Shown here: piece after piece, positions 1 to 64,000 of the stretch
How positions within the stretch are numbered: the first letter of the stretch is position 1
Layout of the letters: each line of letters starts with the position of its first letter
DNA from: Crambe crambe
Lineage: Eukaryota; Porifera; Demospongiae; Poecilosclerida; Crambeidae
Direction: 5' to 3'
Assembly: GCA_963924555.1 (NCBI GenBank)
Contig: OZ004582.1
Span: 1,736,001 to 1,800,000, forward strand
DNA length: 64,000 nucleotides
Notes under the pieces: generated by a model
Told to the model about the DNA's origin: nothing
Databases searched by the model: none
What the model saw: the letters and a program-made list of their open reading frames with translations, nothing else
Program-made: the position numbers and the translations under genes

Positions 1-1978
1 CCCTGTTTGTTTGGTTTTCGGACCTAGAACCAGCAATGTAGGTAAGGGTTTGGCTAAGGCCACCAGAGAGGATGTGGTAATCTTTGGGGCTATATGTGGC
101 AATATTCGGATTGCTAGGGATCCTTTATTCAGATTGCTAGGTGTATAGGGCCCTGTTTGTTTGGTTTTCGGACCTAGAACCAGCAATGTAGGTAAGGGTT
201 TGGCTAAGGCCACCAGAGGGGATGTGGTTATCTTTGGGGCAATGTGTGTGTTTAAGTATTTTTTCTCTGACTCGCGTTTGCAGTTGTGTTACATTCTACG
301 ATTACTTAATTGGTCCATCTTCATCACGTTCTCTGTCTTTGTCATCTTCATCTCAGGTTCCTTGCTTGAGGAGTCCGGTGGCTGCTGGCTGGTGGTGTGA
401 GCTGGTTGTTTGTTTCGGTTCCATGTCTGGATACAGTAGATAGTCTAGATCTGGATCTTCATCCAGGGAAGTTGCTGGTGGTGCGCAGTCTGAATTCTTG
501 GGCCTTACCCCCTGAAGGGCTAGTGCTGGGGCTGGGCTGGGGCTCGTGCTGGTCAGTTAGATCTGTGGGATCTACTTCTGGTCTGGGGTAGGCCCATGCC
601 TGTCTTCTTTGGCTGGTTTTTTGGTCTGATGGCCTGTGACATCGTTGGCTGGTAGTGGGAGAATGGCTGGTATTATATTATTGATAGATAAAAGTTTATT
701 GAATAGAACCGACGTTTCGGACGTTAGCGTCCTTTATCAAGGTCTAGAATGTTCTGTGTCTACACATGGTGTGCTTTTATATCTATCTAAATGGTTGTTC
801 TGATTGGTCAGTCCTCTGATTGGTTGGCCATTCTCGTGATCGACGTAGCATCCGGGTGGGCGTGGCTTCGTCGATCTCTGTTGTGTCACGGGTGGATTTT
901 GTCAATTGTTGGTTGATTCTTTGATTTCTTTGGAGTGTGGAAGTCCTGCATGTGTGGTGGAGGTGTATGGGGGCAGTTTGTGTGTGGATGTCAGCCCTGA
1001 TTGTGGTGTCAGGGTGCATTCCACGTAGGTGCTGTCCAGTGTGTGGTGCTGGACTAGCTTATGGGGTCTGTCTTTGGCGTGTGGGCCTTCCTTGTTTGGT
1101 TTTTGGACCTGGAGTTGGCCTAGGGTTTGGTTAAGGCCACCCAAGGGGTGTGATTTCTCTAAGGATGTATTAGGGGGTTTGGTCCGTACCATATGGTGAT
1201 TTTCGGACTACTGGGTGTTTGTTATTCGGATTGCTAGGTGTATAGGGCCCCTGTTTGTTTGGTTTTCGGACCTAGAACCAGCAATGTAGGTAAGGGTTTG
1301 GCTAAGGCCACCAGAGAGGATGTGGTAATCTTTGGGGCTATATGTGGCAATATTTGGATTGCTAGGGATCCTTTATTCAGATTGCTAGGTGTATAGGGCC
1401 CTGTTTGTTTGGTTTTCGGACCTAGAACCAGCAATGTAGGTAAGGGTTTGTGTGGTAGTATTTGGATTGCTAGGGATCCTTTATTCAGATTGCTAGGTGT
1501 ATGGGGTCCGTTTTGTTTTCGGACCTAGAACCAGCAATGTAGGTAAGGGTTTGGCTAAGGCCACCAGAGAGGATGTGGTAATCTTTGGGGCTAATGTGGC
1601 AATATTCGGACTGCTAGGGATCCTTTGGATGTGGTTGCTAGGGATCCTTTATTCAGATTGCTAGGTGTATGGGGTCCTTTTTGTTTGGTTTTCGGACCTA
1701 GAACCAGCAATGTAGGTAAGGGTTTGGCTAAGGCCACCAGAGAGGATGTGGTAATCTTTGGGGCTATATGTGGCAATATTCGGACTGCTAGGGATCCTTT
1801 ATTCATATTGCTAGGTGTATAGGGCCCTGTTTGTTTGGTTTTCGGACCCAGCAATGTAGGTAAGGGTTTGGCTAAGGCCACCGTGGCAGTATTTGGACTG
1901 CTAGGGATCCTTTATCCAGATTGCTAGGTGTATAAGGTCCTTTTTGTTTTGTTTTCAGACCTAGAACCAGCAAATTGT
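1..1978. repeat. ~150-bp satellite, irregular tandem array
   Basis: The unit runs from a GGGCCCTGTTTGTTTGG-type start through an accept-like stretch 'gacctagaaccagcaatg', then 'ctaaggccaccagag' and 'gctagggatccttta'. The anchor 'gacctagaacc' or a variant recurs near 21, 171, 1269, 1419, 1522, 1694, 1845 and 1958. Spacings are 150, 150, 103, 172, 151 and 113 bp, so some units carry deletions or insertions. A more diverged copy lies near 1085-1230. Positions about 250-1085 are not repeat: they hold low-complexity unique sequence with no convincing gene. Long open frames across the array on either strand come from repetition and I do not treat them as genes. Confidence 0.9.
704..748 (-). other. 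Hammerhead-ribozyme-like relic (Penelope-type end)
   Basis: Read on the minus strand, this has a TTGATAA block, a perfect GGACG/CGTCC stem with a CTAA loop, then GAAAC. The layout matches the catalytic core of a minimal type I hammerhead (CUGAUGA, stem II, GAAAC). The two differences from the core, C3 to U and G8 to A, would keep a base pair at that contact. Such motifs are known at the ends of Penelope-like retroelements. No reverse transcriptase is visible beside it, so at most this is a terminal remnant. Confidence 0.4.
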
Positions 1979-2005
1979 AAGGGCTAGGGCTAGGGCTAGG
2001 GCCCT
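1979..2005. repeat. GGGCTA hexamer array
   Basis: Four near-perfect GGGCTA units end the satellite block. The same hexamer, or its complement TAGCCC, recurs near 14448, 21648, 27387 and 59911. Confidence 0.8.
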
Positions 2006-2908
2006 AGGAAGTGTCCCTTTTTGTGTCCAATTAGGGTCATTTTAAAACCTCTCTGTCCAATTTTGGAAGTCACTGTGTCCTTCATTTTCGAGGAATTTAG
2101 TAATCCCTTTTTGAAAAAATAATAAAGATGCGTCCTTCAACCTCTCCTTTGTGTCCTTCAATATACATGGTGTCCTTTTTAAATCTCTGTCCCTTTTCTG
2201 TGTCCTTTCATCTCTAATGTGTCCCAGTTAAGAGTTATTGAGCTTAAACTTTGAGTACTTCTTTCTCAAGGAAGAAATGGTCTTAAAATTTCAAATACTA
2301 CTTACTATGAAGGGTATTCTTTCTATTACTTGTTCACAGGAACTAATATATCTCAAAGTATGGTCTACTATGCCAATCGTCCTCTCAAAATGAGCACCTC
2401 AATTATATACTCCAATAAAATTTAATTTAAAGTTCCTATAAGGTGTCTCTATTTATTTCTTGTTCCTTATGATCTATTTTTCTTACCATATTTATTTGTT
2501 TGCATATATATCATCATTCTGTTAACTATCAATTGCTTTATCTAGTACTCTATTTCATATTATTTCTATATTCATCACAAGTTGGACACAAGCGTCCCAT
2601 TTCCTCTGTACATATCTGCACTACATCAATGAATAGTATAATCCTCCTTGTGGTATACCTTCGGTGTAATAGATGTACTTCAAGTCTATTTCATGAATAT
2701 GAAAATTTGGGACACAAAACCCCCCTTTTTTCAAATTTACTGTATTGGGTACAAAACCCCCCTTTTTTCAAATTTACTATCAATTCATCTTGTATTGGGT
2801 ACTTGGTCTCAAGATTCCAATATAAAGGGTGTCTTCCTACTACTTGTGAACAGGAACTTATGCCAACGGTCCTCTCGAAATTAACTCCTTGATTATAATA
2901 CTCCATTG
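2006..2908. other. Gene-free stretch with a 37-bp tandem duplication
   Basis: The sequence is AT-rich with repeated 'tgtcc' words at 2010-2230. A block reading 'acaaaaccccccttttttca' plus flank occurs twice in tandem at about 2714-2777. I see no supported gene. Confidence 0.5.
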
Positions 2909-3262
2909 TAAAGACATGCAAAGTCCCTCAAGGCCTGATAGAGACTACGGATGTGGTAATGCAAAGTCCACGTCCCTCAAGTCTATTCCGATATTTAGAA
3001 GTATTACTGAGTACACGTAAGTCGCCCAAGTCCAGATAAAGACATGCAAAGCCCCTCAAGGCCTGATAGAGACTACGGAAGTCTCTCAAGTCATGGTAAT
3101 GCACAGTCCATGTCCCTCAAATCTATCCAAGTACACGTAAGTCCCCCAAATCCAGATAAAGACATGCTCAATGCCCGATAGAGACTACGGAAGTCTATGA
3201 TAATGCACAGTCCAAGTCTATTCCGATAATTAGAAGTGTTACCAAGTACACATAAGTCCAGA
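2909..3262. repeat. Three-unit tandem repeat (128, 120, 106 bp)
   Basis: Units start with 'taaagacatgc' at 2909, 3037 and 3157. Each carries 'gatagagactacgga' and ends with a 'tccaga' junction. Unit length shrinks by internal deletions. Confidence 0.85.
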
Positions 3263-4875
3263 GATCTTGGATGTCAAATAAATTTGGGACACAAATGTGA
3301 TGTGAGTGATAAGATGAGTATGAAATCTCTAGTGATGCCTTCATCTGTGGTACTGAAGGAAATGTTTTCGAAACAGATCTCCGATATAGAAGCTGCTGCC
3401 AAAAAGGTGCTCAAGTATTTGGCTCAGCCACTTGCAGACAGTATCAGAAAATTGCAAAAGGGGTGCTATGAAAACAGCTGAAACTCACCGGGGGAAAAAA
3501 ACAACCGACTCATCAATAATATATTAATAATCATTTAAACCCACCCCAGGGGAGGGGCATTTGATGATGTCAAAAGTCAAATCCCCAATGTTTATTCTGA
3601 TCTGTTGTAGTTCATTAATGGAGGATTGAAGCGCTCAGCTAACTTAGTCATAGTCTTACAGTATAGCCGGAGCTGGCATAAAAATGGTACACTACAGTCA
3701 CTTGAACTTTGCCCGGGAGGTCAAACAGTAGTCCAGTCCAGTAGTCCGTCCAGACCACCGATTGGATACCGCCATTTTCAAAATATGTTTTGGACACGCC
3801 CCAACAGGCAAGTGGTCTATAATGAGATGGATAATAGGTAATGACCTGCAAATTAATAAATAAAAGAAACAAGTAAAGAAATTAAATAAATGGATGACTA
3901 GTTATTGGTCAAAACAAGAGATGAGATTATGCAAGGATGAAGTCAAATCCGGTACAGTCACTAATCTCATCCATTCAGCTCTTGTTTCAACTCTTTTTTG
4001 ACCAGTTAACTACCTTAAGGTGGTGGCGGCTACTAATTTTAGCGTTTTAAGGGGATACTGTATTTGGCGGGTATTAATTTTAGCTAATAGCTCATATGAA
4101 GGCACAAACAATACAATGCATTATTGTGTCAGTAACTATCATTGGAGAGTTAGTTTTGGTAGATTGAACAAAAAGGGTCTTAGTAATACTTCCATCTATC
4201 ACACCTGTCACTCCCACCCCTACTGCTGCCATTCTGGAGTCCATGAAATTAGATGATGATGAAGTATCTGAAACAGACTCTGATGAAGACAACAGCGATC
4301 AAGCTAGCTAGCTAACTCCGCCAGGATACTCACGCAGCTAGCCTACTGTTTTGTTCAATATTACTTCTAATTATACGAAATTTTATTATTAACGCATGCT
4401 TATAATATCAGCGAATAAAGGCCTACTCGCTAAATTCGCTAAATCAACAGGTCGCCAATAATACCCACCTTAAGGTCAGAGGAGGTCGGACACCATTGAC
4501 CTTTGGGTGACCCCTGATGCCTAATGACTTTCCAGCGCGCAATTTAATTGCATTCCAAAGAGATCACCTGAGCTCACACGTGGCCAGTGCAAGAGATGGA
4601 AAGAGACACTGTAGTCTGTAGACTTGCTGCATGTCCAAGGGATCACACCTTACACCATCCCTAACTTCAAAGTTATAACTGTCCAGCTTAGGCATGTGGT
4701 GGTTGGATTCTGGGATGAGGAGCTAGGAAAACTTAAACATTATGATGCCTTTCTACATCAATTTGAGGTTATTCCAGAGGCACCAGCCACAATTGAAATT
4801 GTTGAGTTGCAATATTAAAGTAAGTTCATAGCAAGCTACCTATGGTCCACCTAAGCTATCTATTACCATCAACAC
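3263..4875. other. Mostly gene-free; possible 463-bp MITE at 4013-4475
   Basis: An 81-codon frame ends at 3481 (Lys-rich, no recognised domain) and a 64-codon frame lies at 4624-4818. Neither is supported by more than length. Between 4013 and 4475, CCTTAAGG palindromes begin and end a segment whose flanking ~40 bp are imperfect inverted repeats (GGTGG...GGCG, then TTTAGCG-type words). This fits a small non-autonomous DNA transposon, weakly. Confidence 0.25.
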
Positions 4876-5301
4876 TCAGGTTTCTGAGTTTTCTGCTGTT
4901 GTTGACATTAAAGACCTAACATTCCCTTCAACTGGTGTTTGTGTTATTTCCAGGGTGCTAAAATCATAACACTCTGAATGCCACGGCATAAGCTCATCAA
5001 GAATCAGCTGCAGCAATTGATAGTTGAACCTGCAACGTTGTAGTGAGGATAGACCCCGCTCATCACAAGCACGTCTCCAGTTCCTGACGGCAGATATAAA
5101 CTTTCCTTCATACTGGTAGCCACTTCTTTCCATAAATTTTTGTACTCCTTCCGAAAATAAAATCTCTGCGTCACGTACAGATTGTTTCCGTTGTCCGGTA
5201 AGAGCAGGAAATGTCAAGCCTGATACTTCATCATACATGGCTTCTGTAAATCTTTCCAATTGCAACTTTTTTGGACCTCCAAGTCTTGTACTCTGGGCCA
5301 T
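4876..5301 (-). CDS. Unrecognised 141-aa ORF, possibly one exon
   Basis: The frame is continuous and starts Met-Ala-Gln-Ser. Its middle (residues ~50-105) is rich in Arg, Trp and Tyr, with the block NWRRACDERGLSSLQR, then an acidic, Ser/Thr-rich tail. The composition looks like real protein rather than noise. No zinc, signal or membrane motif is visible. I half-recognise the block from predicted proteins of sponges and cnidarians encoded near transposons, but cannot name the family. Start and end may be exon borders. Confidence 0.4.
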   Translation of the reverse strand: MAQSTRLGGPKKLQLERFTEAMYDEVSGLTFPALTGQRKQSVRDAEILFSEGVQKFMERSGYQYEGKFISAVRNWRRACDERGLSSLQRCRFNYQLLQLILDELMPWHSECYDFSTLEITQTPVEGNVRSLMSTTAENSET

Positions 5302-6372
5302 TCTCTAAAGGTTACGATATAATGCCAATCCTCACCAAAACAACTAAACTAGCAGTCACACATAGGAAAAACATGTACCTTGAGCACATGACCAAAATCT
5401 TCCCTTTCATGAAAAACTTTGTTTGTTATAGGATGTATTTCTGGGACATACATAAACGTTCGGAATGGCACTCCTTTTTCATCCCATGAGCACAGGGTAT
5501 GTTAAAGGCTGTAACAAAATTTAAAGTCCATGCCTCTGATCAAAGGTGAGCTATCCATACAAGATGTAAAAACAGGCTTTCTGAGCTGAGGCCAATGAGT
5601 TCCCTCTATGACATCACAAGTAAGCCCCGCCCCAAACAGGATATAAATGTAATAAACTGAGAAATAATGTTACCCTTTAATACAGCCACATACCTGTATC
5701 TCAGAGCCAGTTGTAAATTCTTTGCTTGCTATGATTCTTCGCATGGTACGCTCACCTAGTCCAGGGACATTGACATGGGCCTGGCAGAAATTCAAACATT
5801 GAATCCTATTACAAACTGAATTTGATTATACCTCTAATGGATCCATTCTCTTCGATGAATTAGCATCAGTGGGGCTAGGGCTGCTCCACCAAAGAAAAGG
5901 CTCAAATTTGAGGAGTCCGTGAATAAAGAACAGCCAACAAGAAGGATGAGTTTGGAATCTGGCAGTACTCTGGTTCGCAACCCAAGCTGTTTAAAGTTTT
6001 CACTAATGAGGATGGTAGTAAAACCATTGAGAAGTGTTGTGGAGGTGCAACTGGTAGTAAGGTTGTTTTTTTTTTTGCGCCGCCTGTATTGTACACACCC
6101 TTCAAACCCTGATTTCAAACGACTAATTTGTTTCTATCAGGTAAATCATGGTACAATGTTAGTACATATAAATGTTTGCATGTATGGGTGTGTGCATGTA
6201 TGTGGAGCACATTCTGATGTTTGTACATGCAACAGTGTTTGTGGATGTTTGAGCATGTTCACATGTGTTATGTACATGTGTGAAACACGTGTTATGAAAC
6301 ACATGTTGGTATGAGTGCATGGTGTTGTGTTTGCATATAGGCATACGTGTGTGTGTGTTTGTATGTGTTATT
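5302..6372. other. No supported gene; TG-rich stretch near the hAT left end
   Basis: Short frames only. 6170-6370 is rich in TGTG/CATG words, an alternating purine-pyrimidine run just upstream of the hAT insertion point. Confidence 0.5.
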
Positions 6373-6578
6373 CAGGGGCGTAGGAAGGGGGGTGCTGGAG
6401 GTGCTGGAGCACCCCCAATACAGAGAGGGGTGCTGAGCACCCCCAATATTTTGATTAACAGATACATTGTAATTAGGAATTTATTGAATAGGTGCAAGAA
6501 TGTGCTATTTTGATGGTCAGGTTAACAGGCAGCTGCTATGTAGTACACTCAGTGATTAATAGTCAGCTTCTTGTCAGA

Positions 6579-7836
6579 ATGTCCAAAAGGCTAAAGCAAA
6601 CCAAGCTCTTTGATACTTTCTCCAAGAGGCAAAGATCTGAAGATGCTGATAGTGAGTCTGAAGATTTAGGTGAAAGGCTACAAGAGTCTGATGAGGAATG
6701 CTTAATAGGTAGTGATAGTGGTGATCATGAAGAACCTCCTGAGGACCATGAGGACGTTAGTGAGTACTGCCAATCTGCATGTTGTACAGAAATGAGCAAG
6801 ACTTACCAACCAACTGATAAACAAACCCTCTCAAGCATGGCTAGTGGAGGCAGAAACTTTATGGCTAGGTGGTATACAGCTTTTCCCTGGCTAACTGTAT
6901 GTACGGTAAGAAAAAAGGCCTTTTGTTTTTACTGTCGGCTAACTGAACAGAAAGGAATCCTTACTTTTAGTTCTAAAGCTGAATCAGCCTTTACTACAAA
7001 AGGCTTCAACAACTGGAGGAAGGCTATGGTGAAGTTTAACAGTCATGCTGCCTCAAGTGCTCATGCAGAGGCTATTATGAAATGGCAAATGCTTCAAGCA
7101 ACGCCCATCAATACTCAACTAAGCACCCAGCTACAGAAACTACAAAATTCAAGACGACAGGCCTTGGTGAAACAACTTCATTGTCTTCGGTATCTTCTTC
7201 GCCAGGGACTGGCAATTCGAGGGCATACAGAAACGGAAGGAAACTTATACCAACTGTTACAGTTGATGGCCGTTTATGATTCTGAAGTAGTGAGTTGGTT
7301 AGAAGAAAGAAAGTAGATAACTATAATGGGATTGAGTACTCTACGGGCTCTGCTTAATAGCATAAAGAAGTGCTCTCCTACTTGGTATGCTATCATTGTT
7401 GATGAAGCTACAGACGTGGCAAATCGGGAGCAGCTGAATTTGTCTATCAGGTGGGTAAACAATGACTATGAAATTAATGAGGATCCTGTTGGGTTATATT
7501 GTCTTCCCAACACAAAAGCTGAAACCATCCATTTTGTAGTATTAGACATTCTTACTCGTTGCTCCCTTTCGCTTGAAATGTGTAGAGGTCAGGCTTATGA
7601 CGGTGCATCCAACATGCAGGGTGTACGGACTGGACTAGCAACTAGATAAACTTCCATTCATTCGAGATGCTTTAGATACAGTCAAGGAGATAGCAAAGTT
7701 AATTAAGTTGTCACCAAAACGATCGCATTTATTTTCACAGAAGCAAATTCAATCTGAAACTCCTGGTGTTAACATCAAACCACTTTGTCCGACAAGATGG
7801 ACGGCTAGAACAGGAGCAATTGAAGCCATTCTATCA
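6579..7836 (+). pseudogene. hAT transposase, N-terminal half (TTF finger + RNase H start)
   Basis: The chosen Met precedes a basic start that includes QTKLFDTF, resembling a PCNA-interaction box. An acidic stretch follows, then a TTF/ZMYM-type zinc segment (FCFYC ... NSHAASSAH), then DUF4371 with LRQGLAIRGH. An in-frame TAG at 7314, probably with a small deletion, interrupts it. The RNase H fold resumes with IIVDEATD (first catalytic Asp) and CRGQAYDGASNMQG (second Asp region). A second break at 7647 loses roughly the segment before LPFIRDAL. The frame then continues through CPTRWTARTGAI to the insertion point. It is inactive as written. Confidence 0.85.
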
Positions 7837-7840
7837 GAGT

Positions 7841-7856
7841 CACGTTGGTTTCAATC
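7841..7856 (+). repeat. Left terminal inverted repeat of the RAG1-like element
   Basis: CACGTTGGTTTCAATC, identical to the complement of 12019-12034. It begins with CAC, like recombination signal heptamers. No nonamer-like block is evident inside this end. Confidence 0.9.
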
Positions 7857-8120
7857 AGGCATTTGCGCTTAATTAAGTTATTGCACGTACTTACGGTATA
7901 ATGAAATTGGTCCCTAGCAACCAGACGCTTGGTTACTATGGCTCTATATGGCCAATAGAGTTGCCTGTTCTTAAAATAACTGTTGGGATGAGGAAACCTA
8001 CACTAGGGAAGCCCCCTCGATCCTTTTGCGCATCGCTTTTGCACGATTTAACAGTACTGCGCACCTGGTTTCTTAGCAACCTTCAAATACAATTGAAGAA
8101 GGCGGTCTGTTCCCAGAGCC

Positions 8121-11100
8121 ATGAATACCGATCAAGATTTACCACAAGGTATTTGCATGTATAAAACTGTAGCAGAAACCACAAATATTCAGTCAGACAG
8201 TAAAGTAAACAGTGTATCTTTTTTTTAACAGCAATGGAGCAACACAAAATGTACCTTCAAAATTTATGTAGAGTGTGTGGTAATAGGATAAAAACATACA
8301 AACACAACAAAATTAAAGAGGTATGTAAAGGAGCCCTGTCAAAACTCTTTGATATAGCTGTGGAGGAAGAAGATGAATTTGTCTCTCCACCATTCATTGC
8401 TGCTACCTTACTTTGAGTCAAGTCCAGAATGCCAAAGAATCTGGCCAATTCAGAGAAACTGATCTAACCCCCAAGGTATGGGCTCCCCACACTGACACAT
8501 GTCAGATCTGTGAGAATGCCCAGATCATCCAAAGGGGTCGACCCAAAAAGCGTAAAGCTAAAGGCAGGCCTAGTGTTGACGACTGTCACTATCAGGGCAG
8601 GAAGATAGTACATCGTTTGAGCCACCTAAACACACACAAATATGTGGACTGTGAACTTCCGTTGCAATACTTTCTTACCACACCACATCTTGATCACTTC
8701 TCCTGCCAAATTTGCCACTCCATTCCCACTGAGCCAATCCAACTCCTGGGCTGCCAACACTTGATGTGCACATCCTGCATACGCAACCAATGTGAAAATG
8801 AAGCCATCGTTTGTTCTTGTGGCAATCCAGTATACGCTGAGCATTTGTCTACCCTCCAACTTTGTAGAACAGCCTCTTGGTTCATTGTCCACAGGATTGT
8901 GGGCAAATTTTGGAACTAAAATATTTACAGTGCCACATGAAATCGAAGTGCACTGATACACCTGTTCCCTCACCTTCATCAATCACTGTTGAACAGCTAC
9001 TAGAACTCCAATCCAAAAATTCACCATCACAGCTCAGAGCACAGACAGTGGGTCTTCTTGTTGAAAAGTTGGCTCCTTCCAATGGCTCTTTAACTTGCCG
9101 ATCATCTTTATCTGTTAAGTTTAATAGAAAACTTGAGTAATGCAATTTCTACTAATAGCCTATATCTTTGGTTCGAGTTACCACACCTCGAGTGGAATCA
9201 AGTGCTGCTTCAGACCGAACCCTGAAGAGGAGGAGTGGTGAGTTGGAACTGGTGAGAGACGTTGTGAGCAAAGGGACACCAAAAGAGCAGTTACAGTATG
9301 AGCTGAAAACATTGACCAAGGAGGACAGAGAAGCCATCCTTGATACTGCCATAGGTGGTTCACCAATTACCATCCCAGCTGATCAGATGCTAGCAATGAA
9401 GGCTGACCTATGCATCACCTGGAACAAACTACGAGACATGAGGCGGTAAATTAATGGTTGACACATACTCACACACTTACAACATAATCTTATGCTCACA
9501 GTTGGATGAAGGCTTGGAAGATCAATCTTGAGAGTGAGCAGAAGGAGAGATCCCTTGCCAACACGCAGGTGGGGCCTAATCTGGCTTCGGAAATGGTTGC
9601 CTTCACCTACACACTTGATGGTGGTGAAGAGGAAATCAGAACTGCTCCCATGGCATATGTTCCTGACCTTGTTGCCAAAGTGAAGCAGTTATTGGAGCAA
9701 AATGACAGGTACATCAATAGAAAATTCTACAACTCAGTTACATAATACTTGCTGTAATATAGACTCGGTAGGCTGAAAGGCAATGAATTCCTTCCATCCA
9801 ATTCCATCTGGATCAAACTTGGAGGGGACAAGGGAGGAAAGAGCATGAAACTCAGCTTTCAGATTGCAATTGTGCTCACCCCAATTCCCCTACCAACACC
9901 TGTGTGTTTGCTGCATTTGAAGCATCAGATACTAGATGTAATCTGCATGTAGCAATGGACAGATACAAGCCCCAGGTAGACGTCCTAAATGGCTTATCAT
10001 GGAGGTGAGGGTCTACTTATCATGACCTTTAACGGGATCAATTATTACGCTGTTGAGTAGAAATTCTGCTGGTGAGAATTTCACCATTAAAATTTTCTTG
10101 TCTGGGGATTACGAGTTCCTTTGCTATATGTATGGACTCACAGGAGCGACAGGTACTTCATAATTAACTTGCCTTGAGATTTTTTAAGACATACTCACTA
10201 GGACGTCACCGGTGCTTATGGTGCCTCAGCACAGCTGACCAAATGGCGAAGCCACGTCAGGAGCGTGGGAGGCTCACACCCAGGACACTGCAAACTATCC
10301 AAGCTGACCATGCAAGGTACCTAGCCGCTGGAGGAAACTTAAAGAATGCCAAGCTTTTCAATAATGCTATTGATTCTCACTTCCTTGACATAGAGCTTGA
10401 CAAGGTATAAAGGATTATTACACAGAGGAATTGTAGCATCACTAGCTCTCAAACCATTTAATAGGTGTGTCTCCCAGGATTGCATATCACCCTTGGGGTA
10501 TTTCTCCGTCTGTTTGTGTTGCTGGAGGACGAGTGCTACAAGCTTGACTTAGAAATGGCAGCAATTGCTTCACCACAGTCAGGTGACAGACCATCATATG
10601 CCGACTATGCCAAAGCAGTACAACGGGAAAGGGTCTTACTTGATGAACAGAGAAAACTGACACAGAGCTGAAATGCCTCAACCAAATTCTCTCCCTGATC
10701 AGCTTGAATTCAAGTAATCCATCGAATGATCCACAGGTACTTGCTGCAGCCAAAATAATAAGAGGATCAGTGACATCGTAAGTAAAAATCACATCATAGA
10801 GTACATACTCATAACATCTTTTAAGGTTAAAGAGCTTGCATCTATCAAAATACGTGCTAGCCGGAAAGATGGCCCATTTGTCCGGTCACTCGATTTTGCT
10901 CTGGCATCATTCAATGTCCACAGACAAGCATATTACAGCGGAAGCTTTGTTGGAAATCATATTCACAGGGCATTGAAGGTATGATAACCACCACTTCTCC
11001 ACATAGATCATTTCACAAATCTATAGGAGGTGAATCTCAAGACATTATGTCAGGCAGTCCCTCACTTAGCTAAAACAAGGTGTCCATCCCTTACAACAAA

Positions 11101-11594
11101 GGCACAATTCATTAGCGATACTTTCCTGAAGTCTTTCACTTTATTTGGGAAGTGCCATGCAGTGTATGATAGCAGCAAGAAGCTGTCAACACGTGAAATA
11201 ATCAACCTTGGTTAGTTAAGCCGGCATACATTTACAATCTAATAATAAATGCAACTCCCTTTTCACAGAAGTGGACATTGACGAGTTCCTGTCGCATTAT
11301 CGTGACTCCTTTCCCGATGCCACCATCACTCCCAAGCTCCATATGTTGGAGGACCATGTCATTCCCTTTTTGAAGCAGTGGGAAGTTGGCTTGGGATTTC
11401 TGGGAGAGCGTGGAGCTGAATCGATCCATGCTCGGTTCAACAGCCTTCGGAGGAACTTCGTAAAAATTACAAACCCATCCAGAAGGCTACATGCCATACT
11501 AAAAGAACACCTGATTCAAGTGTGTCCAGATAATCTGGACAAACAGCCTTCCAAGGAGGCTAGAAAGTTTAAAAAACCAAGACCATCTAAATAA
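8121..11594 (+). pseudogene. RAG1-like transposase, N-terminal RING module plus DDE core
   Basis: About 11 exons: 8121-8148, 8232-~9136, ~9159-9445, 9502-9708, 9763-10004, 10061-10152, 10202-10404, 10465-10736, 10826-10978, 11030-11210, 11269-11594, about 960 codons (mammalian RAG1 is ~1040). The exon 2/3 junction is uncertain. N-terminal RAG1-type modules run in order: LCRVCGN, a WAPHTDTCQIC block, a basic stretch, a C3HC4 RING (FSCQICHSIPTE to SCGNPVY), then a zinc motif (VHCPQDCG ... CHMKSKC). The core carries three candidate catalytic acids: Asp in KLGGDKGG before KLSFQI, Asp in SGDYEFL followed by CLWC, and Glu in GAESIHARF near the C-terminus. These correspond in order and local context to RAG1 D600, D708 with its zinc cysteines, and E962. 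A GNHIHRALK motif sits where RAG1 has GNFARKLM. Single-base frame shifts near 8410, 8875, 9880 and 10660 break it, unless they are assembly errors. Confidence 0.8.
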
Positions 11595-12018
11595 GTTTAA
11601 CCTACATTATCATAATATGCAATTGTGAATCGCTGTAAAACTCTTTCCAAAAAAAGATACATTACCTGATCTTTGTACTGTGTTGTAGCAGAATGGTAAG
11701 TAGAGGTCTGGAACTGGTAGCCAAGCCTGAAAAAAATCTAGCGCTCCTTCTACAGGCCTTTCAAATCCAGCTTCTACCTCCATTTTGTCCGTGATCTAGC
11801 ACATCTTTGGTTAGCCCTTTTTTCCTCAGATTTTTTTGAAGGTGTAGTGCTTGTACTTCTCTATATAAACTGAGACAGCCACGTGTACTAGACTCCGCCC
11901 TGGCACCGGAATACTGGAAAATTCCAGGCATATTACATCAGACAGTGGTGGTTGCTAAGGTGTTGCCCCGTGGTAGGAAATAATTTTTATTACAAGTTTT
12001 TGTCCATGTGCGCAGTCC
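11595..12018 (+). other. 3' untranslated and subterminal part of the RAG1-like element
   Basis: No ORF of note. Read inward from the right end, the terminus is CACGTTG, a 24-bp gap, then ACAAAAACT. Confidence 0.5.
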
Positions 12019-12034
12019 GATTGAAACCAACGTG
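12019..12034 (-). repeat. Right terminal inverted repeat of the RAG1-like element
   Basis: GATTGAAACCAACGTG is the exact complement of the left repeat. It is followed by the GAGT target duplication at 12035-12038. Confidence 0.9.
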
Positions 12035-12949
12035 GAGTATACAGTTTTGATGGATACCTTGGATGAAGTGCATCAGACCACAAAGGATGAATATGGATTG
12101 AAGGTTGCTGGCCTTTTGTCAGCCATGGAAAAATTTTCTACATTGTTTGGTTTGAAGTTGGGATATCTTATTTTTGGAGCTTCTGAAACATTATCAAGGT
12201 CACTGCAAGGTAAAGATACCAGTATTCAAGAAGCTATTTCAGCTGTAAGTCTTGCTAAATCCTTCTACAAGCGGCAGAGAACAGAGAATGCTTTTCAATC
12301 ATTTTATGATGATGTTGTTACAACTGCTCAAAAACTGAAGATTGGTGAACCCCAACTTCCACGGTATAGGAGAGTGCCCAGACGACTGGATGATGGAAGT
12401 CAGCCTCACAGATACAGCACTCCAAAAGAATACTTCCGACACCAGTTATCAGAGCTTGATAAAAGGTTTGATCAGCAGCAATTGCTATCACCAGTTCTTA
12501 CCCTTGAAAATCTCTTGCTAGAGGCCTCAAATGGACACAGTTATCAGAATCTTGATTCTCTCAAAATTTCTTGTTACAAGAATGATTTCAACTTTGATCG
12601 ACTTCATAGTCAACTTTCGTTATGTGCTGATATGATAAAGCAGGCTTTGCCCACTGTAAAATGTGTAACATCAGTGCGTACCATTTGTGAGGCAATGAAT
12701 ACCAACAACACCTTTAAGTCCATGCTGTCCGAGGTGCATAACCTTCTTCGCTTATACTTAACTGTTCCCATTACTTCAGCCACATCGGAAAGATCTTTCT
12801 CTGCTCTAAGATTTGTTTTGACGTATCTACGATCAACTATGTCTGAACAACGACTCAACAATTGTCTTCTGCTCCACATTGATATAACTGATATTGGAAA
12901 GCAATTCATTTGTACTCCAGAAAGACGATCATATTTTGGAACCTTTTAA
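12035..12949 (+). pseudogene. hAT transposase, C-terminal half with dimerisation domain
   Basis: This part is continuous from the insertion site to the stop, about 300 residues. It starts with YTVLMDTLDEVH, then LSAMEKFSTLFGLKLGYLIFGASE, a ZMYM-type spacer, LPRYRRVPRRLDDGSQPH, and the hAT C-terminal motif SATSERSFSAL with the catalytic Glu and the following YLRSTM. It follows directly on the N-terminal half once the nested element is removed. The long helical insertion is intact. Codons upstream of 12035 in the same frame belong to the nested element. Confidence 0.9.
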
Positions 12950-13095
12950 TTTGCTATTATCTGTTACTCTTTTTCTTAGTAACAAGTAAAGCATGCTAGA
13001 GCACAGTGGCTTATTCTGGTAGCTATTCTTGAGGAATAGCTATCAGAATAGGCTATCCGTGCAGATGAAAAAAAAAATAGCGTTCGCTTCGCGCG

Positions 13096-13150
13096 GGAGG
13101 GGCACATCCCCCTCCCGCACCCTCCCCCTCGCCGTGGCCTTACGGCCACG
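13096..13150. other. Two GC-rich hairpins near the hAT right end
   Basis: GGGAGGGG-cacat-CCCCTCCC is followed by CGTGGCC-tta-CGGCCACG, in otherwise AT-rich DNA. They lie ~60 bp inside the right terminus and are probably subterminal element structure. Confidence 0.6.
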
Positions 13151-13219
13151 CGGTCCTCGTGATCTAGCTCCAACCATGAGCACCCCCAATATTTACCACC
13201 TAGATACGCCTATGTTATT

Positions 13220-16200
13220 TGGATTTACATTCATATGTATATTACATACGTGTGTGTGTGCATTATTTGTTGTGTTGGGATAGGATTGTGAGCCAGACTT
13301 GTTGCGCCAAACTTAGAGATGTTCTCAATAAGACTCATTTATTAATTTCGGGTCCCCCTAGCCAATGCTTACATATAAAGTAGATGGTGTGTTCTATTTA
13401 TGACTTTTGAAAATGTCCATGCTGTGCAGTAAACCTATAGCTAAGGGCTTTATTGACTTTCAATGTACCTCCAGATGCTTCAAGAAATCAACATCATCTT
13501 TGCTTATTGGTGTACTGATTTCCTCCGGTTTGTACCCAGAGTCGCAAGCCATGGAAATTCTAAGGGAAAGAAGATTTTTCCCGGGAGAAGGTCCAGGTCA
13601 ACTACTTCACAGTTAAAGACAGATAACAAACATTATTCGAAAGGAAAAATCTAAAGGAAGATATGCTACCAGGAGTAGTGATGGGGATAAATGCAACTTC
13701 AACAATTTGTGTCTGCCAAGAAAAAAAAAAATCACCAGCCTCTTGACAACAAATCTCCCAGAGGTTGAGGGAGGAAAGGAGGGGGTGGCTTCACGTACTC
13801 GAAAACCAGCTAAGGAACCAACCGCAAGGATTGAGATGAACATATCTTCAGTTTCAGCTACTAGTGCTTCTGTGCAAGTGAAATCTCAAGTGATTTCACA
13901 CTACTGGAGTAGGTTTAGGTACAGAATCGTTGACACAAATCCTTTTTCTGTATTGGCACATTGTTCTAAAAGATTTCTTCCAATACTAGGCCACCTAGTG
14001 TCAGGCTAGTTAGCTATTAGCTTCCCCAGAAATATTTCAAAAGATATACACTATGGAACTTTTAAAATAAGCAATTTGTCCCTTCTAAAAAAAATTATCC
14101 TTCTTATGGGTGGGGAGACCAAAGTATCACATGGCTATTATGGAAGGCAGTTACATTTTATGAAAGCTTATTACTTTACAGAAATAGTACAAACCTATAC
14201 CCTCTACAAGTACATCGTCAATTAAGTATGAAAATGTTAATCAAATGAACATAGGAAATATTGCTGTGTAAGGATTTGAAACTTCAAGTGCATGAAAACA
14301 AAAATATCAGATACACAAAGTAGGTTAGGTGTATTGAATCAACATAATCTATAAGTCAAAGTTGTTTTATTCACTATTGAATAAAACGCAGGAAAAATGA
14401 TTTCTTCAATCTCTTCTTTTAAATCATCACTGAGTCAGATTTTTGGAGCCCTAGCCCTAGCTCCTAGCTCCTATGCCCTAGCACCTATGGCTAGCCCTTA
14501 CGGCCACATTGATGACATCCCACCCAGGAAACTGAAAGGTACAGCTGCAGCCAGGTACTGGTGTCTACCTTTCCCTTTTTCGTATAAAGCAAAGTTCCAA
14601 ATTTTTTATGAAAGCAATGGGGTGGGGGTGTAAGTGGACAGCAGTTAACTAACTGCTTTAATAGCCATTTTGCTATCTGAAGTCAGGTACCGAGTAAGAA
14701 ACATATAGGACACATCAGGAGCTCAAATTCATAATCAGTGTACAGTACTGAGATTTGGTAAGTGTATCTGTACTACTGTGGTCTCCCAAATGACCATTTT
14801 ATCACTGAGATTGTTTGCCTGCTCATGAGATTTCACCAAATTCATGGTAATAAGGGGGAGTGCACGGATGTTGTGGATGGTGCTTTGTGGCTACGATAGA
14901 AAGACAAAGACAGAAGATGCCAAAGCAGGGTGAAAATGAAAGAAAAATTCTATGATATAAATACGCCAAGCAACGTCATCGTTATCATTTCTATAGTGCA
15001 GTGTAAATGTATATGCTGCGGTCTATGTAGGTTAATGACTGTGTTTTAAACAACAAGCATCTAGAGATAACTCAAAACTATCATTATGTAGTCTGTATCT
15101 ATGAAACAGATTTCAGCACTGCTTCTAATCCTGCAGTGTTATTGCAGTCTTTATTTAGTTTCTCTAGCTTCTCAGCTGCTTTCTTGTTCCACTTGGTTTT
15201 GCTCTTTGTTTTTTGTTTCATGAACTGTGTCAGTGCATATATTTCTGAGTTCAGGCTTCTTGTTGACTTGGTCGTACTGCTCTCTGGTGGGGAAAAGACA
15301 GACAGGATTCATGTCTAAGTTCTTAAGATCACGAAAGAGTTAGGTACAGAACGGTCAGCAACACATTCTTGGAGTGTGCATAGTGTTTCCTCATCGCTGT
15401 CCAGCATTCAACAATTGTGAGAACTCCCTGTGTTTCTTTTGTCTCTCATGTGACCTGATTTGCGAAAACCCACATTGTAGCGAAAATTAAAAAAAATTAT
15501 GCTATGTCGATATTCATTATCTATGGCCCTCTGGCTCACCACTGCTCAAATTTTAAAGGTCTAGCTCCTATGATGCCTGAGGAACAGCTCCTAGAAAATA
15601 CCAGGTAGCATCCATTAGCGTTTTGATAAGGGATTGACTATGTTCACCCAATCCGAAGTTCAGTCATGTGACAATTGAACTTCTACCTTTAGCTAGAACA
15701 ATACTTTACTTCTGCAAACACTGTTGGAGTTTCGAGCTCTTCATGATTTTTGGATTCAGCACCATTGGTGGTACAGCTACCCCTAAGTCTCTAGGAGCCC
15801 TATAGCTTAGTGTTAATTCTAACCTTGTCACCAAAAAAATGAGGCTGCCCACTAATTCAAGGGTGCTGAATCTTTGCAGAGGCTGCTAGCTATATAAAAA
15901 GTATTAGCTGTCAAGAGTTTAAATGAATCCAATCACTTCTATAGTCTGCATTATTCTTGTCACTAAATACAATATACTTTCATTTCAAGGAGTGCTAAAA
16001 CAGATAGTACCACAGCACAGGCAGCTAGCTATAAACATCTGTAGCAGTCTCTAATGTTAGATTGATAGAATCAAGAACAAATTCTTGAATCAGTGGTTCC
16101 ATCTCATGAAGAGCACCTGTGACAGTAGAGGGTAGAAATCAAACTTTATTCACACCTGGTCAAAATTGACTTTTGTGCATTACCATTTTTTGGATAGGTT

Positions 16201-16745
16201 TTAAAGAGGTAACTGTGCAATAAACTATAATACACAGTGAACCATATTCAATTCAAAAAGACTTACCAAAAAATGGCAAAATTGGTCATTACAATGAATT
16301 TTGCTGTTAAAAACAAGACCTGGACTGGAGTGTCATATTAATATTGACACTAACTCAGTCCAGCTTCTAGATGAAGGGGTCGCAGTAGCTATCTAGAGGC
16401 TATGAGATTGATTTCAGAGTTGTTCAAAATTATACAAAACAGCATCTATGTAGTGCCAATCAAAAAACCATATTTGAGTTGATAAAGATTTACTTAGCTA
16501 ACCAGTCCAGTTTAACAGCAAATAGAAAAAAAAAGGAAACTCTTTAAAAATGAAACATGCAAAATTTCAAAAGAAGTTAACTGTTTGCATGAAAAATTGG
16601 ACACTCCCGGAGTTGAACAGTGTGACTGCTTTCGTTTTGAAGTGCTTGCACTATCAGTGCTTCAAGTATGGGTGGTCTAATTTCAAGAGGAAGGTAAGCA
16701 GGACGTCGTTCAGGTGCAATTCATTTGTCATACATGGTTTTCATA
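13220..16745. other. 3.5 kb without a supported gene
   Basis: Only short unconvincing frames. It contains CCCTAG-type repeats at 14448-14480, a 'gtgacctgatttgcgaaaacc' word at ~15453 that recurs near 20622, and a dispersed repeat at 15566-15624 whose inverted copy is at ~59843-59903. Confidence 0.5.
15566..15624 (+). repeat. Dispersed ~60-bp repeat, copy 1
   Basis: 'tgatgcctgaggaacagctc' plus ~40 bp matches the complement of ~59843-59903 with a few changes, including the 'ttagcgtttt' end. Confidence 0.7.
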
Positions 16746-16749
16746 TGAC

Positions 16750-17320
16750 TCATTTTCTGCTCAGACGAACCAGATCGTTTGGTATCAAAATAGCTAGGAA
16801 GAGAACTCGGTTGAATTTGCTGATCTGATTTGGTAGCAAGGTGTGCATACTTGAGTATGCAAAACTATCATCCCAACAGCATTTTCGAGCTAAGAATTTG
16901 ATATGGTCATTAAATGAAAAAAGTTTTATATCATGTAGTTTACGTATTCCAGGAACATCTCCATACTTTCTGTCAATAAATGCCCTCCAAACAAAAATGG
17001 CACTCCCATCTTCAACCACTGATGTTGCATGCGAACTACATAGGGATTGCAGTTCGTCGATATTAAATACATCAGATTTATTGTAAATATGGGCAATGGA
17101 GGATTTTGTGTGACCAGGGACAAGAAATAAAAGTCGAATGTAGTCAAATTTCCTCTGTTCTACCATCTCCTGACACCATGCAACCATATACCGATTTTTG
17201 TTAGTACTGCAAGTGTTATCCATGACAATACAAAATCGGGTCATCCATGGGTATTCTAATTGAACCCGAGTAATATAAGCATGAAATAGACCATTTTGCT
17301 GTCAGCTCTATGATCGACTA
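16750..17320 (-). pseudogene. Transposon-type protein fragment, DUF7869-like
   Basis: The 164-codon frame continues upstream without its own start. It has VMDNTCSTNKNRYMVAW followed by LLFLVPGHTKSS. This is the DNxxxxNKN ... GHTK signature of a large metazoan family of transposon-associated proteins (catalogued, I believe, as DUF7869). The central segment ends in an Ile/Leu-rich tail. Upstream stops and loss of the N-terminal portion make it a fragment. The foldback at 17355 lies just beyond and may have disrupted it. Confidence 0.6.
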
Positions 17321-17354
17321 GACCCAGTATATCATGGGAGACTTTCTGCAAGTA

Positions 17355-18710
17355 ATACAGTGCCACAGGCTTAAAGAGTAGAACTTTTGTATTTTTCATG
17401 TTTCTGTGTTCCAGAGTTTATATTTTCTAAGCTACAGGTCAGAGGGGTCTGAAACTCAGCAAGGATATAAATCAGCTATCACTCTCACTACATTACAAAT
17501 ATCAATGTTGAAAATGAAACCGTATTGTTTATAAACAACTGCACGCGAAGGTACCTAAAACGGGTGTGGGATTCACCTTTCTTAGCTCATAATTTCTATA
17601 ATTCATTTAGTTAAGGTCTACAATCTTGAATATTTCTTCCACTAGCACTAGTATCACCTCTACAGTTCTCTTTGCCACCCTAGCACAAGGTAAGTTTCCA
17701 CAATATTCAGTAGAAGCTGTTTTTTCTTTCATATTTTTAGGTCCAAATGTGTTTAGATCATATTTTGTCCAAATATTGTAGTTAAGATTCATAATTTGAA
17801 AAGCATGTCCAGCTAGTGTCCAGTTTACATCGCTCCAAAAATAGAGTTCCATCCTTCAACGGTTTCTGCGTTACAGCTGTGTTTGTCGCTAGACTGGAGA
17901 TCGAGCAACAAATCTGTGACGTCACAAGCACCACGTGGCCTCGTTAGTTTGCCGCCATTTTCCCACTGTAGCCTTACATGCAGCTAGAGATCTGTAAAAC
18001 GATGGCAATCGACATGTTAGCAATTTTTTAAAGCTAAGACAGGGGTCTGCAACTTATTTTTCTTTCTACAGGTCTGCAAACTCACAGTGGGAAAATGGCG
18101 CTAAACTAGCGAGGCCGGCACGTGGTGCTTGTGACGTCATGATTTGTTGCTGAATCCGAGCTTTTACTCCGGTCTAGCGACAAACACAGCTGTAACACAG
18201 AAACCGTTGAATGATGGAACTCTATTTTTGGAGCGATGTAAACTGGACACTAGCTGGACATGCTTATCAAATTATGAATCTTAACTACAATATTTGGACA
18301 AAATATGATCTAAACACATTTGGACCTAAAAATATGAAGAAAAAACAGCTTCTACTGAATATTGTGGAAACTTACCTTGTGCTAGGGTGGCAAAGAGAAC
18401 TGTAGAGGTGATACTAGTGCTAGTGGAAGAAATATTCAAGATTGTAGACCTTAACTAAATGAATTATAGAAATTATGAGCTAAGAAAGGTGAATCCCACA
18501 CCCGTTTTAGGTACCTTCGCGTGCAGTTGTTTATAAACAATACGGTTTCATTTTCAACATTGATATTTGTAATGTAGTGAGAGTGATAGCTGATTTATAT
18601 CCTTGCTGAGTTTCAGACCCCTCTGACCTGTAGCTTAGAAAATATAAACTCTGGAACACAGAAACATGAAAAATACAAAAGTTCTACTCTTTAAGCCTGT
18701 GGCACTGTAT
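17355..18710. repeat. 1.36-kb foldback palindrome
   Basis: The left arm, 17355-~17969, is the near-exact complement of the right arm, ~18083-18710, around a ~110-bp spacer. The outer ends read ATACAGTGCC ... GGCACTGTAT. Short ORFs at 17607-17852 (-) and 18211-18405 (+) are the same sequence seen in both arms. The arms differ at scattered bases and small indels, so this is unlikely to be a simple assembly mirror. It could be a foldback element or an inverted duplication. Confidence 0.9.
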
Positions 18711-18724
18711 ACAATGGTGTCTAC

Positions 18725-19204
18725 CCCAAATAAACACTTGGCCATGTTAATAACCAGGTCATGTTCAGCCAGTCCTTGAAGAGGAGACGAAGGTGATGGC
18801 GGTGCTCCTTGGCGTTGGCACTAGCCACAAGAATGTCATCAATGTATACAAAAAGGAAATCCTCGAGTCCCCAGCAGACTTGTTCCATGAGTCTCTGGCA
18901 TTCTTGAGACCAAAAGGCATGCGAAGGAATTCGAATAGCCCAAAGGGTGTGGTTACTGGTGTCTTGGGAACGTCAGCAGCTGCCACAGGAATCTGATTGT
19001 ACCCATGGACCAGATCAACCTTTTCTTGCCTTTCAGCTGTGCAGAAAAGTCTTGAATAGGCACAGGATACCGGTCGTGGGTTGTGGCCTCGTTCAGACAT
19101 CGGTAGTCTCCGCATGGGCGCGAAGTGCCCGGGGTCGACTTCACCATGTGGAGGGGTGATGCCCATGGGCTGGAGGAGTGGCTGACAATTCCGAGATTTT
19201 CCAT
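18725..19204 (-). pseudogene. Ty3/gypsy reverse transcriptase fragment
   Basis: Minus-strand frames read the RT N-terminal motif SSPWASPLHMV and CGDYRCLN, then, after a shift, FGLFEFLRMPFGL. The catalytic YIDD region is readable in a third frame near 18830. There are several frame shifts and it ends before RNase H. It follows the protease and gag pieces in normal gypsy order. Confidence 0.85.
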
Positions 19205-19244
19205 TTCAGCAAATTCACGCCGAGCGATAACTTCTCGGGTGATA

Positions 19245-19682
19245 TTAGAGAACTGAGGGCGTGTGACTCTTTGAGGATGTCCGCAAACTCGTATATGGTG
19301 CAGGTGTTGAGACCAGGAGCTGGTGTCGGATCATGCCAGACAGGTATGCTCTCGTACGTATGTGCTGAGTACAGACGTCGATTAGGAGATGGTTGCTAAA
19401 GAAAAAATCGGCACCCAGCATCGGGTGATTGACATTGGCCAGGACAAAGGGCCACTTGAACCTGCGACTGCCCAAGTGCAATGATATGGTTCTTGTTCCA
19501 AATGTCTCAATCTGGCTGCCTTTAGCGGCGACTAGGGGTGCTGTCTTCTGCTGGCGACGATCCTGAGCAGAGGCTGGGAAAACACTGACCTGTGCCCCAG
19601 TATCAACGAGTAGTTTATGCCCAGTATTACGATCCCACACATATAGTAAATGGCTAGATTTCTGGCCAGTGACCTGCGCCAC
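19245..19682 (-). pseudogene. Retropepsin-like protease of the same gypsy element
   Basis: A 145-codon frame with the active-site motif LLVDTGAQVSVFP and a C-terminal flap/GADFFF segment (MLGADFF). Asp-Thr-Gly is preserved. The RT lies just downstream on the same strand and a gag zinc knuckle upstream. Confidence 0.85.
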
Positions 19683-19689
19683 TAGGGAC

Positions 19690-20057
19690 TGGCCTGGTTG
19701 TTTCCCTGCGCCAGGTGGTGTTCTCTAAGTAGCCACATGGTGGCCTGCAGACTTTAGCCTTATGTCCGAACTTAGCATGGTACCAACACAGATTGGCTTT
19801 CACAGGGGCACGTGACGACTTCTTCTTGGATAGTGTCGAAGCATTGATCGCTTGGCAGCCATGATGATATCAGCCTTGTGGGCTAATTCAGAGAGGTTGC
19901 GGGTATTGAGTGCTGCTACCTGTATCCGAACGTCTTCTGGTAGCTGGCGTAAGAAGATTCTTCGAAGAAGGACATCCTGGTCAACGGCTAGGCCCTGAAT
20001 GTGTGCTTAGAGCTGGGAAGGTTTCCAGTATATAAGACTTTTTGATGGGCCAATGAA
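19690..20057 (-). pseudogene. Gag remnant with degenerate zinc knuckle
   Basis: On the minus strand, frames resemble the C-terminal gag of Ty3/gypsy (a VDQDVLLRRIFLRQLPEDVR-like helix run, then a Cys/His segment WYHAKFGHKAK-C). It is broken by stops. Further upstream (20058-20330) no gag is recognisable. Confidence 0.6.
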
Positions 20058-20329
20058 TCATATTCGACCTGCAGCGACTAGATCGTCTGGACTACTGGCT
20101 CCATGATCTCTCATAGCCATGATGTCCATTGCTGTTCCCTGGAGCATAGTTGCCAAAGCTGATGTATATCCAAAAAAAAATCTAGCACACTGAAAGGAGA
20201 CAATAAATGATGAAGTAGATATCTGGCATAATGGACTGGTGTTGGAGGATTTGAGTGACCCCCAGTCACTAGTATTTAAGTGACCACCAGTTACTGAATA
20301 CCAAGATTTGGTGACCCCCAGGGTCACTA

Positions 20330-22295
20330 AATACTAGAATTAGGTGACTCTCAAGGGATAGAGTGACCCCTGTGCCAATTATTGTGCTTGTTTAATTGAC
20401 ACACTTCCCACAAAATTTGAAATTTATCACAATAAAGATACAATGTAGCTGGCAGTGCAGTTCCAAGCTATACAGTAATTTATCACAAAAAAGTGTAGTT
20501 AGCTACTGTTACAGTGCTTGCAAGTCCAGTTTCCAGCAACACATTTCAAGTGATACCATTCATTACAGTCATCGCACTGTATCATATCTCCAGGCATTTT
20601 GCAATGACAAATGTGACCCGATTTGCGAAAACCAGCCACTCAGCAATGAAATTAATAATGTGATAGCCCAACATTTAGTCAGTTGACCCAAAATTAGTTT
20701 ATAGCATAATTGACAACTATGATCCTTGAACAAACAAAAAATCAATTATCATATACGAGCACATTTAGTTGGCAGTGCCAAAATTTGGCTAAAATGATCC
20801 TTGAACAAAGCACGGATGAAGTTTGGAGCTCAGACTACAAGTACAAAGGCTTCAAATGAAGCGGTAAAGTTAGCTAGTCAGCCATTGAAGCTTTGTGCAC
20901 GGAGATTCTAGTCAGGGAAATTCATTGAACATTAGGCAGGCTTTCCAGCTTATGCGCTGGGAAATATGAACTTACTAAGCTATCTGCACTACCTTCATTA
21001 CATTGCTTCTCTTCTCGGAGCTTTGGTGGGAGCTTTCTCTAGCCAAAAGGAAAGAAACTAGCTTCTTACTAACTACAGTTCGAAACCCCACCCACCGTCA
21101 ATTTTAATAGTGCACGGGCATGTCCGGAAATAATGTTCACATTGCTTAGTCAGGTTTTCTCGAAAAATAATGCTAATGGACACTACCTCGATCTTTCTAA
21201 GAGCTATATGAATGAAATATATTTAATTTCGCGGACCATTCAAACAAATTTAAATATTCGCGCAAAATAGAATATGCAAAAATATATTTAATATTCACTG
21301 TCTAGGTTCACAGAGTTGTATAAAAGAACCCTGCATCATGACACTTGCATTTCTGGAAGAGGTTTTGCTTTGCAGCCACACTTTAGCTAGCTAGGAGTAG
21401 CGATTTCAGACCTACTAAATTTCAACACTGTGGCTACAGTTCCGGTACCGGCAACACTTTAATTTTTACTAGAGTTCCGGTTGTGGGCACTTAGAAAATC
21501 TGAAGAAGAAAAAAATGGCAATGCTGCAAATACCCCTTTGAAAGCGATATTTATACTTCCAACCTCAAACTCTTTGGTTGCCTTAGGGAGCCCTTTGGTA
21601 CGTCCTATACACCTAACGCTCGCTGCGCTCGCTCTCTTGCAGCCTAACCCCTAGCCCTAGCCCTCCTCTCTCTAGCCTGGTCCCTAGCCCTAGCCCCTAG
21701 CCCTAGCGGCTACTTTTTCTTTTAATAATACATAGGCCAACTTTGCTGGCCTATGTATTTATTATGCGTAACCGGAACTCTAGTAAAATTAAAGCGCTTC
21801 CAGTACCGGAACTGTACAGTCGTTACGCAACCTTGACGTCATGTTTGACTTGCCACGTGGGCAATTTTTTGTTGAAGAAGTGGTAGGTAGTTCTAGCCTC
21901 TCTACTCTCCTTTAGAGCAGTTTTCAGTGGCCACGCTTGAAGTACCTATGCAGGAAAGCTGTAAAAACAAGCTATGTGTTTATGGAGTGTAGATAGCTGA
22001 GCACAGATGATTAAAGAGCTGTACTTGGGTCTCGTTGGAAAGCGCGCTCTAGGACAACATTGGAAAGCGTGCACAATTCAATAACCAGGTATGTTAAAGA
22101 TAGTTATTTTAGCAGTAGATATGTCATTTTAAAGTAGATGTATAGGTGTCGAAAAATATAACCACGAGATTACAGAATGATAATAATAATAGAGCTACAA
22201 TAAATCCATCTATCATCCTCACTTTCAATTTCAAAGTCAATTTCATCTTAAAAAACGAAGTCCATAATATCAACATCATGATCTCTCTCTGTGGT
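20330..22295. other. 2 kb with no supported gene, except a small MITE
   Basis: AT-rich. It contains CCCTAG-type repeats at 21648-21712 and a perfect-looking hairpin (cataggcca...tggcctatg) at 21731-21763. No coding signal is visible. Confidence 0.5.
21438..21825. mobile_element. ~390-bp MITE with ~50-bp inverted ends
   Basis: CTACAGTTCCGGTACCGG ... ACTAGAGTTCCGGTT on the left matches the complement of AACCGGAACTCTAGT ... CCGGAACTGTACAG on the right. The interior holds the CCCTAG-rich segment and a hairpin. It has no ORF. The target duplication is unclear. Confidence 0.6.
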
Positions 22296-22302
22296 GTTGC
22301 AG

Positions 22303-22620
22303 CAGTTTCTGCATTCATATCCAGCTGAGCAAGAGTTTGCCTTCATTCTACAATTGGTTCGCACACCTGTAACCTCTTATCAAACTCTCAAGTCTATTCC
22401 TGATGGTCTTGATGTTTTCATTAGTGTCTCACACTACAGCGAGTGAGTTATTCTTTATGGACCATCTGTAATAATTATGATAGTGACTGAAGTATTGTCC
22501 CCACAGGTGCAGAACCCAGCAGGATCTCTTCCAGTGCTTCATTGGAGGCTGTCATCCCATTTTCAAATTTTGTTCTGAACCACGGATGTCATCAAGCCAT
22601 TTATGATGCTGTTCTTCCAC
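22303..22620 (+). CDS. Possible two-exon coding fragment, unknown family
   Basis: An open stretch from ~22303 to 22437 (LHSYPAEQEFAFILQLVRTP ...) ends at a consensus donor, GA|gtgagtt. A pyrimidine/CCCCACAG acceptor follows at ~22505, and phase is kept into a Cys-rich 35-codon segment (CRTQQDLFQCFIGGCH). The composition is protein-like, but I do not recognise it and see no start or end. Confidence 0.3.
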
Positions 22621-22968
22621 CGACAATCCCAGGTTATTGAACATAGAGTAGTGGGTGGCCGGACATTGTGTAATAAAACCTTTTGAATTACACCGTACCC
22701 ACTAATTGTAGGAATTCCAAATAGCCTGACTTCCAGTTTAAGGGTAACCCTTAGGCAGCTTTAGTATTAGCCAGTGGCTAGTTGGTTCGCCTTGTGCCCA
22801 TTTTTGGACACTAAAGTTATAAAATAAAATAAAGGTTCCTGAAGCAGTACTTCAAGTAATAAGGAAGCAGAAAAGTGGCTTTACCTATCCCACTGAAAAA
22901 GGACACATAATCACAGCCAGTACATACCAACAGTGTCTGAAGAACATGGGGTAACTCTGATGGTGATC

Positions 22969-23535
22969 AGTAGTCTGACGTAGCCGACCCTTTACCTTCC
23001 TTTTCTTGGGGGCGGGGGAAGGAGAAAGGGTCTGGTGACTCTAGCATCAACGACTTGTGAAACAACAGTTGGATTCATCATGTGATATAGCCATAAACTT
23101 TTGTTTCTACCACTTTTGGAGCATGCCCCTTGCTTTTCTATGGGATCAAGATCGACTCGATAAGCCCTTGATGGGATCGATCGTGGCTGTAGCTAGCTGT
23201 TTCAAGTGAGATGAGAAGTTATCAGCAGGTGGATCAATTGACTTATACGGCATTATGAGGCTAGGGGAGCGAGCATTAGGTGTATGGGACGTACTATTCA
23301 AACACTGTTGTGACTCCAAGGCTCTTGTCACTTGATCCCCACTTCTTAGACTCTCCAAGAATTCTCCTTTCTCTAACTACTGCTTTTCACGCAAATTACT
23401 TGCGCACGGTTTATGATTGCCATGATGTAATGTTCAAAAATGACACAAGTTGTATATGTTAGAGTCACCAGACCCTTTCTCCTTCCCCCCACCCCCAAGA
23501 AAAGGAAGGTAAAGGGTCGGCTACACCAGACTACT
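22969..23535. mobile_element. 567-bp MITE with ~72-bp inverted repeats
   Basis: The left end, AGTAGTCTGACGTAGCCGACCC, continues through CTTTACCTTCC and GGAGAAAGGGTCTGGTGACTC. The complement lies at 23461-23535. It contains no transposase. A fragment of the same end (ggaaggtaaagggtcggc) recurs near 54178. Confidence 0.8.
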
Positions 23536-24845
23536 AAGGCCATGATCAGATTTTTGAGGTGAAATAGCCTTAACTCTCTGGCACTATAAAGGCTGATTTA
23601 TGCAATTATGTCCTTGTTTTTGGTTAACTAACAAGCCACCTAGGTGTATGGCTAGGATCTGCAAGTACCCTTGTTATATCCCTTCTGCAGGTTTGACAGA
23701 TTAATCCATCTTCAGGGACATCAAGGCTTGATATGTACCTGTAACCCTCTACATTTTTCCACTTGGATGGCATATTCAGATGGATTTTTCCATGGCAGAG
23801 GTAGCAAGCTTCTGTGAGGCTGGTGTATTAGTGTACTGATAACCTTTTTTAATGATAATATTCATTTGTTCCTTCTCTCCCTCAGAGCAGCAGTTGAAAT
23901 ACTTACTAAGTAATAGGATTGTTTACCTACTTATCAACGTACATACAATTATAAACCACAAGTACACTTACCTTAACCACTTTTAGCTGTACAGTGAATG
24001 CAGCTGGACTTTGCACGTGCTAAGTACACTGCTGCCGATCGTGCACAAGTCCATACTTGGATGATTGTAAGCTAAGGATGTCTGAATAGTGTTGGAGAAA
24101 GTAAAGCTTTAGATCTGTGTCGAAAAATATTATACCACGCTAGTTAGTACATCCTTTCAAAACAGGTATGTTGCGTGTTTGGTGCCCGTGCAAGTGGATT
24201 TTGGCAGTTGTAAGCGTTAATAGGAAGGTTGTGTGTCCTCGCTAACAAATTTCAAGTCCAAGAATGCACAGGTAACGGAATAAGAAAACGTTTTCTAGAG
24301 GTGCTGTTTTGATTCACCGTGCACCTACGGCAAGAATTGACATTTCCGGTAAAATTAAATTTCAATGGGGCTCAATTGACTTCCGGTTTGGTTGCGTAAC
24401 GACTGTGTAGTCACTGCGAAATTTTAACTACTTCCGTATCGACAAATTGGATCGCCAAAAGCAATAATACCAACTTAAATTGTCCTGAATTGCGTTTGAA
24501 CTAATTTGGTTAAGCGGTTTTGAAGATAATTGCGGTAGAATCATGTTTCAAAGAAAAAGCCATACAAAACAAATACGAATATACGTAGTGCTTTAATTAG
24601 AGTGGTGGCACCGCTTACCTCGGTCGAAGTTTTGACCTAAGTCACGACCAACGTGATAAAGTAAGTGGATTCAATTTGTCCCAGGGAAAGTGGGGGCGCT
24701 GATTTCAAATCTGAGGTCAGTTTTGTGATCTAAAACACAAAAGTTGAAGTCTAAGAGAGTTTGTTGCTAGCGTAAGGTGAGTTTTGTACAACAATATTAC
24801 AGGTAGTTATATTGCTCTAGTGCTAGTCCAGAAATTTTTTATAAG
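23536..24845. other. 1.3 kb without a supported gene
   Basis: No convincing ORF or repeat beyond scattered short words such as 'ttgcgtaacgact' near 24390, which echoes ~21825. Confidence 0.4.
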
Positions 24846-25487
24846 GTGTGGCAAACTCCTAACCAGCTATTGAAGGCTGTACTTGCTGATATCAAGATTT
24901 CTGAACACTTGGCAGGATGCAAGGCCCTAGGTTTGGTAAATAAATTCATCACTGGACCTCTGTGGAGAGTTCTGGAGTCCAGGAACATAACGATTCTTGA
25001 AATGAATGAGAGATTTCAAAACTTATTGACTTCTCTTGATAGCTGGTCACTTGATGCTTCAAGTATACTGTCTGGAGAAGCACTACTTTATGATGATTTC
25101 CCCCCTTCTGAGGATCCAATTTATAGCTGTTTAGTAGCTCCAAGTGAGTATGCTCATTGCTATCGCGTCTTGTCAAAGATCACTTATCTGGTGGGCAACA
25201 TGATAATCCACCTTGCAGAAACTAAGTCAGTCCCTAAAACAAACACCATTAGTGAAAGGGATTTCGCAAAACTTGATCGACTCCTACGTGAAAAACCTAA
25301 TGCGGCAACAATGTCTCTAGAGGCTTTGATCCTCTTCAGCAACAACAAGACTTCGCATGAAAAATCTACTGCAGAGAAAGAGGAGTTGCTGAAAAAAGCT
25401 AGAGCATGTGGTCCTGAATTCAAGCAGCTGTATTGTGCCCGAAAACAGAACGAGCTGGAGAAGATGCTGTGCATAATTTTATTATAG
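24846..25487 (+). CDS. Transposon-type protein, unnamed metazoan family
   Basis: An uninterrupted 213-codon frame. Two blocks are familiar from recurrent repeat-encoded proteins of cnidarians and sponges: GPLWRVLESRNITILEMN and SVPKTNTISERDFAKLDRLL followed by EALILFSNNKTS. The C-terminus is a charged helix (Lys/Glu-rich). The family is, from memory, an accessory or transposase-related protein of unknown function. A further open segment after an intron-like gap (~25619-25740, ending at a donor-like site) could be a downstream exon. The N-terminus is probably incomplete, as the Met may be internal. Confidence 0.6.
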   Translation: MWQTPNQLLKAVLADIKISEHLAGCKALGLVNKFITGPLWRVLESRNITILEMNERFQNLLTSLDSWSLDASSILSGEALLYDDFPPSEDPIYSCLVAPSEYAHCYRVLSKITYLVGNMIIHLAETKSVPKTNTISERDFAKLDRLLREKPNAATMSLEALILFSNNKTSHEKSTAEKEELLKKARACGPEFKQLYCARKQNELEKMLCIILL

Positions 25488-26854
25488 TATTGCAATTTTC
25501 ATTATAATAATTGTATATACCTGGTGGAAGGGTTTTATTTCTTGCCCTAGGCATGATCACTTAATGTAGGTTTCACTGTATAATTTTAATGATAATAATG
25601 CCCATTCTAATTACAGGGGCTCAGAATTTAGAACTGACTATGCTGACATTCAAGAGCTACGATCAATTATGAATAAAAAAGGTTGGCTTGATGGCTTTAA
25701 CAGCAACCGTGACTCCTTCTACGAGACTGTCTATAATGAGTATGTTATGTATGAACAAAGATGACACTTATAATGTACAGTTCAAGCCTACTAACATTGA
25801 AAACTTACTCCTATTCACCAGGAGTATTTAGCAACACTTTTCAATATTCATTTTCAGTAAACATTTTGTTTGTTTTCTTGTTTTTTGAAAAGCATCCTGG
25901 AATATTGTTTTGAGAGTACAGCCAGTCCATAGTCCAGTCCATATTCCAGTCCATAGTCCAGTCCATGGTCCAGTCCAGAGTCCAGGTTTTAAAGTATCAA
26001 AGACTCCACATCAGATTCTACAGTTAGTTTCCTAAAAGGAATCATTTACGTTCATCGTACACAGCGTCAAAGTCTGATAATTGAGATACGAGGTAGTACA
26101 TGCATGTACATGTTGGAGGTCTGTACCTTGTTGTGATACACTACAGCTAATGTAACAGGATTTTTTGACATGGTGATGTAAGTTTACATAGAAACAACTT
26201 ATAGCATAGGTTACCATAACAAAAAACAGAGTAAACTTCTAGTAATGAATTATAACTATTACAAAACTTTTTTTTTGGCATCATTATTATAATATATAAT
26301 GTATAATAGCCCAAGATACACTCTTGAAGAAGTTATTGATGACCCCTCACAGCAGGAAGTATTTCTCATCTCAGAAAACTAAGAAGACTGGGGCTATCTC
26401 TGCATAATTGTCAAAATTGCAAAGTTTGATGCTATACCTGACAGATATATGAAGTCTCATTTCCTCCCAGGAGACAGAAACATCAGCTTCTTGACTTGGA
26501 ACATCAACAATACCTAATATTTTTTCTATTAGCCTCCTATAGGGGGTGTGCGGTGAATGTTTTAAAATTGCTTTTTTGCTGTTGCTTAATAAGCTATGAA
26601 CTTTTACGGTCGAATTTGGACTCTGAACTGCCTGATAACAGAAAGTTATGAGCAGGTTGAGTTTGCACTGTGACCGCTTGCAATCGCTGTTTCATAGTTG
26701 CCAACTTCTGGAAATTGAATATAGGGACAGTCCATGCGCGCGCGAAAATTCCTAGACCACGCCCATTTTAAATTAAACACGCCCACATTTTATTAAACTT
26801 GACCTTTAAACTTGGGAATGATAGACCTCGTGCATGTAAGTGAAGAAAGTGAAA
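25488..26854. other. Gene-free; short tandem repeat of 'ccagtccatagt'
   Basis: 25922-25985 repeats a ~14-bp CCAGTCCATAGTCC-type unit four to five times. A possible small exon lies at 25619-25740. Otherwise nothing is recognised. CCACGCCC words near 26757 precede the hAT remnant. Confidence 0.5.
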
Positions 26855-28610
26855 TGAACTATTTTTTTACAGATTTAGTAGTGGCCTTCTTACAATCCTT
26901 TAATAATTCTTCAGGCAAGTTTGAGTCTACGCAACAGTCCTCACAGTTGAACTTAATGGACATTAGGGATATGATTGTTGACTGGCTTAAATTAGAACGC
27001 TGATCTGTGTGAATTTTACGTAAAATTGAAAAACCACGTTCTGAGTCAGCATTTGAAGCTGGAATTGTCAACAGTCCCATCATCAGCTTGCAGAGGGAGG
27101 GAAATCTGGGCTGGCCATCAAGTGACTAACATCCCACCAATCCTTCCTATTCGTGGCTTCTCAGTTTCATCAGCAGCTGTATATTCATCAGGGGTGGGAA
27201 GATCCATAGGGGACATAAGCATTCATCTCTAAGTTCATCCAGATTAGAATTATTTGATAACTCTAGTTGAGGAAAACGCTTTGCTAAGCTAAGAACTGTT
27301 TCAATAGACGATGTGTTTAATTTTGTAGGCTGAAGAATTTCTAAATCTTTAAAAAGACTGTCACCAAATGGGAATTTTTTAATCATAGGGCTAGGGCTAG
27401 ATTTTTTTTCACAGCATCAAAAAATGGTTTGGTATCATGCTCTTGCTCTAATTCTGCAACCGAAATCCATGTATTACTACCAATTCCTAAATGCTCTTTT
27501 TCTAACTGGTTATCAAATTTAAGATTTTTAAAGTTTTCACCTGCAGCCTGAATTGAAGCAGTAGTTAGAACATTTGCTGCATACAGCTTCACTAACCTGT
27601 TCATTTCAGTATATAATTGGCAAGTGGTGTTTTCATATGACTTTTGAAAGACCCGGTTAAAACGATCCATATGTGGAAGTATGAAAGAAAGAAAATGAAG
27701 CAGAGGAAGAGTTAACGGATTCTCAAGTCTAGCAGTTATGGTCTGAACTTTACTTGTTTGGTCATTACATGACAAAGAATAAGATTTCAACCCATCATAC
27801 TGATCGATATAGCGACCAACACATCGAAGAAGACTGAGCCAGCGTGTAGGACAATGAATTGATCAATATCTACTGGTAATGCTTCCATTCCAGCTTTAAC
27901 AGTGAGATCAGCAAGGTGACAGATACAGCCAACATCATGAAGGAAAGGATTTTCGTTTTTGTACCCCCGACCTAGTTCCTTTCATCACATTTGTAGTATC
28001 TGACATGAAAGCAAGGGCTTTAGTAAAATCTATGCTGAACTTTGCTAAAGATGACTTCAGAGCACCAAAAAGATTACTTGCTGTACCTTGTCCAAAAATC
28101 TTGTTCGAATGTCGCCAACTTCTGGATCAAGAACCCTCACAAGTATTATAACAAGTCTTGTCATTGGACTTGTCAATCATGATTGAAAGTGGATTGCTCA
28201 AATTTTTTCATTATTTTTTTAGTGTAAAAGGGGGCAAGTGCTTCATTAACAATAGCTGTGCACTTTGTACGAGCACATGAGAACTTTTTGGCGACTTCGG
28301 AATCTTTAAAAAATTTTAGAAAAAGTTTTGTTGTGCTTAGCAACGTATAAGGACCAGCGAGTTTCAGCTTCAATAACAGACTGAGATATATTAGGCTGGA
28401 AAAAGGTGGAAACAGACCAAGATGAAGATGCTCGAGCCATTTCGATGTGATGCTTCACACCAACATGCTTGGTAACATCATTTCTCCCTCCATGCGAGAC
28501 ACTAATGTCAATACCACAGATGATGACATAAAACAAGGGTGGGAGAGAAAGGGAGGGGAAATTAGCTTTAGCTTGTGAAAGCAGCTGTAGCCCACGAGGT
28601 ACAGTTACTA
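26855..28610 (-). pseudogene. hAT transposase, near full length but decayed
   Basis: Reading down the minus strand, a BED/TTF-like segment comes first (SHGGRNDVTKHVGVKHH, with upstream cysteines partly lost), then SVIEAETRWSLYVAKHN, FKDSEVAKKFSCARTKC, and MIDKSNDKT with the first catalytic Asp near 28180. A FMSDTTNVMKG / HDVGCICHLADLTVKAG block follows near 27950, then a helical insertion (27383-27790) and the C-terminal SERGFSILRKIHTDQRSNLS dimerisation motif near 27030. At least five stops or shifts separate these. Clear termini were not identified. Confidence 0.8.
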
Positions 28611-28692
28611 TCAATACTACTTACGGCTGTGCAGTAGCCCGCCTGACAATCCCTTATTAACCTTGGTTAAACCTACTCTTTAACCTACATTT
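28606..28692 (+). repeat. ~87-bp direct repeat, copy 1
   Basis: 'tactatcaatactacttac' to 'aacctacattt' matches 42725-42814 in the same orientation with a short variable block (cggctgtgcag / cgcactgcag). Confidence 0.9.
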
Positions 28693-29029
28693 AATAAGAT
28701 TGATTGTCTCTAGCAGAATTATTGACCGATTGTCATCACCAGAGCTCACCACTGACCAGAGATCTGGTGGTTTGGGGCTCTGGGTATAGCCCCATTATAG
28801 CTTAATAATGAGATTACCTGCCAATAGCTCCTCCCTCTGAATTCCCAACATTCCTTAGCAGCAATTAGCATAACTTGGGGGACTATTGTGGGAGGAGCCT
28901 TCCACTATACCCAGGGAGAGATCCCCACCCCTTGTGCCTGTTACCATGGATCTCTTCTCCCCCAAGTCAACATCCTTATACCCAACATTTATAATATATT
29001 TATTCGGACAGCACCAGATGTATTGCAGA
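28693..29029. other. Sequence beyond the DIRS recombinase, no gene
   Basis: No readable recombinase C-terminus. GAGCTC/CCACC-type words only. Confidence 0.4.
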
Positions 29030-29692
29030 GTGTATCCCGAACATTAGTGAACCAGGCTGAACATTCTTAGACTCCAGCACTGCCACAACTGGGCATAACC
29101 TGCATCCAGATACAAAATAACACCTTGCCGAAATGGGTCTGTTTTTGATGCCTTAATAGTCACCTGTAACCTGGAAGGTGCCCTGTGGCTGTCTACCTGG
29201 ATGTCCCTGATGGGGACACTGCCTCTCCTGATCTCAAGAAGCCGAAAAAACACGAACATGCAGCAGCCCAGAGCATCTTGGCGTTCCTTCTGTCCTTGTC
29301 CTTCTTCCACACCTCCTTCAGCCTAGCCAATATTGAAGGTTAAATTGGCAGGCGCTTCCTTGTTGCTGCTGGTGCTACTCTCTTGATGCCCTTTAGCACG
29401 TATTCCAGTTGTGGCATTGCATGAATGGCTGGATTCCCAAGGTCCCTACTTATTTGTTCATAGCGCACTGCTGCTAAGTAGCTCTTGATGAAGTAACTGA
29501 CAAATAACAATAAATTTTTCTCTGATGTTGGGTATGCTAAACTGCAGAATTTTTCATATCTACCTCCTCCACTCCCATATACTTCTTTGTGGAGGGTGCT
29601 ACACCGGCTGCAAAGAGAACAATTGGGACCAAGTTGCGGACATCCAATCTGGCTGCTCATGTATTAGCAATTCCACTAGAGCGGCTGGAATG
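29030..29692 (-). pseudogene. DIRS-like tyrosine recombinase fragment
   Basis: Downstream of the insertion site (minus strand), one frame gives ALVELLIHEQPDW, then SGGGRYEKFC, SYLAAVRYEQISRDLGNP and MPQLEYVLKGIKR. These are the N-terminal SAM-like region of DIRS/Ngaro-type recombinases. The catalytic-domain piece follows, with VTIKASKTDPFRQGV at 29044-29310. Frame shifts separate the pieces, and the catalytic RHRY C-terminal half is absent. It belongs to the RT/gag half at 38989-40996, from which the 9.3-kb element separates it. Confidence 0.8.
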
Positions 29693-29987
29693 CACTGTTA
29701 AAAATTGAGTGTTAGCATAACACCATACAGAGTGTTCCCAGTGTAGGGAGAAATTAACACCCCAGGGTAATTACTATTACTCTTCTCATAGTGTCAGTAT
29801 TTTATTCTCATGCAGGTGTAAGGAGAACTTCCCTATGGAGTAAAAAGTAATCTTCCTGCGGAGTAATGATAGCCATCTGGAAGTGTTACCACTAATTCTG
29901 GTGGAGTGGAGAGCACTCCTCTAGGTGGTTCCTATAATCCCTCCATAGACAATCAACTTGTCAAAAATTGTTTTAAAAAATTATTTA

Positions 29988-30694
29988 TTATTCAAGTTTT
30001 GAGCACAAATTAATGACTGAGGCTGGAATAACACCAGTATCAGAAATACCAAATATAAAATGTTGAATAAAAATTAAAAGTGCATGCATTACTTTAGGAT
30101 ATGATATATCAAGTACATAATAGTAACACATGATATCAATTAAGGCACCTTTAAGGTTATCAGTTGAAAACATAAAAACATTGTCCACAATGAGATGATA
30201 CAGTTTTCCATCACAAGTTGGTGTGGCCAAAATATATGCCTCATCCTGATTAATTTCTTGAATGATGCAATCTACATCACAATTCTCCTACAAGAGAGAA
30301 AGACACCATTATTACAACTGTGTACTTTGTTATGAACATTACGAAATGTATGCACCATATAGAAAATGACAGATGCTCTTTCTAATTAGCAAAGATTCAA
30401 GCAATAAGATGCACGTATGTAAGATTTGAAATCCATATTGTAATGTATGTGAACTTAGGACTCTTGTTATTGTAAACAGTAATTAGTTACTGCATTTTCA
30501 TTGGTCACTTTTGTGTCATTCTAGAACCTTCTAGAAGCATATAGCACTATTTAAACATGTACTGTTCCCATTTGCATTGCTCTCTATCTTATTCTAAGAA
30601 AGTTTGAAGTCAGTCAGTTAGTTAGCTACTGTGGTTCACAACACATATCATATAGCTGGCCCAGGGATTGCATGCATCCAGGTTATGTATTTTT

Positions 30695-30725
<31 letters not shown>

Positions 30726-33239
30726 GGGGAAGCCAGCATTTTACATGGATTACCTGGTCATGGTAATGAACTATCTTCTTCTTATTCTTTGTTGCTCTGG
30801 CATAGAGAGAGTACTCCAGGATCACCAAAGCCTTTGCTGTGTTGCACTCATTTTGAACTTCTAACAGTGCAATAAAATTTCTTATTAATACAATAATGAT
30901 AATATATTATAGCCATACTCACCTAATAATTTCTTCTGCAGTGCTCGACTTGATTTGGCTTCTACTTCTCCATATACTAACAGCTTTTCCTCCCATTTAT
31001 CCCATTCCATAATAGCATTTGACATTACGACATCACTAGTAATGCACACAAATTCCCTGCGAAGCTAACAATAATTATACATCATATAATTCCACTACAG
31101 TTGTAATTGTAGTGAAGTATTATAATCTCGACAGGATCTCTATTTCCCCTTTACCCATCTCAATAGATGTGCATTAAATGGAAAAATTATATTGTACTGC
31201 ATAAACCAGGGTCCTATTATTTATACTGTAGGAACCAATTAATGACACTCACCCACTTCTCCACACAAAGGAAAGGAAACATTTCTATAAGCTCCAAAGA
31301 TGATGGTTTGGAAGCTTTGATCCACTTCCTTCGTCCTGATTTGGTCTTGTCCATTAATTCTTTGATTTTTCCTGATCGAGGATGTCCCCGCTTCATCTCA
31401 TGCTTCAGCTCTCTAACCGATTGGTCATACTCCTCATCATCAACATCATCACAATCTTCCTCCAGCCTTGGGACTTTGGATACAGAAGACACATCACTAT
31501 CACCATTAGGCCGCTTCTTGCTACCAGATCTTCTAAGATTCTTAAATTTTTCGATTATTCGTTTCCTCCAAGTTGACTAAAACAGAAAATTAAAGAACAA
31601 GGAAGAAAAAATTTCAAAGATGTATAAGTATACATCTCAGTACGTGACATGATCAACTTACAAAACCACAACCATAAGTGTCTGCTAATACTGGAAATTC
31701 CGAAACAATTTTTTCAGCAAGGATGGTATACTCTTGGGGTGTGGGTCTTAAAGTGTGCACCATAGCCAAAGTCACTGTAGCCGAAACAATTTCACATCGA
31801 ACGGCATCACTTATCTCGATTTTTTTGTTGCTGTTGATGGCAACCATGGTTCTTGCAGAGAACTGCATTGGTACCTTAAAATTTCGAATCCAGCCGTTGT
31901 CCTGGTAATAGGTAAGCAAAAGAAGTGGGAGGGAAAAAACAGAGGTGATAAAGAAAAGAAAGGTGATTGAAAATTGGAGTGAAATTATAGGAGGATGGAA
32001 GTGTAAAGGAGAATAAAGGGTGAGAATGGGAGAGACAAAATGAAGGAGGGATACTTAGAAAGACTTCAAGAGCGGGAGAGTGTCAATTGAGATAGGATTC
32101 CGAGATGAAGAAAAGTGGGAGGAGGGCACGGTCAAAATAGTTTACCATAATAGAATAATAAGTAAACCACAATCATGTGACAGAGGTATAAAAGTGCAAA
32201 CCTGAACAGATGAACTGGATGATGGTCTAGATGACGACTCATTAATACTTCGATTCTACAGCACAGATTAAATACAGTATACAGACACAGCAAGACAAAA
32301 GTATGTGAGATTGAGAGAAGGGATGAGAAGACGAGAAAGAGGGGACAATGAGAAGTGGAGAGGGAGAGGGGACGATGAAAAGGGAAATTTAATACACGAA
32401 ACCTGACCTGAAGAGATAAACTTGGAGATGATTTATTGGCTCCCTTGAAGGGGTGGGAGCTCATCAACTGATTCCATCTAAAACACACACACACACAAAA
32501 GATATATAAAAACTAGTTCAGTATATAAGATGCAGGGTTACCTGAGGAGTTGCTACAATATAATCATCTTCTGAATCTGAATTAGTCAGCACTGGAGACT
32601 CATTCTATATCATCATAAATCATCATACTATATAAAAAGTGAGGATTCTTAAATTAACCTGAATAGGAGAAACTGCAATTGGCCGAGAAGGTGTTACCTA
32701 CACAAATATATACACACTGACAAACAAGAGACCATTCCCATAATAATTTACCTGAAATGATGCCCTAAAACTACACCGATTTTGAAGTGATGCACTAAAG
32801 CTTTCATCCTATGTATGAGTACAGAACATATAATAAACAGTGCAGCTACAAATCGTTATACTCAATACTTCTATATTTGGACACATGATGCTTTCCAGAA
32901 TTAATTCCCAAATTTTGAGCACTGAAATTGCATAATGGATCTGTTCAAGTTAATCAGCCATAGACAATCAACCATTGTTTTACTTAAAAATAACAACAAT
33001 AACACTTTTCTTACATGCTCTGGTGTAGAATCAATCTTAATTTGTAGTTCTTTAGGCTCCACAATATCTCCCACAGCAGGTATAATTTTTTCCAATTGTT
33101 TCTCTGAGAGCTTCAGGAAGGTTGCCCCAGATATCTTGTTTCTCTTCATTACATCAATAACATCTTCATCAAATTTATCTGAGAGATAGTCAGCGAATTG
33201 AGTAACAGACATAGTATGCACAGAGCTGGAATTCTCCAT
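29988..33239 (-). CDS. SAM-domain protein, SAMD3-like, 11 exons, 536 aa
   Basis: Exons (minus order): 33239-33015, 32808-32752, 32697-32659, 32604-32542, 32467-32408, 32255-32202, 31901-31662, 31576-31253, 31064-30923, 30860-30754, 30287-29988. Every junction has GT/AG and phases agree, with no internal stop. Residues ~8-75 form a SAM domain (FADYLSDKFDEDVIDVM ... FLKLSEKQLEKIIP ... VEPKELQIKI). Residues 76-166 are Ser-rich and come from five tiny exons. Next is a conserved block, RPTPQEYTILAEKIVSEFP ... YGCGF then WRKRIIEKFKNLRR (~245-265). An acidic/basic linker with KRGHPRSGKI leads to a C-terminal domain (VDCIIQEINQDEAYIL ...). I recall this architecture as SAMD3-like proteins in fish and cnidarians. 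Its role is unknown, and a DNA- or protein-assembly partner of the neighbouring transposase-like protein is inference. Confidence 0.8.
30689..30729. repeat. Poly-T / poly-G tract in intron 10 of the SAM gene
   Basis: About 15 T followed by about 25 G. The length is likely unreliable in assembly. It lies wholly within the intron. Confidence 0.9.
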
Positions 33240-33483
33240 ATTTTTTTTTAAGATAGTAGAAGCACATGGCCAAAGGTCACTGCACATGCACATGGTATGC
33301 GCATACCCTAGTGCCAGCTGCCCTGGCGACATATACATTATCTGATCAGACTCTCAGACCCACATTGTAATTATAATTACAAGCATGCACGTTACTGCAG
33401 CAATTAACAGCTGTAAATAAGCCACTAAACTGCTGTTGCCATGGAGATTCTTTGCAATTGATCTGAATCGCTGCTTAATTGTC
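33240..33483. promoter_or_regulatory. Shared 244-bp divergent promoter region
   Basis: This is the only DNA between the two start codons of the divergent pair. It is AT-rich near the SAM gene start, with a T-run at 33241-33249. A short out-of-frame ATG at 33441 would begin a 6-codon uORF (MEILCN) upstream of the plus gene. I see no obvious TATA box. A common regulatory region for both genes is inferred from distance. Confidence 0.6.
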
Positions 33484-36400
33484 ATGGAAAGTCGGCAGAG
33501 TATTCCTTGTCCCCTTTGTAATGCCTTTCAAGCTCCATCTTCTTCACTGCTTTGGTCTCATATCCGCCTTGTGCATGCTACAAAGCCAGGATTTCATATC
33601 AAGTGCAACATAGATAGTTGCTCAAGAACTTTTATCAACATGAAGACCTATGATAATCATTTATCAAGAAATCACTTCATGCACGGAAGAACTGTGATAC
33701 CAGAGCTGTTTATGTCAGAGGAAGCTAATGGTGATGAAAATAATGGTGATGAAAATAACAGTGAGGAAAATAATGGTGAGGAAAATAATGGTGATGGAGG
33801 AAGCATTGGAGAGGGAGCAAATAACAGCATGAATAGTCCACCTGATGATCATGGGACTACTAGGTTTGAAGAACTAAAGCATGCTGGAGCACTATGGATT
33901 CTAAAAATAAGGGAAAAATGCAAATTAACCCAGTCTTCAATAGATGAAATTATTCAAGGAGTCACTGACTTTAATAGCTATATTCTTTCTAAGCTCTACA
34001 ACGTTCTCAAGAATGAACTGGAAGGTATAAATATTAACATCAGTGACCTGCCACAGCTGACCAAAGTGTTTGATACAGACAGCCCCTTTTTAAGACCATT
34101 TAAAGGTATTGAGACACATCACCAGCACCTTCAGTACTGCAAGAAAAAACTTGGATTTGTGGTAATTTTGCTAATTCCTGATCTGCAATTATATGTATGT
34201 TTATGTTATGTACGTAATGCTATACAGGAACCAGTTGCAATTAAACTAGGCACAGACAGGAAATGGAAAGGGCATGGCAAGAAAAGGAAATACCAAGAAG
34301 TAGATGAAACCATGATGTACATACCGCTCCAAAAAACAATTCAAACAATGCTTGAAGATAAAACCATCCTGAATGAAGTGTGTCTATAATTATGTACATG
34401 CCATGTTATGCATGACTTTATTGTGTATGCAGGTAACTAATCCACAAACTAACACCACCGGGACAATTGCTAGCTTCAGAGATGGTAAAAAGTTCACACA
34501 AAATGAACTATTTGGGTCCTGTCCAACAGCTCTCCAAATCAACCTATATTATGATGATGTGGAAGTTTGCAACCCTTTGGGATCAAAAAGAAAAATTCAT
34601 AAACTTGGTATGTACACTTTAAAATGGACCAGCTAGAATGCAATATTGCTATATTTCTGGAAAACTTCCAAAAAAATATTTTTTTAGCTCACTCCTAATG
34701 ATCGACAAACTAATTACTGTGAGAAGACTGCAGAAAAGCAGTTGAATTAAGTTTGTAAAATTAAGCCCCCCCCCCCCCCCCCCCCCCCCCCCCCCATTTA
34801 CCATGAAAGCACCATATGAGTGTGCATTATTTGGATAATGGGGTATCTGTTAATGTGTCAATACCTCTCTGAACATCCCCATGCACTCCTACTTTCTCTC
34901 CAACTACAGGTTTCTTCTACTTCACTCTCAGCAATTTACCTAACCATATGACATCAAAGGTAAACTCTATCCAGTTATTGGCTATCGTAAAACGGAAGTA
35001 CATGACCAAATATTCAATGGGTGCTATTCTAATACCAATTGTCAATGACATACAAAAACTGGTAGGTTACTATATACTATGTATATACATAGCCACTACA
35101 GTAATCGTATTCTATATAGGAGGAAGGGGTACAGATGAATATTAATGGTAACCCACACACATTTTATGGAACTATTTCAACCATTAGTGCTGATAACCCA
35201 GCAAGCTCTGCTTTAGGAGGCTTTAAAGAAGGCAGTACTGCTTATCGGTTTTGTCGTCACTGCCTCATAACTTTTGATGCATTAAGACAAATAGTACGTC
35301 TTGCTATTACACTATAATGAAACATGTCATTATATAACTGTGATAAATGCAGGCTACCGAAGATAAGTGTGAACTACGCTCTCCAGATTTGCATGATGAG
35401 CATTGTGAAGAAATAGCAGCTGATCCATCGAAATCAAAAGAACATGGTGTAAACTCTAATTCAGTGCTTAATGACCTGAAATACTTTCATGTCTGCTCTG
35501 GAGCTTTAGTTCCAGACATCATGCACGATATCTTAGAGGGAGCCCTGCAATATGAAGCCAAACTTATATTACAGAAATTCATCCTGGAGGACCAGTACTT
35601 CACACTGCAGGAGTTAAACTCTGCCATTGACTGTTTTGACTTTGGTTATGTTGAAGGGAAATCTAGGCCAACACCTATCACAGCACAGACTCTGTCAAGT
35701 TCTGACAATTCCCTCAAACAAAATGGTACCACGTACATTCTAGTATTTCATTATGTACATACAGGTACCTAACTGATGTCATAATAATCCTAGCATCACA
35801 GATGTGGGCTCTTGGCCGCTACCTTCCTATGATGATAGGAAGTAAAATTCACACAGATGATGAACACTGGAGATGTTACTGTACCTTGGTGTCTATCGCA
35901 CAATATCTCTTTGCTCCAAGAATAAATGAAAATGACCAAGCAATTTTACAGATGCTAATACAGATCCATCATGAGAAATTTGCCACTCTCTACCCACACA
36001 ACTCGGTGATTCCAAAGCTTCACTACCTCATCCATATGGCAAGACTTATATATGAGTAAGGACAATACCATTCCAGCCACCTCTCCCTTCCCTTTCTTTA
36101 ACTGTTTCAAAAGTGGCTGGATAGAGGGACATCACCTAGTACTTTACATACATAATAATCACTGTTGCACAGATTTGGTCCCTTGGTTCAGCACTGGACC
36201 ATGAGGTTTGAAGCAAAACATAAGTACTTCAAGCAACTGGCTGGTAATATTGGAAACTTTATCAACATTCCATATACCCTGGCAATGAGACATCAAATGT
36301 TGCAGTGCTACCTTCATCAGGATAAATCCACTACATATTTGAAGCCTTCGTATACCAAAGGTACACCCAAATATAGTGCAAATTAAATAGAAATACTAGC

Positions 36401-37019
36401 AAATGTACTTCTCAATCTCACAACTTAACTTAATTCAAGGTAGCAGTCTATTGCCCCTAATTAATATTTTTGTGAAGGGTGTGAGTATAATTCCATAGCT
36501 ATAGCGAGATTGGACAAACCTATATTGATACCATATGATGAGATGGGCTATTGATATTGTGCTTGCTCCCTATATAGTAATCAGCATGAACTGCTCAAGC
36601 CTGCCATTTTTATCTCAATTCAAAGATCAAGGGTCAACTATATACAGGTTTGATGTGGCTTTTATTTAGTAGACTGAGTACTCACCTATTATATTAGCAC
36701 TCCTTCAGTTAAAGTTGGTGGCAGTGAGTATAAACCATCTTCAATACTTGCCATAAAATCTCCGAAGGACGACTTTGAAGACCCTTCATTTGGTCAAATA
36801 AAAGATATATACATCATTGATGGAAAAGTATACTTTTATGTGTGTATACTTGATACTATCGAATACAGTGAACATTATTGTGCATTCATCACCAGACTAT
36901 CATCAACATATACTTTAGTTCAACATGACCAACTTGGGTCACATCTCCCTTTAAAATCCCACAAAATTAGCTCATACCCAAACAATTTATGTATTGTAAT
37001 AAAATTCATAATTAGATAA
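33484..37019 (+). CDS. C2H2 zinc-finger, transposase-like protein, 9 exons, 820 aa
   Basis: Exons: 33484-34161, 34228-34377, 34433-34607, 34910-35061, 35120-35293, 35353-35725, 35794-36055, 36173-36360, 36709-37019. Total 2463 nt, all phases agree, stop TAA. Two C2H2 fingers are at residues 9-31 (C9, C12, H26, H31) and 41-64 (C41, C46, H59, H64). An acidic pentapeptide repeat (NGDEN/NGEEN) lies at ~82-101. A core follows with INLYYDDVEVCNPLGS, FKEGSTAYRFCRHC, VPDIMHDILEGALQYE (~496-510), NASQMWALGRYLP, and MRFEAKHKYFK (~665). The Asp/Asp/Glu positions and the CxxC before the second Asp look like a divergent CMC-type DDE domain, which is inference. The family is frequent in fish and cnidarian genomes, from memory. 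The first in-frame ATG was chosen. Confidence 0.8.
34767..34796. repeat. Poly-C tract in an intron of the C2H2 gene
   Basis: About 30 consecutive C between exons 3 and 4, likely of uncertain length. It does not touch coding sequence. Confidence 0.9.
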
Positions 37020-37126
37020 AATTATCTTTTTTGGAACACTTTTTAAAATATTTAACAATATTATAGTAGGCCTGTTTACTCACCATAACTAAAGGTGGAG
37101 GTCAGTCCAGTTATTCGGTCCTATGG

Positions 37127-38334
37127 TGGCTGTTTCAGGCCATTTCCTTCCACCATTTTTCCATTCTAATACGGTATTTCCACTTCAATTCCACCCTATT
37201 ACAGTATTTCCACTTCAATTCCAACCTACTTCCGAACCAATATCCACATGCATTCATCTAATTGATATCCCATGACATCACACATGCGACACATGGAAGT
37301 TGCAACATGGATCTGATTTGCTTGTCAAGCAAACTGATTTTTAGATTTTTAGCTTGTATTTTTTTCATTGAGAACCTTGAACCGACTATTACGCAAATTG
37401 GGGTTGAGAAGAAGAGGCTGTGGTAGTGACATCAGACTAATGATTGCTTAACTTCCTCCCTATTATTTTGCACCAAAGAAATAAGCCCATATCTTTTTAG
37501 TAATCAGATGGTAACCAAGGAAAGAACCAGATTGAGAAAGTTCAGAGTACATGGGGGAAAAGGTTAATTATGAATTATATCCTCAACAGCTAATCAGGTA
37601 CATTAAATGCCACTCATTCTCAATGGGGAGCACATACCATGCAGTGGTGCAATGCTGATTGACTTTTTCAAGGTATGGTATAGATTGCTTTAATTTTAAC
37701 CATGAATGGCCAAAGATGAAGGCTTACTATGACAACACTATGTATCCACAGGTACGTACTTATTGTATATAATTATAGCTTTATTCTAGGGATTGTTTGA
37801 ACTATGCATTTTATGAATGTTATCCATAGACAGGACAAAAAGAATGGAATGGACATCGTATTAGTATTCCTAAGGAGTTGTATTAATACTTACCTGATGA
37901 GAGAGGTAAAGCTACATGAAATTTCCTATTAGCCAACCTCCATCATTCAGGTTATGAATTCACCATGATATGAGAAGTACATAACTGTTGAATGAAATGA
38001 TACAGAACTAAAGAAAAAGAAATCAGTTGCCAAATTAGAAAGGGATTATGCCAGGGATGCTGCTGTAGCCCTTCTTTCGGCAGGAACAAAACACATATTC
38101 ATGGGAAGATGGCTGGTAGAAGGAAGACTACCTTCAAAAGGATGGTGCTTACACAAAGATACGCGCGGGCATGACTATTTATAGAGTGGAAGTAGTTTGG
38201 AAATGAAGTGGAAATACCTTGAATTGAATAGAGGTAGAAGTGGGTTGGAATTACCGCATTAGAGGTGGAATTGAAGTGGAAATACCGTATTAGAATGGAA
38301 AAACGGTGGAAGGAAATATGGCCTGAAACAGCCA
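37127..38334. mobile_element. 1.2-kb inverted-repeat element near the right end
   Basis: ~100-bp ends, TGGCTGTTTCAGGCCAT then ATACGGTATTTCCACTTC-type repeats, appear inverted at 38236-38334. The interior has a readable segment near 38010-38180 (VAKLERDYARDAAVAL ... GRWLVEGRLPS) resembling an exon, of unknown family. It sits between the C2H2 gene and the right terminus, so it is a later insertion or part of the element's own tail. The exact outer border and target duplication were not resolved. Confidence 0.65.
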
Positions 38335-38988
38335 ACAGTTGTCGTCCAGCTGACTGTAAATTCGACAATACTCTAATTAAAGCACAATGCGTGACGTAAA
38401 ATGTTTGCTGACATCATTATTAATGCTCTAAATAAAGCGCACCGTAGTAAGTGTGTAAGGGTTCGAGTGTTGATACCAAGTACCAGTACCTGAGTTGAAA
38501 ACTAATATAAGAGTTCGGTTCAAGTTTCAGATCCCAAGTTTCAAGACAGAAAACCTATTCTATTATCAAAGAAATGTTCCTCCCCTTGCACTTATAATCT
38601 GGCGTAGCCAGCCCCGACTCCATTAGCACTGATTTTCATAGGTCCCTTGATACCAGACGGTAGGAGTATAATTATATCAAAGTTATTTTCCTACCTACTT
38701 AGTTAGTTCACTTGGAGAGTCTGCAGATGCTTCCTTTTCCCTGTCCTTGTGCCTGAATGGAGGGAGGGAGTTAGAGTGAGAATTAAGAAGACCATGAAGC
38801 TTACAGGAATATTACATTCACCACTAATAATATTACTCCTTTGTGGGTGTTCCCTGAATGCTGCTAGGCATTCTACATCCCATGGGTGCCATTCTAGCGC
38901 CCCATAGAGTTTCTGAAACAAGGGTATTATTTTACACTTTTTATTTACACTGCAAGAGAGTAGCCATAACTACCCAATTTTAACAGTG
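38335..38988. other. Right subterminal zone of the two-gene element
   Basis: No gene. It contains ggtgttccc and acactttttatttacactg words that echo the left subterminal zone and lead to the CAATTTTAACAGTG end. Confidence 0.5.
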
Positions 38989-39981
38989 TGGGGGACGGCT
39001 CCCTTGCTGCCAGCGGGACCTGTGAATGGAAAAGAGGAAGGTTATTTCTTGAAATTGCATCTGCTGCTGTGTTACCAAACTAAGTTTCTTGCCTAACCAC
39101 TCTTCCACTAGCAACTTCAGGTCTCTTAATTTTTCTCTTGGGAGCCTGAGAACCAGTGCTGTTGTGGAATCTGGAGGAGCCACAATCAGAAAGTCATCTA
39201 GATAATGAAAGATTACTTCCACCCCTTCTTCCTTTACTCTCCATTCCAATGCATCGGCAATTGCTGTGAATATTTTGGGGGCCGAGCCGAATGGCAACAC
39301 TGAATCCACATAGAGAGCTCCATCCCAAAGCATCCCCAGCAGTGCCCGGTCTTCAGAATGTACTGGTACAATTCTATAAGCACTCTTGATATCCACTTTT
39401 GCCAACCTGGTGCCCCTGCCCATTCGCAGGATTTCTTTTGCTGCGTCATCTACACTGACATATGATAAGGAACATAGGCCTGGTTCAATGCCATCGTTAA
39501 CACTGAATCCCTCTGGGGCAGAGAGATCCAAAATAAGCCGCCAGTTACCTGAATTCCCCTTAGGAATGACGCCAAACCTGCTTGTGTGTACCCCTGGCAA
39601 CGCTTGGGGATCAAATGGGCCTAGCAGACGCCACAAGGAGCACTCCTTGGCGATATAATCCCTCACCACCTCAGGATGTTCTCCTGCCAACCGCATGTTT
39701 GCCTTGGCTGCCTTGCATCTGTGGTGGGTGTAGTTGTAGCCAATCCTAAAACCCTCTCTGATGCCCTGCACGATATAATCATCGAAATGGCTGTCGGGGT
39801 GATTAGTAAGCAGGCCTGCCAATCCTCCCACCGCAATGGAGATGTGCTTTAACTCTACTGGCACTACCCTAGGCCGGGCTCTCCTTCCTTGTTCCAGTCC
39901 CCAGAGGTCATTGATAACTGCAAGAGCATGAAATTCAGCTCTCACCCTTATAACCTGAGTAACCTTAATTAGCACCCACAA
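38989..39981 (-). pseudogene. DIRS-like reverse transcriptase, 5' side of split gene
   Basis: A continuous minus-strand frame. It has GIREGFRIGYNY, SRFGVIPKGNSGNWRLILDLS, LCSLSYVSVDDAAKEIL, VDIKSAYRIVPVH and the catalytic HYLDDFLIV. The RNase H domain is mostly deleted: right after LVEEWLGKKLSLV the sequence jumps to AADAISRNNL, normally the RNase H end. The frame then runs into the insertion point at 38989 and continues in the recombinase half at 29692. The RT motifs look intact, so this copy is not ancient. Confidence 0.85.
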
Positions 39982-39984
39982 CTA

Positions 39985-40996
39985 ACATGACCACAATTAC
40001 AGATCCCCCACATGGTTGACATGGAAACACCAAAACAAGTTGATGAGATCAAAATTAATATTCTATTAATTAACTGTACTACAGCATTAACAGTACCGAT
40101 TGTTCCACTGTCAATATGGCCCTGATCCCCTTGCCCCAAAAGCCAGGGAGTTATCCCGCCGCATGGGGCCTGTTCCCCCGGTCGACCCTCGTTCCCCTTG
40201 CTTTGCTGTGCAGGCATGTTGGCCTTTGCATATCTGACACACATGCCGATATTTGCAGTTTCAGAAACGGCACCGCTTCTCATTGAAGAGCCGGCATACT
40301 TTTGGTGACCGTTGGCTCCGACTGGCCTCATTGCTGCTCGAAAATGCAACTACCGCCCATTCCACCGCCTTCATTCTCTTAGCTATATCTGGGTCCTCCA
40401 GAGAGCATTCTTCCGACTTGTGAGACGCACTAAGACACCAATCGCAGTGGGTTACCTTCCGGGCCTTCCCTGTAAAGCATACGGTATAAAGTGATGGGTT
40501 TATTTTTGACCCACATCTGATGTCCTGTGGCTGCTGCCTGCCTCCGATAAGCGGCATCGTATGTTGCCCATGCAGCACCCTCATACTCCTGACTCGCTCT
40601 CACAATGCTTATTTGATAAGCCATCAATTCTGGCACAAGCCTTCACTGCCCTCACAGTGACCCTGTTTGCACTGTTGACACCTGGACCCTTTTCTTTCCT
40701 TTCGATCGCTTGGCTTGCTTGCCTAATTCATCATCACCATGGGTGGTCCAGAACTCAGGCAGAAGCTCGTACATTTCGACAAATTCTCCTCTGCCAATTC
40801 TCTCTGCAATCCTTGTTGGCACTGGGGGAAGACCATTCCCCATGAAAACCCCTAATGGCTTCGATTGGTCCTCCCCTTTCTTGTCCCCCGATGGCTTTGC
40901 TCTCCAACCTCCACCTGCCAGCAGCATTCTGGCAGCGTCAACAGCCCCAACCTCTCGAGAGTCGTGCGTCGGAGGGTCATCCGTTAGGAAAAGCAT
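39985..40996 (-). pseudogene. DIRS-like gag with CCCH/CCHC-type motifs
   Basis: Overlapping minus-strand frames read an N-terminal KPSGDKKGEDQSKPLGVF block, a middle VRASQEYEGAAWATYDAAYR block, then HCDWCLSASHKSEEC and CRLFNEKRCRF ... CKYRHVC zinc motifs. Such motifs are typical of gag in animal tyrosine-recombinase retrotransposons. One or two shifts are present. It precedes RT on the same strand as expected. Confidence 0.8.
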
Positions 40997-41004
40997 GGCA
41001 GCAA

Positions 41005-41405
41005 ATATAATACACCCGACCTTCGTTTATGGGCTCGTATGATTGCTAACAGTTTACATGATGATTTTGAAGAACCCCCAAACATACCTGCTTTTAGTTC
41101 AGTATCTAAGAGACCTCGACAGCAATCTGTTACTAGTGCCATTAGTGGAGCAGCCATTACATTAGCAAAAGCACTTGAGGGAACTCCAAAAGAAGATGCT
41201 AAAGACACATCAAGTATTCCCACCACTACTCCTACTTCATCTTATCGGTAAACTGGGTTATCACCTGGAAAAGCAGTTGAATTGAGGATGAAAAACTATG
41301 AACAGTTACGATATCTTCAGCAATTATTTGAGGATGGTATACTGTCTGATAGTGAATATGCAGAGCAGAAACAGGATATTCTTGGATCATTAAGAAAGTT
41401 GTGAG
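41005..41405 (+). pseudogene. SHOCT-like short-domain ORF with in-frame stop
   Basis: The frame opens near 41039 with an acidic stretch, a Lys/Arg-Pro-Arg block and a Ser/Thr-rich segment. An in-frame TAA at ~41251 follows, then SPGKAVELRMKNYEQLRYLQ and FEDGILSDSEYAEQKQDILGSLRKL. The last ~35 residues fit the SHOCT helix-turn pattern (LxxLxxxGxLxxxEYxxxKxxIL). The family recurs in cnidarian and sponge predicted proteins. One stop makes this a likely pseudogene or the end of a short protein. Confidence 0.45.
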
Positions 41406-41521
41406 TGTTGTGTTGTTTTTTGTTTTGTTTTGTTTTAAATTTTTGGGACAGAACTTATGGTATAAATGGTATAAATGGAAAATGTATTCAATGACATGTG
41501 AAAAATGATTACAACTGAGAA

Positions 41522-42621
41522 TTAAATGATTTTGTTACTATATATACCAGGGTGAGAAATCCACCCCCTACAATCTTCAGCAGTTATTGCAGCGAAACTT
41601 GCCAATAATGCTGTTTCCATATCAAGTTCCTCTTCTGGATCAATAGTTTTTAATTGTGACTTCACTTTTGAAAAAGCCTGCTCAATGGGATTCAGGTCAG
41701 GTGAATATGGTGGAAGAAAATGTACTAACACACCAATATCTCTAAGTGTTGACACCACTTCTGCACAATGATGTATAGAGCAGTAGTCCAGTATGACTAT
41801 AGAATGAGGTGAATATGGTGGAAGAAAATGTACTAACACACCAATATCTCTAAGTGTTGACACCACTTCTGCACAATGATGTATAGAGCAGTAGTCCAGT
41901 ATGACTATAGAATGAGGATTTATTCCATTGAAAGGCATTAGGTGTGGAATAAGGCAAGTCTGGACGAAATCATAAAATATATTACCATCACTAGTCGTTC
42001 TGATCATTTTAACATCCAAAACACCATAGACTGACATGCATGAGATAGCCGATACCCTTTCTCCTCTGAATAATAAGGTATTCAGGTTTTCCACGCACAC
42101 TGTAACCATATTTCCGTAAATTATTCCTATGGTCTGCTCCAGTTTCATCTACAAATACGAACATAATGGGAGAATATAAATGATACATCAATGATATACT
42201 GCTCCCTCAAAAAAGTATCCTGCTGTGTGGCAACAATACGGAGCCTCTGATGAGTAAATCCACTTTTACATAAAAACTTGCAAATAGTTGATATGCTTAT
42301 TTCGATCATCAACACATCCTCCAGTTCTTTCTGTATTTCTCGTAGATAAATCCCAGGTCTTTGTAATACAGTATTTAAAATAAATAGTTTCCCAGGGTTT
42401 GTAAGTTCTCTATAGGTTCTGTTGATAGGATAAGGTCTCTTTGCAACTGATCCAGTTGAGTGAAAGAGATGTAAGGTACGTAAAACAGTAGACTCATCAA
42501 CATTTAGGTTCCTAGCAATCACAGAATATGTCAGTCCAAGAGCTTCCCTTTGCCATACAAATCTCCATCGGAGGTCCTCATCATAAGCTGATGTCCGCCA
42601 AGATTCACAGGAAGACATCAT
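41522..42621 (-). pseudogene. Tc1/IS630-type DDE transposase with 108-bp duplication
   Basis: The N-terminal helix-turn-helix region (DLRWRFVWQREALGLTYSVI ... NVDESTVLRTLHLF) is followed by a linker and PGIYLREIQKELEDV. After one frame shift near 42150 comes FVFVDETGADHRN (first Asp), then VILDYCSIHHCAEVV (second Asp) and LPPYSPDLNPIEQAFSKVK (Glu). The segment between the second Asp and YSP is present twice: 41701-41808 and 41809-41916 are identical, adding 36 residues in frame. The duplication would disturb the catalytic fold. Outer inverted repeats were not identified. Confidence 0.85.
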
Positions 42622-42724
42622 GAAATTTAAATTTTGAATTGTAAATATGGCGTGTTAACAAAATTATAGCGCATGCGTATTTCGCTACAGGACCTCGAAC
42701 TTGCAAGATCACTGAAAAGCCCTG

Positions 42725-42814
42725 TACTATCAATACTACTTACCGCACTGCAGTAGCCCGCCTGACAATCCCTTATTAACCTTGGTTAAACCTACTCTTT
42801 AACCTACATTTTAA
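42725..42814 (+). repeat. ~90-bp direct repeat, copy 2
   Basis: Same repeat and orientation as 28606-28692. It lies just upstream of the Tc1-like transposase start. See the finding on flanking repeats. Confidence 0.9.
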
Positions 42815-42979
42815 CATATGTGATAGTACTTGAGAAAAGGGGACTTATCGTGCAGACCAATAATTTTCAGTACGTGCGTTATAAGACCGTTGACTAAAAA
42901 AAATACCCAGCAATTATGGACTGGAGGGGAATTTCCCTTATTGGTTGCTAGGCTACCTTAAATTTCATAATGCTAATGA

Positions 42980-45060
42980 ATGATGATGGCTGCTAAGAAT
43001 TCAATTAGCAAGGATCAAGCTAGTCAGGCTGCAGAGGCAGTTAATGCACTCATGAGGATAGAGGAAGCCCTCTTGGAGAACCTTAATATTTCATTTTTAA
43101 AATTCCCACATACTTAATATTGTATTTTTTAATTCCCACACACAGTTAATATTATCGTATTTATAATTGTAATTTTTGGCCTTCCTATTACTTATTTATA
43201 CACCTTCATCCATTGGTGTGGACCTCATATTTTCATCCTCAGACTGGAGCTCATTGTCAGACTCTTCTTCGGAATCTGAGCAGGATATACCAGATCAAGA
43301 TCTAGAAAGAATTTTAAGAAAAATGGGTAGTTACAAAATAAACCATTCATTCAGCTCACTATTATGACAAATTTTTTTTGGATGGGTCCCAACTCAAAAT
43401 CCCAGCTAACACACAAAAATAGGGTGTGGAAATAAGAATCTTAAAGGTGTGCATTAATTAAAAGATACCTTGTATACAGGTACTGACGTCCTTCGAGTTG
43501 GGATGCTTTCAGTGAGAGTGGGGTTGGTGGTGTAGGGTTCGAGAGTGGGGTCGGTAGTGTAGGGTTCGAGAGTGAGGTCGGTGGTGTAGGGATCGAGAGC
43601 GGGGTTGGTGGTGTAAGGATTGAGAGTGGGGTCAATGATAGAGAGTGAAGTGGTAATTTGGATGATTCTGATAATGACGATGGTGATGATCAGTGGCGTG
43701 AAGAGATGGAAGACAGGGAGTTTTTGGTACAAGAAGCGATGAGGAGAATCCCATTGAATGTTGATGTGCCAATTGATCTCCGGCCTTCTGACATCAAAGA
43801 TGACCAGCTTGTGGGTGTGGCTGTACCAAGTGGAATGGGAGGGGATGTTCCAACCAGTTTAGCACCCAGTATATTAGGGAGACAAGGCTCTCTTTCATGG
43901 ATCTGACAAGAAAGGAGCTGGATTCATGTTGATGGGACAGTTGGTTGCTTTTGCCAACTGCAGTGAGAATGTCAGCATGGATGAACGCCACCAAGTGAAG
44001 GAGAGGGAGAGAGTTTGCACCAATTACCATCATCAGGGAAAGGTTGTGTGCAGGAAGATGTTTGCCTTCATCCATGGGATTAGGAAAAAGAGGCTCAAAA
44101 ACATCACCTGGGCACTTATGAAAGGTGGCATTGGACCTCGGTAATTTGAAGTGGACCCTCTCAGTGGAGTCAATTGAGTATGTCGTGCGTTTTTTATTGA
44201 ACTACTCTGAGCAGCACGGATTACTTCTTCCTGGCCGTGTACCTGGCTACAGTCGTGACCAAAAGAGAATTTGGAGGCTTTATCATGAAGCAGCAGAGCA
44301 GGATCCCAGAGCCAAGGCTGCCTACACAACATCTTGCCGTTTGTGGAAGGCACAGGTTCCATCTCTCTCTGATATTGATGAAGCCAATGCACCTCTGCTG
44401 GACGTGCCAGAAAAACAGCCATGCCATCCTGCGAGCTGCCAACTGCCCAGATCGAGAGAAGTCTGACGTCCTGAAGAAGGCTGAGGAACACCTTCGCATC
44501 GTCCAGGTCGAAATAAGATCACCTGCAAGGATTGTGAGAGAGAGATCAGGGCTCACTTTACATGTGGTGACCGCCTTTGCATCACAAGTACCTGCTAATT
44601 CTGTTGACATCCAAGCTCACTATTCCTTCGATTATGCCCAACAGGTTCATTACCCTTCCAACCCCCTTCAGCCTGGACCAATCTATTTCCTCACACCAAG
44701 GAAATGCACTGTGTTCGGGGTGAATTGTGAGGCGATACCACGGCAAGTGAATTTTCTTGGAGATGAAGCAGGTGCTTGTGGCAAGGGAGCAAATGCCGTA
44801 GTGAGTCAGATCGATTATTTCTTCGACCATCATGGCCTGGGCGAGAAAAAGGTGTTTCTTCATGCTGACAATTGAATAAGAACAACTGCATGCTGCAGTA
44901 TCTGGCCTGGCGTGTCATGACCGTAGGAAGCTTGAAGGCCATAGCACAAGTTGTTAATGACTCCGCTCAGTGTAACTCAGCACAACTTGTCTCTGCTGAA
45001 AGCCCCAAAAAACTCACACCCAGATCTCAAGTTATTATCTAGCTTGATCTAAATGAAGCT
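42980..45060 (+). pseudogene. DUF7869-type transposon protein, multi-exon, decayed
   Basis: Likely first exon from ATG 42980 (MAAKNSISKDQASQAAEAVN), then a Ser/acidic exon near 43220-43325. A Gly/Val nonapeptide repeat region follows, then an acidic exon (DDSDNDDGDDQW) from ~43650. The conserved body follows: ECVAFANCSENVSMDERHQ-like, VCRKMFAFIHGI, HGLLLPGRVPGYSRD, IWRLYHEAAEQ, LCWTCQKNS, HYSFDYAQQVHYPSNPLQPG, YFLTPRKCTVFGV, and GLGEKKVFLHADN. A deletion at ~44870 removes the residues normally between HADNC and NKNN. At least three frame shifts occur. Widespread in cnidarians and sponges. Confidence 0.75.
43516..43632 (+). repeat. 27-bp tandem repeat, four units, in frame
   Basis: GAGAGTGGGGTTGGTGGTGT-type units encode the nonapeptide ESGVGGVGF with drift. 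The repeat ends before an in-frame TGA close to the next exon. Confidence 0.85.
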
Positions 45061-46320
45061 TCTAGTCACTTAACATACAAAATGTAGGTTGATCTGGTGG
45101 CTAAAACCTTTAGTAGGGCCTTCTAAATCATCTCAGCTAGCATGTACTTTATCAAGCTAGGGCTTGTTATCCAATGCATTATGTTTACTTACCTATAATG
45201 TGATCCGAAGTTAGTTTTACGTCTCCCTGTTCAGGTAGAGCCAAGCACTGATCCAGAGAATTCCTCAAAAATTGAATTTAATGTTTCCCCCGGGTGGTGT
45301 TTTTATAGCATCTCTAACTCTGCGTCTGTAGATGATTAGGCCTTCAGGCAGGTACCAATCAACTCCTTAGAGTTATCTATTCTGGTAAGATGGCCACTCC
45401 TCAGTATAGATGCTCATCCTACATCGCTGTATGTATAGCTAGTCTGCTCACTTTATCATGCCAGTGTGTGCACCTCCAACTACACAAATCTTCCACATCC
45501 AGTGCTATGTACTTACAAAAGTTTAAAAAAAGTTTTTTTTGCCTCGGCACCGAAGTGCCGAGGCGCAGTGCTGGACTATGCGTGGTACATACTTCTTAAT
45601 AGTACACCCACGCAATACATTGCATGCGTATGTGCAATTGAAAAAAAAGTGGAGTAGGCCTAGCCACTATAGATTTGAGTGCTAAAACACGTAGAAATCT
45701 CAGAGAATCGATCGAGAGACAGCGAGAAAGTAACGGACAGTAACAGCAGAGACGACAGTCTACGCGATACATGTATGTGCATCCTACAGGCCACGCCAGG
45801 CAACACTCAACAGGAAAGGCTAAGAGCGTGAGAGAACACCGACTACATGCCAGAAAGTCACAGCAGAGACAACAGTCTAGTCAAAGCCAGGATTATCAGA
45901 AAGTAACAGCAGAGACAACAGTAAGAAAGCCAGGACCACTTAGAGAACGACTACAAGCCAGAGGCGACCACATGTGATCAGCTAGACATCAGGAAAGGCA
46001 AGAACAATGAAATCAAAGACTATACAGGCCTTGCATGGAAGTGAGCATTTGAGAAGGGCACTGAGACACAAGTAAATTCATCACAGGAATTGACATTTGA
46101 ATCATCTGACTTATTTAACATAGACCCTTCATTGATTACAAAAATTTGAATTTCAACAGTGTCATTGTTCCATATAGCTAGCTACCAGTGCCGAGGCATA
46201 AGTCTTTTTAAAGACTAACTTGTTAAAGGTTATATTATGAATTTCTATAATAGCTAATTACAAAGAAAAAGAATGGAAACAAGTGAGCGCAAAAAATTTC
46301 TTCTAAATAATAAGTGAAGT
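45061..46320. other. No gene; hairpin-bounded repeat element 45533-46225
   Basis: GCCTCGGCAccgaagTGCCGAGGC is a perfect hairpin at 45541-45564. A T/A-run plus TGCCGAGGC recurs inverted near 46190. Inside, 'cagcagagacaacagt' is repeated at 45745, 45863 and 45908. This fits a MITE-like element, imperfectly bounded. Confidence 0.4.
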
Positions 46321-46562
46321 ATGAAATTCAGCTGCATTCCTATTATTCCTAGCCCTCCTAATTTCAATAACCACGCCTCCCAACTTAAATCCCTACTCTT
46401 CACTCCCCCTTACTATTCCTAGGCCTAGGAGTGAAGTAGGAATAGTAGCATATTTATTGCTGTGATTCTGGGGTTAGCTGAAGGGGGAGTGAAGAGTTGG
46501 GATTTAAGTGGGGAGGCGTGGTTATTGAAATTAGGAGGGCTAGGAGTGAGCTGAATTTTATT
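46321..46562. repeat. ~240-bp palindrome with ~66-bp arms
   Basis: CCTAGCCCTCCTAATTTCAA ... CTTCACTCCCCCTT is followed, after a ~70-bp spacer containing CCTAGGCCTAGG, by its near-exact complement. Flanks AATTCAGCT are also inverted. Confidence 0.85.
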
Positions 46563-46727
46563 TTGGTGCTCATGATTATAAAATTATAGTCAAATTAAAA
46601 ACTTATTCACAACGATTTGATATCCTGGTGAACTGTAGGAGTGGTAGCAGTGTGCAAATACACCATTCCCCGACAGGAATCTAAAATGATGGACTTCCGC
46701 CTCTCCTATGTCAGTGCCACATGAATG

Positions 46728-48072
46728 ATCCAGTGGAATGGAATGGTGGAACCAAAAAAAAAATCCTGTCACTAGGATGGGGTGTTGGGGTGTTACTTTT
46801 AGAGCTTACTATCCTGAAAAAGGTGCACACTTGGAGTGTAGACCTAGCTATAAATATGCACTCCTTGCGCTCTCGCCAACTGAATTATAAGGGATGAGTA
46901 TTTAATTTTTTCAGTCAATATTAATGCCTAGATAATCCTTTAAAGCTGTTTTATGATCTGGTGTTAATAGAAATTTTATATCTTCGGACACAAAGAGCAT
47001 TGATGGCTGAAAGAATGGCCATTTACTCAGAATGCAAGGTAAATTTGGGTGGTAGTAAGCATTTCCAAAACGACTGTGGAAGAGATGAAGTAGGTGAGGA
47101 AAATGAACGCCATTCTTCATGTCGGACAACTAAATCATATGGTGAAATGACTGGTTTCTGATACCGCTGACCACATCCTGAGCAAACAGATATGTTTCCA
47201 GTTATGAAACACAATTGGAATAGTCCTGTGGTGTTGATGGGGGATATAACTGATGCCTCTGTGGTACATTTGGCCAAGGTACATAATCTTGAGTCGATGG
47301 ACTATTTGTAACTATAGCACTTGCACAAAATGATGAACTTGTTATGTTTGTAATATCATGTGAACATTGTAGAGCGAAGCTACTTGGAAATTTGATGAAG
47401 GCTCAGGTATTTCCAGAGAAACTCTAGATTCCACTGTTTCCTTCCTCTTACGCTTTCTGGGTGGTTCAGATCCCTTACGTCCTTTACCCTTGGGCATTCC
47501 AGAAGTAGCCATGGATGTGAGATTAGGTGCATGCTTGGTTTTTTTGTAAAACCATTTTTATACTACATACCAGTAACGAATGCTAGAATTCTTCTAAATC
47601 CCTGATTTGAAGGGTGGTGACTATATAATCGCCGCAACTTAAAACAATCACTTGCTTCTGATGCACATTTCTCAATTTCCATCACATCACTTAGCACATG
47701 GAATTCTACTGAGCATGCTCAAGAAATCATGTGCGTGGGCGTGGCTTAAATTTTAATATGTGACTGTATAACTATGTAGTTAGCTTAAAGTAAGCTCTGG
47801 GTGTGCAGTTTACTTGCTTACAAGAAGAACAGAGAACTGGGTCTTTAGGAATCTGGTATCTAGCAATAGATTACTGAACTAGAACTGACTACGACTGTAT
47901 ATACTGTAAGTAGAGTACTAGCCTCGTCCCCAGGGGCCTGGGTAGAGTACATGCATATCTAGTTAGTCTCGCGATCGAGTCTGGCCCGCGAGACTATATC
48001 TAGTTCCAGTCATGATATGATTATTGAAGTATTTGAAAAAGTTGGTTCCACCATTCCATTCCACTGGACCAT
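46728..48072. mobile_element. Candidate 1.3-kb element bounded by 24-28-bp inverted repeats
   Basis: CCAGTGGAATGGAATGGTGGAACC (46731-46754) recurs inverted at 48045-48071 (GGTTCCACCATTCCATTCCACTGG). The interior holds one minus-strand protein gene. No target duplication is recognised. A chance low-complexity match is possible because the repeat is rich in ATTCC. Confidence 0.4.
46908..47518 (-). pseudogene. Basic-start CxxC transposon protein, one frame shift
   Basis: Start MATSGMPKGKGRKGSEPP then RKRKRK, a nuclear-localisation-type cluster. The C-terminal portion reads LCFITGNISVCSGCGQRY, DLVVRHEEWRSF, then after a shift FGNAYYHPNLPC and LTPDHKTALKDYLG. I recognise the CxGC ... HxEWR ... 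FGNxYYH pattern from predicted proteins associated with transposons in molluscs and cnidarians, name unknown. A stop near 47330 separates the basic N-terminus from the rest. This may be an intron. Confidence 0.5.
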
Positions 48073-49340
48073 TCCACCGATTTAAAACCTCATGGAGTTT
48101 TTGGTAAAGATTTCCATTGATCATACAAAGACCATAGCAGTAGGTTTTGAACAATACCTGAAGAGCTGTAAAATATTAGGGTGCCAGAAACTATTATTAA
48201 AGAAGTTAATGATCACTACAATTTGCAAACAGCACTGCACACATTGTTAATACCAGTTCAAGGCTGAAACTTCGGCCTGAAACTGATCAACTGTCTTGTC
48301 TCATAAAAGAGCAGCCTTACCTTCCTATAATTATAAAGATAAGTTAGAATAAATAAACATGATAGAAACAATAATGTGTATTATACTCACCATTTTAATG
48401 GCAACAGCACTATAATGAAGCGTTCTTGTATACTATTCCATACCTACCCTTGCCAAGTATTGCAGCATAAAAGCTCTACTGTCTGATCAGAATAACTAGC
48501 TAAACTGATCATTACATTTATATAAAGGGAGGAGAGTATGGGGGATGAGCATCTGCAGTGCAAATGAGCAGTGCGGATATTGAGCAGAGATATTTTAATC
48601 TATAAAGCATTCAATACTGTTGAGCTAGCTAGCAGAGTCTGTACTACAGACTCCACATTCTCAATGGCTGCTGAGATTTGGTTGTCTTGCTTGAGGGAGG
48701 AGAGTATGGGGGATGAGCATCTGCAGTGCAAATGAGCAGTGCTATAATGAAAAGCGCTGAAGTGCTAACCCTCTGCGCACACTATATGTGTGTGTTTGTG
48801 GATATTGAGCAGAGATATTTTAATCTATAAAGCATTATTATGATGGCATGTGCACGTCACAATGTCTGTAGCTGTGACATCATCGGTGATGATGAAAATT
48901 TTAAAACTCCTGAAATAAACTCCAACAGTGAGAGTGATATTCAAGAATTTGATGTATGGCAAAACTTACTTTTTTTAATCTCCACAGTATCTTCGGTCCT
49001 TTGACTACCTCCATACCAAATTTGAGGAGGAGGGAAGGTGGGGAAGCGCTCGAGTTGAAGTCACCAAGCATAATTATTTTGACCTAGATGCCCAAAGATT
49101 AATATTGAATTACGGAGGGCATGCATACGTAGTGCGTGGAAAAAAGGGAAATTCCCCCAAAATTATATTGTTGAATCTAGACATATCTTATTATACGCGT
49201 GCACTATCGAGTGGCAAAAGTGTACAGCAAGCTTACCGGGTGGCAGCTGTTTTGTGTAGCTATGGCGAGTGGCTTTAGTAGGAACTATTCTAAACACTAT
49301 GTAGAGCAAGAGAAGTGTGTCAAGGACAGATAGAACCTGG
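47519..49340. other. No gene; internal direct duplications
   Basis: 'gggaggagagtatgggggatgagcatctgcagtgcaaatg' occurs at 48528 and 48695. A 37-bp 'ggatattgagcagagatatt' block occurs at 48575 and 48799. 48895-48966 is repeated at ~52847-52942. Confidence 0.7.
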
Positions 49341-49348
49341 TATGGACC

Positions 49349-49780
49349 TTGATTGGACCTAGTATGGATGATCCATACACTCCAGCAGCTGTTGATGTTA
49401 CTGTGAACATGCCAGAGGTAAAGTATCCTGATGTGTACAATTACCTGATAGCTATTGCTAATGTCACATGTTTCTTCAAGTATAGCATTTTACCTGAACT
49501 ACTTGCCAAGTGGTGGCTACACCAAACCACATTGGCCATTGAAGACAAGTGATGGTAACAGCAATGCTATAGCTGATAGCTCTGTGTCCGAGTCACTAGA
49601 GGAGAAGTGGTGTTGTTGCAGAAGAGGTGAAGATGTAGGGGATACGATCATGTATGAAAGCAAGAAGCGTGTGATAGAATGGTTTCGTTTGGAATGTCAA
49701 AGAACACATGCACTAATACCAAAGGGAAATGGTACTGCCCTGATTGTAGGAAAACTGTAAAATAATCATTTTGTATAGTT
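49349..49780 (+). pseudogene. Remnant of a SWIM/YqaJ-PHD type element
   Basis: The first frame has MPEVKYPDVYNYLI, which matches the start of animal transposon proteins carrying SWIM and YqaJ nuclease domains. The second has a PHD finger: WCCCRRGEDVG ... IEWFRLECQ ... IPKG, with two zinc ligands replaced (Cys to Tyr and His to Arg). After a 1-base shift the final WYCPDC motif appears in the next frame. The nuclease middle is missing, implying an internal deletion. Confidence 0.55.
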
Positions 49781-49865
49781 GTATTTGTATTTCAGTTGTG
49801 CCATCAAGATTTTTTAAAACAATACAATACAATGTGACAAAAATAACGTATAATATGTTCAATCA

Positions 49866-50115
49866 AAGGGTACAACCGACTTGCAACATTACATAAAGCA
49901 CAACAAATAATGATATTAATGTCTGATTCAGGGTTATTATCATGTAAATTGAAATAGTTGAAATATAGTGTATTTTGCCTCGAATGTCTGATGACTCCTC
50001 CACATGTATTCTAACCCGAGATAGCTGACGTGCTTTATCAACTTCTAATCTTGACAAATGTTTTTTCCCCTGGTGGGATATTTATTTCTGCATTAAACCC
50101 CCTATCGGCCAATAT
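49866..50115 (-). pseudogene. DDE_Tnp_4 transposase C-terminal fragment
   Basis: On the minus strand one frame gives ILADRGFNAEINIPPG. After a 1-base shift, KHLSRLEVDKARQLSRVRIHVE follows. The DRGF (Asp) and RIHVE (Glu) motifs are those of Harbinger/THAP-associated DDE_Tnp_4 nucleases. The tail after Glu is diverged. It abuts the truncated hAT at 50116. Confidence 0.65.
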
Positions 50116-51730
50116 CTAGTTACCAGCACAGCCAACAAGAGTGCTCAGTAGGTTGCCAGCTCTTTCTGTTGGTAGCTGCAAGCCACAAGGATCTTCTGCT
50201 ATAAAAACTGACACCACAGCCTCTGTAGGATCGCTTCGATCAACTGCACAAGCACGGATAGCTATGCTTGGAGGGTCTAAGGACAACTTGTCAGCACTCA
50301 TTGTAGCTTTTTCCCAAAATAAATCAAACATTTGGTCAGTTCTTATGGACTGAAGAGTCTTCACAGTAAGATTAGCACTTTGCTGACCTTCAGCTGCCGA
50401 TAAAGATTGGTTTTGTAAGGTTTTGCTCAAGTTATCTGTGTTGGAGTACAAGCTCCCCCAGTAAACAACTAAATAAGAATCAAATTTTTCCATGATGGCA
50501 GTAACTCCAATAAGATGACCAATGATTTCAGTATCTTTTCTTCTCATAGCTGCTGTAGTACAGAGTAATTGGAAATAATACTTGCTAAAGCATCACCTCT
50601 TACGGTCCAACGTGTTGGACAAAGTACACGTATGCCTGGGCTTTCTGGAGCCAACTCTTATTTTATTTTCTGAAAAAGTGAATCCCTCCGAGGTGAAAAC
50701 TTTATTAGCTAGACCACTTCGAATGCCCGACATGTTACTGGCCCCATCATAACACTGCCCTCTTATTTTTTGTGTAGAAAGATTTTAGATTCAATACTAT
50801 CAACGGTATAGAGGCCAATAAAATCTTCATGCACTGCAAGATTTTCATCTACCCATCGAAGAACTATGACCACTTGTTCTTTGTTACTACAGTCAGTTGC
50901 TTCATCCGACATTATGGTATAAAAACAAGCAGCTTGAATAGAAGAAACTACTTCACGGAGTAATGTTAATCCCATAATTTTTGTAATCTCATTTTGAATT
51001 TGTGGTGATGTATATTTATCACTTTTTTTCTTTACCCACAAAGATATACTAGGGTCTACTTCACTCTGAAATTTAAGTGTTTGCATAAAATTCCCATCAC
51101 TTTCATCACCATGGCCACGCAGAGGTAATCCCTGTCGACAGAGAAACCTTATATTAGACAAAATCTTTAGAAAAACTGAACGATTTATGGCCTTTTCTTT
51201 CATATGCTTTTCAGATAAAAGCTCTCCTACATTTCTAGTAGTAGCTGGAAGGACAATAATAGCTTCAACTGCAGCACGATGAGATTCAGTAACCTCATGC
51301 TTTTTAAAGTTAGAGGTTGCATCCTTCCAATTTGTAAAGCCAGAAGAAATATAAGTCGAATCAACATTGATTGATCTAATTTTTTTCTCTTTCATTGCTT
51401 TGGTACACACAAAGCAAAAGGCAGAATCATTTTTTGCATTGTAATGCAACCATGACCATTTACTGACCAAACTTACGCTTTGGAAAAGGAAATCCATGCT
51501 GAGGCTGGTGAGGCAAGCTACCAATCTCTATCAGCTGGCCACCACAAGCACTAAACTTCTTTGCCATCATAAATATCAGCTGCTTATGCTAGCTACCACT
51601 GGGCATGCTAAGTAGCTAGCAACCTAGATTGCAGTGATTACAGCACACAGTTCTAATTTTTTTGGAGAATCCCGCCTCAAAATCTACTAAGGCCAAAGCC
51701 TTAGTAGCCTTATAGGCTCCTACGCCCCTG
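50116..51730 (-). pseudogene. hAT transposase, 3' truncated, right TIR present
   Basis: The terminus at 51719-51730 reads CAGGGGCGTAGGA inward, the same end as the hAT at 6373. From there a TTF finger (AFCFVCTKAM ... VTESHRAAVEA) precedes LCRQGLPLRGHGDESDGNF and IMSDEATDCSNKEQ. A break near 50760 is followed by a ZMYM-type helical block to 50116. The dimerisation domain is missing. The DDE_Tnp_4 fragment lies at the cut edge. Confidence 0.8.
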
Positions 51731-51734
51731 TGTA

Positions 51735-54400
51735 GTCAGCTCACTTCACCATGCCATGCACATGTCATTTACATCGCTGTTGCTGTAAAGTTTTATATCA
51801 ACAAAACTTAAATAGCTAAACAAATTCTTCAACCAGAGACATTGTATGTACCTTCAAAAGAAAAAGATAAGGTTTATGTAGAGCTGGCTTTGTACTGTAG
51901 CCTCCCTCATTCAACTTCAAGCGCACTAAAAAAAAGGATAGAAACAGGTGAGCGTAAAAAATTTCTTCAAATAAAAAGGTTAAGTAGGGATAGCCTAAAA
52001 TCTATCTATAATGTGCTGCAGCCTTGTATGAAAATAATCTTCGCGATATTACCTCATAAACACTTTTAAAATGTTCACTCCTTTCAGTACTCCATTACAC
52101 TGCAGATGATCATCCTTCAAACTCTCCTCCCTGAACAGAATGAAATACTATAAAATTTGATCATTAAATAAATTTAGTTCAATTAAAAAAGCATTAGCTA
52201 TACCTTTAGTGTCTATAATTTTCATAATCACAAAGAAAAAGAATGCAAACAAGTGAATTTCTTCGAAATAAAAATGTGAAGTAGGGATGGCCACAAATTT
52301 AGCACATATAGCTATTTTATAACTGCAGCTTCATTATGAAAACCAAGTACTGCAGCATCAAAGCAGTATGGCCCAAAAATCTATGTATTAAGTTCACTCT
52401 CTGGCATGCAGTTATAATACAAAGTGCCCCATTCATTATTCTAACCATAAATTTAGCCATTGTATTAAAATATGTGTCTAGTGAGTTTGCCTAATTTTTT
52501 GAAAATTCTTGTCAAATTCCAATAAAAATACTGATGAATCAGTATGATCGGAGGCTCTGCTATTGTTGCCTTCTTCTCCAAACACCATGCATGCCCTAAA
52601 CACTGCCAAAACAAAAGCTGGAATGAGTACATTGATGTTAAGAAGAAAATCCAAGATGGAGACAGGTTGAAAGTTATTATTTCTCAGGTTAGGGGCCTCC
52701 ATATAGGGGCCAACCATTGTGTTATCAAAATGAATAGCTATGACATTATAATTTCCAGGTGTAGCACAGTGTTTAATGTAAGTTGATGAGGATTTTAAGC
52801 TTGCATTTACCTATTTTATGTTTTATAGAAGCAAACATATTATGACAAAAGTGATGATGAAAAATTTAAAACTCCCAAGTAGTACTGAAATAAACTCCAA
52901 CAGTGAGAGTGATATTCAAGAATTTAATGTATGGCAAAATTAGCTGTGCATATGTAGGATGCAGACTCTTTTTCTAATTTAGCTAAGTAAATGAAGCACC
53001 ATGACCTTCAATAATTATGATCACACCAGCTATATCGAAACTAAGTCTCCACATAGGCACACCGGGCCACTTACAATTCTGTGGATACACCCCTGCGCTT
53101 ATACCAGCCAAAGACATAGCTGACAAGGGGAACCTTTGTTCTAACAACTACACTATGGCAACACTATAGTGGCTAGGAAAATTCTGGGGCGAGCGCACAG
53201 AGAACAAACCCATTAAAGTGATGAACATAGTGACAATAAAAGCCAAAGGGCTACAAGGAAAATAATGATTTATTAACAATGAAATACAAAACAAGGGGGA
53301 GGGATGCCATAAAGAGTCAGGAGTGGTAAAGCAGGTCTCGGCCAGTAGTACATTCAGAGCATATTGTGCTATTGCACATTGTATTTCACTAGCAGCATCT
53401 GAGATTAACTACTGGTCTGTCTTAGAAAGTGTTGACAACACTTTGAAGCATGGCGAACAGTATCGAAAGATATCCCTTGAGAGTCACAAGAAATGGTTGA
53501 CTTTTTATCTCACTGCTGTAAGTCACGCCATTTTTTTTTACAGATAATGAATGAGTAGCTATATAGAAAAGTATCTTGACAGGTGCAATGCTATCCATGA
53601 TGCCTGGAATCAAATCTGGCATTTTCTCTCCAGCTTGACGTAACTGAGACATGTATCTCATCTGTCCTCATATAATTCGAACACATTGTAATCAGAGATT
53701 TTTCTGCTGGGTTGCACCCACGAATGGCAAGGTGCAGTCCTCGCTGCACATAAAAAATCGAGATCTAACTCCAGGAAAATTGCAATGAGGCTATAAATAA
53801 ACTAAAGAGATTTTTCATTAATTTAGAAGGTTTCCATTCTTCCTGTGAGTAGATGAGGGTTCAAAAGTACCTTCTTTCAATCCAACACCATCATATGTCA
53901 TCAGGTATATCAATTGCAAAAATGACAGAAGGGATCATGTTCAGTTTGATCTCCTACTTCGAACATCTCATTTTTTCGGACAAGCACTCTTCTCCCTCGT
54001 TCAGCAGCTGGTTGACTCTCTTCGATACCGAAAAATTGCAGCTGCGTAATGGGAATCTTCATGCTCCTTCCTAAATTGGCGTGCCTATGGAAGCCGAAAA
54101 GGGCACTTTTTTTCAAGTTGAGAGTCAGTGAGTGGCGGCAACAGTCGGCGACAGGCAGAGAGTGGCCGTGCATGTTAGGAAGGTAAAGGGTCGGCAAAGA
54201 CATAGGGAGTTGGTAAGGTACTTATTCATGCAGACCCGATATGTTATTGAAGCAATTGATGCAATTGCTTCATTTCGTCTTAAATCATAAGACAGCTGTT
54301 TTAAGGGCAATTATTTGGAGAACAAGTAATAAGAAGTGTTATTGTGAAGGAGTGAAGGAGTGGCAGGAGGGAAAAGGTTTTGAGAAAGTATTATAGTTTA
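51735..54400. other. 2.7 kb with repeats only
   Basis: Copies of a ~65-bp repeat ('aaaaatttcttc' with 'aagtagggatggcc') lie at 51925-51990 and 52228-52295, and a third at 46258-46325. The 52847-52942 block duplicates 48895-48966. Short frames at 53323-53547 and 53422-53661 are unsupported. Confidence 0.6.
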
Positions 54401-54410
54401 AGATCCTCTA

Positions 54411-54660
54411 GTGTGGCCAATCTACTTTACCATATGCAAGCCTATTCGTATGCCCATGGAGAAATTTGATCTTCTGTGCCATCTACCAGATCCAGTGCAT
54501 GGAGAAGGAGAACATTATAAACCCTTTCTTGACGTATTCAGCACATCCACTAGTCTTCAGACTAAAAAGTCAAAACAAAAGTCACTTCCATTCAGTGCTA
54601 GAGTACCTCCAGAACTTGCTTGATGAATTTACTTACCTGTGGAGCACAATTGGATGACCT
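54411..54660 (+). pseudogene. Short transposon-type fragment (LPDPV...GEHYKPF)
   Basis: The HLPDPVHGEGEHYKPFLDVF motif resembles a conserved block in repeat-encoded animal proteins. It is followed by a frame shift. Nothing else of that protein is visible. Confidence 0.35.
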
Positions 54661-55074
54661 TGATTTGGAAGGTAAATTGAAAGATGGTGTGGCCATGAGG
54701 GTCATACGATGCTACCAGCCAGTTGAAAAGCTATACTATTCTGTTTGAACTTATGCATTTACTGTTGTTCAGTGGCCGCTGATAAACAAAACTCCAGAAG
54801 AAGATCAATTCAAGTACCTGCTATCACAAATAATATCGGCCTCTTTCTTGACAAGGTGAGGCATCTGTGAAGATGTAGAAAGAACCATTTTAGCTGAAAT
54901 ATCATCACATTGTCCCACATGGATTGCAGGGTTGCCAGGCTTAGATATATTGCTATCTTCTACTCTTATAGTTAAATGCTTCTCTTCATTAACATCCTGT
55001 TGGTTACATAAATCAAGAAATCTTGCTATAATTTGACGGTCTCATTTTCTCCAACTCAACTGCAGATACTGTGT

Positions 55075-55681
55075 AGTACTATTATTCGGGTAGCAATTGG
55101 TATTGATCATCACGGCGTTGCTGCAACAGTCGATTAAACCGCTTCTGAGAAGCAGCTGATATCCTGTGCATCTATTGATACCATCAACATCCAGATCTGG
55201 TACAAAGCAACGTAAACGGACTTGATGGTCCCAGGTATCTTGGCAGGTGCCATCCCATCAGCAAGCAGAGAGTAATGTAGCTGGCAAACAGAAGTGGTGA
55301 AACCTTTCCCTCTTTTGTTCGAACAGGTTCAGCTGCAGATCCACTCTTCCTCAATTTATCGACCAGCTTACTATTCTCCTCTTGAAGCTCATCCTCAATG
55401 GTGAGTAGGTCCTTAAGTGTAGCCTCGTTCACATCATTTGCTTTCTGCAGCTTGTTTTTTAAGGAACTCTGCTTTTTGGCCAAATCTGACTTATCTTTTG
55501 ATAGTTTCTGGAGAGTCTCTTTAGCAACTAACAAATCATCTGTCATGGTTTCCAAGTTATTCTTCAGTTCCTGTATCTCGGCCTGTTGCTCCTCCACCTT
55601 GTCACTTAAGCCTTTATAGTCCTCCTGACAACTTTTGTTGGCTCCATAGGACATTAAAGCAGTGTCTGGAACATCAGACAA
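55075..55681 (-). pseudogene. Coiled-coil N-terminus of a transposon-type protein
   Basis: Met-start, then about 95 residues of heptad-rich coiled coil (EEQQAEIQELKNNLE ... KLQKAND). A short EPVRTKEGKVSPLLF linker follows and the frame breaks. The next frame reads MAPAKIPGTI and RCFVPDLDVD, the block that normally follows in this family. The later part is missing. The family is repeat-associated in cnidarians, unnamed to me. Confidence 0.5.
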
Positions 55682-56056
55682 AGCCAGATTATCAATGAAT
55701 TTATACGTGTTGACTGTCTATTCTGAGATAGAACAAGTTTGATCATCTTATGGCAACTTTATATTGATAGTTATACTTCATTTTATCAAACCGGACAGGC
55801 ATAGTATAGCTAGCTATTAGTGTCATTGATTATTAAACGGATGTAATGGCATGACTGACATCTGGGAACATCTCATTTAACATGAAACTCTATAGGTATA
55901 TAATGGCACATGCCTAAAGGGTCCTGATCCTGCTAATCCAATTGCTTGGTCAAGTGTGAGATTCCTTACCTGGCAGGTATTTGGTCTCTGAGGGTTGTGT
56001 TTTAGAGATAAGGTTTGTTGATATAATATCAATCTTAATCCTTAGACGAGTCAACT

Positions 56057-56560
56057 TTGGAGGTTCCAACGGGGGACCAGACTCCTATTGGTTTTTTGTT
56101 GATGCTGGCAACTCACACTCCATTGACAGCTAGAGTCCACAAAGGAGACTGGGACAAGATTGTTACACCTCTTCAAGAGGACGCGTGGAGGAGGGGATTG
56201 GTTGAGCATCCTGATCAAGTTGGTAGACTATTTACTCACAGGAACACGGGAAGGTTTTCGGGTGGGATTTGACTACAGGAGTTGCAAGTGTGTATCAGCA
56301 AAGGGGGTAGGAAAAAAGTGGATGAATATGTGGGGAAAGAGAGGGAGGCTGGTAGATTGTTGGGTCTGATTGTCCAGAGGTCCACATTAGTCCTTTTGGA
56401 GTGATTCCCAGGACCTTTCCTCACCAAGGAGAAGTAGTGTAAACGATGGAGGAGCTCTGCTCTTTATCATACATGTCGGTGGATGATGTGGCATGCAGAG
56501 TAGCCAAGGTGGGAAGAGGGGCTCGGTTGGCGAAGTTTGATCAAGTTCAGCGTATGAAGT
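56057..56560 (+). pseudogene. DIRS-like RT relic
   Basis: TPLTARVHKGDWDKIV, LLTGTREGFRVGFDY and LCSLSYMSVDDVACRVAKVGRG-like segments appear in successive frames, with LAKFD before the end. This is a short, shifted piece of the same RT family as 38989-39981 but on the other strand. Confidence 0.6.
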
Positions 56561-56574
56561 GTTACGTACAAAAG

Positions 56575-58290
56575 GGATCCTGAAACTGCCATCACAGCGA
56601 ACCCTCCATGACTATACCTATTTTACCAAGTCATGTAATGGTTTTTCTAATAGCGTGGATCAGCAATTAATGAATCTAGTGAAGATTGATACCTGTCGAC
56701 CCATGGATAAGTGTATGACAAACACACAGGTATAAAGTGCATGTATGGTCTTTGTTAAATAAGTACATTGTCACTACCATATTGCAGGAGGAATACTGGG
56801 CTTCACAGATCTAGGTGACCTTAACAATCACTTGCTGGAATATGAGAAGACTATCGTTGAGGAAGGTGAAAAGAAGAAAGAATTAGCTAAGTCAATGATG
56901 GTGATCATGGTCAGGGGGCTCTTCACTAAGTTCCAATTTGCGTATGCCCAGTTTCCTTGTGCGTCACTACCACATGTACAATATCTTCTGGGAGGCAGTG
57001 GAGCATCTTGAAAGATGTGGGCTAAAGGTGATTGCATGTACGTGCGATGGCCTCTCTGTCAATCGGAATTTTTTGAAGATGCATGGCACAAGCAAGGCTG
57101 CATACAAAGCACTAAACCTATATGTAGATGATGAGAGGTACATTTTTTTTCTTCTCTGATCCTCCCCACCTAATGAAGACGACCCGAAATTGCTGGAATA
57201 GCAGCAAGAGGCTTATGTGGGTAAGAATAAAGGAATAGAGTAATAATAGGTTGTTATGATTGTGTTACCCATTCAGTTTGATGGAAAGCACATCGAATGG
57301 AGCCATCTGGTTAAATTATACCACAAGTGTCAACCTAATGTGACTTCTCCTGGTCTAACTATTCTTCCAAAGCTCGAATATGAACATATCAGTTTGACCA
57401 GATGCAAGTTGATCTGGGAACACAGGTACAGATTTCCCTTTAGTCCGAGCCCCTGAAATCTTATATGCACCATCAGGTGTGCTATATTTGGGATATACAT
57501 ACAATGATATGATGTGCTAATCATTCACTTTTATATACCACTTACACTTGATATCATAGGTCCTAAGTAATTCAGTTGGAGTAGCTCTGCAACTGATGAA
57601 AGATCCTAAACTAGAAAAGACTATCGAGTTCGTGCTTATGTTTGACAAAAATTTTTATTGTCTCATTGTTTCCTACCTTGATGCCGGTAAACATACCAGA
57701 AATGCTTTCAAGTCTCCCTACCATTCGGCTAAGGATTTCAGAATCAAGGTGAGGATGCATCAGTGGGTGTGAGGCATTACATGTTGTGTTTTGTGCCTGT
57801 CTAAGCATGCAGTGTGTCACATAGTATTTCTATAATTAGTGGCTAAAGGAAGACTTCATTGGTTACTTGGACAAATGGGAGAAGAGCGTGTCAGGTAGAA
57901 AGGGGTTTTCAAAATTGGAGATGAATATGATGCTGAGTGAAGAAACGCGTTCAGGTTGAGGCTAACAGGTAATTGTGTGCTATATACCCATTGCAGTCAT
58001 TTGTGGAGCTAGTTGAATACATCTTCAAAATTCCTGGAGTATCTGTCTTTCTGAGCAACAGACTTTGCCAGGATCCCCTGGAGAACTTTTTTTGGACAGC
58101 AGCGACAAAAGGGAAGGCTAAACGAAAACCCTGATGTTGCAGAATAAAGAACACTCAGGCATTGAGGGTTGTAAACTCAAGCTGTGCTACGGCCAGGGGA
58201 AATTGCAGAGGTACAAGGAAAAAGGGTGATGCTCTTTTGGAAGTTGAAAACACTCTACTTAAAAAAAGAAAAACCAATCACAAGTAATAA
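56575..58290 (+). pseudogene. P-element-like (THAP9-type) transposase
   Basis: In several frames: LKLPSQRTLHDYTYF and NGFSNSVDQQLM (56580-56680), then GFTDLGDLNNHLLEYEK, FAYAQFPC, WEAVEHLERCGLKVIACTCDG, FDGKHIEWSHLVKLYHK, LTILPKLEYEHISLT, and near the end QDPLENFF followed by GQQR in the next frame. The order and motifs match the P-element transposase RNase H and C-terminal regions. At least six shifts are present, and introns are possible between pieces. No THAP finger is visible upstream. Confidence 0.7.
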
Positions 58291-58339
58291 TCATCTAAAT
58301 GTTTACAAAAAAATAAAATTAATCATCGGTATTACCAGC

Positions 58340-58920
58340 AGTATCAGATGTTGCAACTTTTTTTCTTAAAGCCTTGGATTTTTGAGTTTTTTCCTTATGT
58401 TGCTGCTTACAGTTCCACTATCTTGTCCCAACACTGTCGTCTAAAGCTGATGACAATAGACTCCAATGGAAAAGTAAATTCTTGTTATCTAGAACAGCAT
58501 CTAAAATCTTTTTCTTCGTCCCTTCATTTAGTGTCTTAGCAGATTCTAATTTCCTCCTCTAATAAATAAAATAACATGTATGTACTATCACTGATGTGCC
58601 AAAGTCCACCCCTGTCGATAGCGTTGGTCCATTCTTCTGTACCTTGGGTTTCATCCCACTCATCGCCACTTAGTTCACTGATGAATAATATATCTTCTCT
58701 GTGTGGAAGGGACGATGACTTGATAACCAGCAACGTATCGTAGTGTATTTTCATCATCTTTGGTTATTGGACTGGCCTGATCTTCTGGATTTTTGGTTAT
58801 CTTCTGTTTTTCTTTCACCAACTCCTTGAAAATCGGTGAGTAACATACTGAAAAAAAGTTGGTGAAGCAGGTTGACTTGTTGTTTCCCTTAAGAATTCTC
58901 CCAAACTTTTTTGAATTCAT
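58340..58920 (-). pseudogene. Transposon-associated protein, partial
   Basis: Three minus-strand frames: ENTLRYVAGYQ, RGGLWHISDSTYMLFYLLEEEIR and TLNEGTKKKILDAVL ... KSKALRKKV. They match successive blocks of an unnamed repeat-encoded family. Stops and shifts lie between them. Confidence 0.45.
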
Positions 58921-58999
58921 CAGATACCTTGCTGATTCAGATGGGACTTAGTTCATAAACTTTATGGTGAAAGTGTACGTCTCCTAAAAACAGTATTGG

Positions 59000-59751
59000 G
59001 TTTTTTTTATCAAACCAGAAGTTGTTAGACAGCACTTAAATGATTTAATAAAGATCAAATTTCATGACCCTACTACTCATCTTCCTGATAATGAATTATT
59101 TATTTGGAGATAGTGCAACTTCCCTAGCTCTCCATCTGAATGATAATGAAGGAGAAATATTTAATGGGTTTTACACGGAGTTGTGCAGTTCTATCAGCGT
59201 TCCCAGTTAACACGCATCCTCTCATTCCTTGATCCCACTGAGAGTCAAGGTATAACACTTTTGATCAGATTGAAGATATTCTTCCAATCCCATTGGACAA
59301 AGGAACTATAAAGTTGGAACACCATGAATTTGTTGTTGATGGTGATGTTGATTCTACGGAGAGTGATGCTATAAAATTTTGGCTTGACATATACAACATG
59401 AAATCACCCATGGGTGAATACAAATACAGGAATCTTGCTACATGTGCTCTGATACTACTTTCAATTCCTGCATCTGATGCAGACTGTGAGCGAGTTTTCA
59501 GTCAAGTACGAAGAATAAAAACAGACTTTCGATCTTCTCTCTCCACAGAAACAATAATAGGATGCCATTTCAACAAGATGAGTAAATGCTGTGAGCTCAC
59601 TACATTTGAAGAGTCATTACTTGTTCGAGCCAAACAATATGTCGTACAAAAAGTCAACCTAATAATAAGTCAACCTAATAATTATTGTTTCTATATTTCT
59701 TTTAAATTAAATATATTCTTAAGATTCACAAAAATACTGAAAATGGCTTAA
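59000..59751 (+). pseudogene. hAT C-terminal domain, third hAT relative
   Basis: ORF 59293-59751 contains LSIPASDADCERVFSQVRRIKT and DFRSSLSTETIIG, the hAT dimerisation motif with its Glu. Upstream 59000-59290 shows related but broken frames. The N-terminal catalytic part is not seen. Confidence 0.75.
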
Positions 59752-59842
59752 AAATACTGATATTTAAAGGTTACTTAGCACTGAAACTTTCAATCCCAGC
59801 TTGGAGGCTCTGGTAATGTTCATGTTGCTTATTCTCTAGAAA

Positions 59843-59903
59843 TTAAAACGCTAATTGATGCTACCTGCAGTTTTCTAAGAGCTGTTCCTCAGGCATCATA
59901 AGA
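59843..59903 (-). repeat. Dispersed ~60-bp repeat, copy 2 (inverted)
   Basis: Complement of 15566-15624 with a few substitutions. It ends just before the GGGCTA array. Confidence 0.7.
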
Positions 59904-59910
59904 GCTGAAT

Positions 59911-59937
59911 AGGGCTAGGGCTAGGGCTAGGGCTAGG
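59911..59937. repeat. GGGCTA array, four units
   Basis: AGGGCTAGGGCTAGGGCTAG-type, the longest clean run in the window along with 1979. Confidence 0.9.
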
Positions 59938-60700
59938 TCAACGTAACTTAAATTGAAGAGTGTCAGGCCTGTTTTCAAGTGGCATAGAATTTTATCTTCC
60001 ACCTATGAAATTTGTACCTTCTCACTGCTTGCAAGCGAGATTCCCCTAGAGGCCTTGTCTACGGTTTCTTGGGTAGAGGAATGACAAATCGACCATCACT
60101 ATTCTTTGAAATGCTGCACAACATATCATTCTTGAATACTCGGGTTGTTGTTCCTCGGTCTCCCAGAATTATCGCCGCCAGTGTCTACAGTAGCGTGGTG
60201 TGTGAGGAGCGACAAGTGAGAGACGTGTGTGCTGGTCTCACTGGCGAGTACCACTGGCCCTGACGTACAACTTCAGAGAACTCAGATGACATGAACAATT
60301 GTTAAGCATCGAAGACTGCTAAGGATCCTCATGCTAATGCTGAATGAAATCACAAAGTCAAAAGAAGTGTTGACGGAGGAAGCCATTTGCTTTGGTCAAT
60401 GTTTCCGAGTCCCAAGACCAGTTGCCATGCTCAGAACTACAAGTACTGATAGATTCCATTACTTGATGAGTGGAAGATACAAGTCGTAAAAAAATCTTTT
60501 AACTCTTTTCTCAGCAAGTGTAACTGACTCAATTATATGCTCGAAAAAATGCTGATGCTTTGGAGAGTATTTAGCAATTTCAGAAATGACACCATTGGCT
60601 TAATATTGGGAATCGAACATGACAAAGATTTAATTGGTGACTGTATACAAGGCTAAAGGGCATACTTCACGGATTCTGAACACCCACATTGCACACTGCA
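59938..60700. other. Unassigned ~760 bp
   Basis: An 83-codon frame at 60012-60263 has no recognisable domain. Otherwise nothing. Confidence 0.3.
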
Positions 60701-61690
60701 AGATGTATTAGACAAGTACAGTGAAGTTTTCTGGGATGAATTGGGAGGAATCACAGCCAAGATTTATAAAAGCTACTCCAAAATTTCACAAGGCCAGGTC
60801 TGTTCTTTTTGCTTTACACCAGAATGTAGAAGAGGACTTACAGTCAATAGAGCTGCAAAGGTAGACAAGTATCCCCTCCCACTAATAGACAAGCTCTTCG
60901 CCTCCTTGGCCGGGGGAAAGATATTTTCAAAACTTGATCTCTCCCATGCCTACCTACTGGATGAGGAATCACGGCAGTACGTCACAATAAACACACACAA
61001 GGGTCTGTTTCGATATGACAGACTGCCATTTGGTATGGCATCTGCACTTCCATATTCCAACGTCTGATGGAGAACCTTCTCCAAGGGATGTCAGGAGTTA
61101 GTGTTTATATCGACGACATTTCAATCACTGGACAGACAGAGGAGGAACACCTGGACAACCTATCTGAAGTCCTTGCTGGAGCTGGGATGCGATTGAAGAG
61201 GGAGAAATGTGCCTTCCTCTTACAATCAGTAGACTATCTGGGTCATGTTATCAGTGCTAATGGAATCCTCCCCGTGAAGTTACTGAACTCAGTGTATAGA
61301 AGTGGATATGGGGTGAAAGTCTGGACAAGTCCTTCCGGAAGGTCAAGCAACTGTCAAGAGTGTTAGTCCTCAGTTACCCTTAATTCTCTCTTATGATGCT
61401 ATGCCGTATGGGTTAGGAGCAGTTCTTTCCCATAGGATGCCAAATGGTGATGAGAGACCTATTGGATTCGCTTCTCGTATGCTGACTAAAGCAGAACAGA
61501 AGTACTCCCAATTAGATAAAGAAGCGTTGGCAATGTAAGGTGTCAAGAAGTACCACCAGTACCTATTTCGGAGACATTTCGAGATCAAAACAGATCACAT
61601 GCCCCTCACTCGCATCTTTCAGGAAACAAAGCCAACACCAACAATGGCCTCTGGACGATTCAATTCAAAGAAGGAAAAAGTAATTGCAAT
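60700..61690 (+). pseudogene. Ty3/gypsy RT-RNase H fragment
   Basis: RT motifs in two adjacent frames: [40 protein letters not shown], then [10 protein letters not shown] with YIDD intact, and VDYLGHVI. A deletion of the RT thumb/connection follows. RNase H then reads SYDAMPYGLGAVLSH, IGFASRMLTKAEQKYSQLDKE, and FEIKTDHMPL. Three or more stops. Integrase is not seen. Confidence 0.85.
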
Positions 61691-61980
61691 GGTGATGGAT
61701 TGAGTGGACTTCCTCTGCTCCCACTATGCATGCGCAAAAACTTGTACATGTGGACATTTCTTGATGGCTGAAGAGAGAGGGACCAAAACTACTTCTAGTA
61801 TTGCTTTGGCCCAGAAATTAGTTTTTGCTTGTTGCTTTATCACTGTCATCGATTGTTTTGCTGTTGTACAAAAGTTAGTTAGCTAGCTAGCTATGCCTCC
61901 AAAAACCAGGTTCTTTCTTCATATAATATGTACTCTTATTACATCATATATAATATATTGATCATAGCTAAGTAACTTAA

Positions 61981-62590
61981 GTCTCTCAGGTCTTCTGAAT
62001 CTCTATGGTCTCTCCTGAATCTCTATAGTCTCCTCTAGTCTTCTATAGTCTCCTCCAGTATTCTGTGGTCTCCATAATCTCCTCAGTCACTCCTGAATCT
62101 CTATAGTCTCCTCTAGTCTTCTGTAGTCTCCATAGTCTCTTCAGTCTCTCCTGAATCTCTATAGTCTCCTCTAGTCTTCTGTGGTCTCTATAGTCTCCTC
62201 AGTCTCTCCTTAATCTCTATAGTCTCCTCAAGTCTTCCGTGGTCTCCATAGTCTCCTCTAGTCTCCTTAGTCTCTCCTGAATCTCTATAGTCTTCTGTAG
62301 TCTCCATAGTCTCTTCAGTCTAGTCTTCTGTGGTTTCTATAGTCTCCTCAGTCTCTCCTTAATCTCTATAATCTCCTCAAGTTCTCTGTGGTCTCCATAG
62401 TCTTCTCTAGTCTCCTTAGTCTCTCCTGAATCTCTATAGTCTCCTCAAGTCTTCTATGGTCTCCACAGTCTCCTCTAGTCTCCTTAGTCTCTCCTGAATC
62501 TCTATAGTCTCCTCTAGTCTTCTGTAGTCTCCATAGTCTCAATAGTCTCCTCAGTCTCTCCTGAATCTCTATAGTCTCCTCTAAAGCAGC
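61981..62590. repeat. TC-rich minisatellite fused to a transposase ORF
   Basis: Roughly 20 partial repeats of a 'ctcctgaatctctatagtctcctctagtc' unit with variants. On the minus strand the same unit reads as EIQERLRRL-like codons, continuous with the transposase tail, suggesting expansion from coding sequence. Confidence 0.8.
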
Positions 62591-63320
62591 TAAAATAATG
62601 TCATGTATTTCTGAATCACTGGAGATTTGAATTAATGCATCATTTTCTCTTAAAATGCTTTTCACTTTTGTGAAACATTCTTCAATTGGGTTCATGTCAG
62701 GAGATTAGTTCCATTAAAGGGGGTTAGATTTGGTAAAAGAATGCGTTCTACGAAATTGCAGGATTCCATCCTTGCTCATAGCACTAATTGCTGAAAAGCG
62801 TTTACCTCTTATTTCAGAAACAGCTTGCTTTCCTATTAAGGAATAGCCATACTTTCTTAGAGAGGAGCGCCTGTCAGTGCCAGTTTCATCTACAAAAACT
62901 AGCATTTCTGGTGTATATATGGTCATTTCATTTGCAAATTTCTGCCTAAGTTCTTCACATTGTTGTTGTGCCCGTAATGCTAGTTTTTTGTGTGAGAAGC
63001 CACACTTGTGTAGAAATTTGCATATACAGGAGGTACACTAGTCGACTGTAGAATACTCTTCAACTCATGAAGGTAGGTAGCAGGGTTTTCCACTATAGTA
63101 GTAATCATTGAAATCTCATCCTGTGCACTCAACTTCTTCAGAGGAACCTCTCTGTAGCCTTGTAAGCTACACACTGTTCCAGTTTCTTCAAACAGGCCCA
63201 CAATTCTACACACAGTACATAGCTATCTCAGCAAAGGTAAAACCCCTGGTAAACCATTCTCCACCTTAAGTCACTGGAGTATGCCTCTGTTCTCTGCGGC
63301 TGAAGGACACTAGACATTCT
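62591..63320 (-). pseudogene. Tc1/IS630-type transposase relic
   Basis: Minus-strand frames: RIVGLFEETGTV (N-terminal helix), MLVFVDETGTDRRSSLRKYGYS (first Asp), RGKRFSAISAMSKDGIL, then MNPIEECFTKVKSIL at 62690 (Glu region). The second Asp segment between ~62700 and 62715 is deleted. It is related to the 41522-42621 element (same DETGxD and RKYGYS) but clearly a different family copy. Confidence 0.75.
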
Positions 63321-63479
63321 TGGACTAAGACTCAAATTCAAATTTAGTACCTCAAAGGTTAAGGTTTGTGGTGAAAGTGTAATGTAAACTGTGGTTTTGG
63401 GACTGAATGGTTCCTGAGGCAAAGGTGAGGAAATTTGCTGTAAAGTACACATTACAACAGCGTGAATAATCATCAATAG

Positions 63480-64000
63480 AAGTCACAAAACATTTGCATC
63501 CTCCAATGGACTCAGTGGGCATCGGGCCACACTCCAGACCTCATGTAGAGCGAATCTCTCCCACTAATTCGAAAGGCACACGGTGCATCTTGCCTTCAAC
63601 ACATCCCTGGCAAAACGCGAGCTTCATCTTCTTGGGCATCTTTACACCAGACACCAATTCTTTCTGAACAACATCCTCAAGTTGTTGCTCATTCAAGTGG
63701 CAGAGTCGTTGATGCCAGAGATCAGCATTGCCTTGCTCCATTGAAGCCACTGTTGCATACTCTGATGGGAGAGGTTGACAATCGAGTCGATAAGTTCAAT
63801 ACAGTACACGATAGAGCACAGCACGCTTGGGATCACATTCTCGAAATAGCGACTTTTCCCATCCCCACTGCCTCTACAGTCTTCCCATCACCCAGACCAA
63901 CCTTTTCTGGGTTTTCAAACTCGACATAGTCCACCAACAGTTCCTTTTGTCGTATCATGTGACTGAGTCCACCAACCACTGCTCAGACTGGGAGGGCCAC
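63480..64000 (-). pseudogene. Ty1/copia polyprotein fragment
   Basis: From the window edge inward: a protease-like stretch with QWLVDS and VGLGDGKTVEAVG near 63900-63960, then DLWHQRLCHLNEQQLEDVV and KLAFCQGCVEGKMHRVPF, the GAG-pre-integrase zinc region. It ends at VGEIRST / GPMPTESIGGCK, the start of the integrase. It continues outside the window upstream. Shifts and one stop are seen. Confidence 0.8.

Follow-up and report, generated by a model that had tools for sequence, protein, structure and literature searches.

A probable Chapaev-superfamily transposon with a RAG1-like N-terminus, nested in a hAT element of a presumed sponge

What kind of mobile element interrupts a hAT transposase gene in this DNA, and does its resemblance to RAG1 have any bearing on the origin of V(D)J recombination? 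The questions are raised by a 4194-bp insert in the window, the whole stretch of 64,000 nucleotides that was analysed here, which the original prediction described as a RAG1-like transposon. The insert is very probably a cut-and-paste DNA transposon of the Chapaev superfamily, in which a RAG1-like N-terminus, made up of a zinc domain and a RING, precedes a DDE core.

The boundaries of the insert are precise. Inverted-repeat pairing identified the 5' terminal inverted repeat CACGTTGGTTTCAATC at 7841..7856 on the plus strand, a sequence that recurs in the genome, and its 3' counterpart at 12019..12034 on the minus strand; the two arms, 16 nt each, are 100% complementary, and the termini of the insert read CAC...GTG. 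The letters on either side give the target-site duplication GAGT, with its left copy at 7837..7840 and its right copy at 12035..12038. When 7841-12038 are left out, the hAT frame is restored across the junction, and an empty paralogous site elsewhere in the genome (G000:C19:2893217-2893610, 99% identity to 29-422 of the 422-base joined query) has a single GAGT with the frame open across it. The exact 16-bp ends, the GAGT duplication, the in-frame hAT gene after deletion and the nested insertion itself had all been predicted from the letters, and the ends, the duplication and the empty twin bear each of them out. The empty site and further copies in the genome also rule out a chance inverted repeat. 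Together, the nested insertion and its empty twin are a clean case of 4-bp duplication.

The host element is a hAT transposase with a C-terminal dimerisation domain, both parts of which were found on the plus strand by domain search. Its 5' part (6555..7840, also compared with the C19 copy) matches DUF4371 on one piece with E=9.8e-11, and its 3' part (12039..12949), in frame with the 5' part after excision, matches Dimer_Tnp_hAT with E=6.9e-9. A stop at 7314-7316 interrupts the 5' part, and near 7650 the C19 copy is the longer of the two. Inspection by eye around about 6375 and 13213 gave a candidate 8-bp target-site duplication whose copies agree at 7 of 8 letters at best (GTGTTATT/ATGTTATT).

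A genome search for copies with the same ends, which had been proposed as a check, found them. The 16-mer occurs exactly at nine places in the 143-Mb genome, seven of which lie outside the window's pair, against about 0.07 calculated for even base use. Allowing up to 2 mismatches gives 67 places vs 65 for a reversed-pattern control, which is no excess, so weight can be placed only on the exact and one-mismatch places. Among those, three TIR-like 16-mers (L013, L015 and L016), at which no adjoining element was found, were dropped. Two-ended inspection was possible in seven copies (window, L047, L048, L009, L011, L010 and L051), and exact 4-bp duplications are present in three of them, namely GAGT in the window, CCTC in L047 and GGGT in L048, the latter two belonging to a sister family. 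The expectation that other copies would carry such duplications is therefore borne out by L047 and L048 but not by the rest: L009 has a 3/4 match (GCAT/GTAT), with about 0.48 kb of other DNA between its left end and element-like sequence; GAGT adjoins both ends of L011, but this copy is rearranged; and L010 and L051 have no duplication at the two ends inspected. The sister family comprises L047 and four further loci, with 96.7-99.3% identity to L047 over the longest pieces. Among the elements of this genome are near-identical copies with long open exons, and also many diverged copies. Between the window element and the sister family, differences at codon positions 1/2/3 amount to 0.39/0.26/0.61, a pattern of protein-level selection.

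The coding parts of the insert all lie on the plus strand. The first, at 8234..8862, was delineated by domain search and a profile of relatives and carries a RAG1-like N-terminal zinc region and a RING; RAG1_imp_bd lies at about 8339-8559 (converted from residues 36-109) and the RING at about 8701-8823 (from residues 157-197). It is followed by a post-RING zinc-finger-like segment at 8868..9137, recognised by eye in a frame that differs from that of the preceding segment. Domain and motif searches place the beginning of the DUF1280 core of the transposase in exons within 9174..10002; two short stretches there, about 9447-9502 and about 9707-9760, are presumptive introns, and a first catalytic Asp candidate lies in GGDKGG, at 9827-9829. 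The exons within 10059..10778, found by motif search, hold the second Asp candidate (10107-10109), CLWC (10213-10224) and LH (10480-10485). The last exons, 10826..11594, rest on open frames and motif search; they hold HMLEDH (11340-11357) and a catalytic Glu candidate (11418-11420), and their stop codon ends at 11594. Alignment is the basis on which the Asp and Glu residues are put forward as candidates for the catalytic roles. Nine presumptive short introns are present in the element.

The Chapaev assignment is made from a Pfam match and from hallmarks in published descriptions, rather than by direct comparison with Repbase Chapaev sequences. In the joined reading of the exons, the core matches PF06918 (DUF1280) with E=1.6e-14 and 54.5 bits vs a cut-off of 25, although this family is absent among the matches listed for the window exons taken singly; a published survey equates DUF1280 with Chapaev transposases (PMC3985635). 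Chapaev hallmarks have been described as target-site duplications of 3-4 bp, CAC/GTG ends and the motifs C(2)C, LH and H(4)H (PMC4079192), all of which are present here: GAGT, CCTC and GGGT are of the right length, the termini are 5'-CAC ... GTG-3', and the candidate DDE residues and the motifs were found, with search patterns written for this same family. Since EnSpm/CACTA, Mirage, Transib and RAG1 also have the series of C(2)C and H(3-4)H (PMC12730594), it cannot alone single out Chapaev. The encoded protein is accordingly no RAG1-like "cargo", as had been claimed, being the element's own Chapaev (PF06918) transposase.

How far the likeness to RAG1 extends differs between the two halves of the protein. 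A profile of 21 relatives matches mouse RAG1 101-384 with E=1.8e-17, compared with 1.2e-7 for the best non-RAG1 chain, BRCA1 (among the best 60 of 136 matches). Against a cut-off of 23.3 bits, PF12560 (RAG1_imp_bd) scores 27.2 on the joined reading and falls short, at 16.5, on its single exon. Because the PF12560 match lies outside the RING, and RAG1 stands so far ahead of BRCA1, a resemblance from the RING alone is ruled out; the N-terminus is truly RAG1-like. An N-terminal zinc region with a RING, as in RAG1 and RAGL, is nevertheless not exclusive to RAG1, since Chapaevs with this RAG1-type arrangement have been reported (PMC4411706). In the core, hhalign gave a weak match over RAG1 H937/H942/E962 (score 32.7, reached by none of 160 shuffles) with the active-site positions in register; only the C-terminal part aligns, and a wholesale match by sequence was not obtained. 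The D2-to-CxxC spacing is 19, the same as in RAG1, and the LH and H-to-E spacings are near-equal to those of RAG1 (the H-to-E count omits P0010, whose C-terminus is cut), whereas D1-D2 is 70-75 vs 108 and D2-E 333-381 vs 254. The joined reading matches five Pfam families, none of which is the RAG1 core family, and this family is also absent among the 25 of 33 families listed for 16 relatives. No RAG2 family match was found in nine of the ten other frames of at least 70 aa in the element, a search that would miss a partner built of short exons. Profile comparison, another proposed check, finds a RAG1-like N-terminus and a core that PF06918 names Chapaev. The likeness to RAG1 holds for the N-terminus and the motif layout; the core is only weakly alike, and the 4-bp duplication and the lack of a RAG2-like match in those frames depart from it.

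Were the insert a RAG-like (RAGL/ProtoRAG-type) or Transib element, and so directly related to the V(D)J recombinase, the N-terminal profile match, the shared and near-equal spacings and the weak core alignment would follow, but this is very improbable. Duplications of 5 bp are made by Transib and RAG1/2 (PMC8355894) and by an algal RAGL element (PMC9435367), not the 4 bp seen at all three exact sites; the core belongs to PF06918, with the RAG1 core family absent from the families listed; and the D1-D2 and D2-E distances are unlike those of RAG1. RAGL has a RAG2L partner (PMC7204232), which the frames searched did not reveal, and a full RAGL element is ruled out by the duplication length and the absent RAG2-like match; Transib is without the N-terminal part (PMC7204232). 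Domestication of a Chapaev, as an immobile gene of the host that encodes RING and transposase domains, would fit the protein-level selection between families, though mobile elements show it too, and it is hardly credible given the precise ends, the duplication, the empty site, the frame breaks and the many diverged copies.

Those breaks also concern the Chapaev reading itself. The window copy changes frame without an intron at four points, near 8407, 8865, 9868 and 10662; as these are not introns, the "complete" RAG1-like protein that had been claimed is not found in this copy, which is unable, as read, to encode an unbroken transposase. There is about an even chance that the copy was already broken and was mobilised in trans by a working relative. 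Across the RAG1-like region, frames stay open for 321 and 285 aa in L010 and L009 (94-99% identical), and the flanking hAT sequence differs from its C19 twin by 0, 1 and 3 mismatches in pieces of 241, 193 and 490 columns, plus length differences; this total of 4 in about 900 aligned bases suggests that the insertion is recent and that the copy has had little time to decay. On the other side, the frame changes could postdate the insertion or be assembly errors. As a Chapaev, the element would have had its CAC...GTG ends recognised by its own transposase, or by one from another copy, which would excise it and join it to a staggered 4-bp cut at GAGT within the hAT coding region. Cutting and joining would presumably use RNase-H-like DDE chemistry as in RAG1; had the frame changes come before the insertion, the transposase would have been supplied in trans; and the RING may have a ubiquitin-ligase role.

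The predicted early-branching animal host is supported indirectly: one contig carries atp9 and a mitochondrial cox1 that can be read with code 4, features that suggest a demosponge. PMC4298943, which seemed to bear on Chapaevs in sponges, was set aside, as its "sponge" is the transposon Spongebob. As to the origin of the RAG1 N-terminus, one account invokes fusion of a Transib with an N-RAG-TP-like element (PMC8355894), and another has it arise together with the core, long ago, in Chapaev-like transposases (PMC4411706), and already proposes the link of Chapaevs to V(D)J recombination. The claimed bearing on that origin therefore exists, as an indirect and previously proposed one. RING-bearing Chapaevs and their relevance to RAG1 were described in print in 2015; what is new is families of them in a probable sponge, one of which is young. 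We regard it as possible, if rather unlikely, that every part of the RAG1 layout, from the N-terminal zinc region through the RING and post-RING finger to a DDE core with the same zinc-ligand spacing, existed in one transposase lineage before sponges split off from the other animals, and that the RAG1 N-terminus is not a later N-RAG-TP-like fusion. If so, the sponge Chapaevs, with at least one family recently mobile, would be working cousins of that ancestor. The near-identical copies with long open exons would be material for testing the joint-origin account, both for a role of the RAG1-like N-terminus in transposition and for RAG1-like DNA joining by the core.

Among known systems, vertebrate RAG1 shares with the window element a collinear N-terminal zinc region, RING and post-RING part, the same order of core motifs and three near-equal spacings; the window element differs in its barely alignable core, its D1-D2 and D2-E distances, its mobility, its 4-bp duplications and the lack of a RAG2-like partner in the frames searched. 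As here, the cores of RAGL/ProtoRAG and Transib are of the DDE type and bear C(2)C and H(3-4)H motifs (PMC12730594, which says so of Transib and RAG1), and the algal RAGL element has CAC at its ends (PMC9435367). N-RAG-TP of Aplysia, compared by its description, is likewise a transposon-borne RAG1 N-terminal-like sequence, of which it is wholly made up (PMC8355894). The same protein family includes Hydra vulgaris LOC124809337 (P0001), with 29% identity across 97% of the window protein, and Ephydatia muelleri EMCRGX_G007860 (P0013), found with the P0001 core as query, both labelled merely uncharacterised or hypothetical by their sources. Compared with the known RING-bearing Chapaevs of the CMC group, the families described here have inverted ends, of 16 bp and 13 bp, whose sequence is their own, and the window element has presumptive short introns and a broken copy; with them it shares the CAC/GTG ends, the 4-bp duplication, the PF06918 core, the C(2)C, LH and H(4)H motifs, and a zinc domain followed by a RING, the combination reported for Chapaevs as Chapa plus RING (PMC4411706).

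The hAT element occupies ~6.4–13.2 kb of the window, with limits drawn by eye, and its transposase gene is interrupted by a 4194-bp insert (7841–12034) that ends in perfectly matching 16-bp inverted repeats and is flanked on both sides by GAGT. In the assembly that holds the window (143 Mb in 119 contigs; C3:1736001–1800000), contig C19 matches the joined flanks, a 422-base query with one GAGT kept, at 99% identity in a single stretch (29–422). Across this 1001-base C19 locus, the hAT frame is open end to end over the site (...ILSEYTVL...) and GAGT occurs once only, which bears out the original prediction of a real nested insertion that duplicated GAGT. Because a hAT dimerisation domain lies ~0.7 kb past the junction within an 805-aa open frame, by calculation the same frame, the hAT twin on C19 seems to be unbroken. 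The two hAT copies align in three pieces with mismatches in 0 of 241, 1 of 193 and 3 of 490 columns, besides length differences, and with so few mismatches the insertion is probably recent. The insert is thus a transposon of a known kind, nested in the hAT by a real, well-bounded insertion that looks recent.

According to PMC3985635, Chapaev transposases correspond to DUF1280, which shares with RAG1 a single small clade within the RNase-H-like superfamily. The Chapaev hallmarks listed in PMC4079192, namely 3–4-bp duplications, CAC/GTG termini, DDE, C(2)C, LH and H(4)H, are all present in the element or family studied here. As C(2)C and H(3–4)H are common to EnSpm, Mirage, Chapaev, Transib and RAG1 according to PMC12730594, the assignment to Chapaev leans on DUF1280 and the duplications. 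Two Chapaev subgroups are described in PMC4411706 as carrying a Chapa zinc domain and then RING, as in RAG1; the element fits this description.

A 964-residue reading was assembled from fourteen frame segments of the window copy. Nine junctions resemble short introns (GT...AG, judged by eye), the first of which, 36 bases at 9138–9173, has borders that are not clear. At the other four (near 8407, 8865, 9868 and 10662) the frame shifts with no intron between the segments. The 'complete' RAG1-like protein originally proposed does not hold for this copy, which is broken as read from the sequence. Around the first two frame changes there are length differences from two related loci, L010 on C3 and L009 on C5, which are open over the RAG1-like region (321 and 285 aa). 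With Pfam models, the joined reading matches DUF1280 (E=1.6e-14) and RAG1 importin binding above cut-off (E=3.6e-6; 16.5 bits, below cut-off, on the single exon), while RING models are present below their cut-offs. The RAG2 family was absent from the nine scanned of ten non-transposase frames of at least 70 aa in the element, a scan that a partner in short exons would escape.

Genome-wide, a DNA search returned 46 matching pieces including the window's own. L010 (C3:2069569–2072622) consists of two pieces 94–98% identical to the window copy, with an internal deletion and the same ends, and L009 of four pieces 95–99% identical. A sister family, ~67% like the window family where DNA aligns, comprises L047 and four more loci, whose longest pieces share 96.7–99.3% identity with L047 (~93% in shorter pieces of L051). 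Its two full-length copies (4216 and 4233 bp) carry CACGGGTGTTTTG as their 13-bp ends and are flanked by the exact duplications CCTC and GGGT; the family also retains a 279-aa open exon over the RAG1-like region. Between window and sister proteins, 504 of 970 aligned codons are identical, overlapping alignment pieces being counted, and differences at codon positions 1, 2 and 3 (39%, 26% and 61%) follow the pattern expected for a protein under selection. Other copies with 4-bp duplications were the check originally suggested; the copies exist, and among the seven with both ends readable (L049 lacks one end and L050 is partial), exact duplications are found in three, the window copy, L047 and L048. 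L009 matches at three of four bases, with ~0.48 kb of other sequence separating its left end from the element-like part; L011, a rearranged relative on C5, has GAGT exactly adjoining both ends; L010 and L051 have no duplication at their two readable ends. The inverted ends of the two families differ, and subterminal blocks are common to both (window 7841–7920 and 11955–12034; L047 2197–6412): near the 5' end the block is CGCTTAATTAA, and near the 3' end, in the inward reading direction, the blocks are CATGGACA and AACTTGTAA. These are possible transposase binding sites.

Most likely, the element ends are bound by the transposase, which cleaves with DDE chemistry and joins the DNA at a 4-bp stagger, as inferred from the duplications; if the frame changes came first, the enzyme would have been supplied by another copy. 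The RING may regulate the transposase by ubiquitin ligation, an activity of RAG1 reported in titles that PMC4411706 cites. No paper on RING-bearing Chapaevs in sponges was found, as judged by title and abstract start, and passages of PMC4298943, the likeliest candidate by counts, likewise did not treat them; since the search covered few subscription journals and no Repbase Reports, evidence for their newness is weak. Interest is moderate, since the range of the RAG1-like N-terminus now takes in young elements of a probable sponge.

In the window's genome, 18 RAG1_imp_bd and 23 DUF1280 matches lie above cut-off; the window copy is absent from both sets. There were no such matches in 14 control genomes; those named are bacteria and archaea, with no bearing on animals. 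C3, 6.8% of the assembly, is crowded with transposase matches (12 of 23 for DUF1280, 8 of 18 for RAG1_imp_bd and, for hAT, 41 of the 150 scored from 280 candidates), at 0.3–5.3 Mb except one DUF1280 and one RAG1_imp_bd near 8.87 Mb; a TE-rich arm or a special feature of the chromosome may lie behind this. Also in the window are a second hAT fragment with DUF4371 (50763–51527, minus strand, E=1.1e-17), hAT dimerisation-domain matches at 26946–27113 (minus; C3:1762946–1763113) and 59419–59553 (plus; C3:1795419–1795553), a DDE_3 transposase fragment (41522–42148, minus, E=4.4e-26) containing a 108-bp exact tandem duplication (41699–41917), an RVT_1 reverse transcriptase fragment (38980–39981, minus, E=7.3e-8) and a long tandem array (61998–62583) in which TCTCTATAGTCTCC-like units repeat imperfectly. 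The mitochondrial contig C119 carries cox1 with 7 in-frame TGA, readable under code 4, and a match to ATP-synthase subunit c. An atp9 in the mitochondrial genome and the order of the neighbouring genes, here read by eye, are typical of demosponges and suggest a demosponge host. A further subunit c match, an 85-aa open frame equal in length to that of C119, lies at C3:2378437–2378625 and may be mitochondrial DNA inserted into the nuclear genome.

A protein search with the window protein gave 3 matches among 8000 candidates scored, with Hydra LOC124809337 the top relative (29% identity over 97%). The core of the latter retrieved 16 proteins including itself, three of them from Ephydatia muelleri and one a EukProt entry that combines RING, RAG1_imp_bd and DUF1280, whose prefix 'scpid' we take to denote Sycon. 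Against mouse RAG1, the window protein alone scores E=3.1e-5 over the whole sequence, its best stretch (query 70–236) reaching 0.0024 alone. Profiles that leave it out match RAG1 144–488 (16 relatives, E=1.3e-8) and 101–384 (21 relatives, several of them fragments, E=1.8e-17, vs 1.2e-7 for the best non-RAG1 chain). In the core, hhalign aligns the C-terminal part only, where the family's H, H and E stand opposite RAG1 H937, H942 and E962; the score is 32.7 vs a best of 26.3 among 160 composition shuffles, at a low HHalign probability (22% with 16 sequences, 6.5% with 13). By search patterns written for this transposase family, D2–CxxC spacing is 19 in nine of nine family proteins and in RAG1, and near-likeness extends to D to LH (86–92 vs 87 in RAG1) and first H to E (26–27 in eight of eight scorable proteins vs 25), whereas the family differs from RAG1 in D1–D2 (70–75 vs 108) and D2–E (333–381 vs 254).
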